DNA of 64,000 nt from Endosaccharibacter trunci. GTDB lineage: Bacteria > Pseudomonadota > Alphaproteobacteria > Acetobacterales > Acetobacteraceae. The DNA is taken from contig JAMSKV010000011.1 in the NCBI GenBank assembly GCA_024515975.1, positions 1-64,000 on the forward strand. Direction: 5' to 3'. Within the stretch, counting starts at the first letter, position 1. The number at the start of each line of letters is the position of its first letter. A program made the position numbers and the translations under genes. The notes below the pieces were generated by a model, which was not told the DNA's origin, made no database searches, and worked only from the letters and a program-made list of their open reading frames with translations. Of this stretch, positions 1 through 64,000 are shown in pieces.

Positions 1-115
1 ATAACGCGGAAATCTCATTTCCCCGCGACAGGCCCGGACCAACCGGGTCAGGCCAACAGAAAGCCTGCGCGGGGAAAGACCGGACGAAACCGGTCACGAA
101 CGGAAGGAAACGATC

Positions 116-688
116 ATGACATTCAACAAGCTTTTCGCCGCCCTCGCTCTCACGGCCATGCTCGGCGCCGGCGCAGCCCAGGCGCGCACGGTGGGCGGCG
201 TCACCTTCCCCGACACGGTGCAGCAGGCCGGGCAGACGCTGGAACTGAACGGCATCGGCAAGCGCGTTTTCGCGCTGATCGTCGATGGTTACGCCAGCGC
301 GCTCTATGTGCCGAAGCCCGCTCATACGGCCGAAGCGATCCTGGCCGAGCCGGGACCGAAACTGCTCTACACGCAGTTCCTCCATGCCGCGTCGGTGAAC
401 CAGATCCGCAACGAATACAAATCGGTCTACAACAGCTATTGCTCGAACCATGCGTGCAGCGCCGCGAGCAAGCAGACATTCGACAAGATTCTGGCCAGCG
501 TGCAGCCGGTGAAGTCCGGCGACACCGCGTCCTACCTGATCGACGACGGAAACCTGACGCTCAGCATCAACGGCAGGACGGTCGTGACCGCGCACGATCC
601 GGAATACGTGCACGGCATGCTGGACTCGCTGCTGGGGGCGGCATCGCCCACCGCCGGCTACCGCAACGGGCTGCTCGGAAACAACTGA
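116..688 (+). CDS. chalcone isomerase-like periplasmic protein
   Basis: A 190-residue protein with a clear Sec signal peptide (hydrophobic stretch at residues 8-20, AQA cleavage site about residue 23). The mature part has the layout of bacterial chalcone-isomerase-like proteins: an opening VGGVTFPD segment, then GIGKRVFALIVDGYASALYV, and a helical middle. These bacterial relatives are not thought to make flavonoids; several are linked to lipid or fatty-acid handling, so no enzymatic role is assigned. The ATG at 116 follows a GGAAGGAAA ribosome site at 102-110. Two cysteines in the middle (SYCSNHAC) could form a disulfide in the periplasm. It stands alone, followed by a palindromic repeat that probably ends its transcript. 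Confidence 0.8.
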   Translation: MTFNKLFAALALTAMLGAGAAQARTVGGVTFPDTVQQAGQTLELNGIGKRVFALIVDGYASALYVPKPAHTAEAILAEPGPKLLYTQFLHAASVNQIRNEYKSVYNSYCSNHACSAASKQTFDKILASVQPVKSGDTASYLIDDGNLTLSINGRTVVTAHDPEYVHGMLDSLLGAASPTAGYRNGLLGNN

Positions 689-720
689 CGCGTTTCGTTG
701 AGCTTTGGAGAAAGAAGAAT

Positions 721-812
721 CTTCTTTTTCTGAAGAAAAAGAAGCAAAAAGACTTTTGTCCGTTTGGCGACGAGCAGACGGCTTTGCGTAGAGCCGAGCA
801 GCAGAAACGACG
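721..812 (+). repeat. family A palindromic element, copy 1
   Basis: It begins with a perfect 10-bp stem (CTTCTTTTTC at 721-730, GAAAAAGAAG at 735-744) around a TGAA loop, followed by CAAAAAGACTTTTGTCCGTTTGG-type sequence. The far arm is decayed here. The same unit is found at 4249, 31103 and 57489. It lies straight after the gene ending at 688 and probably acts as a terminator. The rest of 689-935 holds nothing else that I can recognise. Confidence 0.8.
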
Positions 813-935
813 TTTCCATCGATCCTCTTGATCGGCTCGGCCGCCGGCGCATAGTGGGATCGCCGACAAGCGGAACCAATCCGCGGCAAGGCCGGGCCGC
901 TCCCGTTGCGCCATCCGGCCGGGGGGAACCAAACG

Positions 936-2585
936 ATGAGCTTGCGTTTCGCGGAGCGGGCGCCGGACGCCCATGGCCATCAGCTTCTGATCGGCCGTCT
1001 GCTGGACTCCGTCCTGCAAACGGCGCCCGATCAGGAAATCGTGTATCGCGACCGGGTGCGTCTCACCTATCGCAGCTTCCATGACAGGCTCGGCCGGCTC
1101 GCCAACACGCTGGGCGCGGCCGGAGCCGGAGAGGGCACGGTCGTCGCGGTGATGGACTGGGACAGCCACCGCTATCTCGAATGCTACTTCGCCGTGCCGA
1201 TGATGGGCGCCGTGATCCAGACCGTGAACGTGCGCCTGCCGCCGGCACAGGTGCTCGACACGCTGGATCGCGCCGAGGCGGAGATCCTGCTGGTGCATCG
1301 CGACTTCCTGCCGCTTCTGGCCGCGATGGGCCCGCTGCCGGAGCGGGTCCGCGCCTTCGTCCTGCTGGAAGACGAGCGGACCGGCGCGCCGATCCCGTCC
1401 GGCTTCCTCGGCGAGTACGAGGCACTTCTGGCGAAGGCCGCCCCGGAGCACGCCTTCGGCGAGTTCGACGAGAATGCGATCGCCACCACCTTCTTCACCA
1501 GCGGCACCACCGGCCGCCCGAAGGCGGTGCAGTTCTCGCATCGCCAGATCGTGCTGCATACGCTGGCGGCACTTGGGCCCTGGGGCAACAGCCCCGGCAC
1601 GCGCACCTTCGGCATCGCCGACGTCTACATGCCGCTCACGCCGATGTTCCACGTCCATGCCTGGGGCATGCCCTACGTGGCGACCCTGCTCGGGGTGAAA
1701 CAGGTCTATCCGGGCCGCTACGAGCCCGACACCATCCTGAAGCTGCATCAGACCGAAGGCGTGACGTTCTCGCATTGCGTGCCCACCGTTCTCGGCATGG
1801 TGCTGGAGGCAGCCGCGCGCAGCGGCGCCGATCTCGCCGGCTGGCTCATGGTCATCGGCGGCGCGCCTTTGCCGCCCACCCTGTTCCGTGCCGGCCGGGC
1901 CAAGGGCATGGAGCTGGTGGTGGGCTACGGCATGTCGGAAACGGCGCCCACGCTGACCATCTCCCGGCCACTGCCGGGCGTGGCGGAGGAAACCGCCCTG
2001 CTGAGCGCCGGCATGCCCGTGCCGCTGGTGGCCTTGCGCGTCGTCGACGAGCACGGCCAGACGGTTCCCGCGGACGATTCCACGCGCGGCGAGCTGGTGG
2101 TGCGCGCGCCGTGGCTGACCCAGGCCTATGCCGGCGATGCGGCGGCATCCGAGGCGCTGTGGCGCGGCGGCTGGCTGCATACGGGCGACGTCGCCACCCA
2201 GGACCGGTTCGGCACCCTGCGCATCCGCGACCGTCTGCGCGACGTGATCAAGAGCGGCGGCGAATGGCTCTGCTCCACCAGCATCGAGCATGTCCTGCTG
2301 GAGCTGGACGGGGTGGCCGAAGTAGCGGTGGTGGGCGTGCCGCATCCGCGCTGGGGCGAGCGGCCGGTCGCGGTGGTGGTGGCGAAGCCCGGGCTGTCGG
2401 TCAGCACGGAGGCGGCCAACGCCCTGCTCGATCAGGAGATCGCGGCTGGCCGGTTGAGCCGCTACGCCAGGCTCGACCGGGTGGACGTCGTGGAGGCCCT
2501 GCCACGCACCAGCGTCGGCAAGATCGACAAGAAGCTGCTGCGCGCCGCCCGTGCGGCGACGGCCGAAACCGCCGCCTCGGTCTGA
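936..2585 (+). CDS. fatty-acid/acyl-CoA ligase (AMP-binding family, AlkK-like)
   Basis: A 549-residue adenylate-forming enzyme that would activate a carboxylic acid with ATP and transfer it to CoA. Family motifs are in order: the P-loop-like TSGTTGRPK (about residues 190-198), GYGMSETAPT (about 329-338), HTGD (about 414) and the C-terminal lysine motif TSVGKIDKK (about 526). Overall similarity is to AlkK-type medium- or long-chain acyl-CoA synthetases; the exact substrate cannot be read from the sequence. The ATG at 936 is preferred over an upstream TTG at 906 because GGGGGGAACC lies at 921-930. A FadL-type fatty-acid porin elsewhere in the window (61219) could supply substrate, but that link is inference. 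Confidence 0.88.
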   Translation: MSLRFAERAPDAHGHQLLIGRLLDSVLQTAPDQEIVYRDRVRLTYRSFHDRLGRLANTLGAAGAGEGTVVAVMDWDSHRYLECYFAVPMMGAVIQTVNVRLPPAQVLDTLDRAEAEILLVHRDFLPLLAAMGPLPERVRAFVLLEDERTGAPIPSGFLGEYEALLAKAAPEHAFGEFDENAIATTFFTSGTTGRPKAVQFSHRQIVLHTLAALGPWGNSPGTRTFGIADVYMPLTPMFHVHAWGMPYVATLLGVKQVYPGRYEPDTILKLHQTEGVTFSHCVPTVLGMVLEAAARSGADLAGWLMVIGGAPLPPTLFRAGRAKGMELVVGYGMSETAPTLTISRPLPGVAEETALLSAGMPVPLVALRVVDEHGQTVPADDSTRGELVVRAPWLTQAYAGDAAASEALWRGGWLHTGDVATQDRFGTLRIRDRLRDVIKSGGEWLCSTSIEHVLLELDGVAEVAVVGVPHPRWGERPVAVVVAKPGLSVSTEAANALLDQEIAAGRLSRYARLDRVDVVEALPRTSVGKIDKKLLRAARAATAETAASV

Positions 2586-2737
2586 GCCTCGGCGCCCGCT
2601 TCTGCCGGGGGGCTTTCGCCCGGCGGCCAGAAATGGCTTGATCCCCTCCCTCGGGGCCGGCTTTCCGCATCCTCGCGGGCCGGCCGATCCTCCCTGCGCC
2701 GCTCCCTTGCGGGCGGCAGAACGCGAAGGAGAGCGCC

Positions 2738-4210
2738 ATGGACGACGTCGCCAGCCTGGCCGCCCCCTATGCCGAACCGGCGCCGCCGATGCTGGACGGC
2801 ACCCTGCCCTCCGGCGCGTCGGTCAACGTCGCCATCATCGGCGCCGGCTTCAGCGGCACGCTCCTGGCCCTGCATCTGCTGCGGCGCATGCCGGAACACG
2901 CCACCGTGGCGCTGATCGAGCGCAACAACCAGTTCGGGCGCGGCCCGGCCTATTCCTCCGGCAACGCCTCGCACCTGCTGAACGTCCCGGCCGGCAAGAT
3001 GAGCGCTTTTCAGGGCCAGCCGGGCCATTTCCTCGAATGGCTGCACTCCCTGCCGGAAGCCGAATTATGCGGCATGGCGCCCGGCCCCGGCACCTTCGTG
3101 CCCCGCACAGTATTCGGCCGCTATGTGCGGCACCTGATCAACCAGGAACTCAAGGTGCCCGGACGGCGCGACCAGCTGAAGCTGGTGCGCGGCGACGTGG
3201 TGGACATCAGCGAGGAGCCCGGCCGCCTCATCCTCGCTCTGGATCGCGGCCGTACCATCACCGCGGACCGGGCCGTGCTGGCGATCGGCAATTTCCCGCC
3301 CGCCGCCCCGCCCGTCGCCGATCCGGCCTTCTACGACGATGCACGCTACAAGCCCGATCCCTGGGCCGCCGATGCGCTCGCCGACCTGGACCCCGACGCG
3401 CCGGTTCTGCTGATCGGCACCGGGCTCACCACCATCGACACCATCATCTCGCTTCTGGACCAGCACCATCGCGGGCCGATCACCGCCCTGTCCCGGCGCG
3501 GGCTGCTGCCGCATCGCCACGCCCCGGCCGGCACCGTGCCGCCGCCGGAAACCGATCGCTTCCCCACGCGCGTCAACGACCTGGCGCGGGCGCTCCGGCG
3601 CAACAGCGCCCGGCAGATGCAGGCCGGCGGCACATGGCAATCCGCGATCGACGAAATCCGCCCGGTGACCATGGAGCTGTGGCAGGGCATGAGCCTCGCC
3701 GACCGGCAGCGTTTCCTGCGCCATCTGCGGCCCTGGTGGGACACCCACCGCCATCGCGTGTCCGGCCCGGTCGCCGACCGCATCGCCCAGGCCCGCGAAA
3801 GCGGCCAGCTCCGCATCCGCGCCGGACGCATCCTGCACTATCATCACGAACACCCGGACGGCCTGGTGCGCGTCGGCTTCCGGCCGCGTTTCTCGCGCGA
3901 GATCGACCATGCGACGGCGGCGCGCGTGGTGAACTGCGCCGGTCCGGACGCCGATTACAGCCGCATCCGCGACCCCCTCGTCCGCACCCTGCTCGGGCGC
4001 GGCCTGGTGCGGCCGGACCCGCTCTGTCTCGGCCTCGACGTCACCGCCAATTGCGCGCTGACCGACCGCGACGGCGCCATCTCCCGCCGCCTGTTCGCCG
4101 TGGGGCCGGTCACCAAGGGCGCGTTCTGGGAAATGACCGCCGTGCCGGATATCCGCCACCAGGCGGAAACCCTGGCCGGACAGCTGGCGGTGATGGTGAA
4201 GCCGCGATAG
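2738..4210 (+). CDS. FAD/NAD(P)-binding domain oxidoreductase
   Basis: A 490-residue protein with an N-terminal dinucleotide-binding fold: VNVAIIGAGFSG (about residues 28-39), followed by an acidic end to the second strand (LIER). A second Rossmann motif appears at VLLIGTGLTTIDTIISL (about 223-240), as in proteins of the NAD_binding_9 type that bind FAD and NAD(P). The run FGRGPAYSSGNASHLLNVPA is characteristic of this family. The substrate is unknown; members are usually annotated only as FAD-dependent oxidoreductases. The start is supported by AAGGAGAG at 2726-2733. The gene is followed directly by a family A palindromic repeat. Confidence 0.8.
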   Translation: MDDVASLAAPYAEPAPPMLDGTLPSGASVNVAIIGAGFSGTLLALHLLRRMPEHATVALIERNNQFGRGPAYSSGNASHLLNVPAGKMSAFQGQPGHFLEWLHSLPEAELCGMAPGPGTFVPRTVFGRYVRHLINQELKVPGRRDQLKLVRGDVVDISEEPGRLILALDRGRTITADRAVLAIGNFPPAAPPVADPAFYDDARYKPDPWAADALADLDPDAPVLLIGTGLTTIDTIISLLDQHHRGPITALSRRGLLPHRHAPAGTVPPPETDRFPTRVNDLARALRRNSARQMQAGGTWQSAIDEIRPVTMELWQGMSLADRQRFLRHLRPWWDTHRHRVSGPVADRIAQARESGQLRIRAGRILHYHHEHPDGLVRVGFRPRFSREIDHATAARVVNCAGPDADYSRIRDPLVRTLLGRGLVRPDPLCLGLDVTANCALTDRDGAISRRLFAVGPVTKGAFWEMTAVPDIRHQAETLAGQLAVMVKPR

Positions 4211-4248
4211 CGCGTGACGCGGTCGGCAGGGGAGAGCAAGATGAAGGT

Positions 4249-4365
4249 CTTCTTTTTCTGAAGAAAAAGAAGCAAAAAGACTTCTATCCGTTTGATTCAG
4301 AGCGCGCAGCACAGTTCAGGGCCAAACAGACAGAAGTTCTTTGGTTCTTTCTTTCAAGAAAGAAC
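4249..4365 (+). repeat. family A palindromic element, copy 2 (complete)
   Basis: The most complete forward copy, about 117 bp. The left hairpin is CTTCTTTTTC/GAAAAAGAAG (4249-4258 and 4263-4272). The right hairpin is GTTCTTTC/GAAAGAAC (4344-4351 and 4358-4365). Between them, CTTCTATCCGTTTG on the left is the near inverse of CCAAACAGACAGAAG on the right, so the whole unit is a large imperfect palindrome. It fills the gap between the genes at 2738 and 4469. Confidence 0.85.
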
Positions 4366-4468
4366 ATCTGCCTGTCCGGGAACGCCCAGCCCCTGCCGAT
4401 CCGCCGCGACGAGAATGAACTTCCGGCCCCGCCAGCGCGTCTCATCGACCCGCAAGAGAGATGAACCC

Positions 4469-5203
4469 ATGAAAAAGACGCTATGGCTCGGGGTCGCGGC
4501 GATGGCGCTTCTCGCCGGATGCAAGCCGGCCAAGACCCCGGCGGCCGAATCCGACGCAGGCAACGCGGCGGGTGTCGTCGCCGCTGCTGAGGATGCCGTG
4601 CGCGGCGCTTTGCCGAACGCGAAGTCTGCCGAGTTCCGCGGGGTGCAGAGCTACGATCAGGCGCTGGCGGATCGCCGCGCCGTGTGCGGCCAGGTATCGC
4701 CCTATCCGGACGATCCAGCCTTGTTCGTGCCGTTCGTCGCGGTGATGCAGCGCGACGCGAAAGGCGGCTGGACCAGCCCCGGCGATGCCCGCTTCATCGG
4801 CACCAGCGTGGCCGAAGCCGACCGCACCTATCTGGCTCTCGTGGTGCATTGCTACGACAAGGGCGGCCCGTCCGACGGACCGGTGCAGAACGTGGCGCCG
4901 ATCCCGCCGGTGCCGAACGAGATCCCGCACCCGTCCGAGCCCGCCGCGCCACCACCCGCCTCGACGGGGGCGCCCCCTCCCGCCGCAGGCGCCGCAGCCA
5001 ACATCACGCCGGCCTCGGGCACCGTGACCCTGCGCCAGAACGCCAACCTGCACGATACGCCGCAGGGCGCCTCGGTGCGCGTGGTGCCGCAAGGCACGGC
5101 GCTGCACGTGTTCGGCACCGCGCCGGGCGGCTGGTATCAGGTCGGCGACGACGCCCCCTGGGGCTGGGTGCATCAGAGCATGCTGGACGGGCCGCCGCAC
5201 TGA
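4469..5203 (+). CDS. SH3-domain lipoprotein
   Basis: A 244-residue lipoprotein. The signal peptide ends in LLAGC, with lipidated Cys at residue 18. A central domain of unknown function (about residues 45-135, containing the AVCGQVSPYPDDPALFVPF run) is joined by a Pro/Ala-rich linker (about 150-180) to a bacterial SH3 domain at the C-terminus (TVTLRQNANLHDTP ... WYQVGDDAPWGWVHQSML). SH3b domains of this kind commonly bind the cell wall. The ATG at 4469 follows AAGAGAG and gives the correct signal peptide. It converges on the phosphodiesterase gene at 5241. Confidence 0.78.
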   Translation: MKKTLWLGVAAMALLAGCKPAKTPAAESDAGNAAGVVAAAEDAVRGALPNAKSAEFRGVQSYDQALADRRAVCGQVSPYPDDPALFVPFVAVMQRDAKGGWTSPGDARFIGTSVAEADRTYLALVVHCYDKGGPSDGPVQNVAPIPPVPNEIPHPSEPAAPPPASTGAPPPAAGAAANITPASGTVTLRQNANLHDTPQGASVRVVPQGTALHVFGTAPGGWYQVGDDAPWGWVHQSMLDGPPH

Positions 5204-5240
5204 AGCCGGGTCGTCCGGTCTCCGGGGTCGAAGGCGCCTT

Positions 5241-6107
5241 CTATCGCAAAGCCGAGAGCGTAGCCCGGGGATCGTTGCTGACCACGATATCCGCATCGCG
5301 TCCGGCGAGGACGGAGGGGTCGGCGCCAGGCGCCAGCGCATCGGCACGATCCAGCAGATCGGTGATCACGACGGCGCCCAGGCGATGCGCCCGTGTGAAC
5401 AGAGCGGGCGACGCGCCGGCCGGGATGTAGGCGGCAAAGCGACGCACGGCGCCGGCCATCCCACGGTAGCTGTCCAGGTCGGCATCTTTCGTGACCAGCA
5501 CGGACACCAGAACATCCGGATCCGACGCGAAGGCGCGCGCCGCCGTGTCGCGGTCGAAGGTGAGCAGCAGAACGCGTGACGTCATGCCCGCCTCCCGCAC
5601 ATGCTTCATGACGTCGGCGGGCGGGGTTTTCTTGATGTCGAGCATCAGCAGCGCATCCGGCGTCGCGCCGGCCCAGCGCAGGACCGCGTCCAGCGTCGGT
5701 GGCGAATCGCGACCGGCCGGCCCGGAGCGCGGGCGCAAATGCAGACGCGCGATCCGCGCCGTCGTCAGCGACGACACCGGGCCATGCCCGTCCGTGGTCC
5801 TGTCCACCGTCGGATCGTGCATCAGAACGATCCCGCCATCGCGCGTGACCGCCAGATCCATTTCCAGCATGAAACGGCCAGCGGCTTCCGTGTGCTTGAA
5901 GGTCTGCAGATCGTTCTCGGTCTCGGCCGGCGAAAGCCAGCCGCGATGCGCGCAGATGATCGGCCCCGGTCCTTGCAGGCGTGTGGCAAGAGTCGCGGCG
6001 TGGGACGGCATGGAACAAGCCCAGGCGAGACCGGCAAGCAGCAGCGCGCGACGGAAACGCGCCAAACCCAATACGAGACCGAAGGGCGCAGCCAGGCGAA
6101 AAATCAT
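5241..6107 (-). CDS. glycerophosphodiester phosphodiesterase family protein
   Basis: A 288-residue secreted or membrane-anchored protein with a hydrophobic N-terminus (about residues 8-37). The GDPD catalytic signature is present: the HRG motif at residues 54-56 (ICAHRGWLSPAETEND), then the EMD pair in FMLEMDLAVTRDG and the second histidine in LMHDPTVDRTTDG. Enzymes of this family hydrolyse glycerophosphodiesters to sn-glycerol 3-phosphate and an alcohol with a divalent metal. It lies 64 bp downstream of gspE on the same strand, where gspF would be expected in a complete type II secretion operon. Confidence 0.85.
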   Translation of the reverse strand: MIFRLAAPFGLVLGLARFRRALLLAGLAWACSMPSHAATLATRLQGPGPIICAHRGWLSPAETENDLQTFKHTEAAGRFMLEMDLAVTRDGGIVLMHDPTVDRTTDGHGPVSSLTTARIARLHLRPRSGPAGRDSPPTLDAVLRWAGATPDALLMLDIKKTPPADVMKHVREAGMTSRVLLLTFDRDTAARAFASDPDVLVSVLVTKDADLDSYRGMAGAVRRFAAYIPAGASPALFTRAHRLGAVVITDLLDRADALAPGADPSVLAGRDADIVVSNDPRATLSALR

Positions 6108-6171
6108 GCCGTGTTATCCTGGATGAAACGTGAACAGGAAAAAGCCTGTGCGAGCTGGCCACACCCGCGAT

Positions 6172-7890
6172 TCAGTTCTCCGAACGGATCGAGCGCGCCA
6201 CTTCCTCGATGGTGGTCGTGCCGGCCAGGGCGGCTTCCACGCCGGCCTCGAACATCGTCACCATGCCACCCTGCACGGCGGCGCGTTCGATCGCCGCGTG
6301 ATCCGTGCGGGCGAAAATCAGACGCTCGATCTCCGCGTCCGGCGCCAGGAACTCGGCGATCGCCTGTCGCCCGCGATAGCCCGTGTTGCGGCAGGCAGGG
6401 CAACCGACGGGATGGAACAAGGTGATCGGGCGTCGATCGGTGCGTCGGTCGAGCCCGAAGCGCTCGATCATCTCCGGGGCCGCCGGCTCTTCCCGCTTGC
6501 AGCTGTCGCATAGCCTGCGCACCAGGCGCTGCCCCATCACTCCGCGCAGAACGGCGGTCAGCAGGTAGTCCTCCACGCCCATGTCGCGCAGACGGGTGAT
6601 GGCGGCGGCGGCCGAGTTCGTGTGCAGCGTGGACAAAACCAGATGTCCGGTCAGCGCCGCCTGAATGGCGATCTGCGCCGTTTCCAGATCGCGGATCTCG
6701 CCCACCATGATCACGTCCGGGTCCTGTCGCAGGATCGATCGCAAAAGGGCGGCGAAGGACAAGCCGATCTGCGGCTTGATCTGGATCTGGTTGATGCCGC
6801 GCAGCTGATACTCGATCGGATCTTCCACGGTGACCACCTTGCGCGTCACCGCGTTCAGCGTCAGCAGACCGGTATAGAGCGTCGTGGTCTTGCCCGAGCC
6901 GGTCGGCCCCGTCACCAGGACGATGCCGTTCGGCAGCGCCAGCATCTCGTCGACTTTCGCGACAACGCGTGGCGCCAGGCCCAGCTTCTCGTAATCGAAC
7001 GTCACCGCGTTGCGATCGAGAACGCGCAGCACCACGGTCTCGCCGTACAGGGACGGGATAGTGGACACGCGGAAATCCACCTCCTGGCCGCGCACGGCGA
7101 GCTTGATGCGCCCGTCCTGCGGCAGGCGGCGCTCGGCGATGTCGAGCCTGGCCATGATCTTGATGCGCGACACGATCGCCGGGATCAGACGCGGCGGCGG
7201 GCTTTCCATCTCGTGCAGCACGCCGTCATAGCGATAGCGCACGCGCAGCCGGTCCTCGAACGGCTCGATATGGATGTCCGAGGCCCGCGTCTCCACGGCG
7301 CGGAACACGATCTGGTTGACGAGACGGATCACCGGCGCTTCGGATGCAAGATCCTTGAGCCGCTCGGCATCTTCCTCCAGCGGCGATTCATCCTCCCCGC
7401 CGGACGGCGCGGCCGCATCGTCGCGCGGATAGAGCCGGTCGAACGCGGCTTCCAGCTCGATCGGCACGGCGATGCCGACCGAGACCGGCAGGCCGGTCGC
7501 AACGCCGATCGCCTGCGCCGCGAACCCGTCCAGAGGATCCGCCACCGCGAGCACCACGCCCTGCGGTCCCGCCGAAACCGGCAGGGCGCGCACGTCGCGC
7601 AGGAAGCGCGCCTGCAGGCGTTCCGGCAGCACGGGTTCTTCCGGATACGCATCCGCCGCGAGAACCGGCAGGCCGAGCAGGGCGGCGAAGCTGTCCGCGA
7701 GCCCGCGCTCGGACACCAGCCCCAATTGCAGCAGCACCCCGTCGAAGCGACGCCCGCTTTCCTCCGCGGCGCGCTTGGCCCGCTCCAGCGACCGCTCGTC
7801 GCAGCGGCCAGTCTCGAGCAGGATACGGCCGAGCCGGTCGAGCAGGGTCTCGCCTTCGAACGCGTTCGGAGCGGGCGGGATGTGGTTCAT
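6172..7890 (-). CDS. gspE: type II secretion ATPase GspE
   Basis: A 572-residue secretion ATPase that powers pseudopilus assembly at the inner membrane. It has an N-terminal T2SSE_N domain, Walker A GPTGSGKTTT (about residues 328-337), the Asp box/Walker B region LRQDPDVIMVGEIRD, the His box LTGHLVLSTLHTNSA, and a tetracysteine zinc motif (CDSC about 459-462, CPAC about 496-499) typical of GspE and PilB. It is last in the strand order gspG-gspO-gspE. No gspF or other inner-membrane or secretin gene follows: the next gene is a phosphodiesterase. The ATPase itself looks complete. Confidence 0.92.
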   Translation of the reverse strand: MNHIPPAPNAFEGETLLDRLGRILLETGRCDERSLERAKRAAEESGRRFDGVLLQLGLVSERGLADSFAALLGLPVLAADAYPEEPVLPERLQARFLRDVRALPVSAGPQGVVLAVADPLDGFAAQAIGVATGLPVSVGIAVPIELEAAFDRLYPRDDAAAPSGGEDESPLEEDAERLKDLASEAPVIRLVNQIVFRAVETRASDIHIEPFEDRLRVRYRYDGVLHEMESPPPRLIPAIVSRIKIMARLDIAERRLPQDGRIKLAVRGQEVDFRVSTIPSLYGETVVLRVLDRNAVTFDYEKLGLAPRVVAKVDEMLALPNGIVLVTGPTGSGKTTTLYTGLLTLNAVTRKVVTVEDPIEYQLRGINQIQIKPQIGLSFAALLRSILRQDPDVIMVGEIRDLETAQIAIQAALTGHLVLSTLHTNSAAAAITRLRDMGVEDYLLTAVLRGVMGQRLVRRLCDSCKREEPAAPEMIERFGLDRRTDRRPITLFHPVGCPACRNTGYRGRQAIAEFLAPDAEIERLIFARTDHAAIERAAVQGGMVTMFEAGVEAALAGTTTIEEVARSIRSEN

Positions 7891-7956
7891 GGACGGTCCC
7901 AGGATGCGCGGCGTGCCCAGCCTACGGCGTTTGCGCGGCGCTGGGCAGCTATCCGT

Positions 7957-8694
7957 TCAGTTGAACAGGAACACCGCCCACATCGCCAGGGCCAGACCGG
8001 GCCCGAACGGCACGGCGTCGCCGCCGCGCGTCCGGCCGGTGACGAGCGCCAGCAGCAACGTCGCCACCGCGCCGCCGAACAGCATGAGCGGCAGCGCCTG
8101 CAGCCCGAGCCACGCCCCGCCGGCCGCCAGAAGCTTGGCATCCCCGGCCCCCATGCCGTCCCGCCCGCGGAGAGAGCGATAGGCGAGCGCGACCGCCCGC
8201 AGCAGCCCATAGCCGAGAAGCGATGCCAGCGCGTGATCGCCCAGCGCGTCCGGATCGCCGAACCAACACAGCAAGAGGCCCAGAACCAGTAGCGGCAGGG
8301 TGATCACGTCCGGCAGGATCATCGCCTGCCAATCGATCCAGCTCAGCAGCAGTGCCGCCCAGCCGAGCGCGCAGACGCTCCAGATCCGGAGCGGATCGGC
8401 CTGCGGTTCGGCAAGCGCCGGCACGCAGGCGATGGCGATAGCGGCGAACTCCGCCAGGAGATGCGCCCGTCCGATCGGGGCGCGGCAGGTCCGACAGCGG
8501 CCGCGCAGCGCCAGATAGCTCAGCACCGGCACCAGATCGGCCACGCCGAGCGTGCGGCCACATCCGTTGCATTCCGATCGCGCCATGCCGACCGGCCGGC
8601 CTTCCGGCAGACGCATCGCCAGAACGCCGATCAGGCTGCCGATGAACGGCGACACAAGGATCGGCGGCAGGAAGGCGGGCCAGGCGATGCCCAC
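7957..8694 (-). CDS. gspO: prepilin peptidase (A24 family, GspO)
   Basis: A 245-residue polytopic membrane protease that cleaves and N-methylates type IV prepilin-like proteins such as GspG. The cytoplasmic zinc-binding cysteines are C42/C45 (CNGC) and C67/C70 (CRTC). The two catalytic aspartates of the A24 family fall in DWQAMILPD and GMGAGDAKLLA. About seven membrane segments follow. It starts 10 bp after the gspG stop, so the two are probably translated from one message. The length agrees with GspO/PilD proteins of alphaproteobacteria. Confidence 0.9.
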   Translation of the reverse strand: MGIAWPAFLPPILVSPFIGSLIGVLAMRLPEGRPVGMARSECNGCGRTLGVADLVPVLSYLALRGRCRTCRAPIGRAHLLAEFAAIAIACVPALAEPQADPLRIWSVCALGWAALLLSWIDWQAMILPDVITLPLLVLGLLLCWFGDPDALGDHALASLLGYGLLRAVALAYRSLRGRDGMGAGDAKLLAAGGAWLGLQALPLMLFGGAVATLLLALVTGRTRGGDAVPFGPGLALAMWAVFLFN

Positions 8695-8704
8695 CGGCCC
8701 AGCT

Positions 8705-9142
8705 CTATTTATTGCAGATCTGCGAAGCGGTATCGCCCGCGGTGCCGGACGGTCCCTGCGAGCACAGATCGTAGTCCAGTCCCTCTCGCGTGGAGGGGTT
8801 GTGGTAGAGATAGGGGTGGTTCCAGGGGTCGAGCGGCACCTGCCTGCTTTTCACGTAGGGGCCGTTCCAGTTCTCGACCCCGTCCGGCCTGGTCACCAGC
8901 GCCTGCAGCCCCTGGTCGCCGGTCGGATAGCTGCCGACGTCGAGCTTGTAGAGATCCAGGTTCTGTCCCAGCAGCTCGATGTTCTGCCGCGCGATCTTGA
9001 CCTTGGCATTGCCCAGCTGGCCGATGACGTTCGGGGCCACCAGGGCGATCAGAAGGCCCAGAATGGCGATCACCACCAGAAGCTCGATCAGGGTGAAGCC
9101 CGCCTCGTTCTTCCGGCGATTCAGCAGGTCGGCCTTGCGCAT
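8705..9142 (-). CDS. gspG: major pseudopilin GspG
   Basis: A 145-residue pseudopilin. The prepilin site is G15|F16 with the conserved Glu at +5 (GFTLIELLVVIAILGLLIAL), followed by the GspG-specific calcium-site region (DVGSYPTGDQGLQALV ... NGPYV ... DPWNHPYLY). This is the major subunit of the type II secretion pseudopilus and the substrate of the adjacent GspO. I chose the start at 9142 because the frame stays open far upstream but only this ATG gives a short basic leader (MRKADLLNRRKNEAG). It is the first gene of the leftward operon; the transglycosylase at 9236 is divergent. Confidence 0.93.
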   Translation of the reverse strand: MRKADLLNRRKNEAGFTLIELLVVIAILGLLIALVAPNVIGQLGNAKVKIARQNIELLGQNLDLYKLDVGSYPTGDQGLQALVTRPDGVENWNGPYVKSRQVPLDPWNHPYLYHNPSTREGLDYDLCSQGPSGTAGDTASQICNK

Positions 9143-9235
9143 GAATGGTCTCGCTTTTCTCCGCACGGCGAAGATTTCGCACGAAGCCGGCCGATGCGAT
9201 AGGATGCCTGCCATGCACCGCAGCGACGCTCGTTG

Positions 9236-9715
9236 ATGCCCGTCCCGTTTCTCGCCTGCATGGGGCTCGTGGCCGGACTCTATCATCTGCCGCCCCGCGT
9301 TCTGCCGTCGATCCAGGCGGTGGAAGGCGGAAGTCCCGGGCTCGTGCATCGCAACAGCAACGCCACCGAGGATCTGGGGGTGATGCAGGTGAACACCACC
9401 TGGCTCTGGCCCCTGGCGCGCTACACCCATACCGATCCGGCCACGGTGTATCGGCGCCTGCGCGACGATGCCTGCTACAACGTGGCGGCGGCGGGCGCGA
9501 TCATGCGCACCTATCTGAACGAGACCCATGGCGACCTGATGCGGGCGGTGGGCAACTACCATTCGCACACGCCGGAGCTGAACATCGCCTATCAGGGGAT
9601 GGTGATGCGGTCGGCGCAACGTTTGTTCGAGCCGGGGGCGGCGCCGGCGGTGGCGCAGAGAACGGTGGCGGAGCGGATCGCCCTGCAGCGCCGCATGATC
9701 AAGGATCGGTCGTAA
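9236..9715 (+). CDS. VirB1-like lytic transglycosylase (SLT domain)
   Basis: A compact 159-residue lytic transglycosylase. The catalytic Glu is probably E30 in SIQAVEGG, followed by the ES/GLM-like segment NATEDLGVMQVNTTW and the late motif AVGNYHSHTP. This form, with EGG rather than ES, occurs in VirB1 and IagB-type enzymes that open peptidoglycan for secretion or conjugation machines. A short hydrophobic N-terminus (FLACMGLVAGLY) may direct export. It is divergent from gspG, and a role in making room for the secretion system is plausible but unproven. A TTG lies just before the chosen ATG. Confidence 0.8.
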   Translation: MPVPFLACMGLVAGLYHLPPRVLPSIQAVEGGSPGLVHRNSNATEDLGVMQVNTTWLWPLARYTHTDPATVYRRLRDDACYNVAAAGAIMRTYLNETHGDLMRAVGNYHSHTPELNIAYQGMVMRSAQRLFEPGAAPAVAQRTVAERIALQRRMIKDRS

Positions 9716-9723
9716 CATTCGGG

Positions 9724-9771
9724 GATGAAAGGGGCCCAGCCCCTTTCCGGGGCATGGGGCAGCGCCCCATC
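9724..9771. terminator. family B double-hairpin repeat, copy 1
   Basis: Two GC-rich hairpins in tandem: AAAGGGGC/GCCCCTTT (9728-9735, 9739-9746) and ATGGGGC/GCCCCAT (9754-9760, 9764-9770). It sits exactly between the convergent transglycosylase (ends 9715) and glycosyltransferase (ends 9774), as expected of a bidirectional terminator. The same unit recurs at 14864-14912. Confidence 0.82.
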
Positions 9772-9773
9772 AC

Positions 9774-11210
9774 CTACATCAACGCCTCCAGCAACTCCCG
9801 AACCGTCTCGTCCCACCCCACCGGCCGGAACGCGCGCTCAACCTCCGCCGCCCAGTCCCGCGTGCCGGCCTCGTCCTCGATCGCCCGCCTGATCTCCCGG
9901 AAGGCCGCGTTGCCGTCCTCCGGGTCGAAGTAGCGCGCCAGCGCTCCGCCCGCTTCCGGCAGGGCGCTGCTGTTCGACGCCAGGCAGGGCCGGCCGAAAC
10001 CAAGACTTTCCGTCACCGGCAATCCCCAGCCCTCGTAGAAGGACGGGAACACGGTGAAGCGGCAACCGCGATAAAGCTGCTCCAGCTCGCCGTCGTCCGG
10101 ATCCTCGACGAACACGATCTTGCCGCCGAGCCAGTCGGTGTTGCGGAGCTGGCCGACCAGATCCTCCACCAGCCAGCCGATGCGTCCGGCGAAGACCAGG
10201 CTCGGCACCTGCTCCGCCGGCATCTCGTCCAGCAGACGACGCCAGACCCGAAACAGGAGGATATGGTTCTTGCGCACTTCCAGGGTGGAGACGATCAGCA
10301 CGTAGCTGTCCGGCGCCGGCAGCCGCCTGGACGCAGTGGGCACCGCCGCGGCGTTCTGTCCGGGTTTGGAGAAGCCAGTGCCGAGCGGGATCGCCTGCGG
10401 CGCATGCAACAGGGGGATCGCCTGGCGAGATGCGTAGCGCTCCAGATCCCGGGCGGTGGACCGGCTGACGGCCAGCGGCAGATCCACCAAAGGCAGCAAC
10501 GTGTTCAGCCAGTGCCCGAATCGCGCCACCAGGTTGCGCTGGCACCATTCCGGACGGATCAGCGGGATCACGTCATGGAACAGCACGGACACACGCAGGC
10601 CGTGAGTCTGGCGCGCCTCGGCGACCATCGCGGCATAGAACGGATGGAACCAGGGCGAGCCCGGCGCCAGCAGAACGTCGCCAGCCCGCGCATCCCGGTC
10701 GAAGCGGAGCGCGGGCGGTCCCGTCTCCGGCCGGCCGGCCGGCTCCGCCCGATGCCGGGACCGGCGCAGGCGGGCGGCGCCGAGGCGCCCCGCCGCCAGA
10801 GCAAGATGCGCCGCGGATGCCAGACCGTCCTTCTGCGCCTTCAGCAGACGAACGGCGGGCGTGCGGATCTCGAGCGGCAGCCTGTAGGCCAGACGGCGCA
10901 TGGTCCCCGGCGCCGCGGCGCCGTCGGCGCTGTCATCGCGCCGGGTGGCGGGGTTCGGCGCGGCGATGGCGGCGGGCGCCGTCAGGCGGCGATGCAGGGC
11001 GTCGATCTGTTCGAAAGCGACCGAAACGAAACCGTTCCGCGCCGGATCGTGGCGCAGAAAGCCGATCCGGTCCGCCGCCTGAGCCTGCAGCGCGCGGCAC
11101 AGCTCGAACACCACGCGCTGGATTCCGCTCGGCCGTGTGCTTCCGGCGGCATACTGGAACAGGTCTTCCACATCGACCCAGATCCGGTTCGGTCCGATCT
11201 CGGCTGGCAT
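9774..11210 (-). CDS. GT4-family glycosyltransferase
   Basis: A 478-residue GT-B glycosyltransferase. The C-terminal nucleotide-sugar binding half is clear: the strand STLEVRKNHILLFRVW, then the E-x7-E type motif FYEGWGLPVTESLGFGRPCL (about residues 410-429) and SNSSALPEAGG. The N-terminal half contains ILFHDVIPLIRPEW-like sequence typical of mannosyl/rhamnosyltransferases of the GT1/GT4 group used for surface polysaccharide. The reading frame extends upstream to 11336, but the ATG at 11210 gives the natural start MPAEIGPNRIWVDVEDLFQY. The sugar and acceptor cannot be determined; no capsule or exopolysaccharide cluster is adjacent. Confidence 0.82.
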   Translation of the reverse strand: MPAEIGPNRIWVDVEDLFQYAAGSTRPSGIQRVVFELCRALQAQAADRIGFLRHDPARNGFVSVAFEQIDALHRRLTAPAAIAAPNPATRRDDSADGAAAPGTMRRLAYRLPLEIRTPAVRLLKAQKDGLASAAHLALAAGRLGAARLRRSRHRAEPAGRPETGPPALRFDRDARAGDVLLAPGSPWFHPFYAAMVAEARQTHGLRVSVLFHDVIPLIRPEWCQRNLVARFGHWLNTLLPLVDLPLAVSRSTARDLERYASRQAIPLLHAPQAIPLGTGFSKPGQNAAAVPTASRRLPAPDSYVLIVSTLEVRKNHILLFRVWRRLLDEMPAEQVPSLVFAGRIGWLVEDLVGQLRNTDWLGGKIVFVEDPDDGELEQLYRGCRFTVFPSFYEGWGLPVTESLGFGRPCLASNSSALPEAGGALARYFDPEDGNAAFREIRRAIEDEAGTRDWAAEVERAFRPVGWDETVRELLEALM

Positions 11211-11356
11211 GCGTGGTTTCCCCCGGATCGGCCCGGCGGTGCGTCGGGCCGGTTTTGCGTCGGGCGGCACGGACTGCCAGACTTGTTCCGATCGCGCGGC
11301 CGAATGGTGGCCGGGGGATGCGCCATCTGGAGCCAAGCGTCAACGTGACCGTGTTC

Positions 11357-11680
11357 ATGCCCCGAAACGTTCCGGCCCTCCCCGTTCTGCTCTGCTCCGC
11401 TGCCATGGCACTCCTGGCCGGCTGCGCTCCGCGCTCCTGCGCCAATCCCTACGTGCTCGACTTCCTGGACCAGGCCGATGCGCGCGCCGACGTGTGGCAT
11501 GCGGGCATCCTCCACGACCCGGTGGTAACCGCGCCGGGCGCGACGCCGGACCTTTTGCGCTGCTCGGTCTGGGAGCAGGTGCGCCGCCCCGGCGACGGAC
11601 GGATCGTGCTACGACCGCAATATTTCACCCTCCGTCATCTGGGCGAAGGCTGGGAGATCGCTGCACCTTCGCAACCGTGA
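11357..11680 (+). CDS. small lipoprotein of unknown function
   Basis: A predicted 107-residue lipoprotein: the signal peptide runs to AMALLAGC (lipidated Cys near residue 20), followed by a short soluble domain with two further cysteines. I do not recognise a family. An in-frame ATG at 11318 or GTG at 11351 could also be the start, but the ATG at 11357 gives the most normal lipoprotein leader (MPRNVPALPVLLCSAAMALL). The gene is divergent from the glycosyltransferase ending at 9774. Confidence 0.6.
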   Translation: MPRNVPALPVLLCSAAMALLAGCAPRSCANPYVLDFLDQADARADVWHAGILHDPVVTAPGATPDLLRCSVWEQVRRPGDGRIVLRPQYFTLRHLGEGWEIAAPSQP

Positions 11681-11881
11681 TCGCCAAAACAGGCAAATCC
11701 AGGCCGATTGCCCGAGTTTTCCACATCTCCGTGCAGTCGGGGGGCTTGAAGCGGCTCTAAGGTGCTGTCTTTGTCAGTCCAGGCGCGATCCCGTCATGCG
11801 GGGCACTTGCCGCAGCACGGAACGGTTCTGCAACTCCCTGCGGGCCGGACGTCGCTGCTCTCACCAATCGGAGGAAGAACC

Positions 11882-12220
11882 ATGAATCATGCCGATCTCG
11901 TGGCGAAGGTCGCATCGCACGCCGATCTGTCCCGGGACGCCGCCGGCCAGGTGCTCGAGGCGGTCGCCAAGACCATCGTCGAGGCGCTGCACGCCGGTGA
12001 AGAGGTCCGTTATTCCGGCCTCGGCATCTTCGACGTGTCCGAGCGCGCCGCGCGCCAGGGCCGCAATCCGCAGACCGGCGAGGCGATCTCGATCGCGGCC
12101 AGCAAGGCGGCCCGTTTCCGCGCCGCCAAGGGCCTGAAGGACGCGCTGAACGGCGAGTCCGCCAAGCCGGCCGCGAAGAAGGACGCAGCGCCGAAGAAGG
12201 CCGCGCCGAAGAAGAAGTAA
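11882..12220 (+). CDS. HU-family DNA-binding protein with basic tail
   Basis: A 112-residue nucleoid protein. Residues 1-90 are a standard HU/IHF fold with the DNA-clamping arm tip RNPQTGE at 61-67. After about residue 92 it carries a Lys/Ala/Pro tail (repeats of KPAAKK and PKKAAPKKK) that classical HU lacks; such tails resemble those of histone-H1-like and mycobacterial HU proteins and add non-specific DNA binding. ATG at 11882 follows GGAGGAAGAACC. The gene ends in a perfect inverted repeat shared with the convergent aminotransferase. Confidence 0.88.
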   Translation: MNHADLVAKVASHADLSRDAAGQVLEAVAKTIVEALHAGEEVRYSGLGIFDVSERAARQGRNPQTGEAISIAASKAARFRAAKGLKDALNGESAKPAAKKDAAPKKAAPKKK

Positions 12221-12239
12221 GGAGGGCTCTCAGCCCTCC
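12221..12239. terminator. bidirectional hairpin between HU and aminotransferase genes
   Basis: GGAGGGCT-CTC-AGCCCTCC, a perfect 8-bp inverted repeat starting directly after the HU stop codon and containing the stop codon of the convergent gene (12230-12232). It probably ends transcription from both sides. Confidence 0.65.
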
Positions 12240-13474
12240 GCGTATCGGGCGCGCGCCGCATCCACGGCCGCGCCCGAGCGCACATCGACGCCCTCGCCGC
12301 GCAGCACCGCTTCCAGCGCGCCCAGCGTCGTCAGCACGGCGTCCTTGCGGCAGTTGTAGCCCATGGTGCCGATGCGCCAGATCCGCCCGGCCAGGGCGCC
12401 GAACGACGATCCGATCTCGATCTGGAACTCCTCGCGCATCGCCGCACGCACACGCTCGCCGTTCACGCCGGCCGGGATCTCGATTCCCACCACATTGTGC
12501 ATCTTGTTCGCCTGGTCGCCGAACAGGGTCAGGCCCATCGCCTCCAGCCCGCGCGCCATGGCCTGCCCGTTCAGAAGGTGCCGGGCGATCCGGCGCTCCA
12601 GCCCCTCCTCGACCACCAGACGGGCGCATTCGCGCGCGCCATAGAGCATGGTGCTGGCCTCGGTATGGTGGTTCAGCCGGCGCTCGGACCAGTAATCCAT
12701 CAGCATGGCGAGATCGAAATAATTGGACGCGATACGGCGTCCCGCGCCCGGCCGGTCGCCTCCGGACGCGATACCCTTCTCCACATGGCGGCGGCCGTCG
12801 ATTCGCGCCGCGGCCCGCTCGGAGATCGTGATCGGCGCGGAGCCGGACGGACCGGCCAGGCATTTCTGCAGGCCGGCGGTGACGATGTCGGCGCCCCATT
12901 CGTCCACGGGCACGTCCATGCCGCCGAGCGTGGCGGTCGCGTCGACATAGAGCAGCGCACCGTGCCGTGCGCAGAGACGACCGATCCCGTCCATCGGCTG
13001 GGCGATGGTGGTGGAAGTGTCGCCGAACACGGCGGCCACCACACACGGCTTCACCCGGGCCACCGCCTCCTCGATCGCGGAGAACGGGATCGCCTGGCCC
13101 CATTCCGCCGCTACGACGCTGATCTCCGCGCCGCAGCGCTCCGCGATCTCGCTCAAGAGCAGGCCGAACCGGCCGGCGCTGAGGATCACGATCGGATCGC
13201 CCGGCTCCAGGAGCGAGACCAGCGCGGCCTCGATTCCCGCGCGCGCGGTGCCGTCGACCAGGAAAGTCCAGCGATTGCCGGTCTGGAACACCTGGCGGTA
13301 GAGCGCCATGGTCTCGTTCATGTAGCCGGTGAATTCGGGGTCGAACTGCCCCAGGAGCTGCGCCGACATCGCCCGCAGCACGCGGGGATGGGCATTGATC
13401 GGCCCCGGCCCCATCAGCAGGCGCGCAGGCGGGTCGATCTCTGCGAAGGGCGCAACGGCGGGGATCGGGTTCAT
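12230..13474 (-). CDS. class V aminotransferase (alanine/ureidoglycine-glyoxylate type)
   Basis: A 414-residue PLP enzyme. The opening LLMGPGPINAHPRVLRAMS is typical of the alanine-glyoxylate/serine-pyruvate/ureidoglycine-glyoxylate aminotransferase group (PucG-like). The PLP lysine is in GLQKCLAGPSGSAP, and DATATLGGMDV carries the aspartate that pairs with the cofactor nitrogen. These enzymes pass an amino group from a small amino acid or ureidoglycine to glyoxylate. No other purine-degradation gene is nearby, so the precise substrate stays open. ATG at 13474 gives a start common to the family. Divergent from the M29 peptidase at 13608. Confidence 0.85.
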   Translation of the reverse strand: MNPIPAVAPFAEIDPPARLLMGPGPINAHPRVLRAMSAQLLGQFDPEFTGYMNETMALYRQVFQTGNRWTFLVDGTARAGIEAALVSLLEPGDPIVILSAGRFGLLLSEIAERCGAEISVVAAEWGQAIPFSAIEEAVARVKPCVVAAVFGDTSTTIAQPMDGIGRLCARHGALLYVDATATLGGMDVPVDEWGADIVTAGLQKCLAGPSGSAPITISERAAARIDGRRHVEKGIASGGDRPGAGRRIASNYFDLAMLMDYWSERRLNHHTEASTMLYGARECARLVVEEGLERRIARHLLNGQAMARGLEAMGLTLFGDQANKMHNVVGIEIPAGVNGERVRAAMREEFQIEIGSSFGALAGRIWRIGTMGYNCRKDAVLTTLGALEAVLRGEGVDVRSGAAVDAARARYAEG

Positions 13475-13607
13475 GTCGCGGACACCTTTCGGGCGGAGAA
13501 CGGGAGGGGCGAGGACGAGAGCAGCATCCCCCGAGCGCGACCGCGTTTCAACTTGCGCCGGTCGAGCAGCCCGCGCAGAGAAGAAGCACTGGATCAGGAG
13601 ATTGCCG

Positions 13608-14855
13608 ATGGACGCCCTTCCGACCGACTCCATGACCGCGCCGCTCGCGCAGAAGCTGGACCGGCTGGCGGAGACCGCCGTGCGCGTCGGGCTCAACATC
13701 CAGCGCGGCCAGGAGCTGCTGATCACCGCGCCGCTCGACGCCGTGCCGCTGGTGCGCCGCATCACCGAACATGCCTACCGCGCCGGCGCCTCGCTGGTGA
13801 CGACGTTCCTCAACGACGACGAAAGCCGCCTCGCCCGCTTCCGTTTCGCGCCGGACGAGAGCTTCGACGCCGCCCCGGTCTGGCTCGCCGACGGCATCGC
13901 CCAGGCCTTCCGCCAGAATGCGGCCAGGCTGGCGATCACCGGCGACGACCCTTCGCTCCTGGCCGGCCAGGACCCTGACAAGGTGTCGCGCGCCAGCCGG
14001 GCGCAGTCGCGGGCGAACCGGCCCTCGCTGGAGCTGATCACCAATTTCGCCATCAACTGGAGCATCGTCGCCTATGCCACCCCGGCCTGGGCGCGCACCG
14101 TGTTTCCGGGCGTGCCGGAGGCCGAGGCCGTCGCGCGGCTGTGGGACGCGATCCTGGCCGCCTCGCGCGTGACCGGCCCCGATCCGGTGGCGGACTGGGC
14201 GGCGCATAACCGCGTGCTGGCCGAGCGCGGCCGTATGCTGAACGAGCGCGATTTCGCCGCCCTGCGGTTCCGGGGTCCGGACACCGATCTGACGGTGGGT
14301 CTGGCGGACGGCCATCTCTGGGCCGGCGGCGCCGAGCACGCCGCCAACGGCGTGCTGTGCAACCCGAACCTGCCCACGGAGGAGGTGTTCACCACCCCGC
14401 ATCGTCTTCGCGTCGACGGCACGGTGCGCTCCACCAAGCCGCTCTCCTACCAGGGCACGCTGATCGACGGCATCCAGGTGCGGTTCGAGGGCGGACGCAT
14501 CGTCGAGGCGCATGCCGAGAAGGGCGAGGCCGTGCTGGCGAAGGTCCTGGCCACGGACGAGGGCGCCGCGCGCCTGGGCGAGGTGGCGCTGGTGCCGCAT
14601 TCCTCGCCGATCTCGCAGAGCGGCGTGCTGTTCCAGAACACGCTGTTCGACGAGAACGCGGCCAGCCATATCGCGCTGGGCCAGGCCTACAGCAAATGCA
14701 TGCGCGACGGCGTTCCGGGCAGCTTGTCCGAGCGCGGGGCCAATGAGAGCCTGATCCATATCGACTGGATGATCGGCTCCGGCGCGATCGACGTGGACGC
14801 GATCGAGAAGGAAGGCGGCGTGGTGCCGCTCATGCGCGCCGGCGAGTGGTGCTGA
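13608..14855 (+). CDS. M29-family aminopeptidase
   Basis: A 415-residue metallo-aminopeptidase of the thermophilic family M29. The N-terminal domain (RVGLNIQRGQELLITAPLDA) and the C-terminal active-site domain are present, with metal ligands expected in FTTPH (HR), EVALVPHSSPIS, ENAASHIALGQAY and SLIHIDWMIGS. The family removes N-terminal residues from peptides with a pair of divalent metals. ATG at 13608 is preceded by CAGGAG at 13595-13600. The gene ends at a family B double hairpin. Confidence 0.88.
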   Translation: MDALPTDSMTAPLAQKLDRLAETAVRVGLNIQRGQELLITAPLDAVPLVRRITEHAYRAGASLVTTFLNDDESRLARFRFAPDESFDAAPVWLADGIAQAFRQNAARLAITGDDPSLLAGQDPDKVSRASRAQSRANRPSLELITNFAINWSIVAYATPAWARTVFPGVPEAEAVARLWDAILAASRVTGPDPVADWAAHNRVLAERGRMLNERDFAALRFRGPDTDLTVGLADGHLWAGGAEHAANGVLCNPNLPTEEVFTTPHRLRVDGTVRSTKPLSYQGTLIDGIQVRFEGGRIVEAHAEKGEAVLAKVLATDEGAARLGEVALVPHSSPISQSGVLFQNTLFDENAASHIALGQAYSKCMRDGVPGSLSERGANESLIHIDWMIGSGAIDVDAIEKEGGVVPLMRAGEWC

Positions 14856-14863
14856 ACAAGCCG

Positions 14864-14912
14864 GGATGAAAGGGGCCGCCGCCCCTTTCCGGGGTTCGGG
14901 GCAACGCCCCGA
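14864..14912. terminator. family B double-hairpin repeat, copy 2
   Basis: Hairpins AAAGGGGC/GCCCCTTT (14869-14876, 14881-14888) and TCGGGGC/GCCCCGA (14896-14902, 14906-14912). Almost the same sequence as the unit at 9724-9771, and again placed between two convergent genes (the M29 peptidase and yoeB). Confidence 0.82.
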
Positions 14913-14913
14913 G

Positions 14914-15183
14914 CTATCGGTAGTGGTATCGGCAAGCCGCCACGATCAGACGCCGCTCCGCTCCGCCGCCCTCGACGGCGTAGACAAAGCGATGATCCAG
15001 TGTGATCCGGCACGACCACCATCCCGCCAGATCGCCTTTCAGAGGTTCCGGCTTGCCTAATCCCTGGAACGGCGTGCGTCGGATGTTTCCGATCAGCGCG
15101 TTCACCCTGGCCAGACTGTCGCGGTCGTTCTCGACCCAGAACTGATAATCTTCCCAGCCTTCCGCCGTGAAGCAGATCTTCAC
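14914..15183 (-). CDS. yoeB: YoeB/Txe-family mRNA interferase toxin
   Basis: An 89-residue toxin of the RelE/YoeB fold that cleaves mRNA in the ribosomal A site. The residues known to matter in E. coli YoeB are at matching places: E46 (GLGKPE), R65 (TLDHRFVY) and the C-terminal histidine-tyrosine pair H87/Y88 (ACRYHYR). The start overlaps the antitoxin stop by 4 bp (ATGA), so synthesis is coupled to the antitoxin. The length and catalytic residues indicate an active toxin. Confidence 0.92.
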   Translation of the reverse strand: MKICFTAEGWEDYQFWVENDRDSLARVNALIGNIRRTPFQGLGKPEPLKGDLAGWWSCRITLDHRFVYAVEGGGAERRLIVAACRYHYR

Positions 15184-15440
15184 GCGCCGGGATCGACCAG
15201 TTCATGCTCCGTGGCCGATCCGGCCCGGGCCGAACGGATCGATCGCAGCAGGCGCTCGGCATTCGGCGGGCTTCGCAGGAGGTGGAGCGTTTCCTCCATG
15301 CCGGCATATTCTTCCGCCGACAGCAGCACGACATCGCCCTTGCCCTGGCGCGTCACCGTCAAGGGCGCACGACGCTCGTGCACGTCATTGAGATGCCGGG
15401 CGAGGTTCTGGCGGAGGTCGGTGTAGGACACGTAATCCAT
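15180..15440 (-). CDS. yefM: YefM/Phd-family antitoxin
   Basis: An 86-residue antitoxin. The N-terminal DNA-binding domain (VSYTDLRQNLARHLNDV) and the PLTVTRQGKGDVVLLSAEEY core are typical of YefM; the C-terminal part should wrap YoeB. It would repress its own operon together with the toxin. It lies directly upstream of yoeB on the same strand and just downstream of a palindromic operator at 15456-15471. Confidence 0.92.
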   Translation of the reverse strand: MDYVSYTDLRQNLARHLNDVHERRAPLTVTRQGKGDVVLLSAEEYAGMEETLHLLRSPPNAERLLRSIRSARAGSATEHELVDPGA

Positions 15441-15455
15441 CGTGCACTCTCCTCG

Positions 15456-15471
15456 ATAAGTACTGACTTAT
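15456..15471 (-). promoter_or_regulatory. probable YefM-YoeB operator
   Basis: ATAAGT-ACTG-ACTTAT, a perfect 6-bp inverted repeat 16 bp upstream of the yefM start, in a stretch richer in A+T than its surroundings. YefM and YefM-YoeB complexes autorepress by binding palindromes over their promoter, so this is the natural candidate site. Confidence 0.65.
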
Positions 15472-15505
15472 GTACGTCAGCCGGGAGGATTGTCAATATG
15501 AACGG

Positions 15506-16633
15506 TCAGGCCCTGGCCGCTCCGCATTCCTCCAGCAGCCGCACCGTCCGCGCCACCACCGCCGCCTCGTCATAGCGTTCCACCGCCCGCACCCGCCCGG
15601 CCTTGCCCATGCGGGCGCGCAGCGCCGCGTCCGTTGCCAGCGTACGCAACGCCGCGGCCAGCGGCGCCACGCTGCGGGGCGGCACCAGCAGGCCGGTGAC
15701 GCCCGGCACCACCTGTTCGCGCGGGCCACGAATATCGGTCGCCACCACCGGCAGGCCGCATAGCATGGCCTCGATCACCGACATGGGCAGCCCCTCGAAA
15801 TGGCTGGGCAGGGTGAAGATGTCGGCGGCGGCGAGCAGGGCGGCGATATCGGTGCGATAGCCGAGCCGGCGCAGTCGCGGACCTAGCGCGCGTTCGGCAC
15901 GCTCGAAGGCCGGGTCGAGCGATTCGCCATGGTCGGAGGAAAGGCGCTCGCCCACGACCCACAGCTCCGCGTCCGGCACCGATTCCATCGCTTCGAGCAG
16001 CTCGGGGTAGCCCTTGTGCCGGACCAGACGCGACACGGCGATCACCACCACCCACCCCTCCGGCACGCCGAGCGCGTCGCGGAGGCGCCGCCTTGCCTCG
16101 GCATCGGGTTGGAAGACAGCGGGCGAGCGGCCATTGCCGATGCCGATCGCGCCGGAATGCAGGCCCAGCCTGCCCGCGTCGGCCGCCTCCTCGTCCGAGA
16201 CCGTGAGATAGAGCGTGGTGACACGCCCGGCGATCCATTCCAGCAGCAGCGCCAGCCAGCGCCGCCTGCGCGAGCCGGGCTGGTTGAACAGGAAGCCGTG
16301 GCAGGTATAGGCGATCGCCCGGACGCCGCAGACACGCGCCGCCAGACGCGCCAGAACCCCGCTGATCGGCATATGCGCGTGCACCAGATCCGGCTTTTCC
16401 CGACGGATCAGCCGCAGCAGCGCCCAGAACGCCCGCGCCTGCGCGACCGGCGACAAGGAGCGGGCCATCGGCGGGGTCAGCACCCGGAAACCGGCCGCGC
16501 GCACATCGTCCAGCAGCGTCCCGTCGGCGCAGACCCCCACCACCTCGTGCCCGTTCCGGCGCAGCCCTTCCATCAAGGGCAGCAGGAAGTGGCGCAGCGA
16601 GAAATCCACGTTGGTGATCTCGAGGATCTTCAT
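15506..16633 (-). CDS. GT4-family glycosyltransferase
   Basis: A 375-residue GT-B glycosyltransferase of the WcaA/PglA-like group. The N-terminal donor/acceptor domain has the Asp/His region KPDLVHAHMPISGVLARLAA, and the C-terminal domain has VSRLVRHKGYPELLEAM and the E-x7-E motif FEGLPMSVIEAMLCGLPVVA. It is the third gene of a leftward operon rpe-heparinase-GT, starting 16 bp after the heparinase-family gene. It probably works on a cell-surface polysaccharide. Confidence 0.83.
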   Translation of the reverse strand: MKILEITNVDFSLRHFLLPLMEGLRRNGHEVVGVCADGTLLDDVRAAGFRVLTPPMARSLSPVAQARAFWALLRLIRREKPDLVHAHMPISGVLARLAARVCGVRAIAYTCHGFLFNQPGSRRRRWLALLLEWIAGRVTTLYLTVSDEEAADAGRLGLHSGAIGIGNGRSPAVFQPDAEARRRLRDALGVPEGWVVVIAVSRLVRHKGYPELLEAMESVPDAELWVVGERLSSDHGESLDPAFERAERALGPRLRRLGYRTDIAALLAAADIFTLPSHFEGLPMSVIEAMLCGLPVVATDIRGPREQVVPGVTGLLVPPRSVAPLAAALRTLATDAALRARMGKAGRVRAVERYDEAAVVARTVRLLEECGAARA

Positions 16634-16649
16634 CGGAACGCGACCCGGA

Positions 16650-18395
16650 TCAGCTATCCACCCGGCTCAGGGCCCAGCGCACTGTGCGTGCCGCCAGCGC
16701 GGCGTCCGGACCGGACTCATGCGCGGCGGTGTCAGCGTGCTCGGCGTCGCCCGTGGCGGACGGCGGATCCGCCGCATCCTTCTCGGCCACCCTGGCGACG
16801 GCCGGCGTCACCGCGATCACGATCTGGGTGCTGCGTTTGGGAGTCTCGCCGCCCAGATAGACGCTCTCCTCGACCGCCAAACGCCCACTATCGGCGCGCA
16901 GCCGCCATTTGGCGCCAGAGCCCAGCGTGAGCAGCACCGAACCGCCCTCCTCGTCCGCCGGGGATTCGCGACGCGCGGTCACCGCCGGATGCAGATGGAA
17001 GCGCAGCGCGAACGGCACCGGCTTCTCGGCCAGTCCCTCGCCCAGAAGCGCGTCCTCGCCGCGGATATCCTCGCCGCCCTCTGCAATATAGATGCGCCGC
17101 GCATGGGTGGCGCCGAACCCCGGCAGATAGCCGTCCTGGGTCAGATCAAGCCAATGCGCGCCCGACGCTTCGTGATGATCCACCGTCACCTTGTTCGGAC
17201 GGCGCGAAACATGGCCGGCGCGGAACTCCGTGGACGAGGTGTCGGCCACCACCAGGGTGGAATGCGCGGCAGTGGCGCGCAACGCGTCGCGCCAGGCGGG
17301 CGCCATGCCGGCCCCGCAATTGGTGATCAGACGTTCGCGCCCGACCGACAGCTCGAACGACAGCGTGCCCGCATGGGCGTTGGCGGAAAAGCCCGCCGGC
17401 GGCGGCGGACCGACATCGGCGATCAGCGCCACGCGGCCGGACTGGATGCGCACGAAGCCGCCATCGGGCATGGCGGTCGCCTGCGACCGGCCGCGCGTGG
17501 CCTGGCTCAGCACCAGATCGATCCGGGCCGGATTTTCCTCGGAAGCGCCGTTGAACAGCGCGAGCCCGCCATCGGGATGGCGCAGGGCGCGCAGCACGGG
17601 CGCCATCCGGTCCAGCGCCGCGGCCATGGCGAGAGGCGGCGCGATCTGGCCGGTCTGCATCAGCAGGCGCATCTCGGCCAGTTCGCGCAGGGCCGCGAGC
17701 TGCGAGGCCGGGCTGCGCTCGGCATGGGTCCCGTCCGGCAGGATCTGCCGGCCGATCTCCGGGCCGATATGGCGCAGGGTACGCGTGAGGTAGCCGGACT
17801 GTCCGGGCATCGCCACCGCGCAGGCCAGCAGCCCTTTCAGGCAGGCCAGGGCATGATGATCGTGGTCCGGCGTCGGAATCCCGGCAGCCAGGAGACGCGC
17901 CTCGGCGAACAGGCGCGTCATGAGCTTCTGCCGAAAGGAATCGTCGGCGGAGGCGGCGAAGAAGTCGAAATGCGAGAGCCACGCGGTAACGCGGGATGCC
18001 ACCACATGCGGCAGGCGTGCGACCGGATCGTGCGGCGGACGCGACAACCATTCCAGCACGAGGGCGCGCGCCCGCAGACGGCCGCCATCCGTGCCCAGCG
18101 CCCGGAGATCGCGCAGCCAGGAGAAGCCGTGCGCGTGGGCGCGCAGCGCCTCGGGCACGGTCTGGTCGTTCCATTGGCCCTCGCCCTGGCCGGGGGCGAG
18201 ACGAACGACAGAGCCGGCGAACACAAGTTCGCCCTTCATCAGCCGGCTGCCGCGCCCGGTATCGCCGGGCCAGGGATCGCGGATGGATACGGAAGGAGCG
18301 TCGGGAACACGGCTGCCGGCCAGGCCGGGCATGCCGGCCAGCGACAGGCGGGCAATCCCCAGGCGCGCGTCCCGTGTCCAGCGACCCATCACCAT
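16650..18395 (-). CDS. heparinase II/III family protein
   Basis: A 581-residue protein with the two-part layout of the heparinase II/III family: an alpha-helical toroid (about residues 60-330) and a beta-rich C-terminal domain that begins near AHAGTLSFELSVGRERLITNCG. The segment SANAHAGTLSFEL holds the histidine of the family signature. Family members are polysaccharide lyases or relatives that bind uronic-acid polymers. The open frame continues upstream over rpe, but the ATG at 18395, 19 bp after the rpe stop, is the sensible start. Lying between rpe and a glycosyltransferase, it may trim a surface polysaccharide. Confidence 0.8.
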   Translation of the reverse strand: MVMGRWTRDARLGIARLSLAGMPGLAGSRVPDAPSVSIRDPWPGDTGRGSRLMKGELVFAGSVVRLAPGQGEGQWNDQTVPEALRAHAHGFSWLRDLRALGTDGGRLRARALVLEWLSRPPHDPVARLPHVVASRVTAWLSHFDFFAASADDSFRQKLMTRLFAEARLLAAGIPTPDHDHHALACLKGLLACAVAMPGQSGYLTRTLRHIGPEIGRQILPDGTHAERSPASQLAALRELAEMRLLMQTGQIAPPLAMAAALDRMAPVLRALRHPDGGLALFNGASEENPARIDLVLSQATRGRSQATAMPDGGFVRIQSGRVALIADVGPPPPAGFSANAHAGTLSFELSVGRERLITNCGAGMAPAWRDALRATAAHSTLVVADTSSTEFRAGHVSRRPNKVTVDHHEASGAHWLDLTQDGYLPGFGATHARRIYIAEGGEDIRGEDALLGEGLAEKPVPFALRFHLHPAVTARRESPADEEGGSVLLTLGSGAKWRLRADSGRLAVEESVYLGGETPKRSTQIVIAVTPAVARVAEKDAADPPSATGDAEHADTAAHESGPDAALAARTVRWALSRVDS

Positions 18396-18414
18396 TCGCG
18401 GCCGCGCCGGGGCG

Positions 18415-19107
18415 TCATGCGGCGACGGCGCCGCCGCGCAGGGACCGGATCGCCGCCGCGCGGTCGGGCAGGCCGAACACCGAGGTCCCCGCCACCAGAA
18501 CGTCGGCGCCGGCCTCGGTGCAGAGCCCGGCCGTTTCGGGATCGATGCCGCCATCCACGCCGATCCGGATAGGGCGGCCGGTCTCGTCGGCCATGCGGCG
18601 CAGCGTGCGGATCTTGTTCAGCTGGGACCGGAGGAATTTCTGCCCACCGAAGCCGGGATTGACCGTCATCACCAGGATCATGTCGACCAGATCCAGCACA
18701 GGGGCGATCATCTCGGCCGGCGTCGCCGGATTGATGGCGATGCCGGGCTTGATACCGAGCGCACGCACGGCCTGGAGCGAGCGATGCGTGTTGGGCCCGG
18801 CCTCCACGTGCAGATGAATGTGCTCGGCGCCCGCCTCGGCGAACATGTCCAGGAACGGGTCCACCGGCGCGATCATCAGATGCACGTCGAACACCAGCTT
18901 CGTGCGTGGACGCAGCGCCTTGATCACCGGGGCGCCGAAACTGAGATTGGGCACGAAATGCCCGTCCATCACGTCCAGATGCACCCAGTCGGCGCCCGCC
19001 GCCTCGATGGACGCGAGTTCCTCGTCGAGCCGGCCGAAATCGGCGGCAAGCAGGCTGGGCGCCACCAGGATGGCATTCGGATCGGAGGCTGATTCTGTGT
19101 TGCTCAT
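18415..19107 (-). CDS. rpe: ribulose-phosphate 3-epimerase
   Basis: A 230-residue TIM-barrel enzyme converting ribulose 5-phosphate to xylulose 5-phosphate in the pentose phosphate pathway, the main sugar route in acetic acid bacteria. Signature runs: APSLLAADFGRL, HLDVMDGHFVPNLSFG (metal-binding His and Asp), VHLMI, MTVNPGFGGQKF and the phosphate-binding IGVDGGI. The ATG at 19107 (MSNTESASDPN) is preferred over upstream in-frame codons at 19119 and 19134. First gene of the rpe-heparinase-glycosyltransferase set. Confidence 0.93.
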   Translation of the reverse strand: MSNTESASDPNAILVAPSLLAADFGRLDEELASIEAAGADWVHLDVMDGHFVPNLSFGAPVIKALRPRTKLVFDVHLMIAPVDPFLDMFAEAGAEHIHLHVEAGPNTHRSLQAVRALGIKPGIAINPATPAEMIAPVLDLVDMILVMTVNPGFGGQKFLRSQLNKIRTLRRMADETGRPIRIGVDGGIDPETAGLCTEAGADVLVAGTSVFGLPDRAAAIRSLRGGAVAA

Positions 19108-19153
19108 GCGTGCGCGCATGGTGCAATGGATCAACCGGCCCGCACAAGGTCAC

Positions 19154-19178
19154 GTCCCGGCGAAACGATCGCCGGGAC
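19154..19178 (-). terminator. strong hairpin between the thioredoxin-fold gene and rpe
   Basis: GTCCCGGCGA/TCGCCGGGAC, a perfect 10-bp stem with an AACGA loop, located between the stop of the gene at 19194 and the rpe start at 19107. It lacks a long U run on the leftward strand, so it may be a weak terminator or an RNA-processing hairpin. Confidence 0.6.
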
Positions 19179-19193
19179 AGCCCGCTTGTTCCG

Positions 19194-20735
19194 TCAGGTT
19201 TTCAAGACGTTCTGACAGCGATTGCCGGCGCAGGCGGCATCGAGCCGCGCGCCGAGCTGCGCCAGCACCGCAGCCCCGTCGTTCCGGGCGCTCCAGGCCC
19301 GGAGCTGATCGCCCCAGCGCGCCACCTTGCGCTGGGTCCGCTCCGCATAGCCTGCGGTGTCGTGCGCCAGCCGGTCGACCACCATGGACGCCGCCGCCGA
19401 AACCGCCTGCTTGTCGGTCGGCTCCAGACGCATCACCGCCTCCGAATAGCGGATCGCCCACTGGATGCGCGTCGCCGGTCCCACCGCCGATTCCGCCGCC
19501 TTGCGCGACCAGTCCAGAGCGGCCGCGTCGTTCTTCTCCGCCGCCGCCAGGTCCGACAGATCGGCCATGTAGTAGAACGGGGCCACGGCGTGCGGCAGCT
19601 CCGCCTCCCAGAGAGCGGCGCCGCCCTTGGGATCGCCGGCCTCGATCAGCGCCTCCCCGGCGCCGGGCATCACGCCCTGGCGCATCTGCGGGTTGGTCGC
19701 GAGGCGATCGGCCATCGCCACGCGGGCCCGCACCTTGGCCAGCACGGCCTGCGGCACGGCGCCGTGATTCGCGGCCTTGGACAGCACGATCTCCGGGTCG
19801 ATGCTCGACAGGCGATCGCCGAGCGGCAGGCTGTCATCGGCGGCGACCCGGTCCATCGCCGCGATCAGATCATGCGACAGGCGGGAGCGCTCCTTGCCTG
19901 CCGGCAAGGCCAGGATCAGGCTCGCCGTGCCTTCAGCCAGCTCCTGCCGGTTGTTCTTCACCTCGGCGTAGCTGGACAGGATGCCGGGCAGGGTCTGCCG
20001 CAGCACGCTCTGCTGCGCGGCGGAAAGCCTGGGCTGCTCTGCATCGCCGCTGGCCATCAGCAAGGCGGTGAGCGCGAAATGCCGGCGCATCGCCGGATCG
20101 GGCGCGGCCTTGGCCAGCTTGTCCACCAGAACCGAACCCCTGGCCAGATCGCCGACATGCTTCGGATCGTCGAGCCAGTCGAAGCTGGACAGAAGCTGCC
20201 AGTCGGCCGGGGTCAGCGCGCCGGGAGTCTCGGCCCGTGCCAGCAGATCCTCGGTGGAGGAGGTGCGCGCGGCGGCGAGCTTCAGCACGCCGGTCAGCGT
20301 GTCCGCCATGGAGCCGCCCGAAAGACGGGTCACTTCCGTGCGGTCGGGCAGCAGCACGATCACGGTGGGATAGCCGGCAATGCCGAAGCGCTCGCCCCAT
20401 TTCTGCGCGTCGGGGGCGTCGCCATCGAGATGCACGGGAATGAAGTTCCGCGTCTCGGCGATGAAGGTCGGGTCCTTGAACAGGCTCTGCTTCAGCTGAT
20501 TGCAGGGCGGGCACCATTTGGCGCCCCAGTACAGCAGGACGGGCTTGTTCTTCTCGCGCGCTTCCGCGAACGCATCCTCGACGTCGCCCTCGCGCCAGGC
20601 GATCTGCGGCGCGGAAGCGTCCGGGTTCTGCCCGGCAACGGCGGGCGGCGCGGTCCGCGCCATCGCCGGGTTCGGTGCGGCACCCATCGCCGCGATCGCC
20701 GATCCGGCGACCAGAAACCCTAACCAACGATGCAT
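19194..20735 (-). CDS. periplasmic thioredoxin-fold protein with long helical C-terminal domain
   Basis: A 513-residue exported protein. After a signal peptide (AMGAAPNPAMA, cleavage about residue 27) comes a thioredoxin domain with the active site WCPPC (cysteines about 75 and 78), the cis-proline motif GIAGYPTVIVL, and then a roughly 350-residue helical region rich in Ala and Leu that resembles TPR-like arrays. A CPPC site suggests thiol-disulfide exchange in the periplasm. The ATG at 20735 has GGAGGG seven bases upstream; a TTG precedes it. The partner and substrate are unknown. Confidence 0.8.
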   Translation of the reverse strand: MHRWLGFLVAGSAIAAMGAAPNPAMARTAPPAVAGQNPDASAPQIAWREGDVEDAFAEAREKNKPVLLYWGAKWCPPCNQLKQSLFKDPTFIAETRNFIPVHLDGDAPDAQKWGERFGIAGYPTVIVLLPDRTEVTRLSGGSMADTLTGVLKLAAARTSSTEDLLARAETPGALTPADWQLLSSFDWLDDPKHVGDLARGSVLVDKLAKAAPDPAMRRHFALTALLMASGDAEQPRLSAAQQSVLRQTLPGILSSYAEVKNNRQELAEGTASLILALPAGKERSRLSHDLIAAMDRVAADDSLPLGDRLSSIDPEIVLSKAANHGAVPQAVLAKVRARVAMADRLATNPQMRQGVMPGAGEALIEAGDPKGGAALWEAELPHAVAPFYYMADLSDLAAAEKNDAAALDWSRKAAESAVGPATRIQWAIRYSEAVMRLEPTDKQAVSAAASMVVDRLAHDTAGYAERTQRKVARWGDQLRAWSARNDGAAVLAQLGARLDAACAGNRCQNVLKT

Positions 20736-20831
20736 CAACCAACCCTCCGGCGAACGGCGCCTGCGTGACGCGAAGGCCGGATCGTGCAGGAGCTTCGATA
20801 CGCTGAACAGCCGGGATGCGGTCTGGAAGAC

Positions 20832-20901
20832 GCAAAAACACCTCCGTCCGTTTGGGGCGGCGTGCGCGTCGCGGCACGGAGCAGAACGGTCCTTGGTTCC
20901 C
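20832..20901. repeat. possible decayed copy of the family A element
   Basis: GACGCAAAAACACCTCCGTCCGTTTGG matches in two blocks the inner part of the complete copies, and AGAACGGTCCTTGGTTCC resembles the far arm, but neither hairpin is preserved. It occupies the gap between the genes at 19194 and 20904. I see nothing else in that gap. Confidence 0.45.
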
Positions 20902-20903
20902 GC

Positions 20904-22178
20904 TCAGTCGCGGATGAACCGGGCGGCGAAGAACCCGTCCATGCCCCCGCGCTCCGGCCACAAACCGGGATGGGTCCGAAGCCAGCCCTCCGCGGTCCGG
21001 GCCTCCGGCACATCCGCCAGCTCCGCCTCGGTGAACGGATCGGGGCGCAAGCCGAACCGCGCCGCAGCGGCCGCGCGCTGCGGTCCTTCCTCCGGCTGCA
21101 TCGAACACACGGCGTAAACCAGCCGCCCGCCCGGGCGCAGCATGCGCGCAGCCGCTTCGATCAGGCGATCCTGGGTTTCGGACAGGCCGCCGGGATCGGC
21201 CGCGCGACGCAGGCGCAGCACGTCCGGATGGCGACGCGCGGTGCCGGTGGCCGAACAGGGCGCATCCAGCAGGACCGCATCCAGAGGTTGAGCGGGACGC
21301 CATTCCGTGGCGTCGGCCTGCACCAGCTCCACCGCCAGGCCGAGCCGGGCGACGTTCTCGCGCAGGCGGCGCAAACGCTGCGCGTCACGCTCCACCGCCA
21401 CCACGCGCGCGCCGGAATGGGCGAGCTGCGCGGTTTTTCCGCCCGGCGCCGCGCAGAGATCGGCGATGAGTTCACCAGGCCGGGCCGCCAGCAGGCGCGC
21501 CGGCAAGGAAGCGGCCGCATCCTGCACCCAGAACGCGCCCTGCTCGAAACCGGGCAGAGCGGCGACGCGCGTACCGGCGGGCAGGCGCACGGAGCCGGTG
21601 GGCAGCACGACGCCGCCTTCGGGCACGGCGGCGCCGGGAGCCAGCGACAGATCGAGCGGGGCTTCCCCGCCCAGGGCCTCGGCGATGCGCCGCGCATCGC
21701 TACCCCAGCTCGACCACAGCCAGGCGGGAACATCGAGACGCGCCTGGTCCAGACCGTCCAGCGCTGCCGTCCCGGCCTGCGCCACGCGTCGCAGCACGGC
21801 GTTCACCAGCCCGGCGAACGGTTCGAGCTTGTTGTTGCGCACCAGCGACACGATGGTGCCGACGGCCGCATGCGCCGGCGTGTCGAGCAGCAGCAGCTGG
21901 GCCGCGCCCATCAGCAGCGCCAGCCGCACCCGTTCCGGCGGGGCCTTCTTCAGGAACGACTCCACCGCGGCATCCAGCGTGCCCATGCGGCGCAGAACGG
22001 TGGCCGCTAAACGATGCGCGGCCGCCCGGTCGCGCGACAGGACCTGGCTATCGGCCGGGTCCGCCGAGTCCAGCGCATCTTCCAGCGCCCGGCGCTTCTC
22101 GCTGACCGCCACGAGGACGTCGAAGGCGATCTGGCGGGTCGGATCGGAAGACGGGGGACGCGTTAATCGGCTGTTCAT
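20904..22178 (-). CDS. rsmB: 16S rRNA (cytosine-C5-)-methyltransferase RsmB
   Basis: A 424-residue protein with an N-terminal NusB-like RNA-binding domain (about residues 15-135) and a Rossmann-type methyltransferase domain. The SAM-binding motif is LIADLCAAPGGKTAQLA (about 240-256), and the two catalytic-loop cysteines occur in DAPCSATGTARRHPD and VYAVCSMQPEE. This arrangement marks RsmB/Sun, which methylates C967 of 16S rRNA. The gene is divergent from the unknown operon that starts at 22291. Confidence 0.9.
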   Translation of the reverse strand: MNSRLTRPPSSDPTRQIAFDVLVAVSEKRRALEDALDSADPADSQVLSRDRAAAHRLAATVLRRMGTLDAAVESFLKKAPPERVRLALLMGAAQLLLLDTPAHAAVGTIVSLVRNNKLEPFAGLVNAVLRRVAQAGTAALDGLDQARLDVPAWLWSSWGSDARRIAEALGGEAPLDLSLAPGAAVPEGGVVLPTGSVRLPAGTRVAALPGFEQGAFWVQDAAASLPARLLAARPGELIADLCAAPGGKTAQLAHSGARVVAVERDAQRLRRLRENVARLGLAVELVQADATEWRPAQPLDAVLLDAPCSATGTARRHPDVLRLRRAADPGGLSETQDRLIEAAARMLRPGGRLVYAVCSMQPEEGPQRAAAAARFGLRPDPFTEAELADVPEARTAEGWLRTHPGLWPERGGMDGFFAARFIRD

Positions 22179-22290
22179 CGTTATCGGTCAGTATCCCACA
22201 CGGTGCGGTGCGCCGCCGGACAGATGCCACGCGCGTGGCCGAACCGCCAGGGCGCCGCCACAGACAAGAATTGTCCAAGGGTGGCCGTCG

Positions 22291-23433
22291 ATGATGCGCT
22301 CGCAAGAATGGCAGCAGGACCAGCGAAGCGCGGAAGACGCATCCGGAACGCATATCCCCTTCACGGCGCCGCTTCTCTCCGGCGTCTGCGCACGACGCAG
22401 CCGGAGCGCACCGGAATTCCTGATGCCGAATCCGTCCGGCCGCCGCGGCATCTATGTCGTGAGCTGGAAATCCGTCGCCGAATACGCGTCGCCGACGCTG
22501 CACGATCACGTTCTGTCCGGCCGGCTGGCGGAACTGGACGTTCTGGATCCGCCCTCCGTGCGCGCTGCTGCGACGGGGGTGGCATTGGAGGGCTATGCCG
22601 GGCCCGCGGTCGCCGAGGCGGCGGAACGTGGACGGGCACGAGAGGACGGCCAGCAGCTCCGGCTCTGGTCGCGCCTGATGATGGCGCTGATCGAGGACGC
22701 CTCTATGGGCGAGGAGGAACGGATCGGCTTTCTTCAGAGGCTTGGCCGGGCGGGCCCGCGCATGATGACCACCGGCCTGAACACGCTGGCGGACCGCCTG
22801 GGCTGGGAACCGGGCACTCTTTTCGAAGCGCTGGGCCGGCTCTCCACCGGCTACGCGCCGCTACTGCCAGGCGGCCGCATGACGGTGCTGCTGGTTCTGT
22901 TCGAGCGCATGCGCGGCGAGATCGCGCGCGAGATCAGCCTGCTTCGCGCCGAGCGCGGCACCGGTCATGCGTTGAACGCCAAGCTAGGCCGGCTGCTGCC
23001 GGACCTCGAGCACTGCCAGCACCATGGGCGGGCGCTGACCGAGAGAGCGCTCCGGCGCCTGGATCAGCCTCTGGGGCTGCTCCGCGACTGGCAGACCGAC
23101 CCCATTCTTTCACTCAGACCCGCAATCGCCGCCGAAAGCGCTCTGGACGGCTGGGACCACATTGCCTGCCTTTGGCAGGATTGCGCCACATCGACGGCGC
23201 GCGTCGCCGTTCTGCCGGAACTCGCTGCGCTGCTGCGCCTGCTCTCGGAACGAATCCGCGCGGAAGACGGGATTGCCCGTAACCCCGTCGAAACGCGCGA
23301 CGAAACCGCAATAGTGCCGGCCGCTCGAGACCATCCCGGCGAAACTACCCTCGCGGGATCGATCGTCGATCTGGTGGAGCGCAACGAACGGGTCCGGGCG
23401 CTGGAACTCGAGCTGGGAAGCCTCCATGCCTGA
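22291..23433 (+). CDS. unknown protein, paralogue of the product of the gene at 24726 (gene A of a three-gene operon)
   Basis: A 380-residue soluble protein with no family I can name. Near its N-terminus it carries EFLMPNPSGRRGIYVVSW (about residues 41-58), and it ends in VERNERVRALELELG; both blocks recur in the gene starting at 24726, and the stretch between them (TLHDHVLSGRLAE, then an Ala-rich helix) is also similar, so the two arose by duplication. There is no signal peptide or membrane segment. Charged helices dominate. The stop overlaps the next gene's start by 8 bp (ATGCCTGA), so the genes are translationally coupled. A second ATG directly follows the first. Confidence 0.75.
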   Translation: MMRSQEWQQDQRSAEDASGTHIPFTAPLLSGVCARRSRSAPEFLMPNPSGRRGIYVVSWKSVAEYASPTLHDHVLSGRLAELDVLDPPSVRAAATGVALEGYAGPAVAEAAERGRAREDGQQLRLWSRLMMALIEDASMGEEERIGFLQRLGRAGPRMMTTGLNTLADRLGWEPGTLFEALGRLSTGYAPLLPGGRMTVLLVLFERMRGEIAREISLLRAERGTGHALNAKLGRLLPDLEHCQHHGRALTERALRRLDQPLGLLRDWQTDPILSLRPAIAAESALDGWDHIACLWQDCATSTARVAVLPELAALLRLLSERIRAEDGIARNPVETRDETAIVPAARDHPGETTLAGSIVDLVERNERVRALELELGSLHA

Positions 23434-24729
23434 CCTTTCCATCGGCAGCCTATTACCGGATCGGCACGATAAGGCCGACCTGCTCGCGCTGGGCAGCGAG
23501 TTCCTGGCCGCGAGCGACGCCAAGCTGCGGAAAGTGACCCGGCTGATCGACAGCATGCCCGAGCGCGGCGCGGCGGACGCGCTTCTGCAACCGGTTCGTG
23601 AGCGGCTCGCCACATTGCGGCCGGTCAGGACCCTGAACCGCAACCGGCTTCTGTTCACGCCTTTCGACCGTCTGCTGGTTCCGCCTACCCGCTGGCAACC
23701 CGGAACGCCCACCCTGCCCCGGTCGATCGTGTCGCCAGTGATCGCCCTGCTCGACGGTGCCGGCGGTCCGGCTCTGCCCGCCCCCCCCTCTTCGACGCCG
23801 ACGACGCGGCCGAACTGTCCCGCCATGGCCGCCCGCTCTGGGCGGCGGCGGCCGATCTTCTGGAGCGCATCCGGATCCGGCAGAAATGGAACGATCCCGC
23901 CTGGCGGCAGGATCAGGGTCTTTCAGTCACCGATCCGGCAGTCACCGATCTGCCCGATCTGTTGCCGATGATGGTGCTCGTGTTCCGGTCCGCCCACGCC
24001 CTTCGCACCCTGCCGCCACCACGCGATCCGGCGCTCGACCGCGCCGTTCTGGTGCTGCTGGAAGCCGCTGCGGATAGCGGCCCACTCGGTTGGGGGACCA
24101 TGCTGGCCTTGCTGTTTGCCGAAGTCCCGACGGATCTTGTGGTCCGTCTCGCCGCGACGCTCGTCCGTGATCATCGCCAGGCTACGCTGCTGCGCGTGGG
24201 CATCGACCAGGCCGTGACGCGCATCCTTGGGCAACTGGAACAGGACGCGCATTTCCCCGACGAGGGTCCGCCCGCCATCGATCCGGCCATGCTGCTGCGC
24301 CGGCTCGAGGTGATGCGTCGCGCAGCCGAGCTGAACCAGATCGAGAACCGCCCCGGTTTCGAGCAGAAACGGTCCGCACGGCTGCAGGACGCCATCAGCA
24401 ACCGCAGCCGCGATCTCTTCCGCCAGAGTTTGCAGGACCGGTTCGAACAGCTCGAACGGACGATCAGGACCGGAACCGGCGATTCCGCGGCGATTCTGGC
24501 GATCGAGGCCGATGCGCGCCGCCTGCGCAGCTTCGCCCTCGGCGCCACCGCGCTGGATAGCGGGCGAGACTACCACGCCATGATCGACGAGGCGATCGCA
24601 CCGTTCATCGGCGCGCTGGATGACCGCACCGCCGTGACCCGGTTGCGGATGGTGGAGCTGCTCTGCGGCAGCGAGCGCGCCGCGCAGCTGGCAACAGCAC
24701 CAGGCCTCAAGCCGAGAAACGAACCATGA
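23426..24729 (+). pseudogene. unknown protein interrupted by a frameshift at a C8 run (gene B of the operon)
   Basis: Two reading frames make one coherent protein. From 23426 the frame reads MPDLSIGSLLPDRHDKADL on to NRLLFTPFDRLLVPP and GGPALPAPP, then shifts at eight C residues (23781-23788). In the -1 frame it continues as LFDADDAAELSRHGRPLWAA without stops to 24729, giving about 434 residues. A ninth C or a -1 slip would restore it. Without it the first frame ends at 23971. Flanking overlaps (8 bp before, 4 bp after) indicate the gene is normally whole. I cannot tell from sequence alone whether this is a sequencing error, a phase-variable tract, programmed slippage or a mutation. Confidence 0.7.
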
Positions 24730-25910
24730 TCGAGGCAATCGCCGATCTGCCCGCCCGAGGCGCCTCCATGTCGTGGCGGACCCGTATGCCAGGTTCGCAC
24801 CCCGTCGGCACGCAGCCGCGCAGTTCCGCTTTTCTGCTCCGTCGCGACGAGAATACCGCCGACGCAGGCGTGCAGCTGCCGCTCCTCACCCCCACTCTGG
24901 CCGGACTGCGTCTGCGCACGGGCAACAATGGAACCGAGTTCATTTTGCCCAATCCGTCCGGTGGCCGCGGTGTCTATGTCACCTCCTGGCCAGTCGTGAC
25001 CGGCTTCGCAACACCCTGCCTGCACGACACGATGTTGATCAGCCGCCTTTCGGGCGAGAAGCACATCGATCCACGGGTTGTGCGGGAGGCGGCACGCTCC
25101 GTCGCAAGCGCGGGGCATGCCGGCGTGATCGCCGCCGAAGCCGCCCGCGACGTGGAAGAGCAGCAGCGCAACGGGGCCCTGCGCCTGGGCGGCCAACTCC
25201 TGATGGTGATCGCGCGTCGCGCCGGCTTCATCCGGCCGGAAGACGCGGCACGCTGTCTCAGCCGGACCGGCTTCTTTCAGATGGCCGGACGGCTCGGCTG
25301 GCATGCTCCGGACCTGGCCGAAGCCCTGCGGAGCGTGTCTTCCCAGTTCGCCACCCTGGCCACGGGTGCCGGAGCAGACGGCTGCCTGCCCGAGGCCTGG
25401 GCCCCGTCCGGCACGCCGCGCGGCGGCGCCGGACGCTGGGGGCGCACCGCCAAACTGCTGCAGAGGCTCCGCAGTGCGCTGGCAGAGGAACAGAGCGCCG
25501 GCCACGGCGCCGACGGCGCCATGATCGGCCGGATCATCAATGCGGCCGATGCCAGCCTCGCCGCGCTCGACCGGTTGCTGCCGGAGGTGGACGCGGTTCT
25601 GCTCGATCCGATGCCGCTGCTGGAAGCCTGGCGGGACGGCGTACGGCAGGGACCGGACTGGCTGCACCGGCTGGAGGCGGTGCTGGATGGCTGGGCGCGC
25701 GTCTGCCTCCTGTGGTTCGATCCCGGCACGCCGGAACGACGGCAGGCGGTGATTGCGGAAATGGCGATCCTGACCCGCACAGTCGGCAATGGCGAAACCC
25801 GCCTTCAAGGTGAGATATCCAGCGACCCCGCCGGCCGGACAGCAATTCTGCTGGCGCGGAACGAACGGCTGCACGCCCGGGAATTACTGCTGGAGATCGG
25901 CGACGCTTGA
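24726..25910 (+). CDS. unknown protein, paralogue of the product of the gene at 22291 (gene C of the operon)
   Basis: A 394-residue soluble protein. It shares with the product of 22291 the motif EFILPNPSGGRGVYVTSW (about residues 62-79), the following TPCLHDTMLISRLSG, an Ala-rich helical part, and the C-terminal ARNERLHARELLLEIGDA. Its start overlaps the stop of the middle gene by 4 bp (ATGA). No catalytic motif, signal peptide or membrane segment is visible. The family appears to be of unknown function; the conserved N-P-S-G-x-R-G-[IV]-Y-V block is the most useful search handle. Confidence 0.78.
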   Translation: MIEAIADLPARGASMSWRTRMPGSHPVGTQPRSSAFLLRRDENTADAGVQLPLLTPTLAGLRLRTGNNGTEFILPNPSGGRGVYVTSWPVVTGFATPCLHDTMLISRLSGEKHIDPRVVREAARSVASAGHAGVIAAEAARDVEEQQRNGALRLGGQLLMVIARRAGFIRPEDAARCLSRTGFFQMAGRLGWHAPDLAEALRSVSSQFATLATGAGADGCLPEAWAPSGTPRGGAGRWGRTAKLLQRLRSALAEEQSAGHGADGAMIGRIINAADASLAALDRLLPEVDAVLLDPMPLLEAWRDGVRQGPDWLHRLEAVLDGWARVCLLWFDPGTPERRQAVIAEMAILTRTVGNGETRLQGEISSDPAGRTAILLARNERLHARELLLEIGDA

Positions 25911-25942
25911 CGTCCCGGCCCAGGCGAAGGAACCAACAGCCG

Positions 25943-26716
25943 ATGAAGCTTCCTTCCCTGGATCGAACGCCCTCGGCCGGGCGGCCGGACGACGGCGCAG
26001 ACCCCTCCACGATCACCCGCGCGCTCGCGGCGATCCGCGCCCGCATGCGCGAGGCCGCCCTGGCGGCCGGGCGCGCACCGGATGCGATCGAACTGGTCGC
26101 CGTCTCCAAGTTCCAGCCGCGCGAGGCCGTGCTCGAAGCCCTGGCGGCCGGGCAGACCGTTTTCGGCGAGAACCGGGTCCAGGAGGCGAACGGCAAATTC
26201 GCGGATCTGCGGGCGGACCATCCCGCGCTCCGCCTTCATCTGATCGGCGCGATCCAGACCAACAAGGCCGGCGACGCGGTACGCATCGCCGATCGCATCG
26301 AGACGCTGGATCGTCCGCGCCTCGCGGATGCGATCGAGACGGCAGCGGGCAGGCAGGGGCGGCTTCCCTCCCTCCTGGTCCAGGTCAATATCGGAGAGGA
26401 GCCGCAAAAGGCCGGGGTTGCACCCGTCGAGGCTGACGCGTTCATCGAAGATTGCCAGCGCCGGTTCGGCGCAGCGCTGGCGGGGCTAATGGCGATCCCG
26501 CCCAACGGCCTCGACCCCGCCCCGTTCTTCTCCAGACTGGCCGCGATGGCGGCTGCTCACGGCCTGCCGGAACTCTCCATGGGCATGTCGGACGATTTTC
26601 CTCTCGCCATCCGGCATGGCGCCACCTCGGTCAGGGTCGGCAGCGCCATCTTCGGTGCGCGGCCGGAACCGACGCCTGGCTCCGCGCTTCACATGCCGCG
26701 CAATGCGATCGCGTGA
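25943..26716 (+). CDS. YggS/PLPBP-family pyridoxal-phosphate homeostasis protein
   Basis: A 257-residue member of the PLP-binding protein family (YggS, PROSC) that holds and buffers pyridoxal 5'-phosphate without known catalysis. The PLP lysine is K56 in VAVSKFQP; further signatures are [40 protein letters not shown] and VRVGSAIFG. The N-terminal 20 residues are an extension relative to E. coli YggS. A frame open from 25907 would overlap the preceding gene; ATG at 25943 is preferred, with GAAGGA at 25926. Confidence 0.92.
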
Positions 26717-26754
26717 GCCGCGATGATGTCCCCCTCTCTCCGGAGCTTCGCCCG

Positions 26755-28761
26755 ATGAGCGACCTCGTCGGCACGTCCGGCCCCGATCGGGGAACCGGCA
26801 CGGCCCCCGATCGGGGGCCGCTTCCCGAAACCCCTGCCGTCGGCACGCGCAGCGGCGCGGAGACGCCGCCCCCGGGCGGCGGCCACGGAACCATCCGCAA
26901 CCAAGCCGTCACGGCCGCCTCGCTGATGGCCGTGCTCGGCGTCGTCTACGGCGATATCGGGACCAGCCCCCTCTATGCGCTCAGCTCCACCATCAACATC
27001 ATCAGCGACCATGCCCCGCCTTCCCGCTGGGAAATCCTGGGCATCGAGAGCCTGATCTTCTGGTCGCTGATCCTGGTCGTGACGGTGAAATACGTCGCCC
27101 TGATCATGCGTGCCGACAATAACGGCGAGGGCGGTATCCTGGCGCTGATGGCGCTGGCGCAGCGCGTGGCGCCGGGTCCGAAGCTCCGGGCCACGCTCGG
27201 GCTGGTCGGCATCGTCGGCGCCTGTTTGTTCTTCGGCGACGGCACCATCACCCCCGCCATCTCGGTCCTGTCCGCCGTGGAAGGGCTCGAGGTCAGTCTT
27301 CCCAGCGCCGCCGAGGTGGTACTGCCGATCGCCCTGGTGGTGATCATTGCGCTGTTCAGCCTGCAATGGTGCGGCACGGGACGGGTCGGCCGCGTGTTCG
27401 GCCCCGTGATGCTGCTCTGGTTCCTGGCGATCGGCGTGGTCGGCGCGGCGGAGGTGATACGCCATCCATTCGTTCTCCAGGCGCTTCTGCCGCATCACGC
27501 CGTGCAGTTCATTCTGCATCACGGCTACATGGCGTTCATCGCGCTGGGCGCGGTGGTGCTGTCGGTGACCGGCGCGGAAGCGCTCTACGCCGACATGGGC
27601 CATTTCGGCCGCAGGCCGATCCGGGCCGCCTGGGTGGCGCTCGTGCTTCCCTCCCTGGCCCTGAACTATCTTGGCCAGGGCGCCCTCATCATCGGCAATC
27701 CAGCGGCGATCAAGAACCCGTTCTTTCTGCTCTGTCCGTCCTGGGCGCAGCTGCCCATGGTGATTCTGGCAACGCTGGCCACGGTGATCGCCAGCCAGGC
27801 GATGATCACCGGCGCGTTCTCCGTCGCCCGGCAGACCATCCAGCTCGGCTATTTCCCCCGCATGCGCGTGCTGCACACCAACGCGAACGAGGAAGGCCAG
27901 ATCTATGTTCCGCAGGTGAACCGGGCGCTGGCCGTGGGCGTGGTGCTGCTGGTTCTGGCGTTCCGCTCCTCGGCCAACCTCGCCTCCGCCTATGGCATCG
28001 CGGTGACCGGCACCTTCATGTGCACCTGCGTTCTGGCCATGGTGGTGTTCCGGCGCGTCTATAAATGGTCGCGTCTTGCCTCCGTCGCCGTGTTCGGCGG
28101 CTTCTTCCTGCTGGATGCCACTTTCTTCGCCGCCAATGCGCTGAAGATTCCGCAAGGCGGCTGGGTGCCGCTGCTGCTGAGCGTGGTGCTGACCACGCTG
28201 ATGACGACCTGGAAGACCGGCCGCGGCCTGATCCTGAACCGCTGGCGCCAGGACAGTCTGCCGCTTAATTCCTTTCTGGCGCGACTGCCGCAATCGCGCA
28301 CGCTGCGCGTGCCCGGCATCGCCATTTTCCTGACCGCCAATGCGGAATACGTGCCGGCCTGCCTGCTGCACAATCTCAAGCACAACAAGGTGCTGCACGA
28401 GCGCGTCCTGTTCGTGACGGTGCAGAACCTCGACCAGCCCGAAGCCGATGCCGGAGGCCGCATGAAGGTCGAGGAGCTGGCGCCGAACATTCACCGCGTC
28501 ACCATCCGGGTGGGCTTCATGGAAAGTCCCAACCTGCCGCGCGCGCTGGAAGAACTCGGCGCTCACGGCGTCGATTTCGATCCGATGCAGGCCTCCTACT
28601 TCATCAACCGCGAGGTGCTGGTGCGCGGCACCATTCCCAAGATGCGGCTTTGGCGCATGTCGCTGTTCCTGGTCATGGCGCGCAACGCGGTGCCGGCGAT
28701 CGAATTCTTCCGCATCCCGTCCGACCGCGTGGTGGAGCTGGGCGTCCGCATCGCCATCTGA
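26755..28761 (+). CDS. kup: KUP-family potassium uptake protein
   Basis: A 668-residue inner-membrane K+/H+ symporter. About 12 membrane helices occupy residues 50-460 and a cytoplasmic tail follows. KUP signatures include [46 protein letters not shown] and [13 protein letters not shown]. The N-terminal 45 residues are a Gly/Pro-rich cytosolic leader. ATG at 26755 follows CCGGAG. The stop shares a base with the hemW start (TGATG), so hemW is translated by coupling. Confidence 0.95.
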
Positions 28762-29921
28762 TGGAGCCGCTCGCCCTCTATATCCATTGGCCGTTCTGCC
28801 TGCGGAAATGCCCTTACTGCGACTTCAACAGCCATGTGCGCGAGGTGCTGCCGCAGGAGCGCTTCGCCCGCGCCTTGCGCACGGAACTCGCCTGGGAAGC
28901 GGCCCGGCTGGGCCGGCGACGGCTCGGCTCGATCTTCTTCGGTGGCGGCACACCCAGCCTGATGGCGCCCGATACGGTGTCGGCCCTTGTCGAGGACGCC
29001 ACGCGGCTGTTCGATCCGGTGGCCGATCTCGAGATCACCCTCGAGGCCAACCCGACCTCGATCGAAACCGGCCGGCTGCACGCCTTTCGTCAGGCCGGGA
29101 TCAACCGCATCTCCGTCGGTGTGCAGAGCCTCGACGACGGCGATCTGCGCATGCTGGGCCGCGAGCACGACGGCAGACAGGCGATCGCCGCGCTGGAAAC
29201 CGCCCGCGCTATCTTTCCCCGGTTCTCGTTCGACCTGATCTATGCGCGCCCCGGGCAGACGGTCGCGAGCTGGCGCGCGGAACTCGACCAGGCCCTGGCG
29301 CTCGCCGCCGATCATCTCTCCCTCTACCAGCTCACCATCGAACCCGGCACGCGCTTCGAGGCGCTGCATCGCCAGGGGCTCATCGTCCTGCCGGACGAGG
29401 CACTGGGCGCGGCCCTTTACGCCGAGACCGAGCTCGTCGCCGCGCGGCACGGCCTGCTCGCCTATGAAGTGTCCAACTACGCCCGACCGGGCTCGGAAAG
29501 CCGGCACAATCTGGCCTACTGGCGCTACGCCGATTATGCCGGGATTGGCCCGGGCGCCCATGGGCGCCTGACCCTGCCCGTCGCCGGCGGCCAGGCGATC
29601 CACGCCACCAGACGCCACCGCGCCCCCGAACCCTGGGCCGATCTGGTGGAGCGAGACGGCCACGGCAGCACCGCGGAAACCGTGCTGGTGGCGCCCGAGC
29701 CGGCCCGGGAGATGCTGCTGATGGGGTTGCGCCTGCGCGAGGGCATCGACGCGGCGCGGTTCCGGGCCCGCACCGGCACCGCCCTGGTCGACGCTCTGGA
29801 ACCGGACATTCTCGAACAGGCTCTGGCAGAGAACTACCTCGACTGGCACGAGGGTTGCCTGCGTGCCACCGAGGACGGCCGGATCAGGCTCGAAGCGCTG
29901 CTGGGCGCGCTGGTGAAGTAG
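28761..29921 (+). CDS. hemW: HemW-type radical SAM protein
   Basis: A 386-residue radical SAM protein. The 4Fe-4S cluster cysteines are C13, C17 and C20 (CLRKCPYCDF), and FFGGGTPSLM is the glycine-rich SAM-binding part. The family was long annotated as oxygen-independent coproporphyrinogen III oxidase, but HemW lacks the HemN N-terminal extension and acts as a haem chaperone; the short N-terminus here (cysteines within the first 20 residues) fits HemW. It starts at the kup stop and is followed by a nucleoside hydrolase gene 12 bp downstream. Confidence 0.9.
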   Translation: MEPLALYIHWPFCLRKCPYCDFNSHVREVLPQERFARALRTELAWEAARLGRRRLGSIFFGGGTPSLMAPDTVSALVEDATRLFDPVADLEITLEANPTSIETGRLHAFRQAGINRISVGVQSLDDGDLRMLGREHDGRQAIAALETARAIFPRFSFDLIYARPGQTVASWRAELDQALALAADHLSLYQLTIEPGTRFEALHRQGLIVLPDEALGAALYAETELVAARHGLLAYEVSNYARPGSESRHNLAYWRYADYAGIGPGAHGRLTLPVAGGQAIHATRRHRAPEPWADLVERDGHGSTAETVLVAPEPAREMLLMGLRLREGIDAARFRARTGTALVDALEPDILEQALAENYLDWHEGCLRATEDGRIRLEALLGALVK

Positions 29922-29932
29922 GAGGGAACGCG

Positions 29933-31039
29933 TTGAACAGAACCCGCTTTCGGGATTGGGGCCGCAGGATGGCCGCGCTCGCCCTGCTGTCCGCCGGCAC
30001 GCTCGCGGCGCCGCACGCGCGCGCGCAAGCGCCGATGCTGGTGATCGAGGACAACGATTTCCTCGGCCCGGGCGGTTCCGATCTGCAGTCCACCCTGCCT
30101 CTGCTCGCCAATCCCCACGTCAAGGTGCTGGGCTTCACCGTGGTCGCCGGCGATGGCTGGGAGAACGCCGAGGCGGCGCATCTGCTGCGCTTCCTGGAAA
30201 TCGCCGGCCGCTCCGATGTGCCGGTGTTCGACGGCGCGACCCTGCCGCTGGTGAACAGCGTCGCCCGCATGCGCAACTGGGAAGAGCGGTTCGGCCCAAT
30301 CCCCTGGAAGGGCGCCTGGGGCGGTCTCGGTTCGATCGACGGCGTTCCCGCCACGCAGCCCCCTGTTCCTGCCTTGTCCGAAGGCGCGCCGCACACCCAT
30401 ACCGGCACCGAAACCGCAGCCGACTTCCTGATCCGCGAGGTGCACGCGCATCCGCATCAGGTGACGATCGTGGCCGTGGGTCCGATGACCAATCTGGCTC
30501 TGGCGATCCGTCTCGACCCGAGCTTCGCGGCCACGGCCAAACAGCTCGTGTTCATGGGCGCGCTGATCGACACCAACATGGAAGCCGTCACAGGCAATGC
30601 CGACTGGGCGTCGGACTTCAACTTCATCTTCGATCCCGAAGCCGCCCATATCGTGCTCACCGCCGACTGGCCGAAGATCGTCTCCCTCGGCAACGTGTCC
30701 GGCAAGGTGATGATGGACAAGGCATTGATGGACCGGATCGCCTCGGTGAAGACGCCGCTGACCGCCTATCTCAAGGCGAACATGTCGCCGCTGCCGCTCT
30801 GGGACGAGATGGCCGCCGCCGTCGCCGCCGATCCGTCGCTGATCACGCATGCGGTGGACGCGATGATGGATGTCGATCTCACCGACGGGGTGAATTACGG
30901 CCACGCCCATGTCTGGGCGCCGAACCTGGCGCCGAAGGGCATGGGGCTGCGTCCGGTGAGCGTGGTGCAGGAGATCGACTTCAAGCGTTTCACGGACGAG
31001 TTCGTGCACGACGCCCAGTTCACGCCGCCGCATCACTGA
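29933..31039 (+). CDS. exported nucleoside hydrolase-like protein
   Basis: A 368-residue protein of the inosine-uridine nucleoside hydrolase fold with a signal peptide (ALLSAGTLAAPHARAQA, cleavage about residue 33). The family calcium site, usually D-x-D-x(3)-D-D near the N-terminus, appears as EDNDFLGPGGSDLQS, and the late DFNFIFDPEAAHIVL segment holds the second metal Asp. If active it would split purine or pyrimidine nucleosides in the periplasm. The start is TTG at 29933, supported by GGAGG at 29921-29925; an ATG at 29969 is a weaker option because it shortens the signal peptide. Confidence 0.8.
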   Translation: MNRTRFRDWGRRMAALALLSAGTLAAPHARAQAPMLVIEDNDFLGPGGSDLQSTLPLLANPHVKVLGFTVVAGDGWENAEAAHLLRFLEIAGRSDVPVFDGATLPLVNSVARMRNWEERFGPIPWKGAWGGLGSIDGVPATQPPVPALSEGAPHTHTGTETAADFLIREVHAHPHQVTIVAVGPMTNLALAIRLDPSFAATAKQLVFMGALIDTNMEAVTGNADWASDFNFIFDPEAAHIVLTADWPKIVSLGNVSGKVMMDKALMDRIASVKTPLTAYLKANMSPLPLWDEMAAAVAADPSLITHAVDAMMDVDLTDGVNYGHAHVWAPNLAPKGMGLRPVSVVQEIDFKRFTDEFVHDAQFTPPHH

Positions 31040-31102
31040 TTGGAATCGCGCCGGTCGGGCGTCGGCCGGCCTACGAAGCTGGGAAGATGTTCGTCCCAGC
31101 AG

Positions 31103-31199
31103 GGACCAAGAAGCTTCTGTCCGTTTGGCTCCGTACCGAGCCACACCTAAACCCAAACGGACAAAAGTCTTTTTGCTTCTTTTTCTTCAGAAAAAGAAG
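31103..31199 (-). repeat. family A palindromic element, copy 3
   Basis: Reverse-oriented copy. The terminal hairpin CTTCTTTTTC/GAAAAAGAAG is at 31176-31185 and 31190-31199. The inner arms TCTGTCCGTTTGG (from 31115) and CCAAACGGACAAAAG (from 31153) are near-perfect inverse sequences. The second terminal hairpin is lost. It separates the nucleoside hydrolase gene from the DUF1489 gene. Confidence 0.82.
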
Positions 31200-31252
31200 A
31201 CTCAGCTGCTCTCGGCTTCACCGGGATGCGGAATACCCTTAGACACCCAACC

Positions 31253-31681
31253 ATGCTGCATCTGATCAAGCTGGCAGTCGGCTCGCCCACGCCGGACGTG
31301 CTGACCGGCTGGCAGAAGCGCCGCGCCGCCGAGACCGGCGCGCATGGCGGACGCCCCTTCTTCCGCACGCGCAACTTCCCGCGCCGCGCGGACGAAATCC
31401 TCGACGGCGGCTCGATCTACTGGGTCACGGGCGGCATGCTGCTGTGCCGACAGCGCATCCACGCCATCGTGCCGGATCAGCGAGAGGACGGCACGCCCTG
31501 CGCCGGCGTGGTGCTCGACGGGCCGCTGCTGCCGGTCACGCCGCGCACGGTGAAAGCCTTCCAGGGCTGGCGCTATCTTTCCGCTGCCGACGCACCGGCC
31601 GATCTCGACGGCAATCCGGCCACAGGCGACACCCTGCCGCCGGAGATGCGCCGGGCGCTGCTGGCGCTGTGCCTGCTGTGA
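31253..31681 (+). CDS. DUF1489-family protein
   Basis: A 142-residue cytosolic protein of the alphaproteobacterial DUF1489 family: LHLIKLAVGSPTPDVL at the start, TRNFPRRADEILDGGSIYWV in the first half and ERV/RTVKAFQGWRYLS near the end. The family has no established function; the shape suggests an RNA- or small-molecule-binding fold, but this is a guess. The stop overlaps the start of the next gene (GTGA at 31678-31681). Confidence 0.82.
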   Translation: MLHLIKLAVGSPTPDVLTGWQKRRAAETGAHGGRPFFRTRNFPRRADEILDGGSIYWVTGGMLLCRQRIHAIVPDQREDGTPCAGVVLDGPLLPVTPRTVKAFQGWRYLSAADAPADLDGNPATGDTLPPEMRRALLALCLL

Positions 31682-32949
31682 GCCGCACGGTTCTGGTCGG
31701 CTTCGACTCCGCCTGGACCGACCAGCCGCGTCATCCAGGCGGCGTTTGCGCATGGGAGACCACGCCCGGCGGCACCAGCGTCTTTCACCCGCCCTTCCTG
31801 GCGCGATTCGACGAGGCGGAGCGCTTCGTCCAACGCCTTGCCGCGAATGCAACGCTGCTTCTGGTCGCCATCGACCAGCCGACCGTGGTGCCGAACCAGA
31901 CCGGCGCGAGACCGGTGGACCGCATCGCCGCACGCCTGATCAGCCGTTTGAAAGGCGGCGTGCAGCCTGCCTTTCGCGGTGGAGCGCGCGGCGTCATGTT
32001 CGGCGATGACGCACCGATCTGGCGGTTCCTCCGTTCGCTGGATCTGCAGCAGGACCCGATCCGCTGCCGCACTGCAAGCGACGGCCGGTTCGCGATCGAA
32101 GTGTTCCCCGCTTTGGCCCTTCCGGCGCTGATTCCGGAACTGGTCGAGCGCGGCCGCGGCGCGAAATATAATCCGTCAGTCAGAAAGTTCACGGAGGACG
32201 ACTGGCGTATCGTCTGCGACGGCCTGGCTTCCGCCGCGGAGCGACTTGGCCTTGGAGAGCTTGCCCGATGGTCACGGTCGCAGGGCGCCCTCGAGAAGCC
32301 CCGGAAAGGCGATCAGGACCGGCTGGATGCGGCCATCTGCCTTCTGATCGCCACGCATTGGCGCCTCGCGCCGCCGGAGGACGGCCTGATGATCGGCGAC
32401 CTGGCCACCGGCTATGTGGTCACGCCGACGACCCCGGCGATCAGCATCATTCTGGCTGGCGCGCAAAGAAGCTCGCGACCGATACGTGGGACGTCACACG
32501 ATGCCGGGCAGAGCACAAGTCCGGACATCGCCGATCAAGAACAGAAGACCGTCGTGAGGGGTGTGCATCAGATGGCAGCCCCGGTCCCGGATAGGCGAAC
32601 GGCCGAACGTGTCGACCCGATCGCATTGCGCGCGATCTTGATTGCCGTTGCCCGGCAACAGGCTCTCCTGACCTATGGCGATGTCGCGGCGGCTCTTGGG
32701 TTCCGCTTCCACCAGGGGTTCGTTGCCTCGCTGCTGGCCGCCTTCCGCACGGTGTCGCGGGAGAACATCCGGCGGGGTGAACCTCAGCTGATGGGCCTCG
32801 TGGTCTCGAAAGGCACAGGAACACCGGGCGCAGGCTTCTTCTCGATGATGCGCTCGATCGGCAGGGCCGGCGAGACCGACGCGCTGTTCCGGCAGGAACG
32901 CGAGCGCTGCTTCTCCTTCAATTGGCCCGACCGCGCTCCAACGACTTAG
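31678..32949 (+). CDS. DUF429-domain protein with an extra C-terminal domain
   Basis: A 423-residue protein. Residues 1-260 belong to the DUF429 group, predicted to have an RNase H-like nuclease fold: VLVGFDSAWTDQ holds the first acidic residue, AIDQP the second, and QDRLDAAICLLIATHW the third. After a Ser/Gln-rich linker (about 263-300) a separate domain of about 110 residues follows, with QALLTYGDVAAALGFRF and GTGTPGAGFFSMM, which looks like a winged-helix alkyltransferase-type DNA-binding fold without the reactive PCHR cysteine motif. A nuclease joined to a DNA reader is plausible but unproven. Start GTG at 31678, coupled to the preceding gene. Confidence 0.7.
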   Translation: MSRTVLVGFDSAWTDQPRHPGGVCAWETTPGGTSVFHPPFLARFDEAERFVQRLAANATLLLVAIDQPTVVPNQTGARPVDRIAARLISRLKGGVQPAFRGGARGVMFGDDAPIWRFLRSLDLQQDPIRCRTASDGRFAIEVFPALALPALIPELVERGRGAKYNPSVRKFTEDDWRIVCDGLASAAERLGLGELARWSRSQGALEKPRKGDQDRLDAAICLLIATHWRLAPPEDGLMIGDLATGYVVTPTTPAISIILAGAQRSSRPIRGTSHDAGQSTSPDIADQEQKTVVRGVHQMAAPVPDRRTAERVDPIALRAILIAVARQQALLTYGDVAAALGFRFHQGFVASLLAAFRTVSRENIRRGEPQLMGLVVSKGTGTPGAGFFSMMRSIGRAGETDALFRQERERCFSFNWPDRAPTT

Positions 32950-33049
32950 CGCGCGCGCCTGTGGCAGATCGGCAAGTACGGCCAGGAATCGCCTGATCGG
33001 AACACGTAGCGATTGATCCGGCTCGTTCGGCCGGTCACCATGCCACATC

Positions 33050-34303
33050 ATGCCCGCCCGCCCCTCGATGCCCTCCGGCCTGTGGCTGCTGCCGCTGCTC
33101 TGCGTGCTGGCGGCCTGCGGCGGCGGTTCGCGCCTGGCCCGCACCGACGCCTATTCGCCGGGCAGCCAGGTCTATCCCGAGCCGGGACCGCCGGGCGATC
33201 CGTGGCGGCCCTATATTCGCGACGCCTCCAACCGCTTCTCCGTGCCGCAGCAATGGATACGCGCGGTGATGCACCAGGAATCCGGCGGACACGAATACAG
33301 GAACGGCCAACCGATCGTGTCCAGCGCGGGCGCGATGGGGCTGATGCAGTTGATGCCGGCCACCTATGCCGACCTGCAGGCCCAGTACAATCTCGGCAAC
33401 GACCCGTTCGAGCCGCATGACAATATTCTCGCCGGCACCGCCTACATCAGACAGATGTACAGCAAATATGGCGCGCCGGCCTTCCTGGCCGCCTACAATG
33501 CCGGGCCGCAGCGTCTGGAGGATTACCTTTATCGCGGCCGGTCGCTGCCCAACGAGACGGTCAACTACGTCGCCTCCATCGCGCCCAACCTGGGCACGGA
33601 GATCGCGATGAGCGGCCCGCTGGCCGCCTATGCCACGGGCGGCACGCCGGACAACACCATCGCGCCGGTACAGCTCGCCTCCTATCGCACCCCGGTCTCG
33701 CGGAGTTGGTCGCGACGCAGGCGCGGCGGCGGAGCGGCCTGCTGGCACGATCCCGACGCGGCCTATGATCCGGATGCGCCGTGCCAGACGCCGCCCGTTC
33801 CGGCCGCCCTGCCGGTGGCCGCACCCGTCGCGATCGCCAGCGCCGTGCCGGTGGCGCCCCCGATCGGCCGGCCCATGGCGATGCCGCAGGCGCGCTGCCC
33901 CGGCGATCCGGACGCGGCCTATGACGAGCCCTGTCCCGCCGCGCCAATCGCCGTCGCCGCCGCACCGGCCACGATTCCCGCCTATCAACCGGCTACCGCC
34001 TATGGTCGACCGAGCCCGATTCCGGTGGCGGCGCGCGCGCCGGCCAGTTTCGGCAACTGGGCGATCCAGGTCGGCGCCTACACCTCGGTGGAGCAGGCGC
34101 GCTTCGCCACCACCATGGCCCGTCAGGCCGATTATGCCCTGCTCGCCGGCAGTCAGAGCGTGGTGCAGCCGACGCAGCCTTTCGGCCACGGCGTGCTGTA
34201 CCGTGCCCGCCTCGCCGGACTCGCTCGCGCCGATGCCGGGCAGGCCTGCTCCTCCCTGTCCGGACACGGCATTCCCTGCATGGTGGTGCAGCCCGGCGGG
34301 TGA
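33050..34303 (+). CDS. lytic transglycosylase lipoprotein with SPOR domain
   Basis: A 417-residue envelope enzyme. Lipobox CVLAAC (Cys about residue 24). The SLT domain (about 55-170) has the catalytic Glu in VMHQESGGHEYRNG, the GLMQLMPATYADL motif and AAYNAGPQRLEDYLY. A long low-complexity linker follows, containing two copies of a DPDAAYD motif bracketed by cysteines (about residues 230-300). The protein ends in a SPOR domain (GNWAIQVGAYTSVEQARF, about 345-415), which binds denuded peptidoglycan at the septum. This pairing points to a role in daughter-cell separation, like RlpA or SPOR-MltD types. Confidence 0.88.
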   Translation: MPARPSMPSGLWLLPLLCVLAACGGGSRLARTDAYSPGSQVYPEPGPPGDPWRPYIRDASNRFSVPQQWIRAVMHQESGGHEYRNGQPIVSSAGAMGLMQLMPATYADLQAQYNLGNDPFEPHDNILAGTAYIRQMYSKYGAPAFLAAYNAGPQRLEDYLYRGRSLPNETVNYVASIAPNLGTEIAMSGPLAAYATGGTPDNTIAPVQLASYRTPVSRSWSRRRRGGGAACWHDPDAAYDPDAPCQTPPVPAALPVAAPVAIASAVPVAPPIGRPMAMPQARCPGDPDAAYDEPCPAAPIAVAAAPATIPAYQPATAYGRPSPIPVAARAPASFGNWAIQVGAYTSVEQARFATTMARQADYALLAGSQSVVQPTQPFGHGVLYRARLAGLARADAGQACSSLSGHGIPCMVVQPGG

Positions 34304-34349
34304 ACCACCCCCTCCCCGGCATCGTTTGCGATCGCAGGAGGAGTCCATC

Positions 34350-34754
34350 ATGCCCGAGTTCACGACGCTCAAGCCGCACGACCCGCTGCCGGACGGACCG
34401 GCCGTCGTGCTGATGCACCGGTTCGAGGAAGACGATCCGCACCTTCTCATGATGGAGCTGATCGTGATCCATGCGAACCAATCCGAGGAAACCAGCCGCC
34501 TGATCACGCGGGATGGCACACCCCTGCCGCTGGACGAGGCGCGTCATCGTGCCGCGGAGGCTGCGAAGGAGGCCAGGATCGGCCGGCTGTTCCTGATCGA
34601 TCGCACCGAGGGCCCGCGCGAGCGTGAGATCCTCGCGCATGACGGCGACCACAGCGCCGGCATGGACGGCCTGTCCGACACGGACGAGGAGGACGGCGTT
34701 ACCGGCAGCGACATGCGCGATATGTCGCTGAACGAAGCCCCGCGCCGCTTCTAG
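34350..34754 (+). CDS. small acidic protein of unknown function
   Basis: A 134-residue acidic cytosolic protein with no family I recognise. It has an ordered N-terminal half (VVLMHRFEEDDPHLLMMELI, then ETSRLITRDGTPL) and an acidic, flexible C-terminus (SDTDEEDGVTGSD). The start is well supported by AGGAGGAG at 34336-34343. It is followed by a strong hairpin. Confidence 0.65.
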   Translation: MPEFTTLKPHDPLPDGPAVVLMHRFEEDDPHLLMMELIVIHANQSEETSRLITRDGTPLPLDEARHRAAEAAKEARIGRLFLIDRTEGPREREILAHDGDHSAGMDGLSDTDEEDGVTGSDMRDMSLNEAPRRF

Positions 34755-34761
34755 GGTCACT

Positions 34762-34787
34762 GGCCGGGCGGATCGCACCGCCCGGCC
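34762..34787. terminator. bidirectional terminator hairpin
   Basis: GGCCGGGCGG/CCGCCCGGCC with an ATCGCA loop, a perfect 10-bp GC stem placed between the convergent genes ending at 34754 and 34795. Confidence 0.75.
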
Positions 34788-34794
34788 GGTCGGT

Positions 34795-35892
34795 TCAGGC
34801 GGTCTTTGGCATGGCCGGCCAGTCGGAATAGCCGGTGCTGCCGCCGCCATACCAGTATGGCTTGGGCGCTTCGGCAAGGGGCGCTCCTGTGCGCAGGCGC
34901 TCCACCAGATCGGGATTGGCGATGAAGGGACGTCCGAAGCTGACGGCATCGACACGCCGCGCACCGATCGCCTCCGCCGCCAGCTCTGCCGAATAGCCGT
35001 TGTTGCCGATCACGACCCCGTCCACATGCCGCCGGATCCAGGCGGCATCGAGCCCGTCCGGCTGATCGCGCTTCTGCTGGGTCACGCCCTCGATCATGTG
35101 CACATAGGCAAGTCCCAGCGGCTTCAGCGCGGTCAGCAACGCGCCATAGGTGCCGGCCGGATCGCTGTCGAGCGGGGTTTCGCCCGGCATGGTGGTGCCG
35201 GGAGACAGACGAATGCCGACGCGGTCGCCGCCATCCCACTCTTCCGTCACGGCGCGCACCACATCGACGGGAAAGCGGATGCGGTTCTCCACCGTACCGC
35301 CATAGCGGTCGTCGCGCCGGTTCGTGCTGTCGCGGATGAACTGTTCCAGCAGGTAGTTGTTGGCCGCATGGACCTCCACGCCGTCGAAGCCGGCCTCGCG
35401 GGCGCATCGGGCGGCGTTGCGATAATCCTCGACGATGCGTGGGATCTCGTCCGTTTCCAGCGCGCGCGGCGTGACGTGATCCTTCAGGCCGTCCCGGGTG
35501 AACGCCTGTCCGGTCGGGCGGATCGCGCTCGGCGCCACGGGCAGCTCGCCCCCATGCAGATCAGGATGGGAGATGCGGCCGGTATGCCAGAGCTGCAGCA
35601 CCATGGTGCCGCCCCTGGCATGCACGGCATCCGTCACGCCGCGCCAGGCCTCGACCTGCTGCGCGTTCCAGATGCCCGGCGTCATGGCATAGCCCCGCGC
35701 CTGCGGCGAGATGTTGGTCGCTTCCGACACGATCAGCCCCGCCCCGGCGCGCTGCGCGTAATACTCGGCCGCGAAAGGCGGCACGATGCCCGCCTCGCTG
35801 GAACGGCTTCGCGTGAGCGGAGCCATGACGATCCGATTGCGCAGGGCCAGGGCGCCGGCGAAAATCGGGGTAAACAGGATATCATTGCTCAT
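34795..35892 (-). CDS. old yellow enzyme family alkene reductase
   Basis: A 365-residue FMN-dependent NADH:flavin oxidoreductase that reduces activated C=C bonds (NemA/OYE group). Signatures: NRIVMAPLTRSRS at the FMN site, LQLWHTGRISHP, the substrate-binding VEVHAANNYLLEQF (with His and Asn), STNRRDDRYGG and the phosphate-binding SFGRPFIANPDL. Such enzymes detoxify electrophiles and nitro compounds. ATG at 35892 gives MSNDILFTPIFAG, the normal family start. Divergent from the regulator at 36033 with about 140 bp between. Confidence 0.93.
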   Translation of the reverse strand: MSNDILFTPIFAGALALRNRIVMAPLTRSRSSEAGIVPPFAAEYYAQRAGAGLIVSEATNISPQARGYAMTPGIWNAQQVEAWRGVTDAVHARGGTMVLQLWHTGRISHPDLHGGELPVAPSAIRPTGQAFTRDGLKDHVTPRALETDEIPRIVEDYRNAARCAREAGFDGVEVHAANNYLLEQFIRDSTNRRDDRYGGTVENRIRFPVDVVRAVTEEWDGGDRVGIRLSPGTTMPGETPLDSDPAGTYGALLTALKPLGLAYVHMIEGVTQQKRDQPDGLDAAWIRRHVDGVVIGNNGYSAELAAEAIGARRVDAVSFGRPFIANPDLVERLRTGAPLAEAPKPYWYGGGSTGYSDWPAMPKTA

Positions 35893-36032
35893 GGGCACAC
35901 CATCGCTGCTATCGCCGAGCGGTTCCGCGCTTATCGCGTCAGATCGGATGGGCAACCAAATCGAAACCATCCTAGGATAGAACTTGCGGAGATTGTCCCA
36001 ACTCCGCCAAGCAAGAAAGGCGGGAAGCGAAG

Positions 36033-38306
36033 GTGTTGTTGACGACCAGACCGGGGCCCCCGAGACCGGATGCTGTGCTGCTCCGCCTCAAGCTGATCGG
36101 CCGCATGGAAGCGCTGACCCTCGGCAACGAGAGCGTTCTACCGCTGGGCCGGAAAACCCGGGCGCTCCTGGCGATCCTGGCGCTAAATGGACGCCGCCCC
36201 GTGCTGCGCCTGCGGCTGGCCGAACTCCTGTGGAGCCGGCGCTCGGAGGGACAGGCGCGCGCCTCGCTGCGCCAGGAAATCCATCGTCTCAGCGAGGCGC
36301 TGAGCCCGCTCGGCACCGATGTGATCACCGTCGACCGGCACACCATGGCGCTGAAGCCGGCGCTGACCTCCGTGGATGCGGAACGCATTCTCACGGCCCG
36401 TCCGGGTCAGGCCGATAGCCTGCCGCCGATCGAGGGCATGCTGCTGGAGGAGCTCAGCGGCACAGACCCGGCACTGGATGCCTGGCTGGCGACCGAACGC
36501 GCCCGGCTGCGCGACCACGCCATGGAATTGTTCGAGGAGATGCTGGGGCGGCATCGCGATCCGGAGGCCATCCTGATCGCCGCGAAACAACTGCTTTCGC
36601 TCGACCCCTGTCATACGCGGGCCTGGCTTGCCACGCTCAAGGCGCATCGGGCGCTCGGCAACCTGGCGCTTGCGCGACAGCTCGGCGAACGCTGCATCGC
36701 CATGATCGGGCCGGCCAGTCTCGGCGCGGCGCAGCCCGACCTGCTCGACGCTCTGCAGGGATTGGGGCTGGAGCGCGAAGCGGGGGCACCGGCCCTGGTG
36801 AACGCCAGCGACGCCGTCTCATCCACACCCCCCACGGAGACAGGCGAGGACGCCGCGGCGCCCACCCTCGCCGTGCCGCCTTCGCCCCTGTCGCCGGCGC
36901 CGGGCGGCGTCGCCCCGGCCGCGACCTGGCCGGCGCCACAGCATCAGGCCGGCGATCAGCCCTTGCTGGTGATTATTCCCGTCATGGCGCTCAATGCCGG
37001 TAACGACCCGCGCATCGGCAGCTTCGCCGCCGGACTGGTGCAAACGCTCCAAACGACGCTGGTGGGCAATAGCTGGAGCCGCGTCGTCTCGGACAGCGCC
37101 CTGGACGAATGCCTGTCGCAGGGACGCGACGATGCCCTTCTGCGCCGCCGTTTCGGGGTGCGCTTCGTGGTGGACGGCACGATCCAGACGCTGGGCGATA
37201 CGGTGCGCGTGATCCTGCGCATGAGCGACATCGCCGCCAACGGCCAGCTTCTCTGGGCGAAACGGTTCGACGGACGGATCGACGGATTGCTGGCCCTGCA
37301 GGACCAGATCGCCGCGCACGCCTCCGCACGCCTGCCCACCGAGATCGTCGTGGCCGAAGCGGTGCAGTCGCGCCGTCTGCCGGAAGCCGAGCTCGAACCG
37401 CATCAACTGGCGGCGTTGACGCTGCTGCGGTTGAACGGAGCCGACCGCGCGGGCGTCGAGCTCTGCATCGGTAAGCTGGAGCATGCACTGGAAGCGGCGC
37501 CGGACAGCGCGCATCTCCATACGGTCCTGTGTTTGTCGCATCTGATCATGGCTCTGCAACGCTGGGGCGATCCGGCGCTGCATGCGCAGCGGGCCGATGC
37601 GGAAGCGCGCGCCGCCCTGGCCATCAACCCGTCCGAAACGGTGGCGCTCGCCGTCTGCGCCCTCATTCTCAGCGAGTTGCAGGATCGGCCGGACGCGGCT
37701 TTGGGGATGGTGGAGCGAGCCCTTCGGGTCGATCCTTACTCCTCCCTCTCCTGGGCCGCCGGCGCCATCGTCCAGATCAGGCTCGGACGACTGGACGAGG
37801 CCGAGCGGTTCGTCGAACGCTACAAGGAATTGTTCGACACCCACCCCTTCGCCGGCATGCTGGATCTGGCCTGCGTCATGCTCGCCCTGCTGCGAGGCGA
37901 TTTCGAGGAGGCCGCGCGGCTCGGCCTGCAGCACACCGAGCTGCATCCCGGTCTGTTTCTGGCCCATGTGCCGTATCTGGCCGCGCTGGGTCATCTGGGG
38001 CGCAGCGGCGAAGCGGCGCGAACGCTGGAACGGCTGCTGCAAGCCTGGCCGGACAGCGATGCCGGGACGCTGGTCTCCCGAGCCGGTCTGCGCGACCCGG
38101 TCCAGGCCGCCATCCTGCGTGACGGGTTGCTGTTGGCCGGGTTGCGGCCGGAGGCGGGGGAGTCCCACGCAGGAGAGCCGGGCGGAGGAGACGCGAAGCG
38201 CGCATCGCCAACGGTGGACGGCGCGACAGCCGCGACCGTCGGCTCGACCGCCCCCCGGAGCCGGCGCGCACGCCGGCCGCTTGGCGCGGAACCGCTTGCA
38301 GGATAG
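36033..38306 (+). CDS. large winged-helix (SARP/BTAD-like) regulator with TolB-like and TPR regions
   Basis: A 757-residue protein in three parts. Residues 15-110 form an OmpR/SARP-type winged helix (LPLGRKTRALLAILALNGRR, then RLRLAELLWSRRSEGQARAS), followed by a bacterial transcriptional activation helical domain to about 235. After a Pro/Ala linker a domain at about 308-440 resembles the TolB-like fold of adenylate-cyclase-associated regulators (FAAGLVQTLQTTLVGNSWSR, FVVDGTIQTLGDTVRVILRM). TPR-like helices fill the rest. Such proteins act as one-component regulators that sense an unknown signal. The start is GTG at 36033. No membrane segment is present. Confidence 0.75.
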   Translation: MLLTTRPGPPRPDAVLLRLKLIGRMEALTLGNESVLPLGRKTRALLAILALNGRRPVLRLRLAELLWSRRSEGQARASLRQEIHRLSEALSPLGTDVITVDRHTMALKPALTSVDAERILTARPGQADSLPPIEGMLLEELSGTDPALDAWLATERARLRDHAMELFEEMLGRHRDPEAILIAAKQLLSLDPCHTRAWLATLKAHRALGNLALARQLGERCIAMIGPASLGAAQPDLLDALQGLGLEREAGAPALVNASDAVSSTPPTETGEDAAAPTLAVPPSPLSPAPGGVAPAATWPAPQHQAGDQPLLVIIPVMALNAGNDPRIGSFAAGLVQTLQTTLVGNSWSRVVSDSALDECLSQGRDDALLRRRFGVRFVVDGTIQTLGDTVRVILRMSDIAANGQLLWAKRFDGRIDGLLALQDQIAAHASARLPTEIVVAEAVQSRRLPEAELEPHQLAALTLLRLNGADRAGVELCIGKLEHALEAAPDSAHLHTVLCLSHLIMALQRWGDPALHAQRADAEARAALAINPSETVALAVCALILSELQDRPDAALGMVERALRVDPYSSLSWAAGAIVQIRLGRLDEAERFVERYKELFDTHPFAGMLDLACVMLALLRGDFEEAARLGLQHTELHPGLFLAHVPYLAALGHLGRSGEAARTLERLLQAWPDSDAGTLVSRAGLRDPVQAAILRDGLLLAGLRPEAGESHAGEPGGGDAKRASPTVDGATAATVGSTAPRSRRARRPLGAEPLAG

Positions 38307-38373
38307 ACACACCCGCAGAACGGTTCCGTTCGAGCCCCCCTTTTGGCCCCGTTCCCCAGGAAGAGGCGTCACG

Positions 38374-38898
38374 ATGCTTCGCTTGCCCGCACGCTCCGCG
38401 TTTGCCCTCCGCTCCATCGCCGGGGCCATTCTCCTGTCCGGCCTGGCTGCCTGCGGGCATGGCAGCGACAGCTCCAGTCCGATCGCCGGCGACACCGCGG
38501 CGCTCGCGACCCCCGTCCACGACAACCACCTGATGGGCGACGGGTCCGGCTCGAACGGCGGCGACCAGAACGCCCCCGGGGTCAATGCCTATCTCTGGCG
38601 CGCCGCGATCGACACGCTGAGCTTCATGCCGTTCTCCGCGGCCGAACCGCAGGGCGGCATCATCATTACGGACTGGTACAGCCCCCCCACCACGAGCGGC
38701 GAACGCTTCAAGGCCAACGCCTATGTGCTCGGCAAGGCACTCCGCTCCGACAATATCCGCGTCTCGGTGTTCCGGCAGGTGAAGCAGGACGGCGAATGGG
38801 TGGACCAGCCGGTGGCGCCCAACACGTCGGCCGACATCACCAGCAAGATTCTGGCCCGCGCCCGCCAGCTGCGTGCCGATGCCGGCGGCGCCAACTGA
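38374..38898 (+). CDS. DUF3576-family lipoprotein
   Basis: A 174-residue lipoprotein: basic leader, hydrophobic core, lipobox LSGLAACG with Cys about residue 27. The mature part matches DUF3576: [28 protein letters not shown] and the RVSVFRQV strand. The family is restricted to alphaproteobacteria and is nearly always found upstream of leuS and lptE as here, which suggests an envelope role. The gap to leuS is 28 bp. Confidence 0.87.
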
Positions 38899-38926
38899 TC
38901 GCCCCGACACGAACCGCCGCGCGCCG

Positions 38927-41557
38927 ATGACCACCGACACCATCTCCCCCGCTTCGCCTGCAGAGGCCAGCAGCGCACGCTACGATTTCGGCGCGGCGGA
39001 AACGCGCTGGCAGCAGGCCTGGGACTCGGCGGACTGTTTCTCCGTGCCGGACGTGCCGCCCGCGGACCGGCCGAAATACTACGTGCTGGAGATGTTCCCC
39101 TATCCGAGCGGCCAGCTCCATATGGGACACGTCCGCAACTACACGCTGGGCGATGTCCTGGCCCGCTTCAAGCGTGCGCGCGGCCACGCCGTGCTGCATC
39201 CGATGGGCTGGGATGCGTTCGGCCTGCCGGCGGAAAACGCTGCGCGCGAGCGCGGCTCCGATCCGGCACGCTGGACGCTCGACAACATCGCCGCCATGCG
39301 CGGGACCCTCAAGCGGCTCGGCCTGTCGCTGAACTGGGATCGCGAGATCGCCACATGCCTGCCGGACTACTACGGCCAGCAGCAGAAGCTGTTTCTCGAC
39401 CTGTGGCGGCACGGCCTGGTGGAACGTCGCGACGCGCTGGTGAACTGGGACCCGATCGACCAGACCGTGCTCGCCAACGAGCAGGTGATCGACGGGCGCG
39501 GCTGGCGTTCCGGCGCCGTGGTCGAGAAGAAACGCCTCAGCCAGTGGTTCCTGAAGATCACCGATTTCGCGCCGGACCTGCTCTCGGCGCTGGACGGTCT
39601 GGATGACTGGCCCGAGCGCGTGCGGGTGATGCAGGCGCACTGGATCGGCCGCTCCGAAGGCGCCCGGGTCCGCTTCGCCCTCGACCGGCCCGCCGGCGCG
39701 ATCGAGTCGGTCGAGGTCTACACCACCCGCCCCGACACGCTGTTCGGCATGTCGTTCCTGGCCATCGCCGCCGACCATCCGCTGGCCGCCATCGCCGCGC
39801 AGCGCGATCCGGCCGCCGCCGCCTTCGTGGCCGAATGCCGCAGCCTCGGCACCAGCGAGGCCGCGATCGAAAGCGCGGAGAAACGCGGCTACGACACCGG
39901 GCTGCGCGTGCGCCACCCCTTCATCGAGGGGGCGACCTTCCCGGTCTGGATCGCCAATTTCGTGTTGATGGACTACGGCACCGGCGCCGTGTTCGGCTGC
40001 CCGTGCGGCGATCAGCGCGATCTCGATTTCGCCCGCAAATACGGTCTGCCGGTACCGGTGGTGGTGCTGCCGCCCGGCGCCGATGCCGAACAGGTCACGG
40101 TCGGGGACACCGCCCTCGACGGCGACGGAATTTTGATCCATTCCGGCTTCCTGGACGGGCTCGACACCGCGGCCGGCAAGCGTGCGGCGATCGACCGGCT
40201 TGAAGCCGACGGCGCCGGCCGCGGCGTGGTGAACTGGCGGCTGCGCGACTGGGGAATCTCGCGCCAGCGCGCCTGGGGCTGCCCGATCCCCGTGATCCAT
40301 TGCACCGCCTGCGGCCCCCAACCGGTGCCGGACGACCAGCTCCCCGTCCGCCTGCCCGACGATCTCGATTTTGCCCGTCCGGGCAACGCGCTCGACCATC
40401 ATCCGAGCTGGAAACACGTATCCTGCCCGCGCTGCGGCGCCGCGGCGCTGCGCGAAACCGATACCTGCGACACGTTCGTCGACAGCGCCTGGTATTTCGC
40501 CCGCTTCACCGCGCCGCATGCGGAGACACCCACCGATCGCGCGGCGGCCGATGGCTGGCTGCCGGTGGACCAGTATATCGGCGGTATCGAGCACGCGATC
40601 CTGCATCTGCTCTATGCCCGCTTCTTCACCCGGGCCATGCGCGCCACCGGCCATCTGGGCGTGGACGAGCCGTTCCGGCGCCTGTTCACGCAGGGCATGG
40701 TGCTGCACGAAAGCTATCGCGACGCGGAGGGGAGCTGGCTCTATCCCGACGAAGTGATCCGCTCCACAACCGGCGCCGTGCGCCGCGACACGGGCGAAGC
40801 CGTCCAGATCGGCCGCGTCGAGAAGATGTCGAAATCGAAGCGGAACACGGTGTCGCCGGAAGCGATCATCGACCGTTTCGGCGCCGATACCGCGCGCTGG
40901 TTCGTGCTGTCCGACAGCCCGCCCGAGCGGGACATGGAATGGACGGAGGCCGGCGTGGTCGGCGCCGCCCGCTTCGGCCAGCGCGTGTTCCGGCTCGTCT
41001 CCCAGGTGGCTGCCGAGACACAACCCGCGCCGATGCCCGACGCCTTCGGCGACGCGGCCGACACGCTGCGGCGCGCCACGCACCGCACCATCGCCGCTGT
41101 GACGGAAGCGCTGGAAAGCTTCACCTACAATACCGCGGTGGCGCGACTGCACGAGCTCGCCTCCGCCCTGTCGGATGCGTCGCAGCAGCAACGTGTCGCC
41201 GATCTCGACTGGGCGCGCCGCGAATGCGCCGAAACCCTGTCCCTGCTGATCGGCCCGATGATGCCGCATCTGGCGGAGACGCTCTGGTCGGCCCTGCTGC
41301 CCGGGCGCGGCCTTGTCGCCGAGACCGCATGGCCGGAGGCGGACGCGTCGTTGCTGGTGGCGCGCACCGTCACCATCGCGGTGCAGATCATGGGCAAGCT
41401 GCGCGGCACGATCGAGATGCCGCCGGATGCTCCGGCCGAGCAGGTGATCGCCGCGGCGGAAGCGGAGCAGAACGTGGCGCGTCTGATCGAGGGCAAGCGC
41501 GTGGTGAAGCGCATCCATGTGCCGAACCGCATCGTCAATCTGGTGATCGCGGGATGA
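38927..41557 (+). CDS. leuS: leucyl-tRNA synthetase
   Basis: An 876-residue class I aminoacyl-tRNA synthetase. The HIGH motif is HMGH (about residue 65, in [12 protein letters not shown]), the KMSKS motif is KMSKSKRN (about 632), and the CP1 editing domain carries [14 protein letters not shown] zinc-type insertion with CTACGPQ and CPRCG is present. The length is normal. ATG at 38927 is preferred to an upstream in-frame codon at 38873 that overlaps the previous gene. The stop overlaps the lptE start (ATGA). Confidence 0.97.
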
Positions 41558-42201
41558 GGCGCGCGGCGATCCTGCTGGCCGCCCTCCTGGCCACGCCCCT
41601 CGCCGGATGCGGCTTCCAGCCCCTCTATGGTGGCGGCGCCAACAGCGTGACCGCCAAGCTGCCGGACATCTACGTCGCCAATATCCCCGACCGCGCAGGC
41701 CAGGAACTTCGTCTGGCGCTGCAGCAACGCCTGGCCGGCACCAGCGACGCGCAGCCGAACGGCTATACGCTGAACGCGTCCATGTCCGTTTCCGGCGAAG
41801 CGATCGGCATCCACGGCGACAACACCTCCGAGCGCACCCGGATGGTGGGCCGCTCGCACTGGGTGCTGCTCACGGTGGCGCCGGTGCCGGAACAGGTGGC
41901 CAGCGGCGACGCCACCACCATGGATGGCTTCAACATCATCAACGAGGAATATTTCGCCGCCGGCGTCGCGCAGGACACCACGCAGCAGCGCATCGCCAAC
42001 GCGCTGGCGGACACGATCGTGCAGCAGATCGCCACCTGGTTCTCCAACCATCACCCGCCGGCCACGACACAGCCCGTCGTCGCGCCGAGCAAGACGCTGG
42101 CGCCGCAGAACGTGCCGGGCAATTCCGACCAGTCGCCGCTCACGGCGGTCGGCGCGGATGGCCTGCCGGCCTCCGCCACCGGCCGCGCGCCGATGAACTG
42201 A
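41554..42201 (+). CDS. lptE: LPS-assembly lipoprotein LptE
   Basis: A 215-residue outer-membrane lipoprotein (lipobox [15 protein letters not shown]; Cys about residue 19). The GCGFxPLYG start is the hallmark of alphaproteobacterial LptE, the plug protein of the LptD lipopolysaccharide translocon. Residues after about 165 form a Pro/Thr-rich tail that is not part of the fold. Translation is coupled to leuS by a 4-bp overlap, and holA follows after 13 bp. Confidence 0.88.
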
Positions 42202-42214
42202 GCCCGGACCGCCC

Positions 42215-43255
42215 GTGAAGCTCGATGCACGCCAGGCCGGACGCGTCCTGGCCCAGCCCGGGCCGCTCAGGGCGATCCTGTTGCACGGCGACGACACGGG
42301 CCTGATCCGCGAGCGGGCCATCACGGCCGTGCGCGCCGTGGCCGGAACGCTGGACGATCCGTTCCGCGTGTCCACGCTCGGCCGCGACGCGCATGACCGG
42401 CTCGACGAGGAACTCGGTGCCCTGTCCCTCACCGGGGGACGTCGGGTGGTCTGGGTACGCGAGGCAGGAGATGCGCTGCTCCCTGCGCTGAAGCGCGCCT
42501 TCGCCACACCCGGCGATACGCTTCTGGTTCTGGAAGGACCCGGCCTCGCCGGACGCTCCAAGCTGAAGACGGCGATCGAGGCGATGCAGGATGCCGCCGC
42601 CATCGCCTGCTATCCCGAAGAAGGCCGTGCGCTGGAAGCGCAGGTGCGCCAGCTCCTGCAGGACAGCGGCGTCGGAATCGACCCCGACGCCCTGTCCTGG
42701 CTGTGCGCCAGGCTGGGCGCTGACCGCGCGGCCACGCGCGGCGAGGTGGAAAAGCTGGTTCTCTATGCCGGAGAGTCCGGGCGGATCACCCTGGACGACG
42801 CGATGGAGTGTTCCGGCGACGCCGCCGGCGTATCGCTGGACGAAGCCGCCTTCGCCGCCACGATCGGCGATCGCGCCGCCGCGGATCTCGCCATCGAGCG
42901 CGCGCTTGGCGAGGGCACCAGCCCGGTGGCGGTGGCGCGCGCCTTTCTGTCGCATGTCCACCGTCTGCGCCTGGCGCGCCTGGCGATGGAACGGACCGGC
43001 GTTTCGGCCGCAGACGCCATGCGCACGCTCAGGCCGCCGGTATTCTTCAAACGCGGCGCTGCGTTCGGTCAGGCACTCTCGCTCTGGAGCAGCGCGGCTC
43101 TGATGCGCGTCGCCGAGCAGACCCAGGCGCTGGAACTCGCCTGCAAGCAGACCGGCGCGCCCGATGCGCTTCTGTGCCGCCGGCATATCGCCTCCGTCGC
43201 GGCGCAGGCGATGGCCGCAGCCCGCGCCCGCAGCAGGGCGCGCGCCGGGACCTGA
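42215..43255 (+). CDS. holA: DNA polymerase III subunit delta
   Basis: A 346-residue clamp-loader subunit that opens the beta ring. Family runs: PLRAILLHGDDTGLIRERA at the start (a degenerate P-loop as usual for delta), LVLEGPGL, the RDxxG-like TRGEVEKLVLYAG, and the C-terminal collar domain ending in CKQTGAPDALLCRR. The start codon is GTG at 42215. It is the last gene of the DUF3576-leuS-lptE-holA operon and is followed by a terminator hairpin. Confidence 0.92.
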   Translation: MKLDARQAGRVLAQPGPLRAILLHGDDTGLIRERAITAVRAVAGTLDDPFRVSTLGRDAHDRLDEELGALSLTGGRRVVWVREAGDALLPALKRAFATPGDTLLVLEGPGLAGRSKLKTAIEAMQDAAAIACYPEEGRALEAQVRQLLQDSGVGIDPDALSWLCARLGADRAATRGEVEKLVLYAGESGRITLDDAMECSGDAAGVSLDEAAFAATIGDRAAADLAIERALGEGTSPVAVARAFLSHVHRLRLARLAMERTGVSAADAMRTLRPPVFFKRGAAFGQALSLWSSAALMRVAEQTQALELACKQTGAPDALLCRRHIASVAAQAMAAARARSRARAGT

Positions 43256-43268
43256 CGATGCCGTCAGG

Positions 43269-43290
43269 GCCTCGCCTGTTGTGGCGAGGC
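43269..43290 (+). terminator. terminator hairpin after holA
   Basis: GCCTCGCC-TGTTGT-GGCGAGGC, a perfect 8-bp stem 14 bp after the holA stop, followed by a moderately T-rich stretch. It separates the leuS operon from the tRNA gene. Confidence 0.72.
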
Positions 43291-43318
43291 GGCGCTTCTG
43301 CTTAACTCGGCTCTGGTT

Positions 43319-43626
43319 GTCCGCGTAGCTCAGCCGGATAGAGCACAGGATTCCTTGTCACCAACTGGGCGTCACGAGGGGAAACCGCGTGATGGATCCG
43401 CTCAAAGTCGGGGAAAGCTGCGGTGCTCTCGCGCCATGCCGATCCCGAGCCAAGCCCGTCCCCAGGGACGGGAAGGTGTAGAGACTGGACGGGCGGCACC
43501 TAAGGGTTCCGGCCTAGGGTGAAGGGACAGTCCAGACCACGAACGTCGCCTCTGCGGGCGGCGGCGGCGAAAGTCGAAGTGGGATGAATCCTGGGGCCGT
43601 GGGTTCGAATCCCGCCGCGGACACCA
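43319..43626 (+). tRNA. tRNA-Arg(CCU) interrupted by a group I intron
   Basis: Joining 43319-43355 to 43587-43626 gives a 77-nt tRNA: acceptor stem GTCCGCG/CGCGGAC, D stem GCTC/GAGC, anticodon stem CAGGA/TCCTG with the 7-nt loop TTCCTAA (anticodon CCU at 34-36), T stem GTGGG/CCCGC around TTCGAAT, discriminator A and an encoded CCA. The exons only form a proper 7-nt anticodon loop if 231 nt are removed between positions 36 and 37. The gene lies at the left edge of an accessory region. Confidence 0.93.
43356..43586 (+). ncRNA. group I self-splicing intron in the tRNA-Arg anticodon loop
   Basis: 231 nt. P1: the 5' exon end TTCCT (43351-43355) pairs with GGGAA (43379-43383), leaving the required U-G wobble at the splice site. 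A stable P6-like stem is CCCGTCCC/GGGACGGG (43455-43462, 43465-43472). P7 is GACTG/CAGTC (43483-43487, 43528-43532), within AGAGACTGG and GGGACAGTCC blocks that match the conserved R and S elements. The intron ends in G (43586), the usual terminal guanosine. No homing endonuclease is encoded. Introns of this kind at this place are known in tRNA-Arg(CCU) of Agrobacterium. Confidence 0.88.
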
Positions 43627-43910
43627 GCCTCCAAAATGGCGTGCGAAATCAATAGCCTAGAGGTCGTTACCTCCCGCTGTATGTAGCAGCTTGCTACAGC
43701 GCCCTACTACAGCCATTCTTTGGGCATGAGCGTTTCCGTCGCCTCAAGGCGGCGGTGCGGAAAAAAACCATCACCGGTCCACCAGCCCAGCCTGCCGGCG
43801 AGCCGTCAGGCCATCCTCGATCGCATTCTCAGGCCACCATAAGCGCAATGCTCTCACTGCAGCAGGACACTCAGTCCGCCGTCGTCACATAAAGGGCCAA
43901 GGTGGTGATA
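43627..43910. other. non-coding stretch after tRNA-Arg
   Basis: No gene recognised. It contains the inverted repeat TGTAGCA-GCT-TGCTACA at 43682-43698, a possible regulator site or recombination-site remnant, and a second CTACTACAG nearby. The rest has no clear structure. Confidence 0.5.
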
Positions 43911-44466
43911 GAGCCCCTTTCAAAACCCTTGTAACGGGTGAGTAGCTGCTTCATGGGAGTGATGGCCTCTCCTTTGGTTTCGGACGCTCTGTGGTCGATC
44001 GTTGAGCCTCTTCTTCTCCTGGCACCGCCGCGCGCCCGCGGTGGCGGGCCACGGATATCGGATCGCGCGGCGTTGACCGGCATCCAGTGGGAGATGCTGC
44101 CGCACGAGAGGGGGGGTCCGGTCGAGGAACTCTCGACAGCATCCCGCCGATTGACGGCCAGCCCGGCAGGCCTCGACGCCGACCCGACAGGCTGCAGGCC
44201 GACAAGGTCTACGACCATCGACGCTGCCGACAGGCCTGTCGCCGTCGGGGGATCGCACCCCGCATCGCACGCCGCGGCATCGACACCAGCCAGAAATTGG
44301 CCCGCCACCGGTGGGTGTTCGACCTCGCTTCGCACGGATCAACCGCTTCCGCCGCCTCGTCACGCGCTACGAGCGCAGAAGCGACATCCATCACGCATTC
44401 ACCCCCCTCGCATGCTCACTCATCTGCTTCAATGCGCCGCCGGGCAGGTTTTGAAAGGCGGTCTGA
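43911..44466 (+). mobile_element. internally deleted IS5-family element
   Basis: Bounded by inverted ends: left GAGCCCCTTTCAAAACCC at 43911, right GGTTTTGAAAGGCGGTCTGA from 44447, whose complement begins TCAGACCGCCTTTCAAAACC. Both ends of an IS5-type (IS427-like) transposase lie inside, with the middle missing. At about 556 bp it is well below the usual 0.8-0.9 kb and cannot move by itself. Confidence 0.78.
43962..44456 (+). pseudogene. IS5-family transposase, deleted and frameshifted
   Basis: The 5' part reads LVSDALWSIVEPLLLLAPPR and DRAALTGIQWEMLP, where family members have a longer TGI...TGIQWEMLP run, so a small deletion between repeated TGI codons has occurred. The 3' part reads SIPPIDGQPGRPRRRPD and DKVYDHRRCRQACRRRGI, then shifts frame and ends INRFRRLVTRYERRSDIHHA. 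The DDE core between them is largely lost. Confidence 0.78.
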
Positions 44467-44559
44467 GAGCAACGGTCGCCGCCATCTCAACATTCCAATC
44501 AGTGCCTTGAACAACACGGCGCGGAGATAACCCCGCGACAGCCCCGACCCGAAACGCGG

Positions 44560-44715
44560 ATGCGCGCCGGTCCCGCAAGCACGGTCCCAGATCTCCGACA
44601 GCGCCGGGGCACAGCCATTCCCGGCGCTGTCCGTAAGCACCGGCCTTGGCTCAAGCACTTATTTGCCGACGGCACCGATGACCGCAAAGCCATAGACGGG
44701 AGCCAAGCTGTGGAT
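44560..44715 (+). pseudogene. fragment of a second IS5-type transposase
   Basis: The frame contains KHRPWLKHLFADGTDDRKAI, which resembles the segment around the second catalytic Asp of IS5-type transposases (PWLRHxFADGAY). Neither end of the element is recognisable. The stretch 44467-44791 holds only this remnant and the operator that follows. Confidence 0.5.
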
Positions 44716-44791
44716 CCTGGCCAGCCGGGCAGGCGCGATCACGGGATCCGCACCTCTCAGAGAATTAAGCCGGCAGCCCTTGCAGCCTCTT

Positions 44792-44820
44792 CACTATACA
44801 TTATATGATAATATATAGTG
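44792..44820 (+). promoter_or_regulatory. BigR-type operator/promoter of the sulfide operon
   Basis: Near-perfect palindrome with 13-bp arms (CACTATACATTAT and ATAATATATAGTG, one mismatch) around three bases. It is strikingly A+T-rich in a GC-rich genome and ends 15 bp before the blh ATG. BigR in Xylella and Agrobacterium represses its operon from such an AT-rich palindrome overlapping the promoter and lets go when a disulfide or polysulfide bond forms. Confidence 0.82.
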
Positions 44821-44835
44821 AAGCCGTGGACAGCC

Positions 44836-46131
44836 ATGAACAGGATCAAGATATCAGACCGCCTGACGGTAGCCTCGCAGCCCGAGCTCGCAGACTTCCC
44901 ATCCATTGCGGCGGAGGGTTTCAAGGGCGTGATCAACGTCAGGCCCGATGGCGAGGATGACGTGCAGCCCGGAGATGCCAACGAACGCCGGGCGGCAGCC
45001 TCCTCCGGCTTGGGATACGAATTCGTGCCGGTGACAGGCCAATCCATAACTGAGGCGGACGTGAGGGCGTTTCAGAAAGCGATGGACGCCGCGGATGGTC
45101 CGGTCTTCGCACATTGCAAGTCCGGAACCCGGGCCCTTACCCTCCATGCGATCGGCGAGGTTCTGGACGGAAGGATGGCAGCGGCGGACGTCGGATCATT
45201 CGGTGCCGGTTTCGGCCTGGACCTGACGGGAGCTTCGCGATGGCTTGAACGGTTCTTGACGCGACAGCCAGTGGTCAAAGGTTTTCACGACTCTCGCACG
45301 GGCAGCGTTCAGTATGTCGTGGTCGATCCCGAAACCCGCCACTGCGCGATCATCGACCCGGTGCTGGACTTCGACGAGAAGCCGGGCGGGACGGCGACCA
45401 CGCACGCGGACGAGATCCTCGATTTCGTCAACGGTGAGGGGCTCCAGGTCGAGTGGGTCCTCGACACCCATCCGCACGCGGACCACCTGTCCGCCGCCTC
45501 CTACCTCAAGCAGAAAACCGGCGCGCCGACGGCGATAGGATCGAAGGTCGCCGAGGCCCAGGAACTGTGGTCGGGAATATACAACCTCCCTGAGCTAGCC
45601 GCTGGCGGCCCGTATTGGGATCGGTTGTTGGACGATGGCGACATCTTCAGCGTCGGAGGCATCGAGGGACGGGCAATTTTGACGACGGGCCATACGCTGG
45701 CATCGCTGACCTACGTCATCGGTGACGCCGCTTTCGTGCACGACACCCTCTTCATGCCGGATTCCGGCACGGCCCGAGCAGATTTCCCAGGTGGCGATGC
45801 AGGTGAACTCTGGAGGTCCATCGAGCGCATATTGTCGCTACCTGACGACACCCGGATCTTCACCGGGCACGACTATCAGCCGAGCGGCCGCCCCGCGAAG
45901 TGTGAGAGCACTGTTGCGGAGCAGCGTCGTTCGAACATCCAGGTTGCGGGTAAGTCGCGCGAGGAGTTCGTCGCGATGCGCAACGGCCGCGACGGCGGGC
46001 TCCCCATGCCCAAGCTGATCCTCCACGCCTTGCAGGTGAACCTGCGGGGCGGGAGGCTGCCCGACCCCGAGCTCGACGGAAAGCGCTACCTCAAGTTCCC
46101 GCTGAACGCGCTCAAGGAAGCGGCCTGGTGA
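44836..46131 (+). CDS. blh: bifunctional sulfur transferase/dioxygenase Blh
   Basis: A 431-residue fusion. Residues 1-110 form the DSP-like sulfurtransferase domain of the TIGR01244 type, with the active-site loop FAHCKSGTRALTL. Residues 140-431 form a persulfide dioxygenase of the metallo-beta-lactamase fold: metal site THPHADHLSAASYLK, then TTGHTLASLTYVIGDAAFVHDTLFMPD and FTGHDYQPSGRP. Together they would move sulfur from sulfide to thiol persulfide and oxidise it to sulfite. ATG at 44836 fits the family; GTG codons at 44818 and 44827 lie in or at the operator. First gene of a five-gene overlapping operon. Confidence 0.92.
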   Translation: MNRIKISDRLTVASQPELADFPSIAAEGFKGVINVRPDGEDDVQPGDANERRAAASSGLGYEFVPVTGQSITEADVRAFQKAMDAADGPVFAHCKSGTRALTLHAIGEVLDGRMAAADVGSFGAGFGLDLTGASRWLERFLTRQPVVKGFHDSRTGSVQYVVVDPETRHCAIIDPVLDFDEKPGGTATTHADEILDFVNGEGLQVEWVLDTHPHADHLSAASYLKQKTGAPTAIGSKVAEAQELWSGIYNLPELAAGGPYWDRLLDDGDIFSVGGIEGRAILTTGHTLASLTYVIGDAAFVHDTLFMPDSGTARADFPGGDAGELWRSIERILSLPDDTRIFTGHDYQPSGRPAKCESTVAEQRRSNIQVAGKSREEFVAMRNGRDGGLPMPKLILHALQVNLRGGRLPDPELDGKRYLKFPLNALKEAAW

Positions 46132-46457
46132 CCGCTCCGCAGCCGCCGCTCGCGCTTCAGGACATGGAGGCCCATGCCGGCGAGGTCGCGACGCTCCTGA
46201 AGACGCTCGCGCATCCCTCCCGGCTGGTCCTCGCATGCACCCTTGCTCAGGGCGAATACTCCGTGGGTCAGCTCGAGGAGATGCTCGGCATCCACCAGCC
46301 AAACCTCTCCCAGCAACTGGGGGTCCTTCGCGATGCCGGTGTGGTGACGACGCGCCGGGACTCCAAGCAGATCTTCTACCGCCTCACCGAAGAGAAAGCC
46401 CCAGAGCTCATCAAGGCGCTTTATGGCATCTTCTGCGTTCCTCCGGAGGCGTCATGA
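46128..46457 (+). CDS. bigR: ArsR-family sulfide-sensing repressor BigR
   Basis: A 109-residue winged-helix repressor. The recognition helix is in YSVGQLEEMLGIHQPNLSQQ. The two cysteines used by BigR/SqrR sensors are present: C37 (VLACTLAQGEYS) and C103 (GIFCVPPEAS); they form a disulfide or tetrasulfide link with persulfide, which releases DNA. The start is GTG at 46128, overlapping the blh stop (GTGA). Expected target: the palindrome at 44792-44820. Confidence 0.92.
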   Translation: MTAPQPPLALQDMEAHAGEVATLLKTLAHPSRLVLACTLAQGEYSVGQLEEMLGIHQPNLSQQLGVLRDAGVVTTRRDSKQIFYRLTEEKAPELIKALYGIFCVPPEAS

Positions 46458-46861
46458 GTCCCTATACGCAGGCTCTCGCTGGAGGCGTGCTACTTGGCGG
46501 CTCGGCCTCCCTGCTACTTCTCGCCAATGGCCGTGTGTTAGGGGTCAGCGGTATCATCGGCAACCTGCTGGGTGGTTCCAGAATAGCTGCCAATGCAGCC
46601 TTTCTCATGGGCCTGCTCGCCGGACCGTTCCTGTTCCTGCTCGCCTCCGGTCGTATGCCGCCGGTCACCGTCTTGACACCTTGGCCGCAGCTCGTGGCCG
46701 GCGGATTGCTGGTCGGCATCGGAACCAGGATCGGATCTGGGTGCACCTCGGGGCACGGTATCGTCGGCCTGGCGCGCTTCTCCCCACGCTCGATCGTCGC
46801 CACGCTGGTCTTCCTTGTGGTCGGGATGGGCGTCGCCACCTTCATGGAGACACTGCGATGA
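46454..46861 (+). CDS. YeeE/YedE-family sulfur transporter half (N-terminal type)
   Basis: A 135-residue membrane protein with four helices and the family motif IGSGCTSGHGIVGLAR, which holds the conserved Cys thought to pass thiosulfate or persulfide sulfur. In many bacteria this and the next protein are one chain; in bigR operons they are split as here. Starts inside the bigR stop (ATGA). Confidence 0.88.
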   Translation: MSPYTQALAGGVLLGGSASLLLLANGRVLGVSGIIGNLLGGSRIAANAAFLMGLLAGPFLFLLASGRMPPVTVLTPWPQLVAGGLLVGIGTRIGSGCTSGHGIVGLARFSPRSIVATLVFLVVGMGVATFMETLR

Positions 46862-47298
46862 GTGCACGCCCGTTTGCCCGCATCACCGTCTCGCTGACCG
46901 CCGGCGCGCTCTTCGGCGTTGGCCTCGCAGTCTCGGGAATGATCGACCCCGCCCGCGTTCTTGGGTTCCTGGACCTCGCAGGACGCCGGTGGGACGCGAG
47001 CCTGCTCTTCGTCCTTGGGGGCGCCGTCGCGACGGCCCTGCCTTTCGTCGCCCTCGCGCGACGGATGGCGTCGCCCGCGCTCGACGTCGCCTTTCGCCTG
47101 CCTACTCAATCGAGGATCGACATCCGACTGGTCGTGGGAGCCGCTCTATTCGGCACGGGCTGGGGGCTCACAGGACTGTGCCCGGGACCTGCGGTCGCCG
47201 GGCTTGCCACAGAACTGCCTGCGCTCGGCATCTTCGTGCTGGCGATGGTGACCGGCATGGTCGTCAACGACCGGCTGATCGCAAGACTCTGGACATGA
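46858..47298 (+). CDS. YeeE/YedE-family sulfur transporter half (DUF6691-type)
   Basis: A 146-residue membrane protein completing the transporter pair. Hydrophobic helices flank the motif GTGWGLTGLCPGPAVAGL, with the second conserved Cys. It overlaps both neighbours by 4 bp, so the pair should be made in equal amounts. The likely substrate is a reduced sulfur species linked to Blh activity. Confidence 0.88.
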   Translation: MSARPFARITVSLTAGALFGVGLAVSGMIDPARVLGFLDLAGRRWDASLLFVLGGAVATALPFVALARRMASPALDVAFRLPTQSRIDIRLVVGAALFGTGWGLTGLCPGPAVAGLATELPALGIFVLAMVTGMVVNDRLIARLWT

Positions 47299-48077
47299 CG
47301 GTCGCGACCGTCATCCTCACGATGGCCTCGGGTGCGATCGTGGGACTAACTCTTGGCCTGATCGGGGGAGGTGGCTCCATCCTCGCGACGCCTCTGCTGC
47401 TCTACGTTGTCGGTATCCACAGCCCGCACGTCGCCATCGGCACCAGCGCCGTAGCCGTCTCGGCAAATGCCTATGCGAACCTCGTTGCCCATTGGCGTCG
47501 CGGTACGGTGTGGTGGCGCTGTGCAGCCGTCTTCGCTCTCATCGGGACGGCGGGGGCGCTCGTTGGAGCCAGCCTGGGCGTCCTTCTTGACGGTAGGCGG
47601 CTCCTGCTGATCTTCGGCATCGTGATGCTGGTGGTCGGTGCGTTGATGTTTCGGCCGCGGAGCGAAACCGGGGATATGTCCCGCCCCGTCGACCTGAGGA
47701 TGTGCCTGGCTACGGGCTCAGCAGCCGTCATCGCGGGCCTCGCTTCGGGCTTCTTCGGGATCGGCGGCGGCTTCCTGATCGTACCGGCACTCATATTCGC
47801 AACAGGCATGCCGACGATGAGCGCCGTCGGATCATCCTTGCTGGCAGTGGGTACTTTCGGCTTGGCGACTGCGCTGTCCTACGCCAGCGCGGGCCTCGTC
47901 GACTGGTCCCTCGCAGGCGGACTGATCCTCGGCGGCGTGGTCGGCGGCAGTGTCGGTGTGGCGCTAGCGGCCCGGCTCTCCACGCGAAAGGCAGCATTGG
48001 GTAGGATCTTCGCGGTGCTGGTGATCGTCGTCGCGATCTACATGATCCTCAGGAATCTGGACTCTCTCGTGCGCTGA
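47295..48077 (+). CDS. TauE/SafE-family sulfite exporter
   Basis: A 260-residue protein with seven to eight membrane helices in the two-repeat pattern of TauE/SafE: GLTLGLIGGGGSILATPLLL in the first half and GLASGFFGIGGGFLIVPALI in the second. It would export the sulfite made by Blh. Last gene of the operon; its start overlaps the preceding stop. Confidence 0.9.
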   Translation: MTVATVILTMASGAIVGLTLGLIGGGGSILATPLLLYVVGIHSPHVAIGTSAVAVSANAYANLVAHWRRGTVWWRCAAVFALIGTAGALVGASLGVLLDGRRLLLIFGIVMLVVGALMFRPRSETGDMSRPVDLRMCLATGSAAVIAGLASGFFGIGGGFLIVPALIFATGMPTMSAVGSSLLAVGTFGLATALSYASAGLVDWSLAGGLILGGVVGGSVGVALAARLSTRKAALGRIFAVLVIVVAIYMILRNLDSLVR

Positions 48078-48245
48078 AAGTCGACGTGGCTTGGCGCATG
48101 AGTGGAGGCGTTGGCGGACACTGCTGTCGTCATGCGGTCTCGCTGCTTCCAGAGGAGTATTGGCATTCGACAGCGATAGCACCTGCTGGATGAAAAGTAG
48201 GTCAGGACGAGCGCTATCGACAATTTCGGAAGTAGGAGAATCTCT

Positions 48246-48410
48246 ATGCGGACGCGGTTGATCGCCGGCGTAAGTCTCGGTTTTCGCCGACCGGAAAGGA
48301 TTGTTCGCTGGTCAGCGTGCGCTGGCCCAGTAGGTTCTAATGCAAATCATTGGCCTCCGAGTTTCACCTTAGGGGCCGCGCTTCGCCTCTGGTGGGGCCC
48401 TATACTTTAG
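48246..48410 (+). CDS. possible 54-residue small ORF
   Basis: An ATG with AGGAG eight bases upstream (48233-48237) opens a frame of 54 codons (MRTRLIAGVSLGFRRPERIV ... LWWGPIL). I recognise no family; it may be chance. The surrounding 48078-48423 shows no other gene. Confidence 0.25.
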   Translation: MRTRLIAGVSLGFRRPERIVRWSACAGPVGSNANHWPPSFTLGAALRLWWGPIL

Positions 48411-48423
48411 ATGAGATCATCCG

Positions 48424-48657
48424 GTGACCGTCGAGCTCCGCGATCTCGGATGGGCTATCGTGTCGCCCCGCCATCGAAGCCTGCGTCAGGCGGCCGAAGC
48501 GTTGGTTGTTCGGCAATCCATTCTCAACTGGACCTTGCGTGATCTTCAATCAGGAGCAACGCTTTTCGGGCACACGAATGGTGTGCTCGGCTAACGATCC
48601 TTGGGCAAGCATTCCTCAGCGCAGCCCAAAATATTATCGAGAAAACAGATGCCCTGA
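48424..48657 (+). pseudogene. LysR-type regulator, N-terminal fragment
   Basis: From GTG 48424 the frame reads a LysR winged helix: ELRDLGWAIVSPRHRSLRQA, then AEALVVRQSILNWTLRDLQS. A frameshift near 48580-48590 moves the similarity to RLTILGQAFLSAAQNIIEKT, and the sequence is cut off by the IS element at 48658. No effector domain remains on the other side. Confidence 0.72.
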
Positions 48658-49171
48658 GAACCTGTTTGGGAAATCACGTGTGAGCGTTTCTGCGTATCGG
48701 GTTGCCGCTCATGGCGACGAAGATCACGGCTTCGACACGTCGATGCGGCGCTCGTAGCCGCGGACAGGACGGCGCCGGCGGGTCATCCATCCGTGCATCC
48801 CGTCCGGCCTGCTCGCGATCCAGCATCAGCTCGACGTCGTGAATAGTCTGGAACAGGAAACGCCGCGCCAGTTCGCGGAACCAGCCGTATACCGTGCGCC
48901 AGTGGTCGAAATGGACCGGCAGTATCCGCCGGCCACAGCCCGAGCGCACCAGATAGCGCACCGCATTGATCACCGCGCGGAACTCGATCACCCGCGGCTG
49001 CCCGCGCCGTCCAGGGGCGGGCATCAACGACGCGATCCGCCCCCATTCATCATCCGTCAGATCAGAAGGGTAGCGCTTGGTCTCGCGAGCCATCCTGGCC
49101 ATCCAGGCTCGTTGCTCTGCCGTCCACATCCAGAGCTTGAATTACACCAAGCCCATTTGCCAAACAGGCTC
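48658..49171 (-). mobile_element. internally deleted IS5-type element
   Basis: Inverted ends: GAACCTGTTTGGGAAATCA at 48658 and CCATTTGCCAAACAGGCTC ending at 49171 (complement GAGCCTGTTTGGCAAATGG). It carries only the N-terminal part of its transposase and is about 514 bp long. It truncates the LysR fragment at its left edge. No clear target duplication is visible. Confidence 0.78.
48674..49129 (-). pseudogene. IS5-type transposase, truncated at the C-terminus
   Basis: A 151-residue open frame. The N-terminal DUF4096-like domain is clear (YPSDLTDDEWGRIASLMPAP, VRYLVRSGCGRRILPVHF, WRTVYGWFRELARR). After MLDREQAGRDA the sequence jumps to a short unrelated or late tail, so the DDE catalytic core is gone. 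Confidence 0.75.
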
Positions 49172-49489
49172 TAACATAGCAACTCTAACTTGTTGTTGTG
49201 AGCCAGGGGACTGTGGAGACAATGCCCTTCCACTTCAGCCTGCCATTGACAGACTGATCCGTAAAGCCAGAATTACTTGCGACGACGCGCGCCAGGGCAC
49301 GCCTGCGTCCGCTGGCGCGTCCGCGTGCCGCCGCTGCGGCCGTCCCCTTCCATCTTCGTCACGCTGAGGTGCGGCGCATCTCTCCCCGCGGAGCACTCGC
49401 CAACATCCGTGGTCGGCATGGTGCCCGTTCCATTCCGGGATCTGGAGACCAGGCGGGCAGGCTAACAGGCGCCGTGCGGTTTCGCCCGA
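49172..49489. other. degenerate stretch without a recognisable gene
   Basis: No conserved protein was seen in either strand, apart from scattered short open frames. It lies between the IS remnant and the DUF2840 fragment and is probably decayed DNA. Confidence 0.45.
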
Positions 49490-49789
49490 GGGCTGCCGGA
49501 AATTCAAGTTGCGATCGAGAAGAAGATCGAGCGCTGGTTGCACTTCGGCCGCCGCGCCGAGAAGATCCTCGATCGTTGCCGCAGCATCTCCGGCTTCAGG
49601 CCAGGTAGCATCTTCGCCTTCTTGCGCTGGGCGTCGAACGGTCGCGCGCCATCAGGCCTGAAGGCCGTCTTCCGCATCGCCGGCCCGAGGAATCGACGTA
49701 GCTTCGATCAAAACTTGCCATCCGGTCACGCCTGCCATCCGGCAGGTACTTCCATGCAGTCTCCGCCGTTCGATACAGCGCGACTCTGA
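49490..49789 (+). pseudogene. DUF2840-protein fragment
   Basis: The frame contains VAIEKKIERWLHFGRRAEKI, then LDRCRSISGFRPGSIFAFLR and WASNG, which matches the core of DUF2840 (IEKRIEHWxRFG ... FAPGxxFAFVRW). There is no start codon in frame upstream, and the GTV...R end is lost. DUF2840 genes usually lie beside parA and a signal peptidase on integrative conjugative elements, so this is a trace of such an element. Confidence 0.62.
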
Positions 49790-49852
49790 CAGGAATGTCC
49801 ATCGGACTCAGCGGCGAAATGGCGGCGTAATGACATCCGGAACTGGCTTATT

Positions 49853-50093
49853 TTAGCCGCCAACCTCTCCGAACAAATAGAGTCGCCTCCGGCCGCGACA
49901 TAGAGCGCGTCGGTATCCGTCAGCGTCCCCTCCCGCGTCGTGCGCTGCAGCAGCTTTGTGCGCAGATGCACCTCCAACTCGGCGACACACCGGGTCACGG
50001 TTGTCACCGGCACGCGCAGCTTGCGTGAGGCAGCGGAGAAGCTGCCGGTATCGGCCACGCAAGCAAGGCCATCGTCGCCTCCAGCCGATCCAT
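49853..50093 (-). pseudogene. LysR-type regulator, N-terminal fragment
   Basis: Reverse-strand frame with ADTGSFSAASRKLRVPVTTV and TRCVAELEVHLRTKLLQRTT, a LysR recognition helix. The start (MDRLEA, ATG at 50093) is in another frame, so a frameshift separates it from the rest, and the effector domain is absent. It is divergent from the dehydrogenase at 50230, the usual layout of a LysR regulator and its target. Confidence 0.72.
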
Positions 50094-50229
50094 GATTATG
50101 CCATTCCGCAGGAAAATGATCGCCAGTCTTCGCTAATTATCGCGCCGAAGAGGAAGGCGCATCTTCTGTTCATCAAAGCCCACGACGCATCTCATGCTCG
50201 CGGCCTGAGCAAACCCAAGGAGCAAGACC

Positions 50230-51033
50230 ATGAAGAAGAAAGTTGCCTTAATCACTGGCGTGTCGTCCGGCATCGGCCGGGCAACGGCTGAACTGCTGGC
50301 CCGCAAGGGCTATCAGGTTTTCGGCGGCGTCCGCACCCCGGAGAAAGCGCACGCCATCAACGGCGTGACCCTCGTCCAGATCGACGTCCGCGACGAGGCG
50401 TCGATCAAGGCCGGCGTCGAGAGCGTGCTGCAGCAGGCTGGGCGCATCGACGTGCTGATCAACAATGCCGGCTATTCGATCGTCGGTGCCGTCGAAGAGA
50501 CCAGCCCCGAAGAGGCCCAGGCCCTGTTCGACACCAATCTGTTCGGCGTGCTGCGCATGTCGCGGGCGGTTCTACCGGCCATGCGGGCCCAGGGCAGCGG
50601 GCGTATCGTGAACCTGAGTTCGGTCCTGGGCTTTCTGCCGGCGCCGTTCATGGGACTCTATGCCGCGACGAAGCACGCGGTCGAGGGTCTGTCCGAAAGC
50701 CTGGACCACGAGGTCAGGAATTTCGGCATCCGCGTGATTCTGATCCAGCCGAGCTTCACCCGCACAGGGCTCGATACGAATGCCGCGCCGACGGCGGAGC
50801 GCATTCCGGCCTATGTCGACCAGTTTCAGCGGACGGTGGCGGCGGTCACGGCAACCATCAAGGCCGCGCCGGAGCCGGAGAATGTCGCCGGGCGGATCCT
50901 GCAGGCCATCGAGGCGCCTTATCGGATGCGGCATCCGGGCGACCGCAAGGCGGCGCTTCTCGCGAAGCTCCGGCGGTTCATGCCGGCCGGCCCGGTCGAC
51001 AAGAGCCTGCGGAAGGAGTTCGCCCTGTCCTGA
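50230..51033 (+). CDS. short-chain dehydrogenase/reductase
   Basis: A 267-residue classical SDR. NAD(P)-binding TGVSSGIGRA (from residue 9), NNAG (about 86-89), the catalytic Ser in NLSSVLGFL and Y144-x3-K148 (LYAATKHA). The G-G-V-R after the second strand suggests NADP(H). The substrate is unknown. The start follows AAGGAGCAAGACC. The neighbouring LysR gene is broken, so regulation may be lost. Confidence 0.88.
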   Translation: MKKKVALITGVSSGIGRATAELLARKGYQVFGGVRTPEKAHAINGVTLVQIDVRDEASIKAGVESVLQQAGRIDVLINNAGYSIVGAVEETSPEEAQALFDTNLFGVLRMSRAVLPAMRAQGSGRIVNLSSVLGFLPAPFMGLYAATKHAVEGLSESLDHEVRNFGIRVILIQPSFTRTGLDTNAAPTAERIPAYVDQFQRTVAAVTATIKAAPEPENVAGRILQAIEAPYRMRHPGDRKAALLAKLRRFMPAGPVDKSLRKEFALS

Positions 51034-51281
51034 GACTCTGCAGCGTGACGGAGGGGCGTCGACCGACCGCCATGCCGCGGAATGCCCGCTTTGTCTCGGC
51101 CACCCGCGAAACTGCGCCGGACAGCTCCCGAGGCATGGGGCGGCTTTCTCTCCGCCGCAACGCATCCAATTGGCAAAGCTGCAGAGCGGATGTTCCCCGC
51201 GTTTCCGGCCACCCAACCGCGAAATCCGCACACGTCGTGATCTTCGACCACCAGATCCAGCCCTAAGAAAGGCATAATACT
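51034..51281. other. intergenic stretch
   Basis: No gene or clear repeat is visible in 248 bases between the dehydrogenase and the DUF302 gene. Confidence 0.4.
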
Positions 51282-51890
51282 ATGAACCGGCTCATCCCGC
51301 TGTTTCTCTCCGCCTCCGCCACCGTATCCGCGCAAGCGGCCTCGGGCGCCTCTCCGTCACAGCCCTCCGTTCTGCTGACCGACGCGTCCTCAGTCTCTCG
51401 TGCGACGGGCGAAGTCGAGGTGCGGACAGTGTCCGTGCAGCATGTCACGATCCGTTCGCGCCATTCCTTCGAGGAGGTCAGGGCGAAGCTGGAGGGCATG
51501 CTGCCCAAGTTGGATCCGAGGCTTCTCGAAGCAAATGAAGCCGAAAGTCCGCAGGCGGTGCTGCAACGACTGGAAAAGAGTGCGCCGCTCTCGATCTTCA
51601 GCGTTCGCGATCACGGCCGGCTTCTACGCTCGCTCGGTTTGCCGGGCCAGGTCGTCCAGTACGAGATCGGAAATCCGCTGACGGCTTCCAAGATGTCACG
51701 CATACGCTCTTCAGCTGCTCTCTATGCCCCTATTCGCGTGATCCTGAGAGCAGAGCGCGGCGGGACGGCGGCATTTGAGTACGATAGCCCGGCCTCGGTC
51801 TTTGGGCAGTTCCACGATGGTGGGATCGACGTCGTCGCCCGGGCCTTGGACAAAGAATTGAAGGATGTCCTGATAGCCGCCGCGTCGTGA
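51282..51890 (+). CDS. exported DUF302-domain protein
   Basis: A 202-residue protein with a signal peptide (SASATVSAQAASGA, cleavage about residue 20). The mature domain has DUF302 features: VTIRSRHSFEEVRAKLEGML, then SIFSVRDHGRLLRSLG, YEIGNPLTASKM and APIRVILRA. DUF302 proteins are often near sulfur or redox genes, and here the next gene is a blh paralogue. Function unknown. Confidence 0.78.
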   Translation: MNRLIPLFLSASATVSAQAASGASPSQPSVLLTDASSVSRATGEVEVRTVSVQHVTIRSRHSFEEVRAKLEGMLPKLDPRLLEANEAESPQAVLQRLEKSAPLSIFSVRDHGRLLRSLGLPGQVVQYEIGNPLTASKMSRIRSSAALYAPIRVILRAERGGTAAFEYDSPASVFGQFHDGGIDVVARALDKELKDVLIAAAS

Positions 51891-51996
51891 GTGGCATCGC
51901 CACTGCGCCGAAAATAGACCCGCACATCTATCCAAAGGCCGGCCGCCGGCGGATAGATGAAGCCGGCTCAACAATCTCGAATTTGGAAGATCACAA

Positions 51997-52431
51997 ATGC
52001 AGCCTGTCAAAATAAACGACAAACTATTCGTCATGGGGCAGCCCTCGCTTGCCGACTTCGACGTGCTGGCCGGCCAAGGCATCGCCACCATCATCAACGA
52101 TCGGCCCGATGGCGAGGATGCAGCCCAGCCGGGCACGGCCGCCGAGCAGAGCGCCGCCCTTGCCGCTGGTCTCGCCTACGCGCATGTGCCGGTCACCCTG
52201 GGATCGATCTCGATGGACGATGTCCGGGCTTTCCAAGATGTCCTCTCCAAGTCGGAGGGGCCTGTTCTCGCCCATTGCAAAAGCGGCGTCCGCGCGCTCT
52301 CTCTCCACGTCATCGGCGAGGTTCTGGATGGTCGGCTCCGGCACGACGACGTCCGCGATTTCGGTGCCGTCCACGGTTTCGATCTTTCAGGTGCCGAAGC
52401 CTGGCTCAAAGCCAATCGGAACGGGTCATAA
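51997..52431 (+). CDS. Blh-type sulfurtransferase domain protein (truncated second copy)
   Basis: A 144-residue protein equal to the N-terminal domain of Blh, clearly related to the gene at 44836: INDKLFVMGQPSLADFDVLA, RPDGEDAAQPGT, and the active-site loop LAHCKSGVRALSLHVIGEVL. Its stop falls just where Blh continues into its dioxygenase domain, which survives as a remnant downstream in another frame. The domain could still act alone as a sulfurtransferase, since free-standing versions exist. Confidence 0.78.
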   Translation: MQPVKINDKLFVMGQPSLADFDVLAGQGIATIINDRPDGEDAAQPGTAAEQSAALAAGLAYAHVPVTLGSISMDDVRAFQDVLSKSEGPVLAHCKSGVRALSLHVIGEVLDGRLRHDDVRDFGAVHGFDLSGAEAWLKANRNGS

Positions 52432-52660
52432 ACGCATATCCGATCGCAAAGACCGGCAAGTCGGAAGTACAGGCCTTCTACGACCCGCGCACCGGCAGCG
52501 TCCAAGATGTCGTCAGTGATCCGGCGATGGCGGCCTGCGCCATCATCGATCCAGTGCTCGACTTCGAGCAACGGTGTGAGCGACTAAGACCGAATATGCT
52601 GACGAGCTCCTAGAGCAGGATCCGACCGGCGCGAATTGGGGGAATTCTCCGACGGGGCCT
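52432..52660 (+). pseudogene. remnant of the dioxygenase domain of the second Blh
   Basis: In a shifted frame the sequence reads EVQAFYDPRTGSVQDVVSDP and CAIIDPVLDFEQRC, matching the start of the dioxygenase domain of the intact Blh (FHDSRTGSVQYVVVDPE, CAIIDPVLDFDEK). A further shift shows TEYADELLEQDP. The metal-binding histidines are gone. Confidence 0.75.
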
Positions 52661-52702
52661 GGATGTGATTCACCATGCTCGCTGGGCAGGAGGCCAGCAT
52701 GC

Positions 52703-52954
52703 ATGGACAAGATGCTTTCCGACGACCTTCGTTCCAGGCTGATCGTCGCCGTTGCGGACGGCATGTCTCGCCGCGCCGCGGCGGAACGGTTTGGCGTCGC
52801 CGCCTCGACCGCGGTGCGCTGGGTCCACGCTTTCAACACGACCGGCGACACCCGTTCGCGCCGCATCGAAGCCTTCCGCGATGCGATCCTGGCCGCGATC
52901 GAGGCGCAGAAGGACATCGCGCTGACCGAACTGGCCGCCCATCGCTGCACATGA
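52703..52954 (+). pseudogene. IS630-family transposase, N-terminal fragment
   Basis: An 83-residue frame with the helix-turn-helix of IS630 transposases: MLSDDLRSRLIVAVADGMSR, then AAAERFGVAASTAVRWVHAF and HRIEAFRD-like sequence. It stops before the DDE domain. The following 160 bases (52955-53117) contain no recognisable gene. Confidence 0.72.
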
Positions 52955-53117
52955 CCCTGCTGAAGGCGTTCAGGAACGTATTCGTCAGGTAGACGAGCCC
53001 GATAGAGGGAGAAAAAGGCTGCGGAGGCGGAAAGGACGGCTGCCACGGGCATCGCGTCGTCGCAACGGGTGCTCCACGGGAGGGGGGCTGGCCAGGGCAG
53101 CAGCCCGGGCGCTCTTT

Positions 53118-54113
53118 TCAGAAGTCGTACTTCTTCGTGAGCTGGTGGAGCACGGTGATGCCCGCGAGAAGCGCCAAGCCACCGATGAGCGCGTCGCGGT
53201 GACGGTCGGTGAACATCTCCCATGACCCGGTACGGGACTTCGCGGAAAAACGGCCACGCGCGCCATAATTGCCCTTAACCGGTTCGAACAGGTTTGCGGG
53301 CGCGTTCTTGGGCAGAGGCTCGTGGGTGATCTGTCCCGAATAACCCATCTTGGCGAGCATGCGGTCGGCATAGGCCGGGGCGATGCGGTTCGCCATGATG
53401 GCCTTCACGGTCGGCCAGCCGAGCCAGATTTCGCGGCGGCGGTGGGTGGCGGCGAAAAGGATGGCGCGTGCCGGGACTTCCGGCTCGTAAATCGGCGCCA
53501 CGGGCATCGCCTTGTAGCCCATCTTGTTTTCAGCCCAATCGAACTGCGGCGTGTTGACGGCCGGCAGGTCTACCATTGTCAGGTTGATGTCGAGCTTGTC
53601 GTGGATGAGTTCGGAGCGCAGCGAATCGGTGAAGCCGCGGATGGCCGATTTTGCCCCGCAATAGACCGACTGCAGTGGCACCGAACGGTAGGCGAGCGCC
53701 GAGCCGACATTGACGATCGCGCCGCGGTTGCGGGGCGTCATGTGCTTCAGGGCGACCATCATGCCGTGAACTTGGCCGAGATAGGTTACCTGCGTGGCTC
53801 GGAGGGCCTCAGCGGCTGTAATGTGCTTGACCGGCGCAAACACCGTAGCGAAGGCTACGTTGACCCATACATCAATCGGGCCAAGCTGGCTCTCAACCGT
53901 CTCGGCGGCGGCGGCAACCGCGTCGAAATCGGCGACGTCCGTTGAGATGGGGAGAGCGCGCACGCCATATCGGCGCGCTTCGGCAGCGGCCTGCTCAAGT
54001 CGGTCTGGATCGCGCGATAAGAGAGCCACGTCGTAGCCCACCTTTGCAAATTCCGTCACAGTCGCTCGCCCTACTCCGGCGCCAGCGCCTGTGATCACAG
54101 CAATCTTCGACAT
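53118..54113 (-). CDS. short-chain dehydrogenase with C-terminal extension
   Basis: A 331-residue SDR. TGAGAGVGRATV at residue 8, catalytic Ser in VNVGSALAYRS and YCGAK as the Y-x3-K pair. The structural NNAG is replaced by WVNVAFATVF. After the catalytic domain (about residue 250) an extension ends in a hydrophobic segment (DALIGGLALLAGITVLHQL), which may anchor it to the membrane. Similar extended SDRs occur with stress or solvent-response genes. The substrate is unknown. Confidence 0.85.
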   Translation of the reverse strand: MSKIAVITGAGAGVGRATVTEFAKVGYDVALLSRDPDRLEQAAAEARRYGVRALPISTDVADFDAVAAAAETVESQLGPIDVWVNVAFATVFAPVKHITAAEALRATQVTYLGQVHGMMVALKHMTPRNRGAIVNVGSALAYRSVPLQSVYCGAKSAIRGFTDSLRSELIHDKLDINLTMVDLPAVNTPQFDWAENKMGYKAMPVAPIYEPEVPARAILFAATHRRREIWLGWPTVKAIMANRIAPAYADRMLAKMGYSGQITHEPLPKNAPANLFEPVKGNYGARGRFSAKSRTGSWEMFTDRHRDALIGGLALLAGITVLHQLTKKYDF

Positions 54114-54918
54114 CCGGAGTGCCTCCTTGATCCGCCGCTATAATCGAAGGCAGTTCAAAAGGATGCGAGGCGCATTAGATTTAATGTTGGCTTGCGAAAG
54201 GGTGCATGAATGGGAGTCGCTCATTCGAAAGGCCTGTGCCGCAGACGCGCGGCACGGCTGATGAAGTAGCGAGCGGTCCTTCGTGATCATGAAACTGGCG
54301 AACTCGGACAGCGCCCTGCCATTGTTCGAGATGGTATGCTCGCGTTTCCTGGAGGCTCGGCGGTCTGCGTGACAATGGTCTGCGGCTTCCTGGATCGGCT
54401 CCATCGGCCATGGCAGCTCTGTAGTAGGCCGCCACAACCTTGCGCCCGTGGGTCTGCTCCAGCTCCTCGGCACGCTCCTGGATGCCGCCTTCGATGTCGC
54501 TGCGGGGCGAGCCAAGTTCCCGGCCGTCCTCGTCCCCATGGCGGTCCGTAGACGCTCTGCGGCGGATGCTGCGGTTCTTGCTGGCCTCATCGTGCCAGGG
54601 GACCGAGTAGGAGCCGGCGAGGGGCGAGAGACCACGACGGCACAGGTCCTCGTCTATCTCGGTCGCTATCTGGGCGCCTGGCGAGGGGTTCGGACCTGTC
54701 GCGGGTGTTGAGTGTCCGGACAGCCGCGGCGCGGCCCATGTCGGCGCGGCGGGCCACGGGGATCACGAAGGGGACATGAGGTGAGATGGATGCGCTTCAG
54801 GGAGTTCATGGCGGCTTCCTCGGGGCGTGAGGTTTGCCGCCGGACATTTACCGGAGCGGTAAAGGTGCCTTTCCGGAGCGTTCTCATAAGTCGTTGAAAA
54901 TACAGCATTTTTTGGGAA
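54114..54918. other. long stretch without a recognisable gene
   Basis: Eight hundred bases at the right edge of the accessory region. The reverse strand is open from about 54500 to 54181 (with KVVAAYYRAAMADGADPGSR) and there are other short frames, but none matches a family I know and codon use is irregular. Probably decayed DNA with a former gene on the reverse strand. Confidence 0.45.
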
Positions 54919-55004
54919 TGGTGGAAGGGGTTGGATTCGAACCAACGTAGGCGTAAGCCAGCGGATTTACAGTCCGCCCCCTTTAGCCACTCGGGCACCC
55001 TTCC
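54919..55004 (-). tRNA. tRNA-Tyr(GUA)
   Basis: 86 nt including an encoded CCA. Acceptor stem GGAAGGG pairs with CCCTTCC, anticodon GUA occurs in GGACTGTAAATCC, a long class II variable arm follows, and the T loop is TTCGAAT. It reads leftward and marks the right boundary of the accessory region. Confidence 0.95.
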
Positions 55005-55082
55005 GGCCGGCGCCGGACCTACGGCCGAACGGGCCCGCTGTCAATCCGCGACGTTCGTTGCGATCCGCGATAAGGTCGATGC

Positions 55083-55991
55083 ATGGCTTCCAGACCTCCC
55101 GCCAAATCTCCCGATCGCGGCGACCGCAGGGGACCACCCCGCACCGACCGAAGCGCCGAAGCGCGGCCGTTCGGCGGGCGCGGCCCGCACGGGACGCAGG
55201 ATGGCGGTGGCCGCTCCGGCGGGCGTGGCGACCGGCCGCAGCGTGGCGGCCGCGGCCCGTTGCCGGGAGCCGGCAATACGGGCGGCGCGAACTGGCTCTA
55301 CGGCACCCATCCGGTGGTGGCGGCACTCGGCAATCCGGCGCGTCGCCTGCGCCGCCTGTTGCTGACCGAGGAAGCCGAAGCCGCGCTCGCGTCGCGTCTC
55401 GGCGGCCCGCTGCCGTTGGCGCCCGAGCGCACGGATCGCGCCAGGCTCGATGCGCTGCTGGGCCGCGACGCCGTGCATTCCGGCATGGCGCTGCTGGCCG
55501 ATCCGCTGCCGACCCCGTCGCTCGACCAGATCCTGCAGCGTCCGGGACCGATCCTGCTGCTCGATCAGGTCACCGATCCGCGCAATGTCGGCGCGATCCT
55601 GCGCTCCGCCGCTGCCTTTGGCGTGGCGGCCGTGATCGTGCAGGACCGCAACGCGCCGGACGAAACCGGCGTGCTGGCCAAGGCCGCGTCCGGCGCCCTG
55701 GAAACTGTGCCGCTGCTGCGCGCGGTGAACCTTGCCCGCACGCTGGCCGCGCTGAAGGCGGCCGGTCTCTGGACGGTCGGGCTGGATGCCGGTGGCGGCA
55801 CACTGGACGGTCCTGCATTCAGGCAGCGACGGGTGGCGCTGGTGCTGGGCGCGGAAGGCGAGGGGCTGCGGCGTCTCACCCGGGAAAGCTGCGACGAGAT
55901 CGCGGGTCTCGCCATGCCGGGCGACATGGAAAGCCTGAACGTCTCCAACGCCGCCGCGGTCGCGCTCTACGAGCTGACGCGCGCGGGCTGA
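55083..55991 (+). CDS. TrmH/RlmB-type RNA 2'-O-methyltransferase
   Basis: A 302-residue SpoU-family (trefoil-knot) methyltransferase. The first 65 residues are a Gly/Arg/Pro-rich disordered tail. Then come the L30e-like substrate domain ([19 protein letters not shown]) and the SPOUT motifs [34 protein letters not shown] and [20 protein letters not shown]. The family includes RlmB, which methylates G2251 of 23S rRNA; this is the most likely target. The 3' end overlaps the convergent DUF2256 gene by 25 bp. Confidence 0.88.
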
Positions 55992-56143
55992 TCCGCGCGC
56001 GGCGCCCCCGCGCGGCGGCAGCGATCGGAACAGAACCGCACCTGCTCCCAGTCGCGCGCCCATTTCTTGCGCCAGGCGAACGGCAGGCCGCAGGCGGCGC
56101 ATCGCTTCTGCGGCAGGTTCTCCTTTTTCAGCCCGCGCGGCAT
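55967..56143 (-). CDS. DUF2256 zinc-ribbon-like small protein
   Basis: A 58-residue basic protein: two Cys pairs (CAAC at 15-18, CSDRC at 38-42) and the signature [20 protein letters not shown]. This is the DUF2256 family, widespread and of unknown role, probably zinc-binding. It begins at the stop of the FAD oxidoreductase gene (TGATG), so the pair is cotranscribed. Confidence 0.85.
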
Positions 56144-57081
56144 CAGCGTTCGCCGAGGATGGAAGCGGCCAGGGCGGTGCCGGACAGAAAAGCGCCTTCC
56201 ACGCGCGGCGCCACCAGCCAGTCGCCGCACACGCCGAGCCTTCTGTCCGCATCCCAGAGCGCGGTTCGTTCGGCCCGGCCGGACTTCGCATAGCGCCATC
56301 GATGCGCGGCGAGAGAGGTTGTCGCGGGCAGTCGGTCCCGGATCGTTTCGGAAAACGCGCTCAGCAGGGACGGCGCAACGACGTCGGGCTGTTCCTCCAG
56401 ATGCCGCCGCGACCAGTCCGGATCGGCCTGGATCACCCAGGCTTCCGGCCCCTGGCGCCCGGGTTTGCTCGAATTGCGTGCGGCCCAGATGATCGGCGCG
56501 CGTTTCGACAGCGTGTTCGCCTCGACCGGCACGCGGGTCTCGAACGCGGCCATCACCGTCCAGCACGGATCGGAGACGGTGTCCGCGGCCAGCGCCGACC
56601 AGTCCGGCGCGATCCCGGCCAGAAGCGGCGGCGCCTGCTCGGACGGAGCGGCGACGATGACGGCCTCGGCCGTCTCCTCCGCGCCGTCCTCGACGATCAC
56701 GCGCCAGGCCGACGGTGCCCGCGCGATCGTCGTGACACGATGGTCGCGCCGCACGTCGAGATTCTCGGCCAGGGCGCGCATCGGTGCGTTCATGCCGGGC
56801 ACGCCGACCCATGCATCCTCTCCCGCGTCTGGCCAGGGGGCGGCGAGACCAGCCGCCTCCCATTGGCGCATCAGGGCCCTGAAGGCTGGATCGCGCGCCG
56901 TCATGTATTGCGCGCCGTGATCGAAACCGAATGACGCGCCGTCGGACCCGGCCCTGCGCGTGGACACGCGGCCGCCGACGCCGCGGCTTTTCTCGAACAG
57001 AACCGGCAGATGTCCCGCCCTGCGCAACGCCCCGGCACAGCTCAGCCCGGCGATTCCGGCACCGATGATCGCGACCCGCAT
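56143..57081 (-). CDS. renalase-like FAD-dependent amine oxidoreductase
   Basis: A 312-residue flavoprotein. It starts with the dinucleotide fold [20 protein letters not shown], then [15 protein letters not shown] and [15 protein letters not shown], features shared by renalase-like NAD(P)/FAD proteins. The C-terminus [18 protein letters not shown] is the second FAD-binding motif. The substrate is unknown. ATG at 57081 is preferred because the frame extends far upstream without family similarity. Confidence 0.86.
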
Positions 57082-57123
57082 CAGACCCTTCTTCCCATCC
57101 CGACCGTTCCCATCTGCAACGGC

Positions 57124-57477
57124 ATGGAACAGCTTCTGGTTTGGTTCGACGGCTCGTATCCGCTGTGCCGACGCGAAATCGCCCTGATGCGCAGGCTCGA
57201 CCGGCGCGGCGCGATCCGGTTCGAGAACGTCTCTTCGGCGGAAACGGCGTGTCCGATCGACCGCGGCGCGCTGCTGCGACGGTTCCATGCGCGCGAGAAC
57301 GGGCGGGTGCTGGACGGCGCGGCCGCATTCGCCGCCATGTGGCGGGCGATCCCGGTGCTGCGCCCGCTCGGCCTCGCGGCGCGCCATCCTCTCGTGCTGC
57401 GAGTTCTGGAGCGTGGATATGAACGCTTTCTGCGTCTTCGTCCGAGGCTGCGGCGTTTCGCGCGGCGACTCGGATAA
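57124..57477 (+). CDS. DCC-family thiol-disulfide oxidoreductase-like protein lacking one active Cys
   Basis: A 117-residue protein of the DUF393/DCC family. The family motif DGxCPLC appears as [19 protein letters not shown], so the first cysteine of the pair is Tyr. The remaining family features ([28 protein letters not shown]) are normal. The change would abolish ordinary thiol-disulfide exchange. It lies divergent to the FAD oxidoreductase at a distance of 42 bp. Confidence 0.82.
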
Positions 57478-57488
57478 AGGAAAGAGCC

Positions 57489-57604
57489 GTTCTTTCTTGA
57501 AAGAAAGAACCAAAGAACTTCTGTCCGTTAGGTATGCGCCGAGCCGCACATTCGGAGTGATACGGATAAAAGTCTTTTTGCTTCTTTTTCTTCAGAAAAA
57601 GAAG
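57489..57604 (-). repeat. family A palindromic element, copy 4 (complete)
   Basis: 116 bp. Hairpins GTTCTTTC/GAAAGAAC (57489-57496, 57503-57510) and CTTCTTTTTC/GAAAAAGAAG (57581-57590, 57595-57604) flank arms CTTCTGTCCGTTAGG and ACGGATAAAAGTC. It sits between the convergent DCC and GNAT genes and should stop transcription from both. Confidence 0.85.
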
Positions 57605-57614
57605 ACTCTTCGCT

Positions 57615-58151
57615 CTAACGACCCTCCACCCGCGTGACTGCGTAGGACGCGCAATCCCGTGGCGCGGGGCCGAGATTGGGGTGCACCAGCCAGCGACGCA
57701 GCACGCCTTCCCGGATCAGGCCGGCCTTCTCCATCACACGCGCCGAGGCGTGGTTCTCCAGATCGACGAAGGCGCCGAATCGCCAAATGTCCGGCTGCGC
57801 AAACGCCCAGGCAACGGCCGCGCAGACGGCTTCCGTCATGAGACCCTGCCCCCAATAGGCGCGCCCCAGGGCGCAGCCGTACTCGACGCGGCTCGGCTGG
57901 GGGCGGCGCAGATCGAACACGCCGATCGGCCGGTTTGAGCCGCGCTCGACCAGGGCGAAGGTGCAGGCGGCGGTTCTGCCGGAACAGCTCTGGAGGAAAT
58001 GCTCCGTGTCGGACACGCTCGCATGCGGGCGCCAGGTGGTGTAGCGCGCGACCTCCGGGTCGGAAGCATAGGCGGCGAACAAGGCGCCTGCATCGGCGAC
58101 GACGGCCGGGCGCAGACTGATCCGGTCGGTTTCGAGCCTGTCCGGCAGCAT
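57615..58151 (-). CDS. GNAT-family N-acetyltransferase (RimJ/RimL type)
   Basis: A 178-residue acetyltransferase. It opens with [20 protein letters not shown] as in RimJ/RimL proteins and carries the acetyl-CoA binding region [20 protein letters not shown] and the late [20 protein letters not shown]. These enzymes acetylate N-termini of proteins or small amines; the substrate is unknown. The ATG at 58151 matches the family start; the frame is open further upstream. Confidence 0.85.
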
Positions 58152-58457
58152 GGGCGCCTCCGATGATCGCGGCCGAGGAACGACACCCGAGCCCCGGGGC
58201 CGAGGTGGATCGCCCTCCCGACGCTGATACTGGGATCGGCCGCTCGCCGCCACCGCCCGACTTCAGACACCGGATCGCGCCGTGCGCTCGTGGTGGCGGC
58301 GCCACCGGCTCGCCGATCCGATTTGTTCGGCGGGCACCCCAAGCGTCGCGGCGATGACGGGGGAGCGCGTTTCAAGCACAGCAGCGAGACCCTTGCGGAG
58401 CAGGACCGCGAGCGCGCTTCTGTTCAAGCCCGCCCGGTCGTGCGATCCGGTGCGGCG

Positions 58458-60134
58458 ATGACGCACTCGGTCCGCCCCTATCTGCTCGCCGCCCTGATGG
58501 TGTTCCTGTTGTTCCTGCCCGGACGCAGCACGCTGCCGCCGCTGGACCGGGACGAGCCGCGCTACATGGAAGCCAGCGCGCAGATGCTGCGCTCGCACGA
58601 TTTCATCGACGTGCGGTTCCAGGACAAGCCGCGCTATCTGCAGCCGGCCGGGATCTACTGGCTGGAAGCCGCGTCGGTGGCGATCACCGGCACGCTGAAC
58701 GACCGCGCGGTTTGGGCCTACCGGGTGCCGACGCTGATCGCGGTGGTGGCGTCGGTGCTGATGACGTTGCGCCTGGGCGTAGTGCTGTTCGGCTTCGAGA
58801 CCGGGCTGATGGGCGCGCTGATGCTCGCCGTATCGGTGCTGATGACCGCCGAAGGGCGGATGGCGACGATCGATAGCTGTCTTCTTTCCGCGGTCCTGGC
58901 GGTGCAGCTCGCGCTGCTGCGCGCGTGGTCGGACAGGGATTCCGAGAACCGCACGCCGGTCTGGTCGCCGCTGCTGTTCTGGTCGGCCCTGGGCGTGGGG
59001 CTGATGCTGAAGGGGCCGGTGATGCTGATCCCGGCCCTCGGCACGCCGGCCGCCCTGGCGCTGGTGGAGCGGCGCACCGCCTGGTGGCGCCGCCTGAGTC
59101 CGGGCTGGGGGGTGCCGCTGACGCTTCTGATCGTGCTGCCCTGGTGCGTGGCGATCTGGCTGCGGTCGCACGGGCTGTTCTTCGAACGCGCCGTGGGCAC
59201 CAATTTCCTGGGCAAGGTCGCATCCGGCCAGCAGGCGCACGGATTGCCGCCAGGCTACCATCTGGCGGTGTTCGCGATCGCGTTCTGGCCGGGCTCCTTG
59301 TTCGCGGCGATGGCGATCCCGTTCGTGTGGCTGCGGCGCCGCACGCCGTCGGTGCGCTACCTGCTGTGCTGGATCGTGCCGCACTGGCTGCTGTTCGAGC
59401 TGATCGCCACCAAGCTGCCGCATTATGTGCTGCCGACCTATCCGGCGATCGCGCTTCTGGCCGCGGCCTCGCTCGCGCAGCCGGGCGGCTGGCGCTTGCC
59501 GGCGGCCTGGTGGGGGCGCGCGCTGCTGGGGGTCTACGCCGCGCTGTGGCTGGCGATCGGCATCGCGCTGTGCGTGGCCGGTCCGGTCCTGCTGGCGATC
59601 CTGCAGCACGGGGTGCCACTGGTGTCGCTGGTGGCGCCTCTCCTGGCCTTGCCGCTGGTCTTGCTGTCGGCGTTTCTGCTGATGCGCGGCCGGCCCAAGG
59701 ACGCTCTCTGCAGCATCGCCGGGGGGGCTGCCATTCTGTATGTCGGGCTGTTCCTGGTGGTGGTGCCGCGCCTGACCACGATCTGGCTGAGCCCGCGCAT
59801 CGCCGACGCGGTGGCGCGTGTGCGGCCTTGCCCGGACAGCGTCCTGGCGTCGGCGTCGTTTTCCGAACCGAGCCTGGTGTTCCTGGTCGGGCAGGAGACG
59901 CGTCTGGTGAACGCGGCCGGGGCCGCCGGCTTTCTGCGCGAGAACCGCGCCTGCGGCCTGGCGCTGATCGGCGCGCGCGACGAGAGCGCGTTCCGGGCCG
60001 CGCTGGACGGGCTGCCTGTCTCCAAACTCACCGAGATCGACGGGGTGAACTACTCCAACGGCAAGCATCTGGCACTGAGCCTGTACCGCGCCGACGGCCC
60101 AGGAAACGCAGGCCAGACCGAAACGACTCCCTGA
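58458..60134 (+). CDS. ArnT/PMT-type membrane glycosyltransferase (GT39/GT83 clan)
   Basis: A 558-residue polytopic protein with about 11 membrane helices. The N-terminal loop PLDRDEPRYMEASAQML carries the acidic pair (D30, D32/E33) typical of the clan that uses polyprenyl-phosphate sugars on the periplasmic side. Later motifs QDKPRYLQPAGIYWLEAASV and ATKLPHYVLPTYPAIALL are typical of ArnT-like proteins. Target may be lipid A or another glycan. A small periplasmic domain forms the C-terminus. ATG at 58458 chosen because the upstream frame overlaps nothing known. Confidence 0.85.
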   Translation: MTHSVRPYLLAALMVFLLFLPGRSTLPPLDRDEPRYMEASAQMLRSHDFIDVRFQDKPRYLQPAGIYWLEAASVAITGTLNDRAVWAYRVPTLIAVVASVLMTLRLGVVLFGFETGLMGALMLAVSVLMTAEGRMATIDSCLLSAVLAVQLALLRAWSDRDSENRTPVWSPLLFWSALGVGLMLKGPVMLIPALGTPAALALVERRTAWWRRLSPGWGVPLTLLIVLPWCVAIWLRSHGLFFERAVGTNFLGKVASGQQAHGLPPGYHLAVFAIAFWPGSLFAAMAIPFVWLRRRTPSVRYLLCWIVPHWLLFELIATKLPHYVLPTYPAIALLAAASLAQPGGWRLPAAWWGRALLGVYAALWLAIGIALCVAGPVLLAILQHGVPLVSLVAPLLALPLVLLSAFLLMRGRPKDALCSIAGGAAILYVGLFLVVVPRLTTIWLSPRIADAVARVRPCPDSVLASASFSEPSLVFLVGQETRLVNAAGAAGFLRENRACGLALIGARDESAFRAALDGLPVSKLTEIDGVNYSNGKHLALSLYRADGPGNAGQTETTP

Positions 60135-60268
60135 GCGGTTTCGGCCATTCCGTGGCGTGATCCGCCAACCGGGCTGGCCATGGAGGGGCGCAAACCGGCC
60201 GTTTCGCGGAAGAAAGGGCTGGCACGCGGCTTGCGACAACGGGAGCAACCCCCTTCCGGAGCCCTTTC

Positions 60269-60673
60269 ATGCGCACGCCGGCCTACCCCTTTTCCGACGA
60301 TCGCTGGAGCCGCATCGACGCCGCGCCCGGCTTCGATCTGGTCCTGGTGAGCTATCTGTTGTTCGCCGCTGCTTTCCTGATGCCGCCGCTCGCGGCGGTC
60401 GGCGTCGGCCTGGCCTATCTCGGTCGCGGCCGCGCCGGACTGCGCGCGCGCACCCATTTCGACCGTCAGATTTCAGTGTTCTGGCGGTCTCTCCTGGCGC
60501 TTCTGGCAATCGGGCTGCTGCATGCGGCCGTGACCGGGCTCGGCGCGATCACCTTCGGCTTCGGGCTTGTCCTGATGGTGCTGCCCTGGGGGCTGGGCAT
60601 CGGCTGGCTGGTCTGGGCGGCGTGGGAAATCGGCAGCGGCCTGCTGGCTGCGTGGCGCCGGGAGCCGGTATGA
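60269..60673 (+). CDS. small membrane protein of unknown function
   Basis: A 134-residue protein with three predicted membrane helices (about residues 24-50, 72-92, 96-118). The pattern THFDRQISVFW before the second helix resembles DUF4870-type proteins, but the match is loose. The stop overlaps the start of the next gene, so the two are coupled. Confidence 0.65.
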   Translation: MRTPAYPFSDDRWSRIDAAPGFDLVLVSYLLFAAAFLMPPLAAVGVGLAYLGRGRAGLRARTHFDRQISVFWRSLLALLAIGLLHAAVTGLGAITFGFGLVLMVLPWGLGIGWLVWAAWEIGSGLLAAWRREPV

Positions 60674-61098
60674 GGGTGGGCGCGCGACACACCGTTCTCG
60701 TCGCGCTGCTGGCAGTTTCGGGCTGCACAGCCACCGCGCCGGACGATCCAGCGCATCCCGTGCAGGCGGTCGGCTGGGCCGAAACCAGGCTGTCATTCGG
60801 GCTGGGGCCGGCCGACGATAAGACAAAAGGTGTCAGCGAGCAGCGCTGGCGGGCCTTCCTGGACCGCGAGGTGACGCCACGCTTCCCGTCGGGCCTTTCC
60901 GTGATCGATATGTACGGACAGTGGCGCGATCCGGGCGCGGCGGCGCCGGAGCGGCTGCGGTCCAGGCTTCTGGTGATCGACCATCCCGACGATGCCGATG
61001 ACGCAGCGCGGCTCAATGCGATCCGGGACGCCTGGAAGCGCATGACCGGCGATAGGTCGGTTCTGAGTGTGACACAAACAGCACGCGTCTCGTTCTGA
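60670..61098 (+). CDS. DUF3574-type lipoprotein
   Basis: A 142-residue lipoprotein (lipobox LLAVSGC, Cys at residue 19). The mature part matches DUF3574: WAETRLSFGLGPADDKTKGV, RWRAFLDREVTPRFPSGLSV and QWRDP. Function unknown. Its start overlaps the previous stop by 4 bp. Confidence 0.8.
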   Translation: MRVGARHTVLVALLAVSGCTATAPDDPAHPVQAVGWAETRLSFGLGPADDKTKGVSEQRWRAFLDREVTPRFPSGLSVIDMYGQWRDPGAAAPERLRSRLLVIDHPDDADDAARLNAIRDAWKRMTGDRSVLSVTQTARVSF

Positions 61099-61218
61099 CA
61101 GCTTCGGGCTTGGCAAAAGGCGGGCAAGAGCGTCAAGCTACCAGTTAACGGTTACGCCATAGCGTTGCCGAATAGGAGAGCACCCGCCAAAGGGCGCCTC
61201 GTTGGGAGCGACAAGATC

Positions 61219-62646
61219 ATGACGACACGCGCCGCGCGGTCAGCAGCCCGGCTGGGTTTGGCACCCGTTGTTGGTTTGGCCATCGGATTGAGCCCGCAGA
61301 TGGCGCACGCCAATGCCGGATTCGCGTTGAACGACGGCATGGCCGATTGGACCGCCAATGCCTATGCCGGCGAGGCGGCCAAGGCCTATGACGCCGGCAC
61401 GGCCTGGACCAACCCTGCGGGCATGGTCCGTATCCAGGGCAACGAGTTCGACGGCACGGTCAATCTGATCGACCCAAGCCTCGCGTTTCGCGGCCAGGAC
61501 TATGTGAATGGGGTCGCCGTTCCGGGCCGGCAGTCGAGCAAGGGGATCGATGCCGCGGTGAGCGGCGGCACGGCGACGGTGATCTCGCTGTCGCCGCGCC
61601 TGAAGCTGGGTCTGGCGATCCAGAGTCCGTTCGCCTCGCGCCTGGCCTTCGAGCCCGCAGACTACACCGGACGCTATCAGGCGACGCGAAACATTCCGAC
61701 CAACATCCAGGCGTTGTTCTCTGTTGCCTATGCGATCGACCGCCACCTGTCGATCGGCGGCGGTCCGATCGTCTCCTATTTCAAGGAGCGCCAGGCCCAC
61801 GCGCTGAACCTGCAGAACGCGCAGACGGCGCTTGGCACGGTGTCCTTGGGTCCGCAGGGCGTGGACCCTGTCGCGCAGTTCCGCGGCGACGACTGGTCGG
61901 TCGGCTACGATGTCGGCGCGCTGTATCAGTTCAACGACAATGTCCGCGTTGGCGTGAACTACCATTCGGCGACCTATTACAAGCTGCAAGGCTACCAGGA
62001 CGTGTATGTGCCAGAAGCTGTAGCGACGCTGAATCCGTTGAACGCGCTGATTCCCGGCATTGGCAGCATCGTCTCGAACTCGCTGAAGGCGCAGACCTAC
62101 AACTCGTCAGTGAAAGTCGCTCTGCCCGGTTGGCTAGATACGTCCGTCTACTGGCAGATCTCGCCGGAATGGGCGGTGATGGGCAACGTGACCTGGACCA
62201 ACTGGTCCTTGTTCCAGCACAACAAGATCGTGCCGGACGATCCGTCGATCCTGTCCAGCACGGATATCCAATACAATTTCCGCGACACGGTGACGGCCGG
62301 CGTCGGCGTGAACTACCGGCCACGCTGGCAGCCACGTTTGATGTTGCAGGGCGGCGTGACATACGACCAGAGTCCGGTCACCAACAGCAACCGCCAGGCC
62401 ACCATTCCCGATGGCGACCGGGTCGAAATCGGCGTCGGCGCGTCTTATCGGGCGACACGCAATATCACCCTGTCGCTGGCCTACACGCATTATTTCTTCC
62501 CCGGCAGCAACACGATCGACAACGCGATCGGCAATGTCTCGAGCGCGACGCCGCTGGGCAACGTGACGCTCAACCAGGGCACGATCAGGGGCCACTACAA
62601 CCTGGCGAACGACGCTCTGGCGATCGGCTTCAAGCAGGTGTTCTGA
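61219..62646 (+). CDS. FadL/TodX-family outer-membrane transporter
   Basis: A 475-residue outer-membrane beta-barrel. Signal peptide to about residue 32 (MAHANAGFAL), then the FadL N-terminal plug signature NAGFALNDGMADWTANAYAG and AGTAWTNPAGMVRI. Barrel strands with alternating aromatic residues follow, and the last residue is Phe (FKQVF), the sorting signal for BAM. Such porins take up long-chain fatty acids or hydrophobic compounds. ATG at 61219 gives a normal leader. A hairpin follows the stop. Confidence 0.92.
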   Translation: MTTRAARSAARLGLAPVVGLAIGLSPQMAHANAGFALNDGMADWTANAYAGEAAKAYDAGTAWTNPAGMVRIQGNEFDGTVNLIDPSLAFRGQDYVNGVAVPGRQSSKGIDAAVSGGTATVISLSPRLKLGLAIQSPFASRLAFEPADYTGRYQATRNIPTNIQALFSVAYAIDRHLSIGGGPIVSYFKERQAHALNLQNAQTALGTVSLGPQGVDPVAQFRGDDWSVGYDVGALYQFNDNVRVGVNYHSATYYKLQGYQDVYVPEAVATLNPLNALIPGIGSIVSNSLKAQTYNSSVKVALPGWLDTSVYWQISPEWAVMGNVTWTNWSLFQHNKIVPDDPSILSSTDIQYNFRDTVTAGVGVNYRPRWQPRLMLQGGVTYDQSPVTNSNRQATIPDGDRVEIGVGASYRATRNITLSLAYTHYFFPGSNTIDNAIGNVSSATPLGNVTLNQGTIRGHYNLANDALAIGFKQVF

Positions 62647-62650
62647 CCGT

Positions 62651-62681
62651 CGAGGGCCTGGCGAACGACGCCGGGCCCTCG
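62651..62681 (+). terminator. terminator hairpin after the FadL gene
   Basis: CGAGGGCC/GGCCCTCG (62651-62658, 62674-62681) with further pairing of TGGC and GCC inside. It begins 4 bp after the stop codon. The rest of the gap to 62992 has no gene; it is relatively A+T-rich around 62710-62900 and probably contains the promoter of the receptor gene. Confidence 0.68.
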
Positions 62682-62992
62682 TCCGCGACCAGAGATCGTC
62701 CGGTCCGACGCCGGAAAATTTTTCTTACCGACGCGAAATTTCCATCCAGACACGCCGATTTCGTTACAGAATCGGTTCGTCTCCTGCCCGCTTTCAGCAA
62801 GGCTTTGCCGCGTCCACCGCATGCCAACCATGCTAAAACCGACTGTTGTAAATGAGCAACTTTTCAGAATGGCTCGTTATGACAGCCTTTTGCCACATTG
62901 CCGGATCATGTCCGCAAAGTTACGACATCTTCTTCCGCGGGTGGAAGGCTTTCTCCGCCCGCACCGTTCCGGGCTGGGGTCATACAAACACC

Positions 62993-64000
62993 ATGACGCG
63001 ACGCGTTTCCTCCTACGGCAGATGGTTGGGCTCCTCAACCGCGCTCGCAGGCTGCCTTGTTCTTTCCGTCGGCCATGCGCAGGCGGCGCCGTGCCCGACC
63101 GGCAAGGTGCACGACCACCGCGGCCATTGCGTGGTGAGCAAACATGCCGCGCGGAAGGCAGCCGCGACGAGCACGGCCGCGCCGGTCGCGGCCGCAGCAC
63201 CTGTTGCCGCTGCTCCTGCCGCGGTGGCGGCGCCCCCCGCTTTGGCGACCACGGCCGCGCCTGCGAACCAGAACGAGAACGTCGTCGTCACCGGAACGTT
63301 GTTTCGCGATCCAAACCTGACCAGCGCCACGCCGGTCACGCGCATGTCGCGTCAGGAACTACAGAGCCGCGGCGTCAAATCCGTCACCGACGCGCTGCAA
63401 TCCGTGTCCGCCAACGGCGCCGGCACGCTCACCAATGCCTGGTCCGCAGGCGGCGGCTTCGCGGCAGGTGCTTCGGCGCCGTCGCTGCGCGGCCTCAGCA
63501 CGGATTCGACACTGGTGCTGATGGATGGCCAGCGTCTAGCCTATTACCCGTTGGCTGATGACGGCGAGCGCAACTTCGTCGACACCAACTGGATCCCGAT
63601 GACGATCATGCAGAGCGTCGACGTGCAGCAGGATGGCGGTTCCGCCACCTATGGCGCGGACGCGGTCGCCGGCGTGATCAACCTGATCACCCGCAAGCAG
63701 ATCAAGGGCTGGGAATACACGGCCGAGGGCGGCGTGGCGCAGAACGGCGATTCCGGTCATCAGCGCCTGGCCCTGACTTACGGTCACGGCGATCTGAACC
63801 ATGACGGCTACAATTTCTACATCAACGGCGAATATCAGCAGGACGATCCCTATTACTATCGTCAGGCCGGAGCGCCGTTCAACACCGGTGACGAGACGAG
63901 CATCGGCGGCGGCAACGGCAACACGAACGTGCCCGACGGCGCCGGCGGCATCAACAATTTCGCGGCGACCACCGTTCCGATCGTTCGCCCGAGCGACGGC
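62993..64000 (+). CDS. TonB-dependent receptor, 5' part (cut by window end)
   Basis: 336 codons with no stop before the window edge. Signal peptide to about residue 32 (VLSVGHAQAA), then an unusual leader with two cysteines (CPTGKVHDHRGHC) and an Ala/Pro-rich spacer of about 45 residues. The plug domain follows: ENVVVTGTLFRD (TonB box-like start), TPVTRMSRQELQSRGVKSVT, APSLRGLSTDSTLVLMDGQR and the plug end GGSATYGADAVAGVINLITR. Barrel strands start thereafter. Ligand unknown: this type includes siderophore, vitamin B12 and carbohydrate receptors. Confidence 0.92.
   Translation, partial: MTRRVSSYGRWLGSSTALAGCLVLSVGHAQAAPCPTGKVHDHRGHCVVSKHAARKAAATSTAAPVAAAAPVAAAPAAVAAPPALATTAAPANQNENVVVTGTLFRDPNLTSATPVTRMSRQELQSRGVKSVTDALQSVSANGAGTLTNAWSAGGGFAAGASAPSLRGLSTDSTLVLMDGQRLAYYPLADDGERNFVDTNWIPMTIMQSVDVQQDGGSATYGADAVAGVINLITRKQIKGWEYTAEGGVAQNGDSGHQRLALTYGHGDLNHDGYNFYINGEYQQDDPYYYRQAGAPFNTGDETSIGGGNGNTNVPDGAGGINNFAATTVPIVRPSDG

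Follow-up and report, generated by a model that had tools for sequence, protein, structure and literature searches.

An undescribed pair of partner genes and its local variant, with a second copy of the first gene, in Endosaccharibacter trunci

Do three overlapping genes of Endosaccharibacter trunci, none of which could be assigned to a known family, form a single system? The genes, here called A, B and C, lie on the forward strand of the 64,000-nucleotide stretch of DNA that was analysed (the window; contig JAMSKV010000011.1, positions 1 to 64,000). Gene A (22291..23433) encodes 380 amino acids and is the first subunit of a conserved A-B pair described below. Gene B is in two parts. Its 5' part (23426..23785) encodes residues 1-120 and ends at a run of C, and its 3' part (23791..24729) continues in another frame with 312 open codons. 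Gene C (24726..25910) encodes 394 amino acids. An initial reading of the sequence without database searches (the sequence-only reading) had reported overlaps of 8 bp between A and B and of 4 bp between B and C, and the coordinates bear this out. A gap of 112 bp (22179..22290) lies between A and a divergent gene on the left and, judging from the coordinates, is presumably the promoter region.

The sequence-only reading had described A and C as paralogues and B as a different protein, and both descriptions held. A and C were 30% identical over 391 columns (E 4e-37). The profile-profile probability between the A and B families was 0.8%, and on this value the possibility that A and B are distant paralogues of each other was rejected. 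The N-terminal motif said to be shared was found at residue 43 of A (FLMPNPSGRRGIYVVSW, residues 43-59, 22417..22467, + strand), where it is the most conserved part of the A family, and at residue 72 of C (FILPNPSGGRGVYVTSW, residues 72-88, 24939..24989, + strand). A six-frame translation of the window contains PNPSGxRG just twice, in A and in C. The common C-terminal block is also real (RNERVRALELELG and RNERLHARELLLEIG), but the regular expression written for it fits neither protein.

None of the three genes had been assignable to a known family, and no convincing match came from Pfam, NCBIfam, PHROGs or PADLOC either. With A, C and both pieces of B from the window as queries, nothing was matched in NCBIfam, PHROGs or PADLOC up to an E value of 1, and the sole Pfam match was FlhD (E 0.18). 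When relatives were compared with Pfam, matches were to single members only, the best E values being 0.0014 for A (28 members) and 0.0022 for B (26 members). In NCBIfam, TIGR04531 was matched by 3 of 54 A relatives (best E 0.0027), with one other match, and none of the 55 B relatives matched. A search of the literature found no publication on the A-B pair.

Structures were modelled with AlphaFold from one relative, L091 (A, pLDDT 92.0 and pTM 0.89; B, pLDDT 94.3 and pTM 0.88). The A model is mixed, with short strands followed by helices, and the stretch equivalent to the motif forms two short strands with a joining loop. The B model is helical throughout. Foldseek searches of the PDB with these models returned nothing at E<=0.001 (best 0.78 for A and 0.039 for B), and the best E value of viral structures against A was 0.23. 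Profiles searched against PDB sequences gave best E values of 0.001 (A1), 0.0033 (A2), 0.0019 (A4) and 0.021 (A5); by name, the best matches of this search were mostly designed or repetitive helical proteins. B resembles HEAT, ARM and TPR solenoids in its all-helical model, and solenoids and designed helical repeats (by name) dominated its weak Foldseek matches. It differs from them in that none of these matches was significant and Pfam gave no repeat family, so B was not identified as a HEAT/ARM-type scaffold by these searches. The maximum 19-residue mean hydropathy exceeded 1.9 for one A protein out of 106 and for 10 B proteins out of 108, which argues that both are soluble.

According to the sequence-only reading, the products of all three genes probably act together. 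We asked whether homologues are scattered and never neighbours, and for A and B they were not. Among the A matches counted for this purpose, those covering at least 250 profile columns (n=173), 161 had B no more than 1.5 kb downstream in the same orientation, the loci partly overlapping one another; 130 pairs remained once near-copies and the window had been left out. Adjacent called A-B pairs overlapped in 55 of 112 cases, and in 49 the overlap was exactly 4 bp. A single open frame held both A and B in 40 of the 161 pairs, L134:9959-12445 (+) being an example of such a natural fusion. The complete fusions are about 812-861 amino acids long, with A as the first half and B as the second, and genomes labelled Roseomonas carry up to four fused genes in tandem. 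Fusion requires two changes on the A tree. As expected of an obligate two-protein complex, the two genes are thus encoded together and, in some genomes, fused. The conserved order and the natural fusions make it very probable that A and B act jointly, and the same two observations suggest that they form a physical complex. The claim of joint action therefore stood for A and B, but not for the trio as a unit (see below). Two-subunit proteins that occur fused are known as "Rosetta stone" fusions. A and B are like them in being separate in most genomes and fused in some; in this case, however, neither subunit has a recognised function, and fusion argues solely for interaction.

Of the 12 A matches without a downstream B, four were copies of C, three adjoined B in other orders (two at L181 and one at L207), two were close to contig ends (L068 and L155), and three had no B nearby (L139, L183 and L218). 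B matches without a partner numbered 19 of 180, and several of these were fragments or adjoined A matches that had been dropped as partial. In genomes with several pairs, the nearest relatives of A and B agreed in 13 of 17 separate pairs and disagreed in 4; for fused pairs they agreed trivially (22 of 22). Residue coupling between A and B had no power, with 130 pairs and an effective number of 68. No short-range signal was seen, and the coupling score of 0.309 was within the range of the stricter shuffle (0.287-0.312) and above that of the looser one (0.237-0.254).

C has a much narrower distribution: this duplicate of A was seen in no genus other than that of the window. It was present in four of the five genomes of this genus (the window, L041, L042 and L044). 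Three of the five had A-B-C, one had A-B and one had B-C, so that an A-type gene always stood beside B. Since all three genes occurred together in only three of these genomes, a conserved A-B-C trio was rejected, and it is the A-B pair that is conserved as a unit. The C copies formed one clade (support 100), nested inside the clade made up of the window's genus and one relative (9 rows, support 92). The locus is a local version of an undescribed partner pair that occurs in many related bacteria, with a second copy of A added in this lineage.

Our preferred explanation, which we consider likely, is that A and B are the partners of an obligate complex, soluble and mostly helical, with C as an alternative A subunit. 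The two subunits would be made from one operon, with inheritance that is mostly vertical. The sub-threshold fold matches of B suggest that it is probably a helical scaffold. A would bind B, and its beta-hairpin loop (NPSGGRG) would be displayed along with its H-D and D-G-W motifs, all of them conserved. Within the window's genus, a duplication of A behind B produced C, which would be an alternative A-type subunit and may exchange with A on the same B; in one sister genome C has wholly taken the place of A. The duplicate would then represent a subunit exchange in progress. More tentatively, and with some doubt on our part, the pair could be a new kind of two-component helical machine of the Rhodospirillales lineage of Alphaproteobacteria, in which the scaffold B takes interchangeable A-types. 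These would be exchanged through the duplication to C in the window's genus and fixed as four differently specialised tandem fusions in bacteria of the Roseomonas type. What is new here is the two families and their pairing; no new biochemistry is claimed. Two families without recognised relatives in the libraries and literature searched, paired across many environmental bacteria, point to a conserved and seemingly unnamed part of the cell. Even if the function proves to be dull, the pair clears a large set of "hypothetical" genes in many genomes, and the natural fusions could serve directly as constructs for structural studies.

The B gene of the window had been read as interrupted, and the B profile is indeed split over two frames, with columns 8-109 at 23465-23770 and columns 123-416 at 23797-24699. 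The frame changes at a run of eight C (23781..23788, + strand), the sole run of at least eight C or G in the window, compared with 14.6 in base-shuffled copies. B is a single open frame in four relatives of the same genus. None of the four has a C or G run of at least six at this site (in one, a G6 is present at another position of the gene); a phase-variable (contingency) gene was rejected, the tract being absent at that place in these relatives. The whole genome has eight sites with such runs of at least eight. Of the other seven, two were inside open reading frames without breaking them and five were between genes called with a crude gene finder. With B interrupted at the run, a homopolymer error may have entered the assembly; otherwise full-length B is made rarely or never. 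The operon of the window could be decaying, with B truly broken, A drifting and only C constrained. The frame change itself would fit such decay, as would the end branch of the window's A, the longest of its genus on the A tree (0.90, against 0.25-0.40 for the others), and the loss of A from the nearest relative of the window copy by C. However, apart from the single break, the 3' part of B is open throughout and has coding-like third positions (GC 0.80, like neighbouring genes), 31 of the 43 near-invariant columns are retained in A and 32 in C, and a homopolymer assembly error accounts for the break equally well. We regard decay as possible but doubtful.

It is rather unlikely that A and B, instead of forming a complex on a scaffold, are subunits of an enzyme with a new fold whose conserved residues are catalytic or bind a substrate. 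The near-invariant polar residues H71, D72, D286, R364 and E366 (numbering of the window's A) are common to A and C; the A family has conserved H-D, R-N-E and D-G-W residues, and the B family conserved arginines and glutamates, with R, W and E the commonest of its invariant residues. Many neighbours of the pair are metabolic genes, but these differ between lineages, and the searches above gave no enzyme family or fold.

A role in DNA repair or the response to DNA damage seems improbable. It was suggested by a gene for an HhH-GPD base-excision glycosylase within six genes of the pair in 22 of 140 tree rows (PF00730 E 1.8e-9 for one representative) and by an MmcB-type repair gene within the same distance in 9 of 140 (PF06319 E 7.9e-45 for one representative). 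Neighbours at L171 and L177 were judged by eye to be Nth-like and exonuclease III-like. However, every such neighbour is part of the conserved gene order of one lineage, and the net charge of A and B, about zero, does not favour DNA binding. The LexA-type box has the pattern GTTCN7GTTC. With up to one mismatch, it was found upstream of 16% of 131 A genes and of 13% of 2065 other genes, and an exact box preceded none of the 131 A genes. Membership of the SOS regulon was rejected on this lack of enrichment.

A mobile system of the defence or toxin-antitoxin type is a very improbable reading of A and B. The patchy distribution (by profile search, B is present in 122 of the 299 genomes from the family), the tandem copies and the plasmid copies in Azospirillum would fit, but PADLOC matched neither the window proteins nor any of 54 A relatives and gave for 55 B relatives two single weak matches (one BrxD and one ZacB, E 0.004-0.008). 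Viral searches made with A found it in none of 51 candidate stretches in viral contigs and in no phage record, by which a mobile or phage origin was rejected. The gene order around the pair is conserved across divergent genera, and one would not expect a toxin and its antitoxin to be joined in a single protein. A genome scan with the 3' piece of B gave no relative in 94 stretches; one with A3 found 98 of 115, and 80 of these were retained.

MotA/MotB-like genes, named by eye, were near the pair in 8 of 140 tree rows. Of the 122 B-positive genomes 115 had flagellin, as did 124 of the 177 without B (odds ratio 7.0); for the control PhaC_N, counted in the same 299 genomes, the numbers were 110 of 122 and 105 of 177 (odds ratio 6.3), positives being matched by eye from lists. 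Since the control gave a similar ratio, the flagellar association is non-specific and tracks genome size or descent, and a flagellar link was rejected.

Knock-outs are practical in non-pathogenic carriers of the pair such as Azospirillum or Rhodopila. Pairs annotated as hypothetical proteins in Azospirillum, e.g., DM194_RS14550/RS14545 (WP_111068294.1/WP_111068293.1), are A-B in identical order. Azospirillum A was about 33-37% identical to the L171 A query over at least 94% of its length in 16 plasmid records. Unlike the window, the four regions viewed had no duplicate of A behind B, and no function was annotated in any of them. Of the 16 plasmid records, 11 were typed as non-mobilizable and 5 as mobilizable.

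We examined three adjacent genes on the forward strand of the window, A (22291 to 23433), B (23426 to 24729, spread over two frames) and C (24726 to 25910), in a genome of 3.7 Mb and 43 contigs. The sequence-only reading had taken A and C for paralogues, and this was borne out (30% identity, E of 4e-37). Its N-terminal motif matched both proteins exactly as written. The C-terminal block shared by A and C was also present, but the expression proposed for it matched neither. Profile comparison showed that B is unrelated to A, as had been claimed, and the window sequence bore out the interruption of B at a C8 run, which lies at the frame break. The 3' part of B retained 312 open codons with a third-position GC of 0.80, similar to that of A (0.78) and C (0.80). 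The C8 run in B was not found in relatives, and the break may be an assembly error, a recent mutation or slippage. It is the sole C or G run of at least 8 in the window, base-shuffled copies averaging 14.6, and one of eight such sites in the whole genome. The other seven were either inside called ORFs that are unbroken (two) or between called genes (five); the longest, a G13 run (G000:C39:73550-73562) and a C10 run (G000:C9:23247-23256), were both of the latter kind. The genome otherwise seems to avoid such runs.

A and B constitute a real, conserved and undescribed protein pair with natural fusions. In all loci taken together, 185 ORFs matched the profile of A and 180 that of B. After 12 A matches covering fewer than 250 columns were left out, 173 remained; 161 of these had B downstream on the same strand within 1.5 kb, either as a separate gene (121) or sharing one open frame with A (40). 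The pair loci overlapped in part, and 130 pairs remained once near-copies and the window were removed. The 12 A matches with no B downstream were four C copies, three that adjoin B in other orders (two at L181, one at L207), two close to the end of a contig (L068 and L155) and three with no B nearby (L139, L183 and L218). Unpartnered B matches amounted to 19 of 180, some being fragments or lying beside the partial A matches left out. Among 112 adjacent called pairs, the gap was at most 60 bp in 96, and 55 overlapped, 49 of them by exactly 4 bp. Where a genome had more than one pair, the nearest relatives of A and of B matched within a locus for 13 of the 17 separate pairs and for all 22 fused ones. 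Some loci were irregular. In G642, B was upstream of A (L181:8818-12778 and L207:8555-11178), and L181 had a second, divergent A gene. Apparently broken copies were seen at L156:9776-12453, where A and B are split over four open frames, and at L065:7646-8863 (G010), where B is split in two and has an in-frame stop.

Single open frames with the A profile followed by the B profile occurred in Roseomonas-titled loci and a few others, and complete fusions had 812 to 861 codons. When 31 rows of the A tree were labelled as fused and 101 as separate, two changes were needed to account for fusion. The pairing and the fusions together lend good support to a putative A-B complex. Four fused frames in tandem were present in seven loci (L134, L141, L144, L160, L161, L205 and L206), corresponding to five distinct contigs since L205 and L206, judged by length, lie on the same contigs as L144 and L141, respectively; L126 had three. 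The four copies fell into separate clades and were conserved by position. Because each copy's clade recurred across strains, the tandem copies are old and retained.

The window is a genus-level variant of this pair, with the first subunit duplicated and the second interrupted as assembled. In a tree built from 144 A-type domains by quick search with SH-aLRT support, one clade (support of 100) comprised the C genes from the window, L041, L042 and L044; it grouped with same-genus A genes plus one other relative as a set of 9 rows (support of 92). Five genomes of the genus were returned. A-B-C was present in the window, G056 and G132, and A-B in G219; in G181, which had B-C, there was no A ORF in the interval from the left neighbour to B. 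Of the proposed trio, co-location held for A and B and failed for A-B-C as a unit (three of the five genomes). The C of G181 was the nearest to that of the window (support of 94). The window A had a long end branch (0.90 vs 0.25 to 0.40 in its genus); near-invariant columns were kept at 31 of 43 in A and 32 of 43 in C. One A-type subunit may have been exchanged for another on the same B.

The B profile was positive in 122 of 299 sampled Acetobacteraceae genomes and the A profile, at the level of the class, in 34 of 385. In a phylum sample whose share outside that class is unstated, 3 of 299 genomes were positive for A, window included, all in the class. A scan of named genomes gave 80 loci, titled mostly Acetobacteraceae, Rhodospirillales or Roseomonas. 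A-B pairs in contigs titled Nitrosovibrio (L140) and Acidobacteria (L143) fell among Acetobacteraceae-type sequences in the tree; these contigs are probably mis-binned. All 16 plasmid records with A relatives were from Azospirillum, and in the four regions viewed both genes were annotated "hypothetical protein."

The failure of the sequence-only reading to assign any of the three genes to a known family agreed with searches of Pfam, NCBIfam, PHROGs and PADLOC, which gave only isolated weak matches. The four window sequences (A, C and the two B pieces) had no match to an E of 1 in NCBIfam, PHROGs or PADLOC and a single one in Pfam (FlhD, E of 0.18). Relatives gave weak Pfam matches in one member each (best E of 0.0014 for A and 0.0022 for B). 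In NCBIfam, TIGR04531 matched 3 of 54 A relatives (best E of 0.0027), NF052309 matched 1 of 54, and none of 55 B relatives matched; in PADLOC, BrxD and ZacB each matched 1 of 55 B relatives and nothing matched the 54 A relatives. PDB sequences matched the profiles at an E of 0.001 or weaker and were, by name, mostly designed or repetitive helical proteins. AlphaFold2 models of A and B from a relative (L091), built from 54 and 55 aligned sequences, had pLDDT values of 92.0 and 94.3 and pTM values of 0.89 and 0.88, respectively. The A model showed short strands around the PNPSGGRG loop followed by helices, and the B model helices throughout. Foldseek found no PDB chain at an E of ≤0.001 for either (best, 0.78 for A and 0.039 for B) and no significant viral model for A (best E of 0.23). 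Many of the weak, subthreshold matches of B were solenoids as judged by name, the sole ground on which B may be regarded as a scaffold.

The surroundings of the pair suggested two functional leads. An SOS lead was rejected, as a LexA-type box was not enriched upstream of A (16% of 131 vs 13% of 2065 others). A flagellar lead was likewise rejected, the odds ratio being 7.0 for flagellin vs 6.3 for an unrelated control family. Among 140 tree rows, recurring neighbors named by eye included a histidine kinase (28 rows), an enoyl-CoA hydratase-like gene (25) and a MotB-like gene (8); an HhH-GPD glycosylase (22) and MmcB (9) were each confirmed by Pfam on one representative. The neighbors of the window operon, named by eye, were conserved in seven loci, among them Lichenicoccus (L053) and G001 (L062), and other neighbors recurred elsewhere. 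This pattern agrees with vertical inheritance at a small number of chromosomal sites. Nine loci (L150, L151, L158, L164 and others) had an MmcB-type DNA repair gene immediately upstream of A, with a divergent Rrf2-type regulator in eight of them. The Lichenicoccus genome G086 had three A-B pairs (L053, L211 and L212), one with the same gene neighborhood as the window operon and one beside genes that, by eye, were urease-like.
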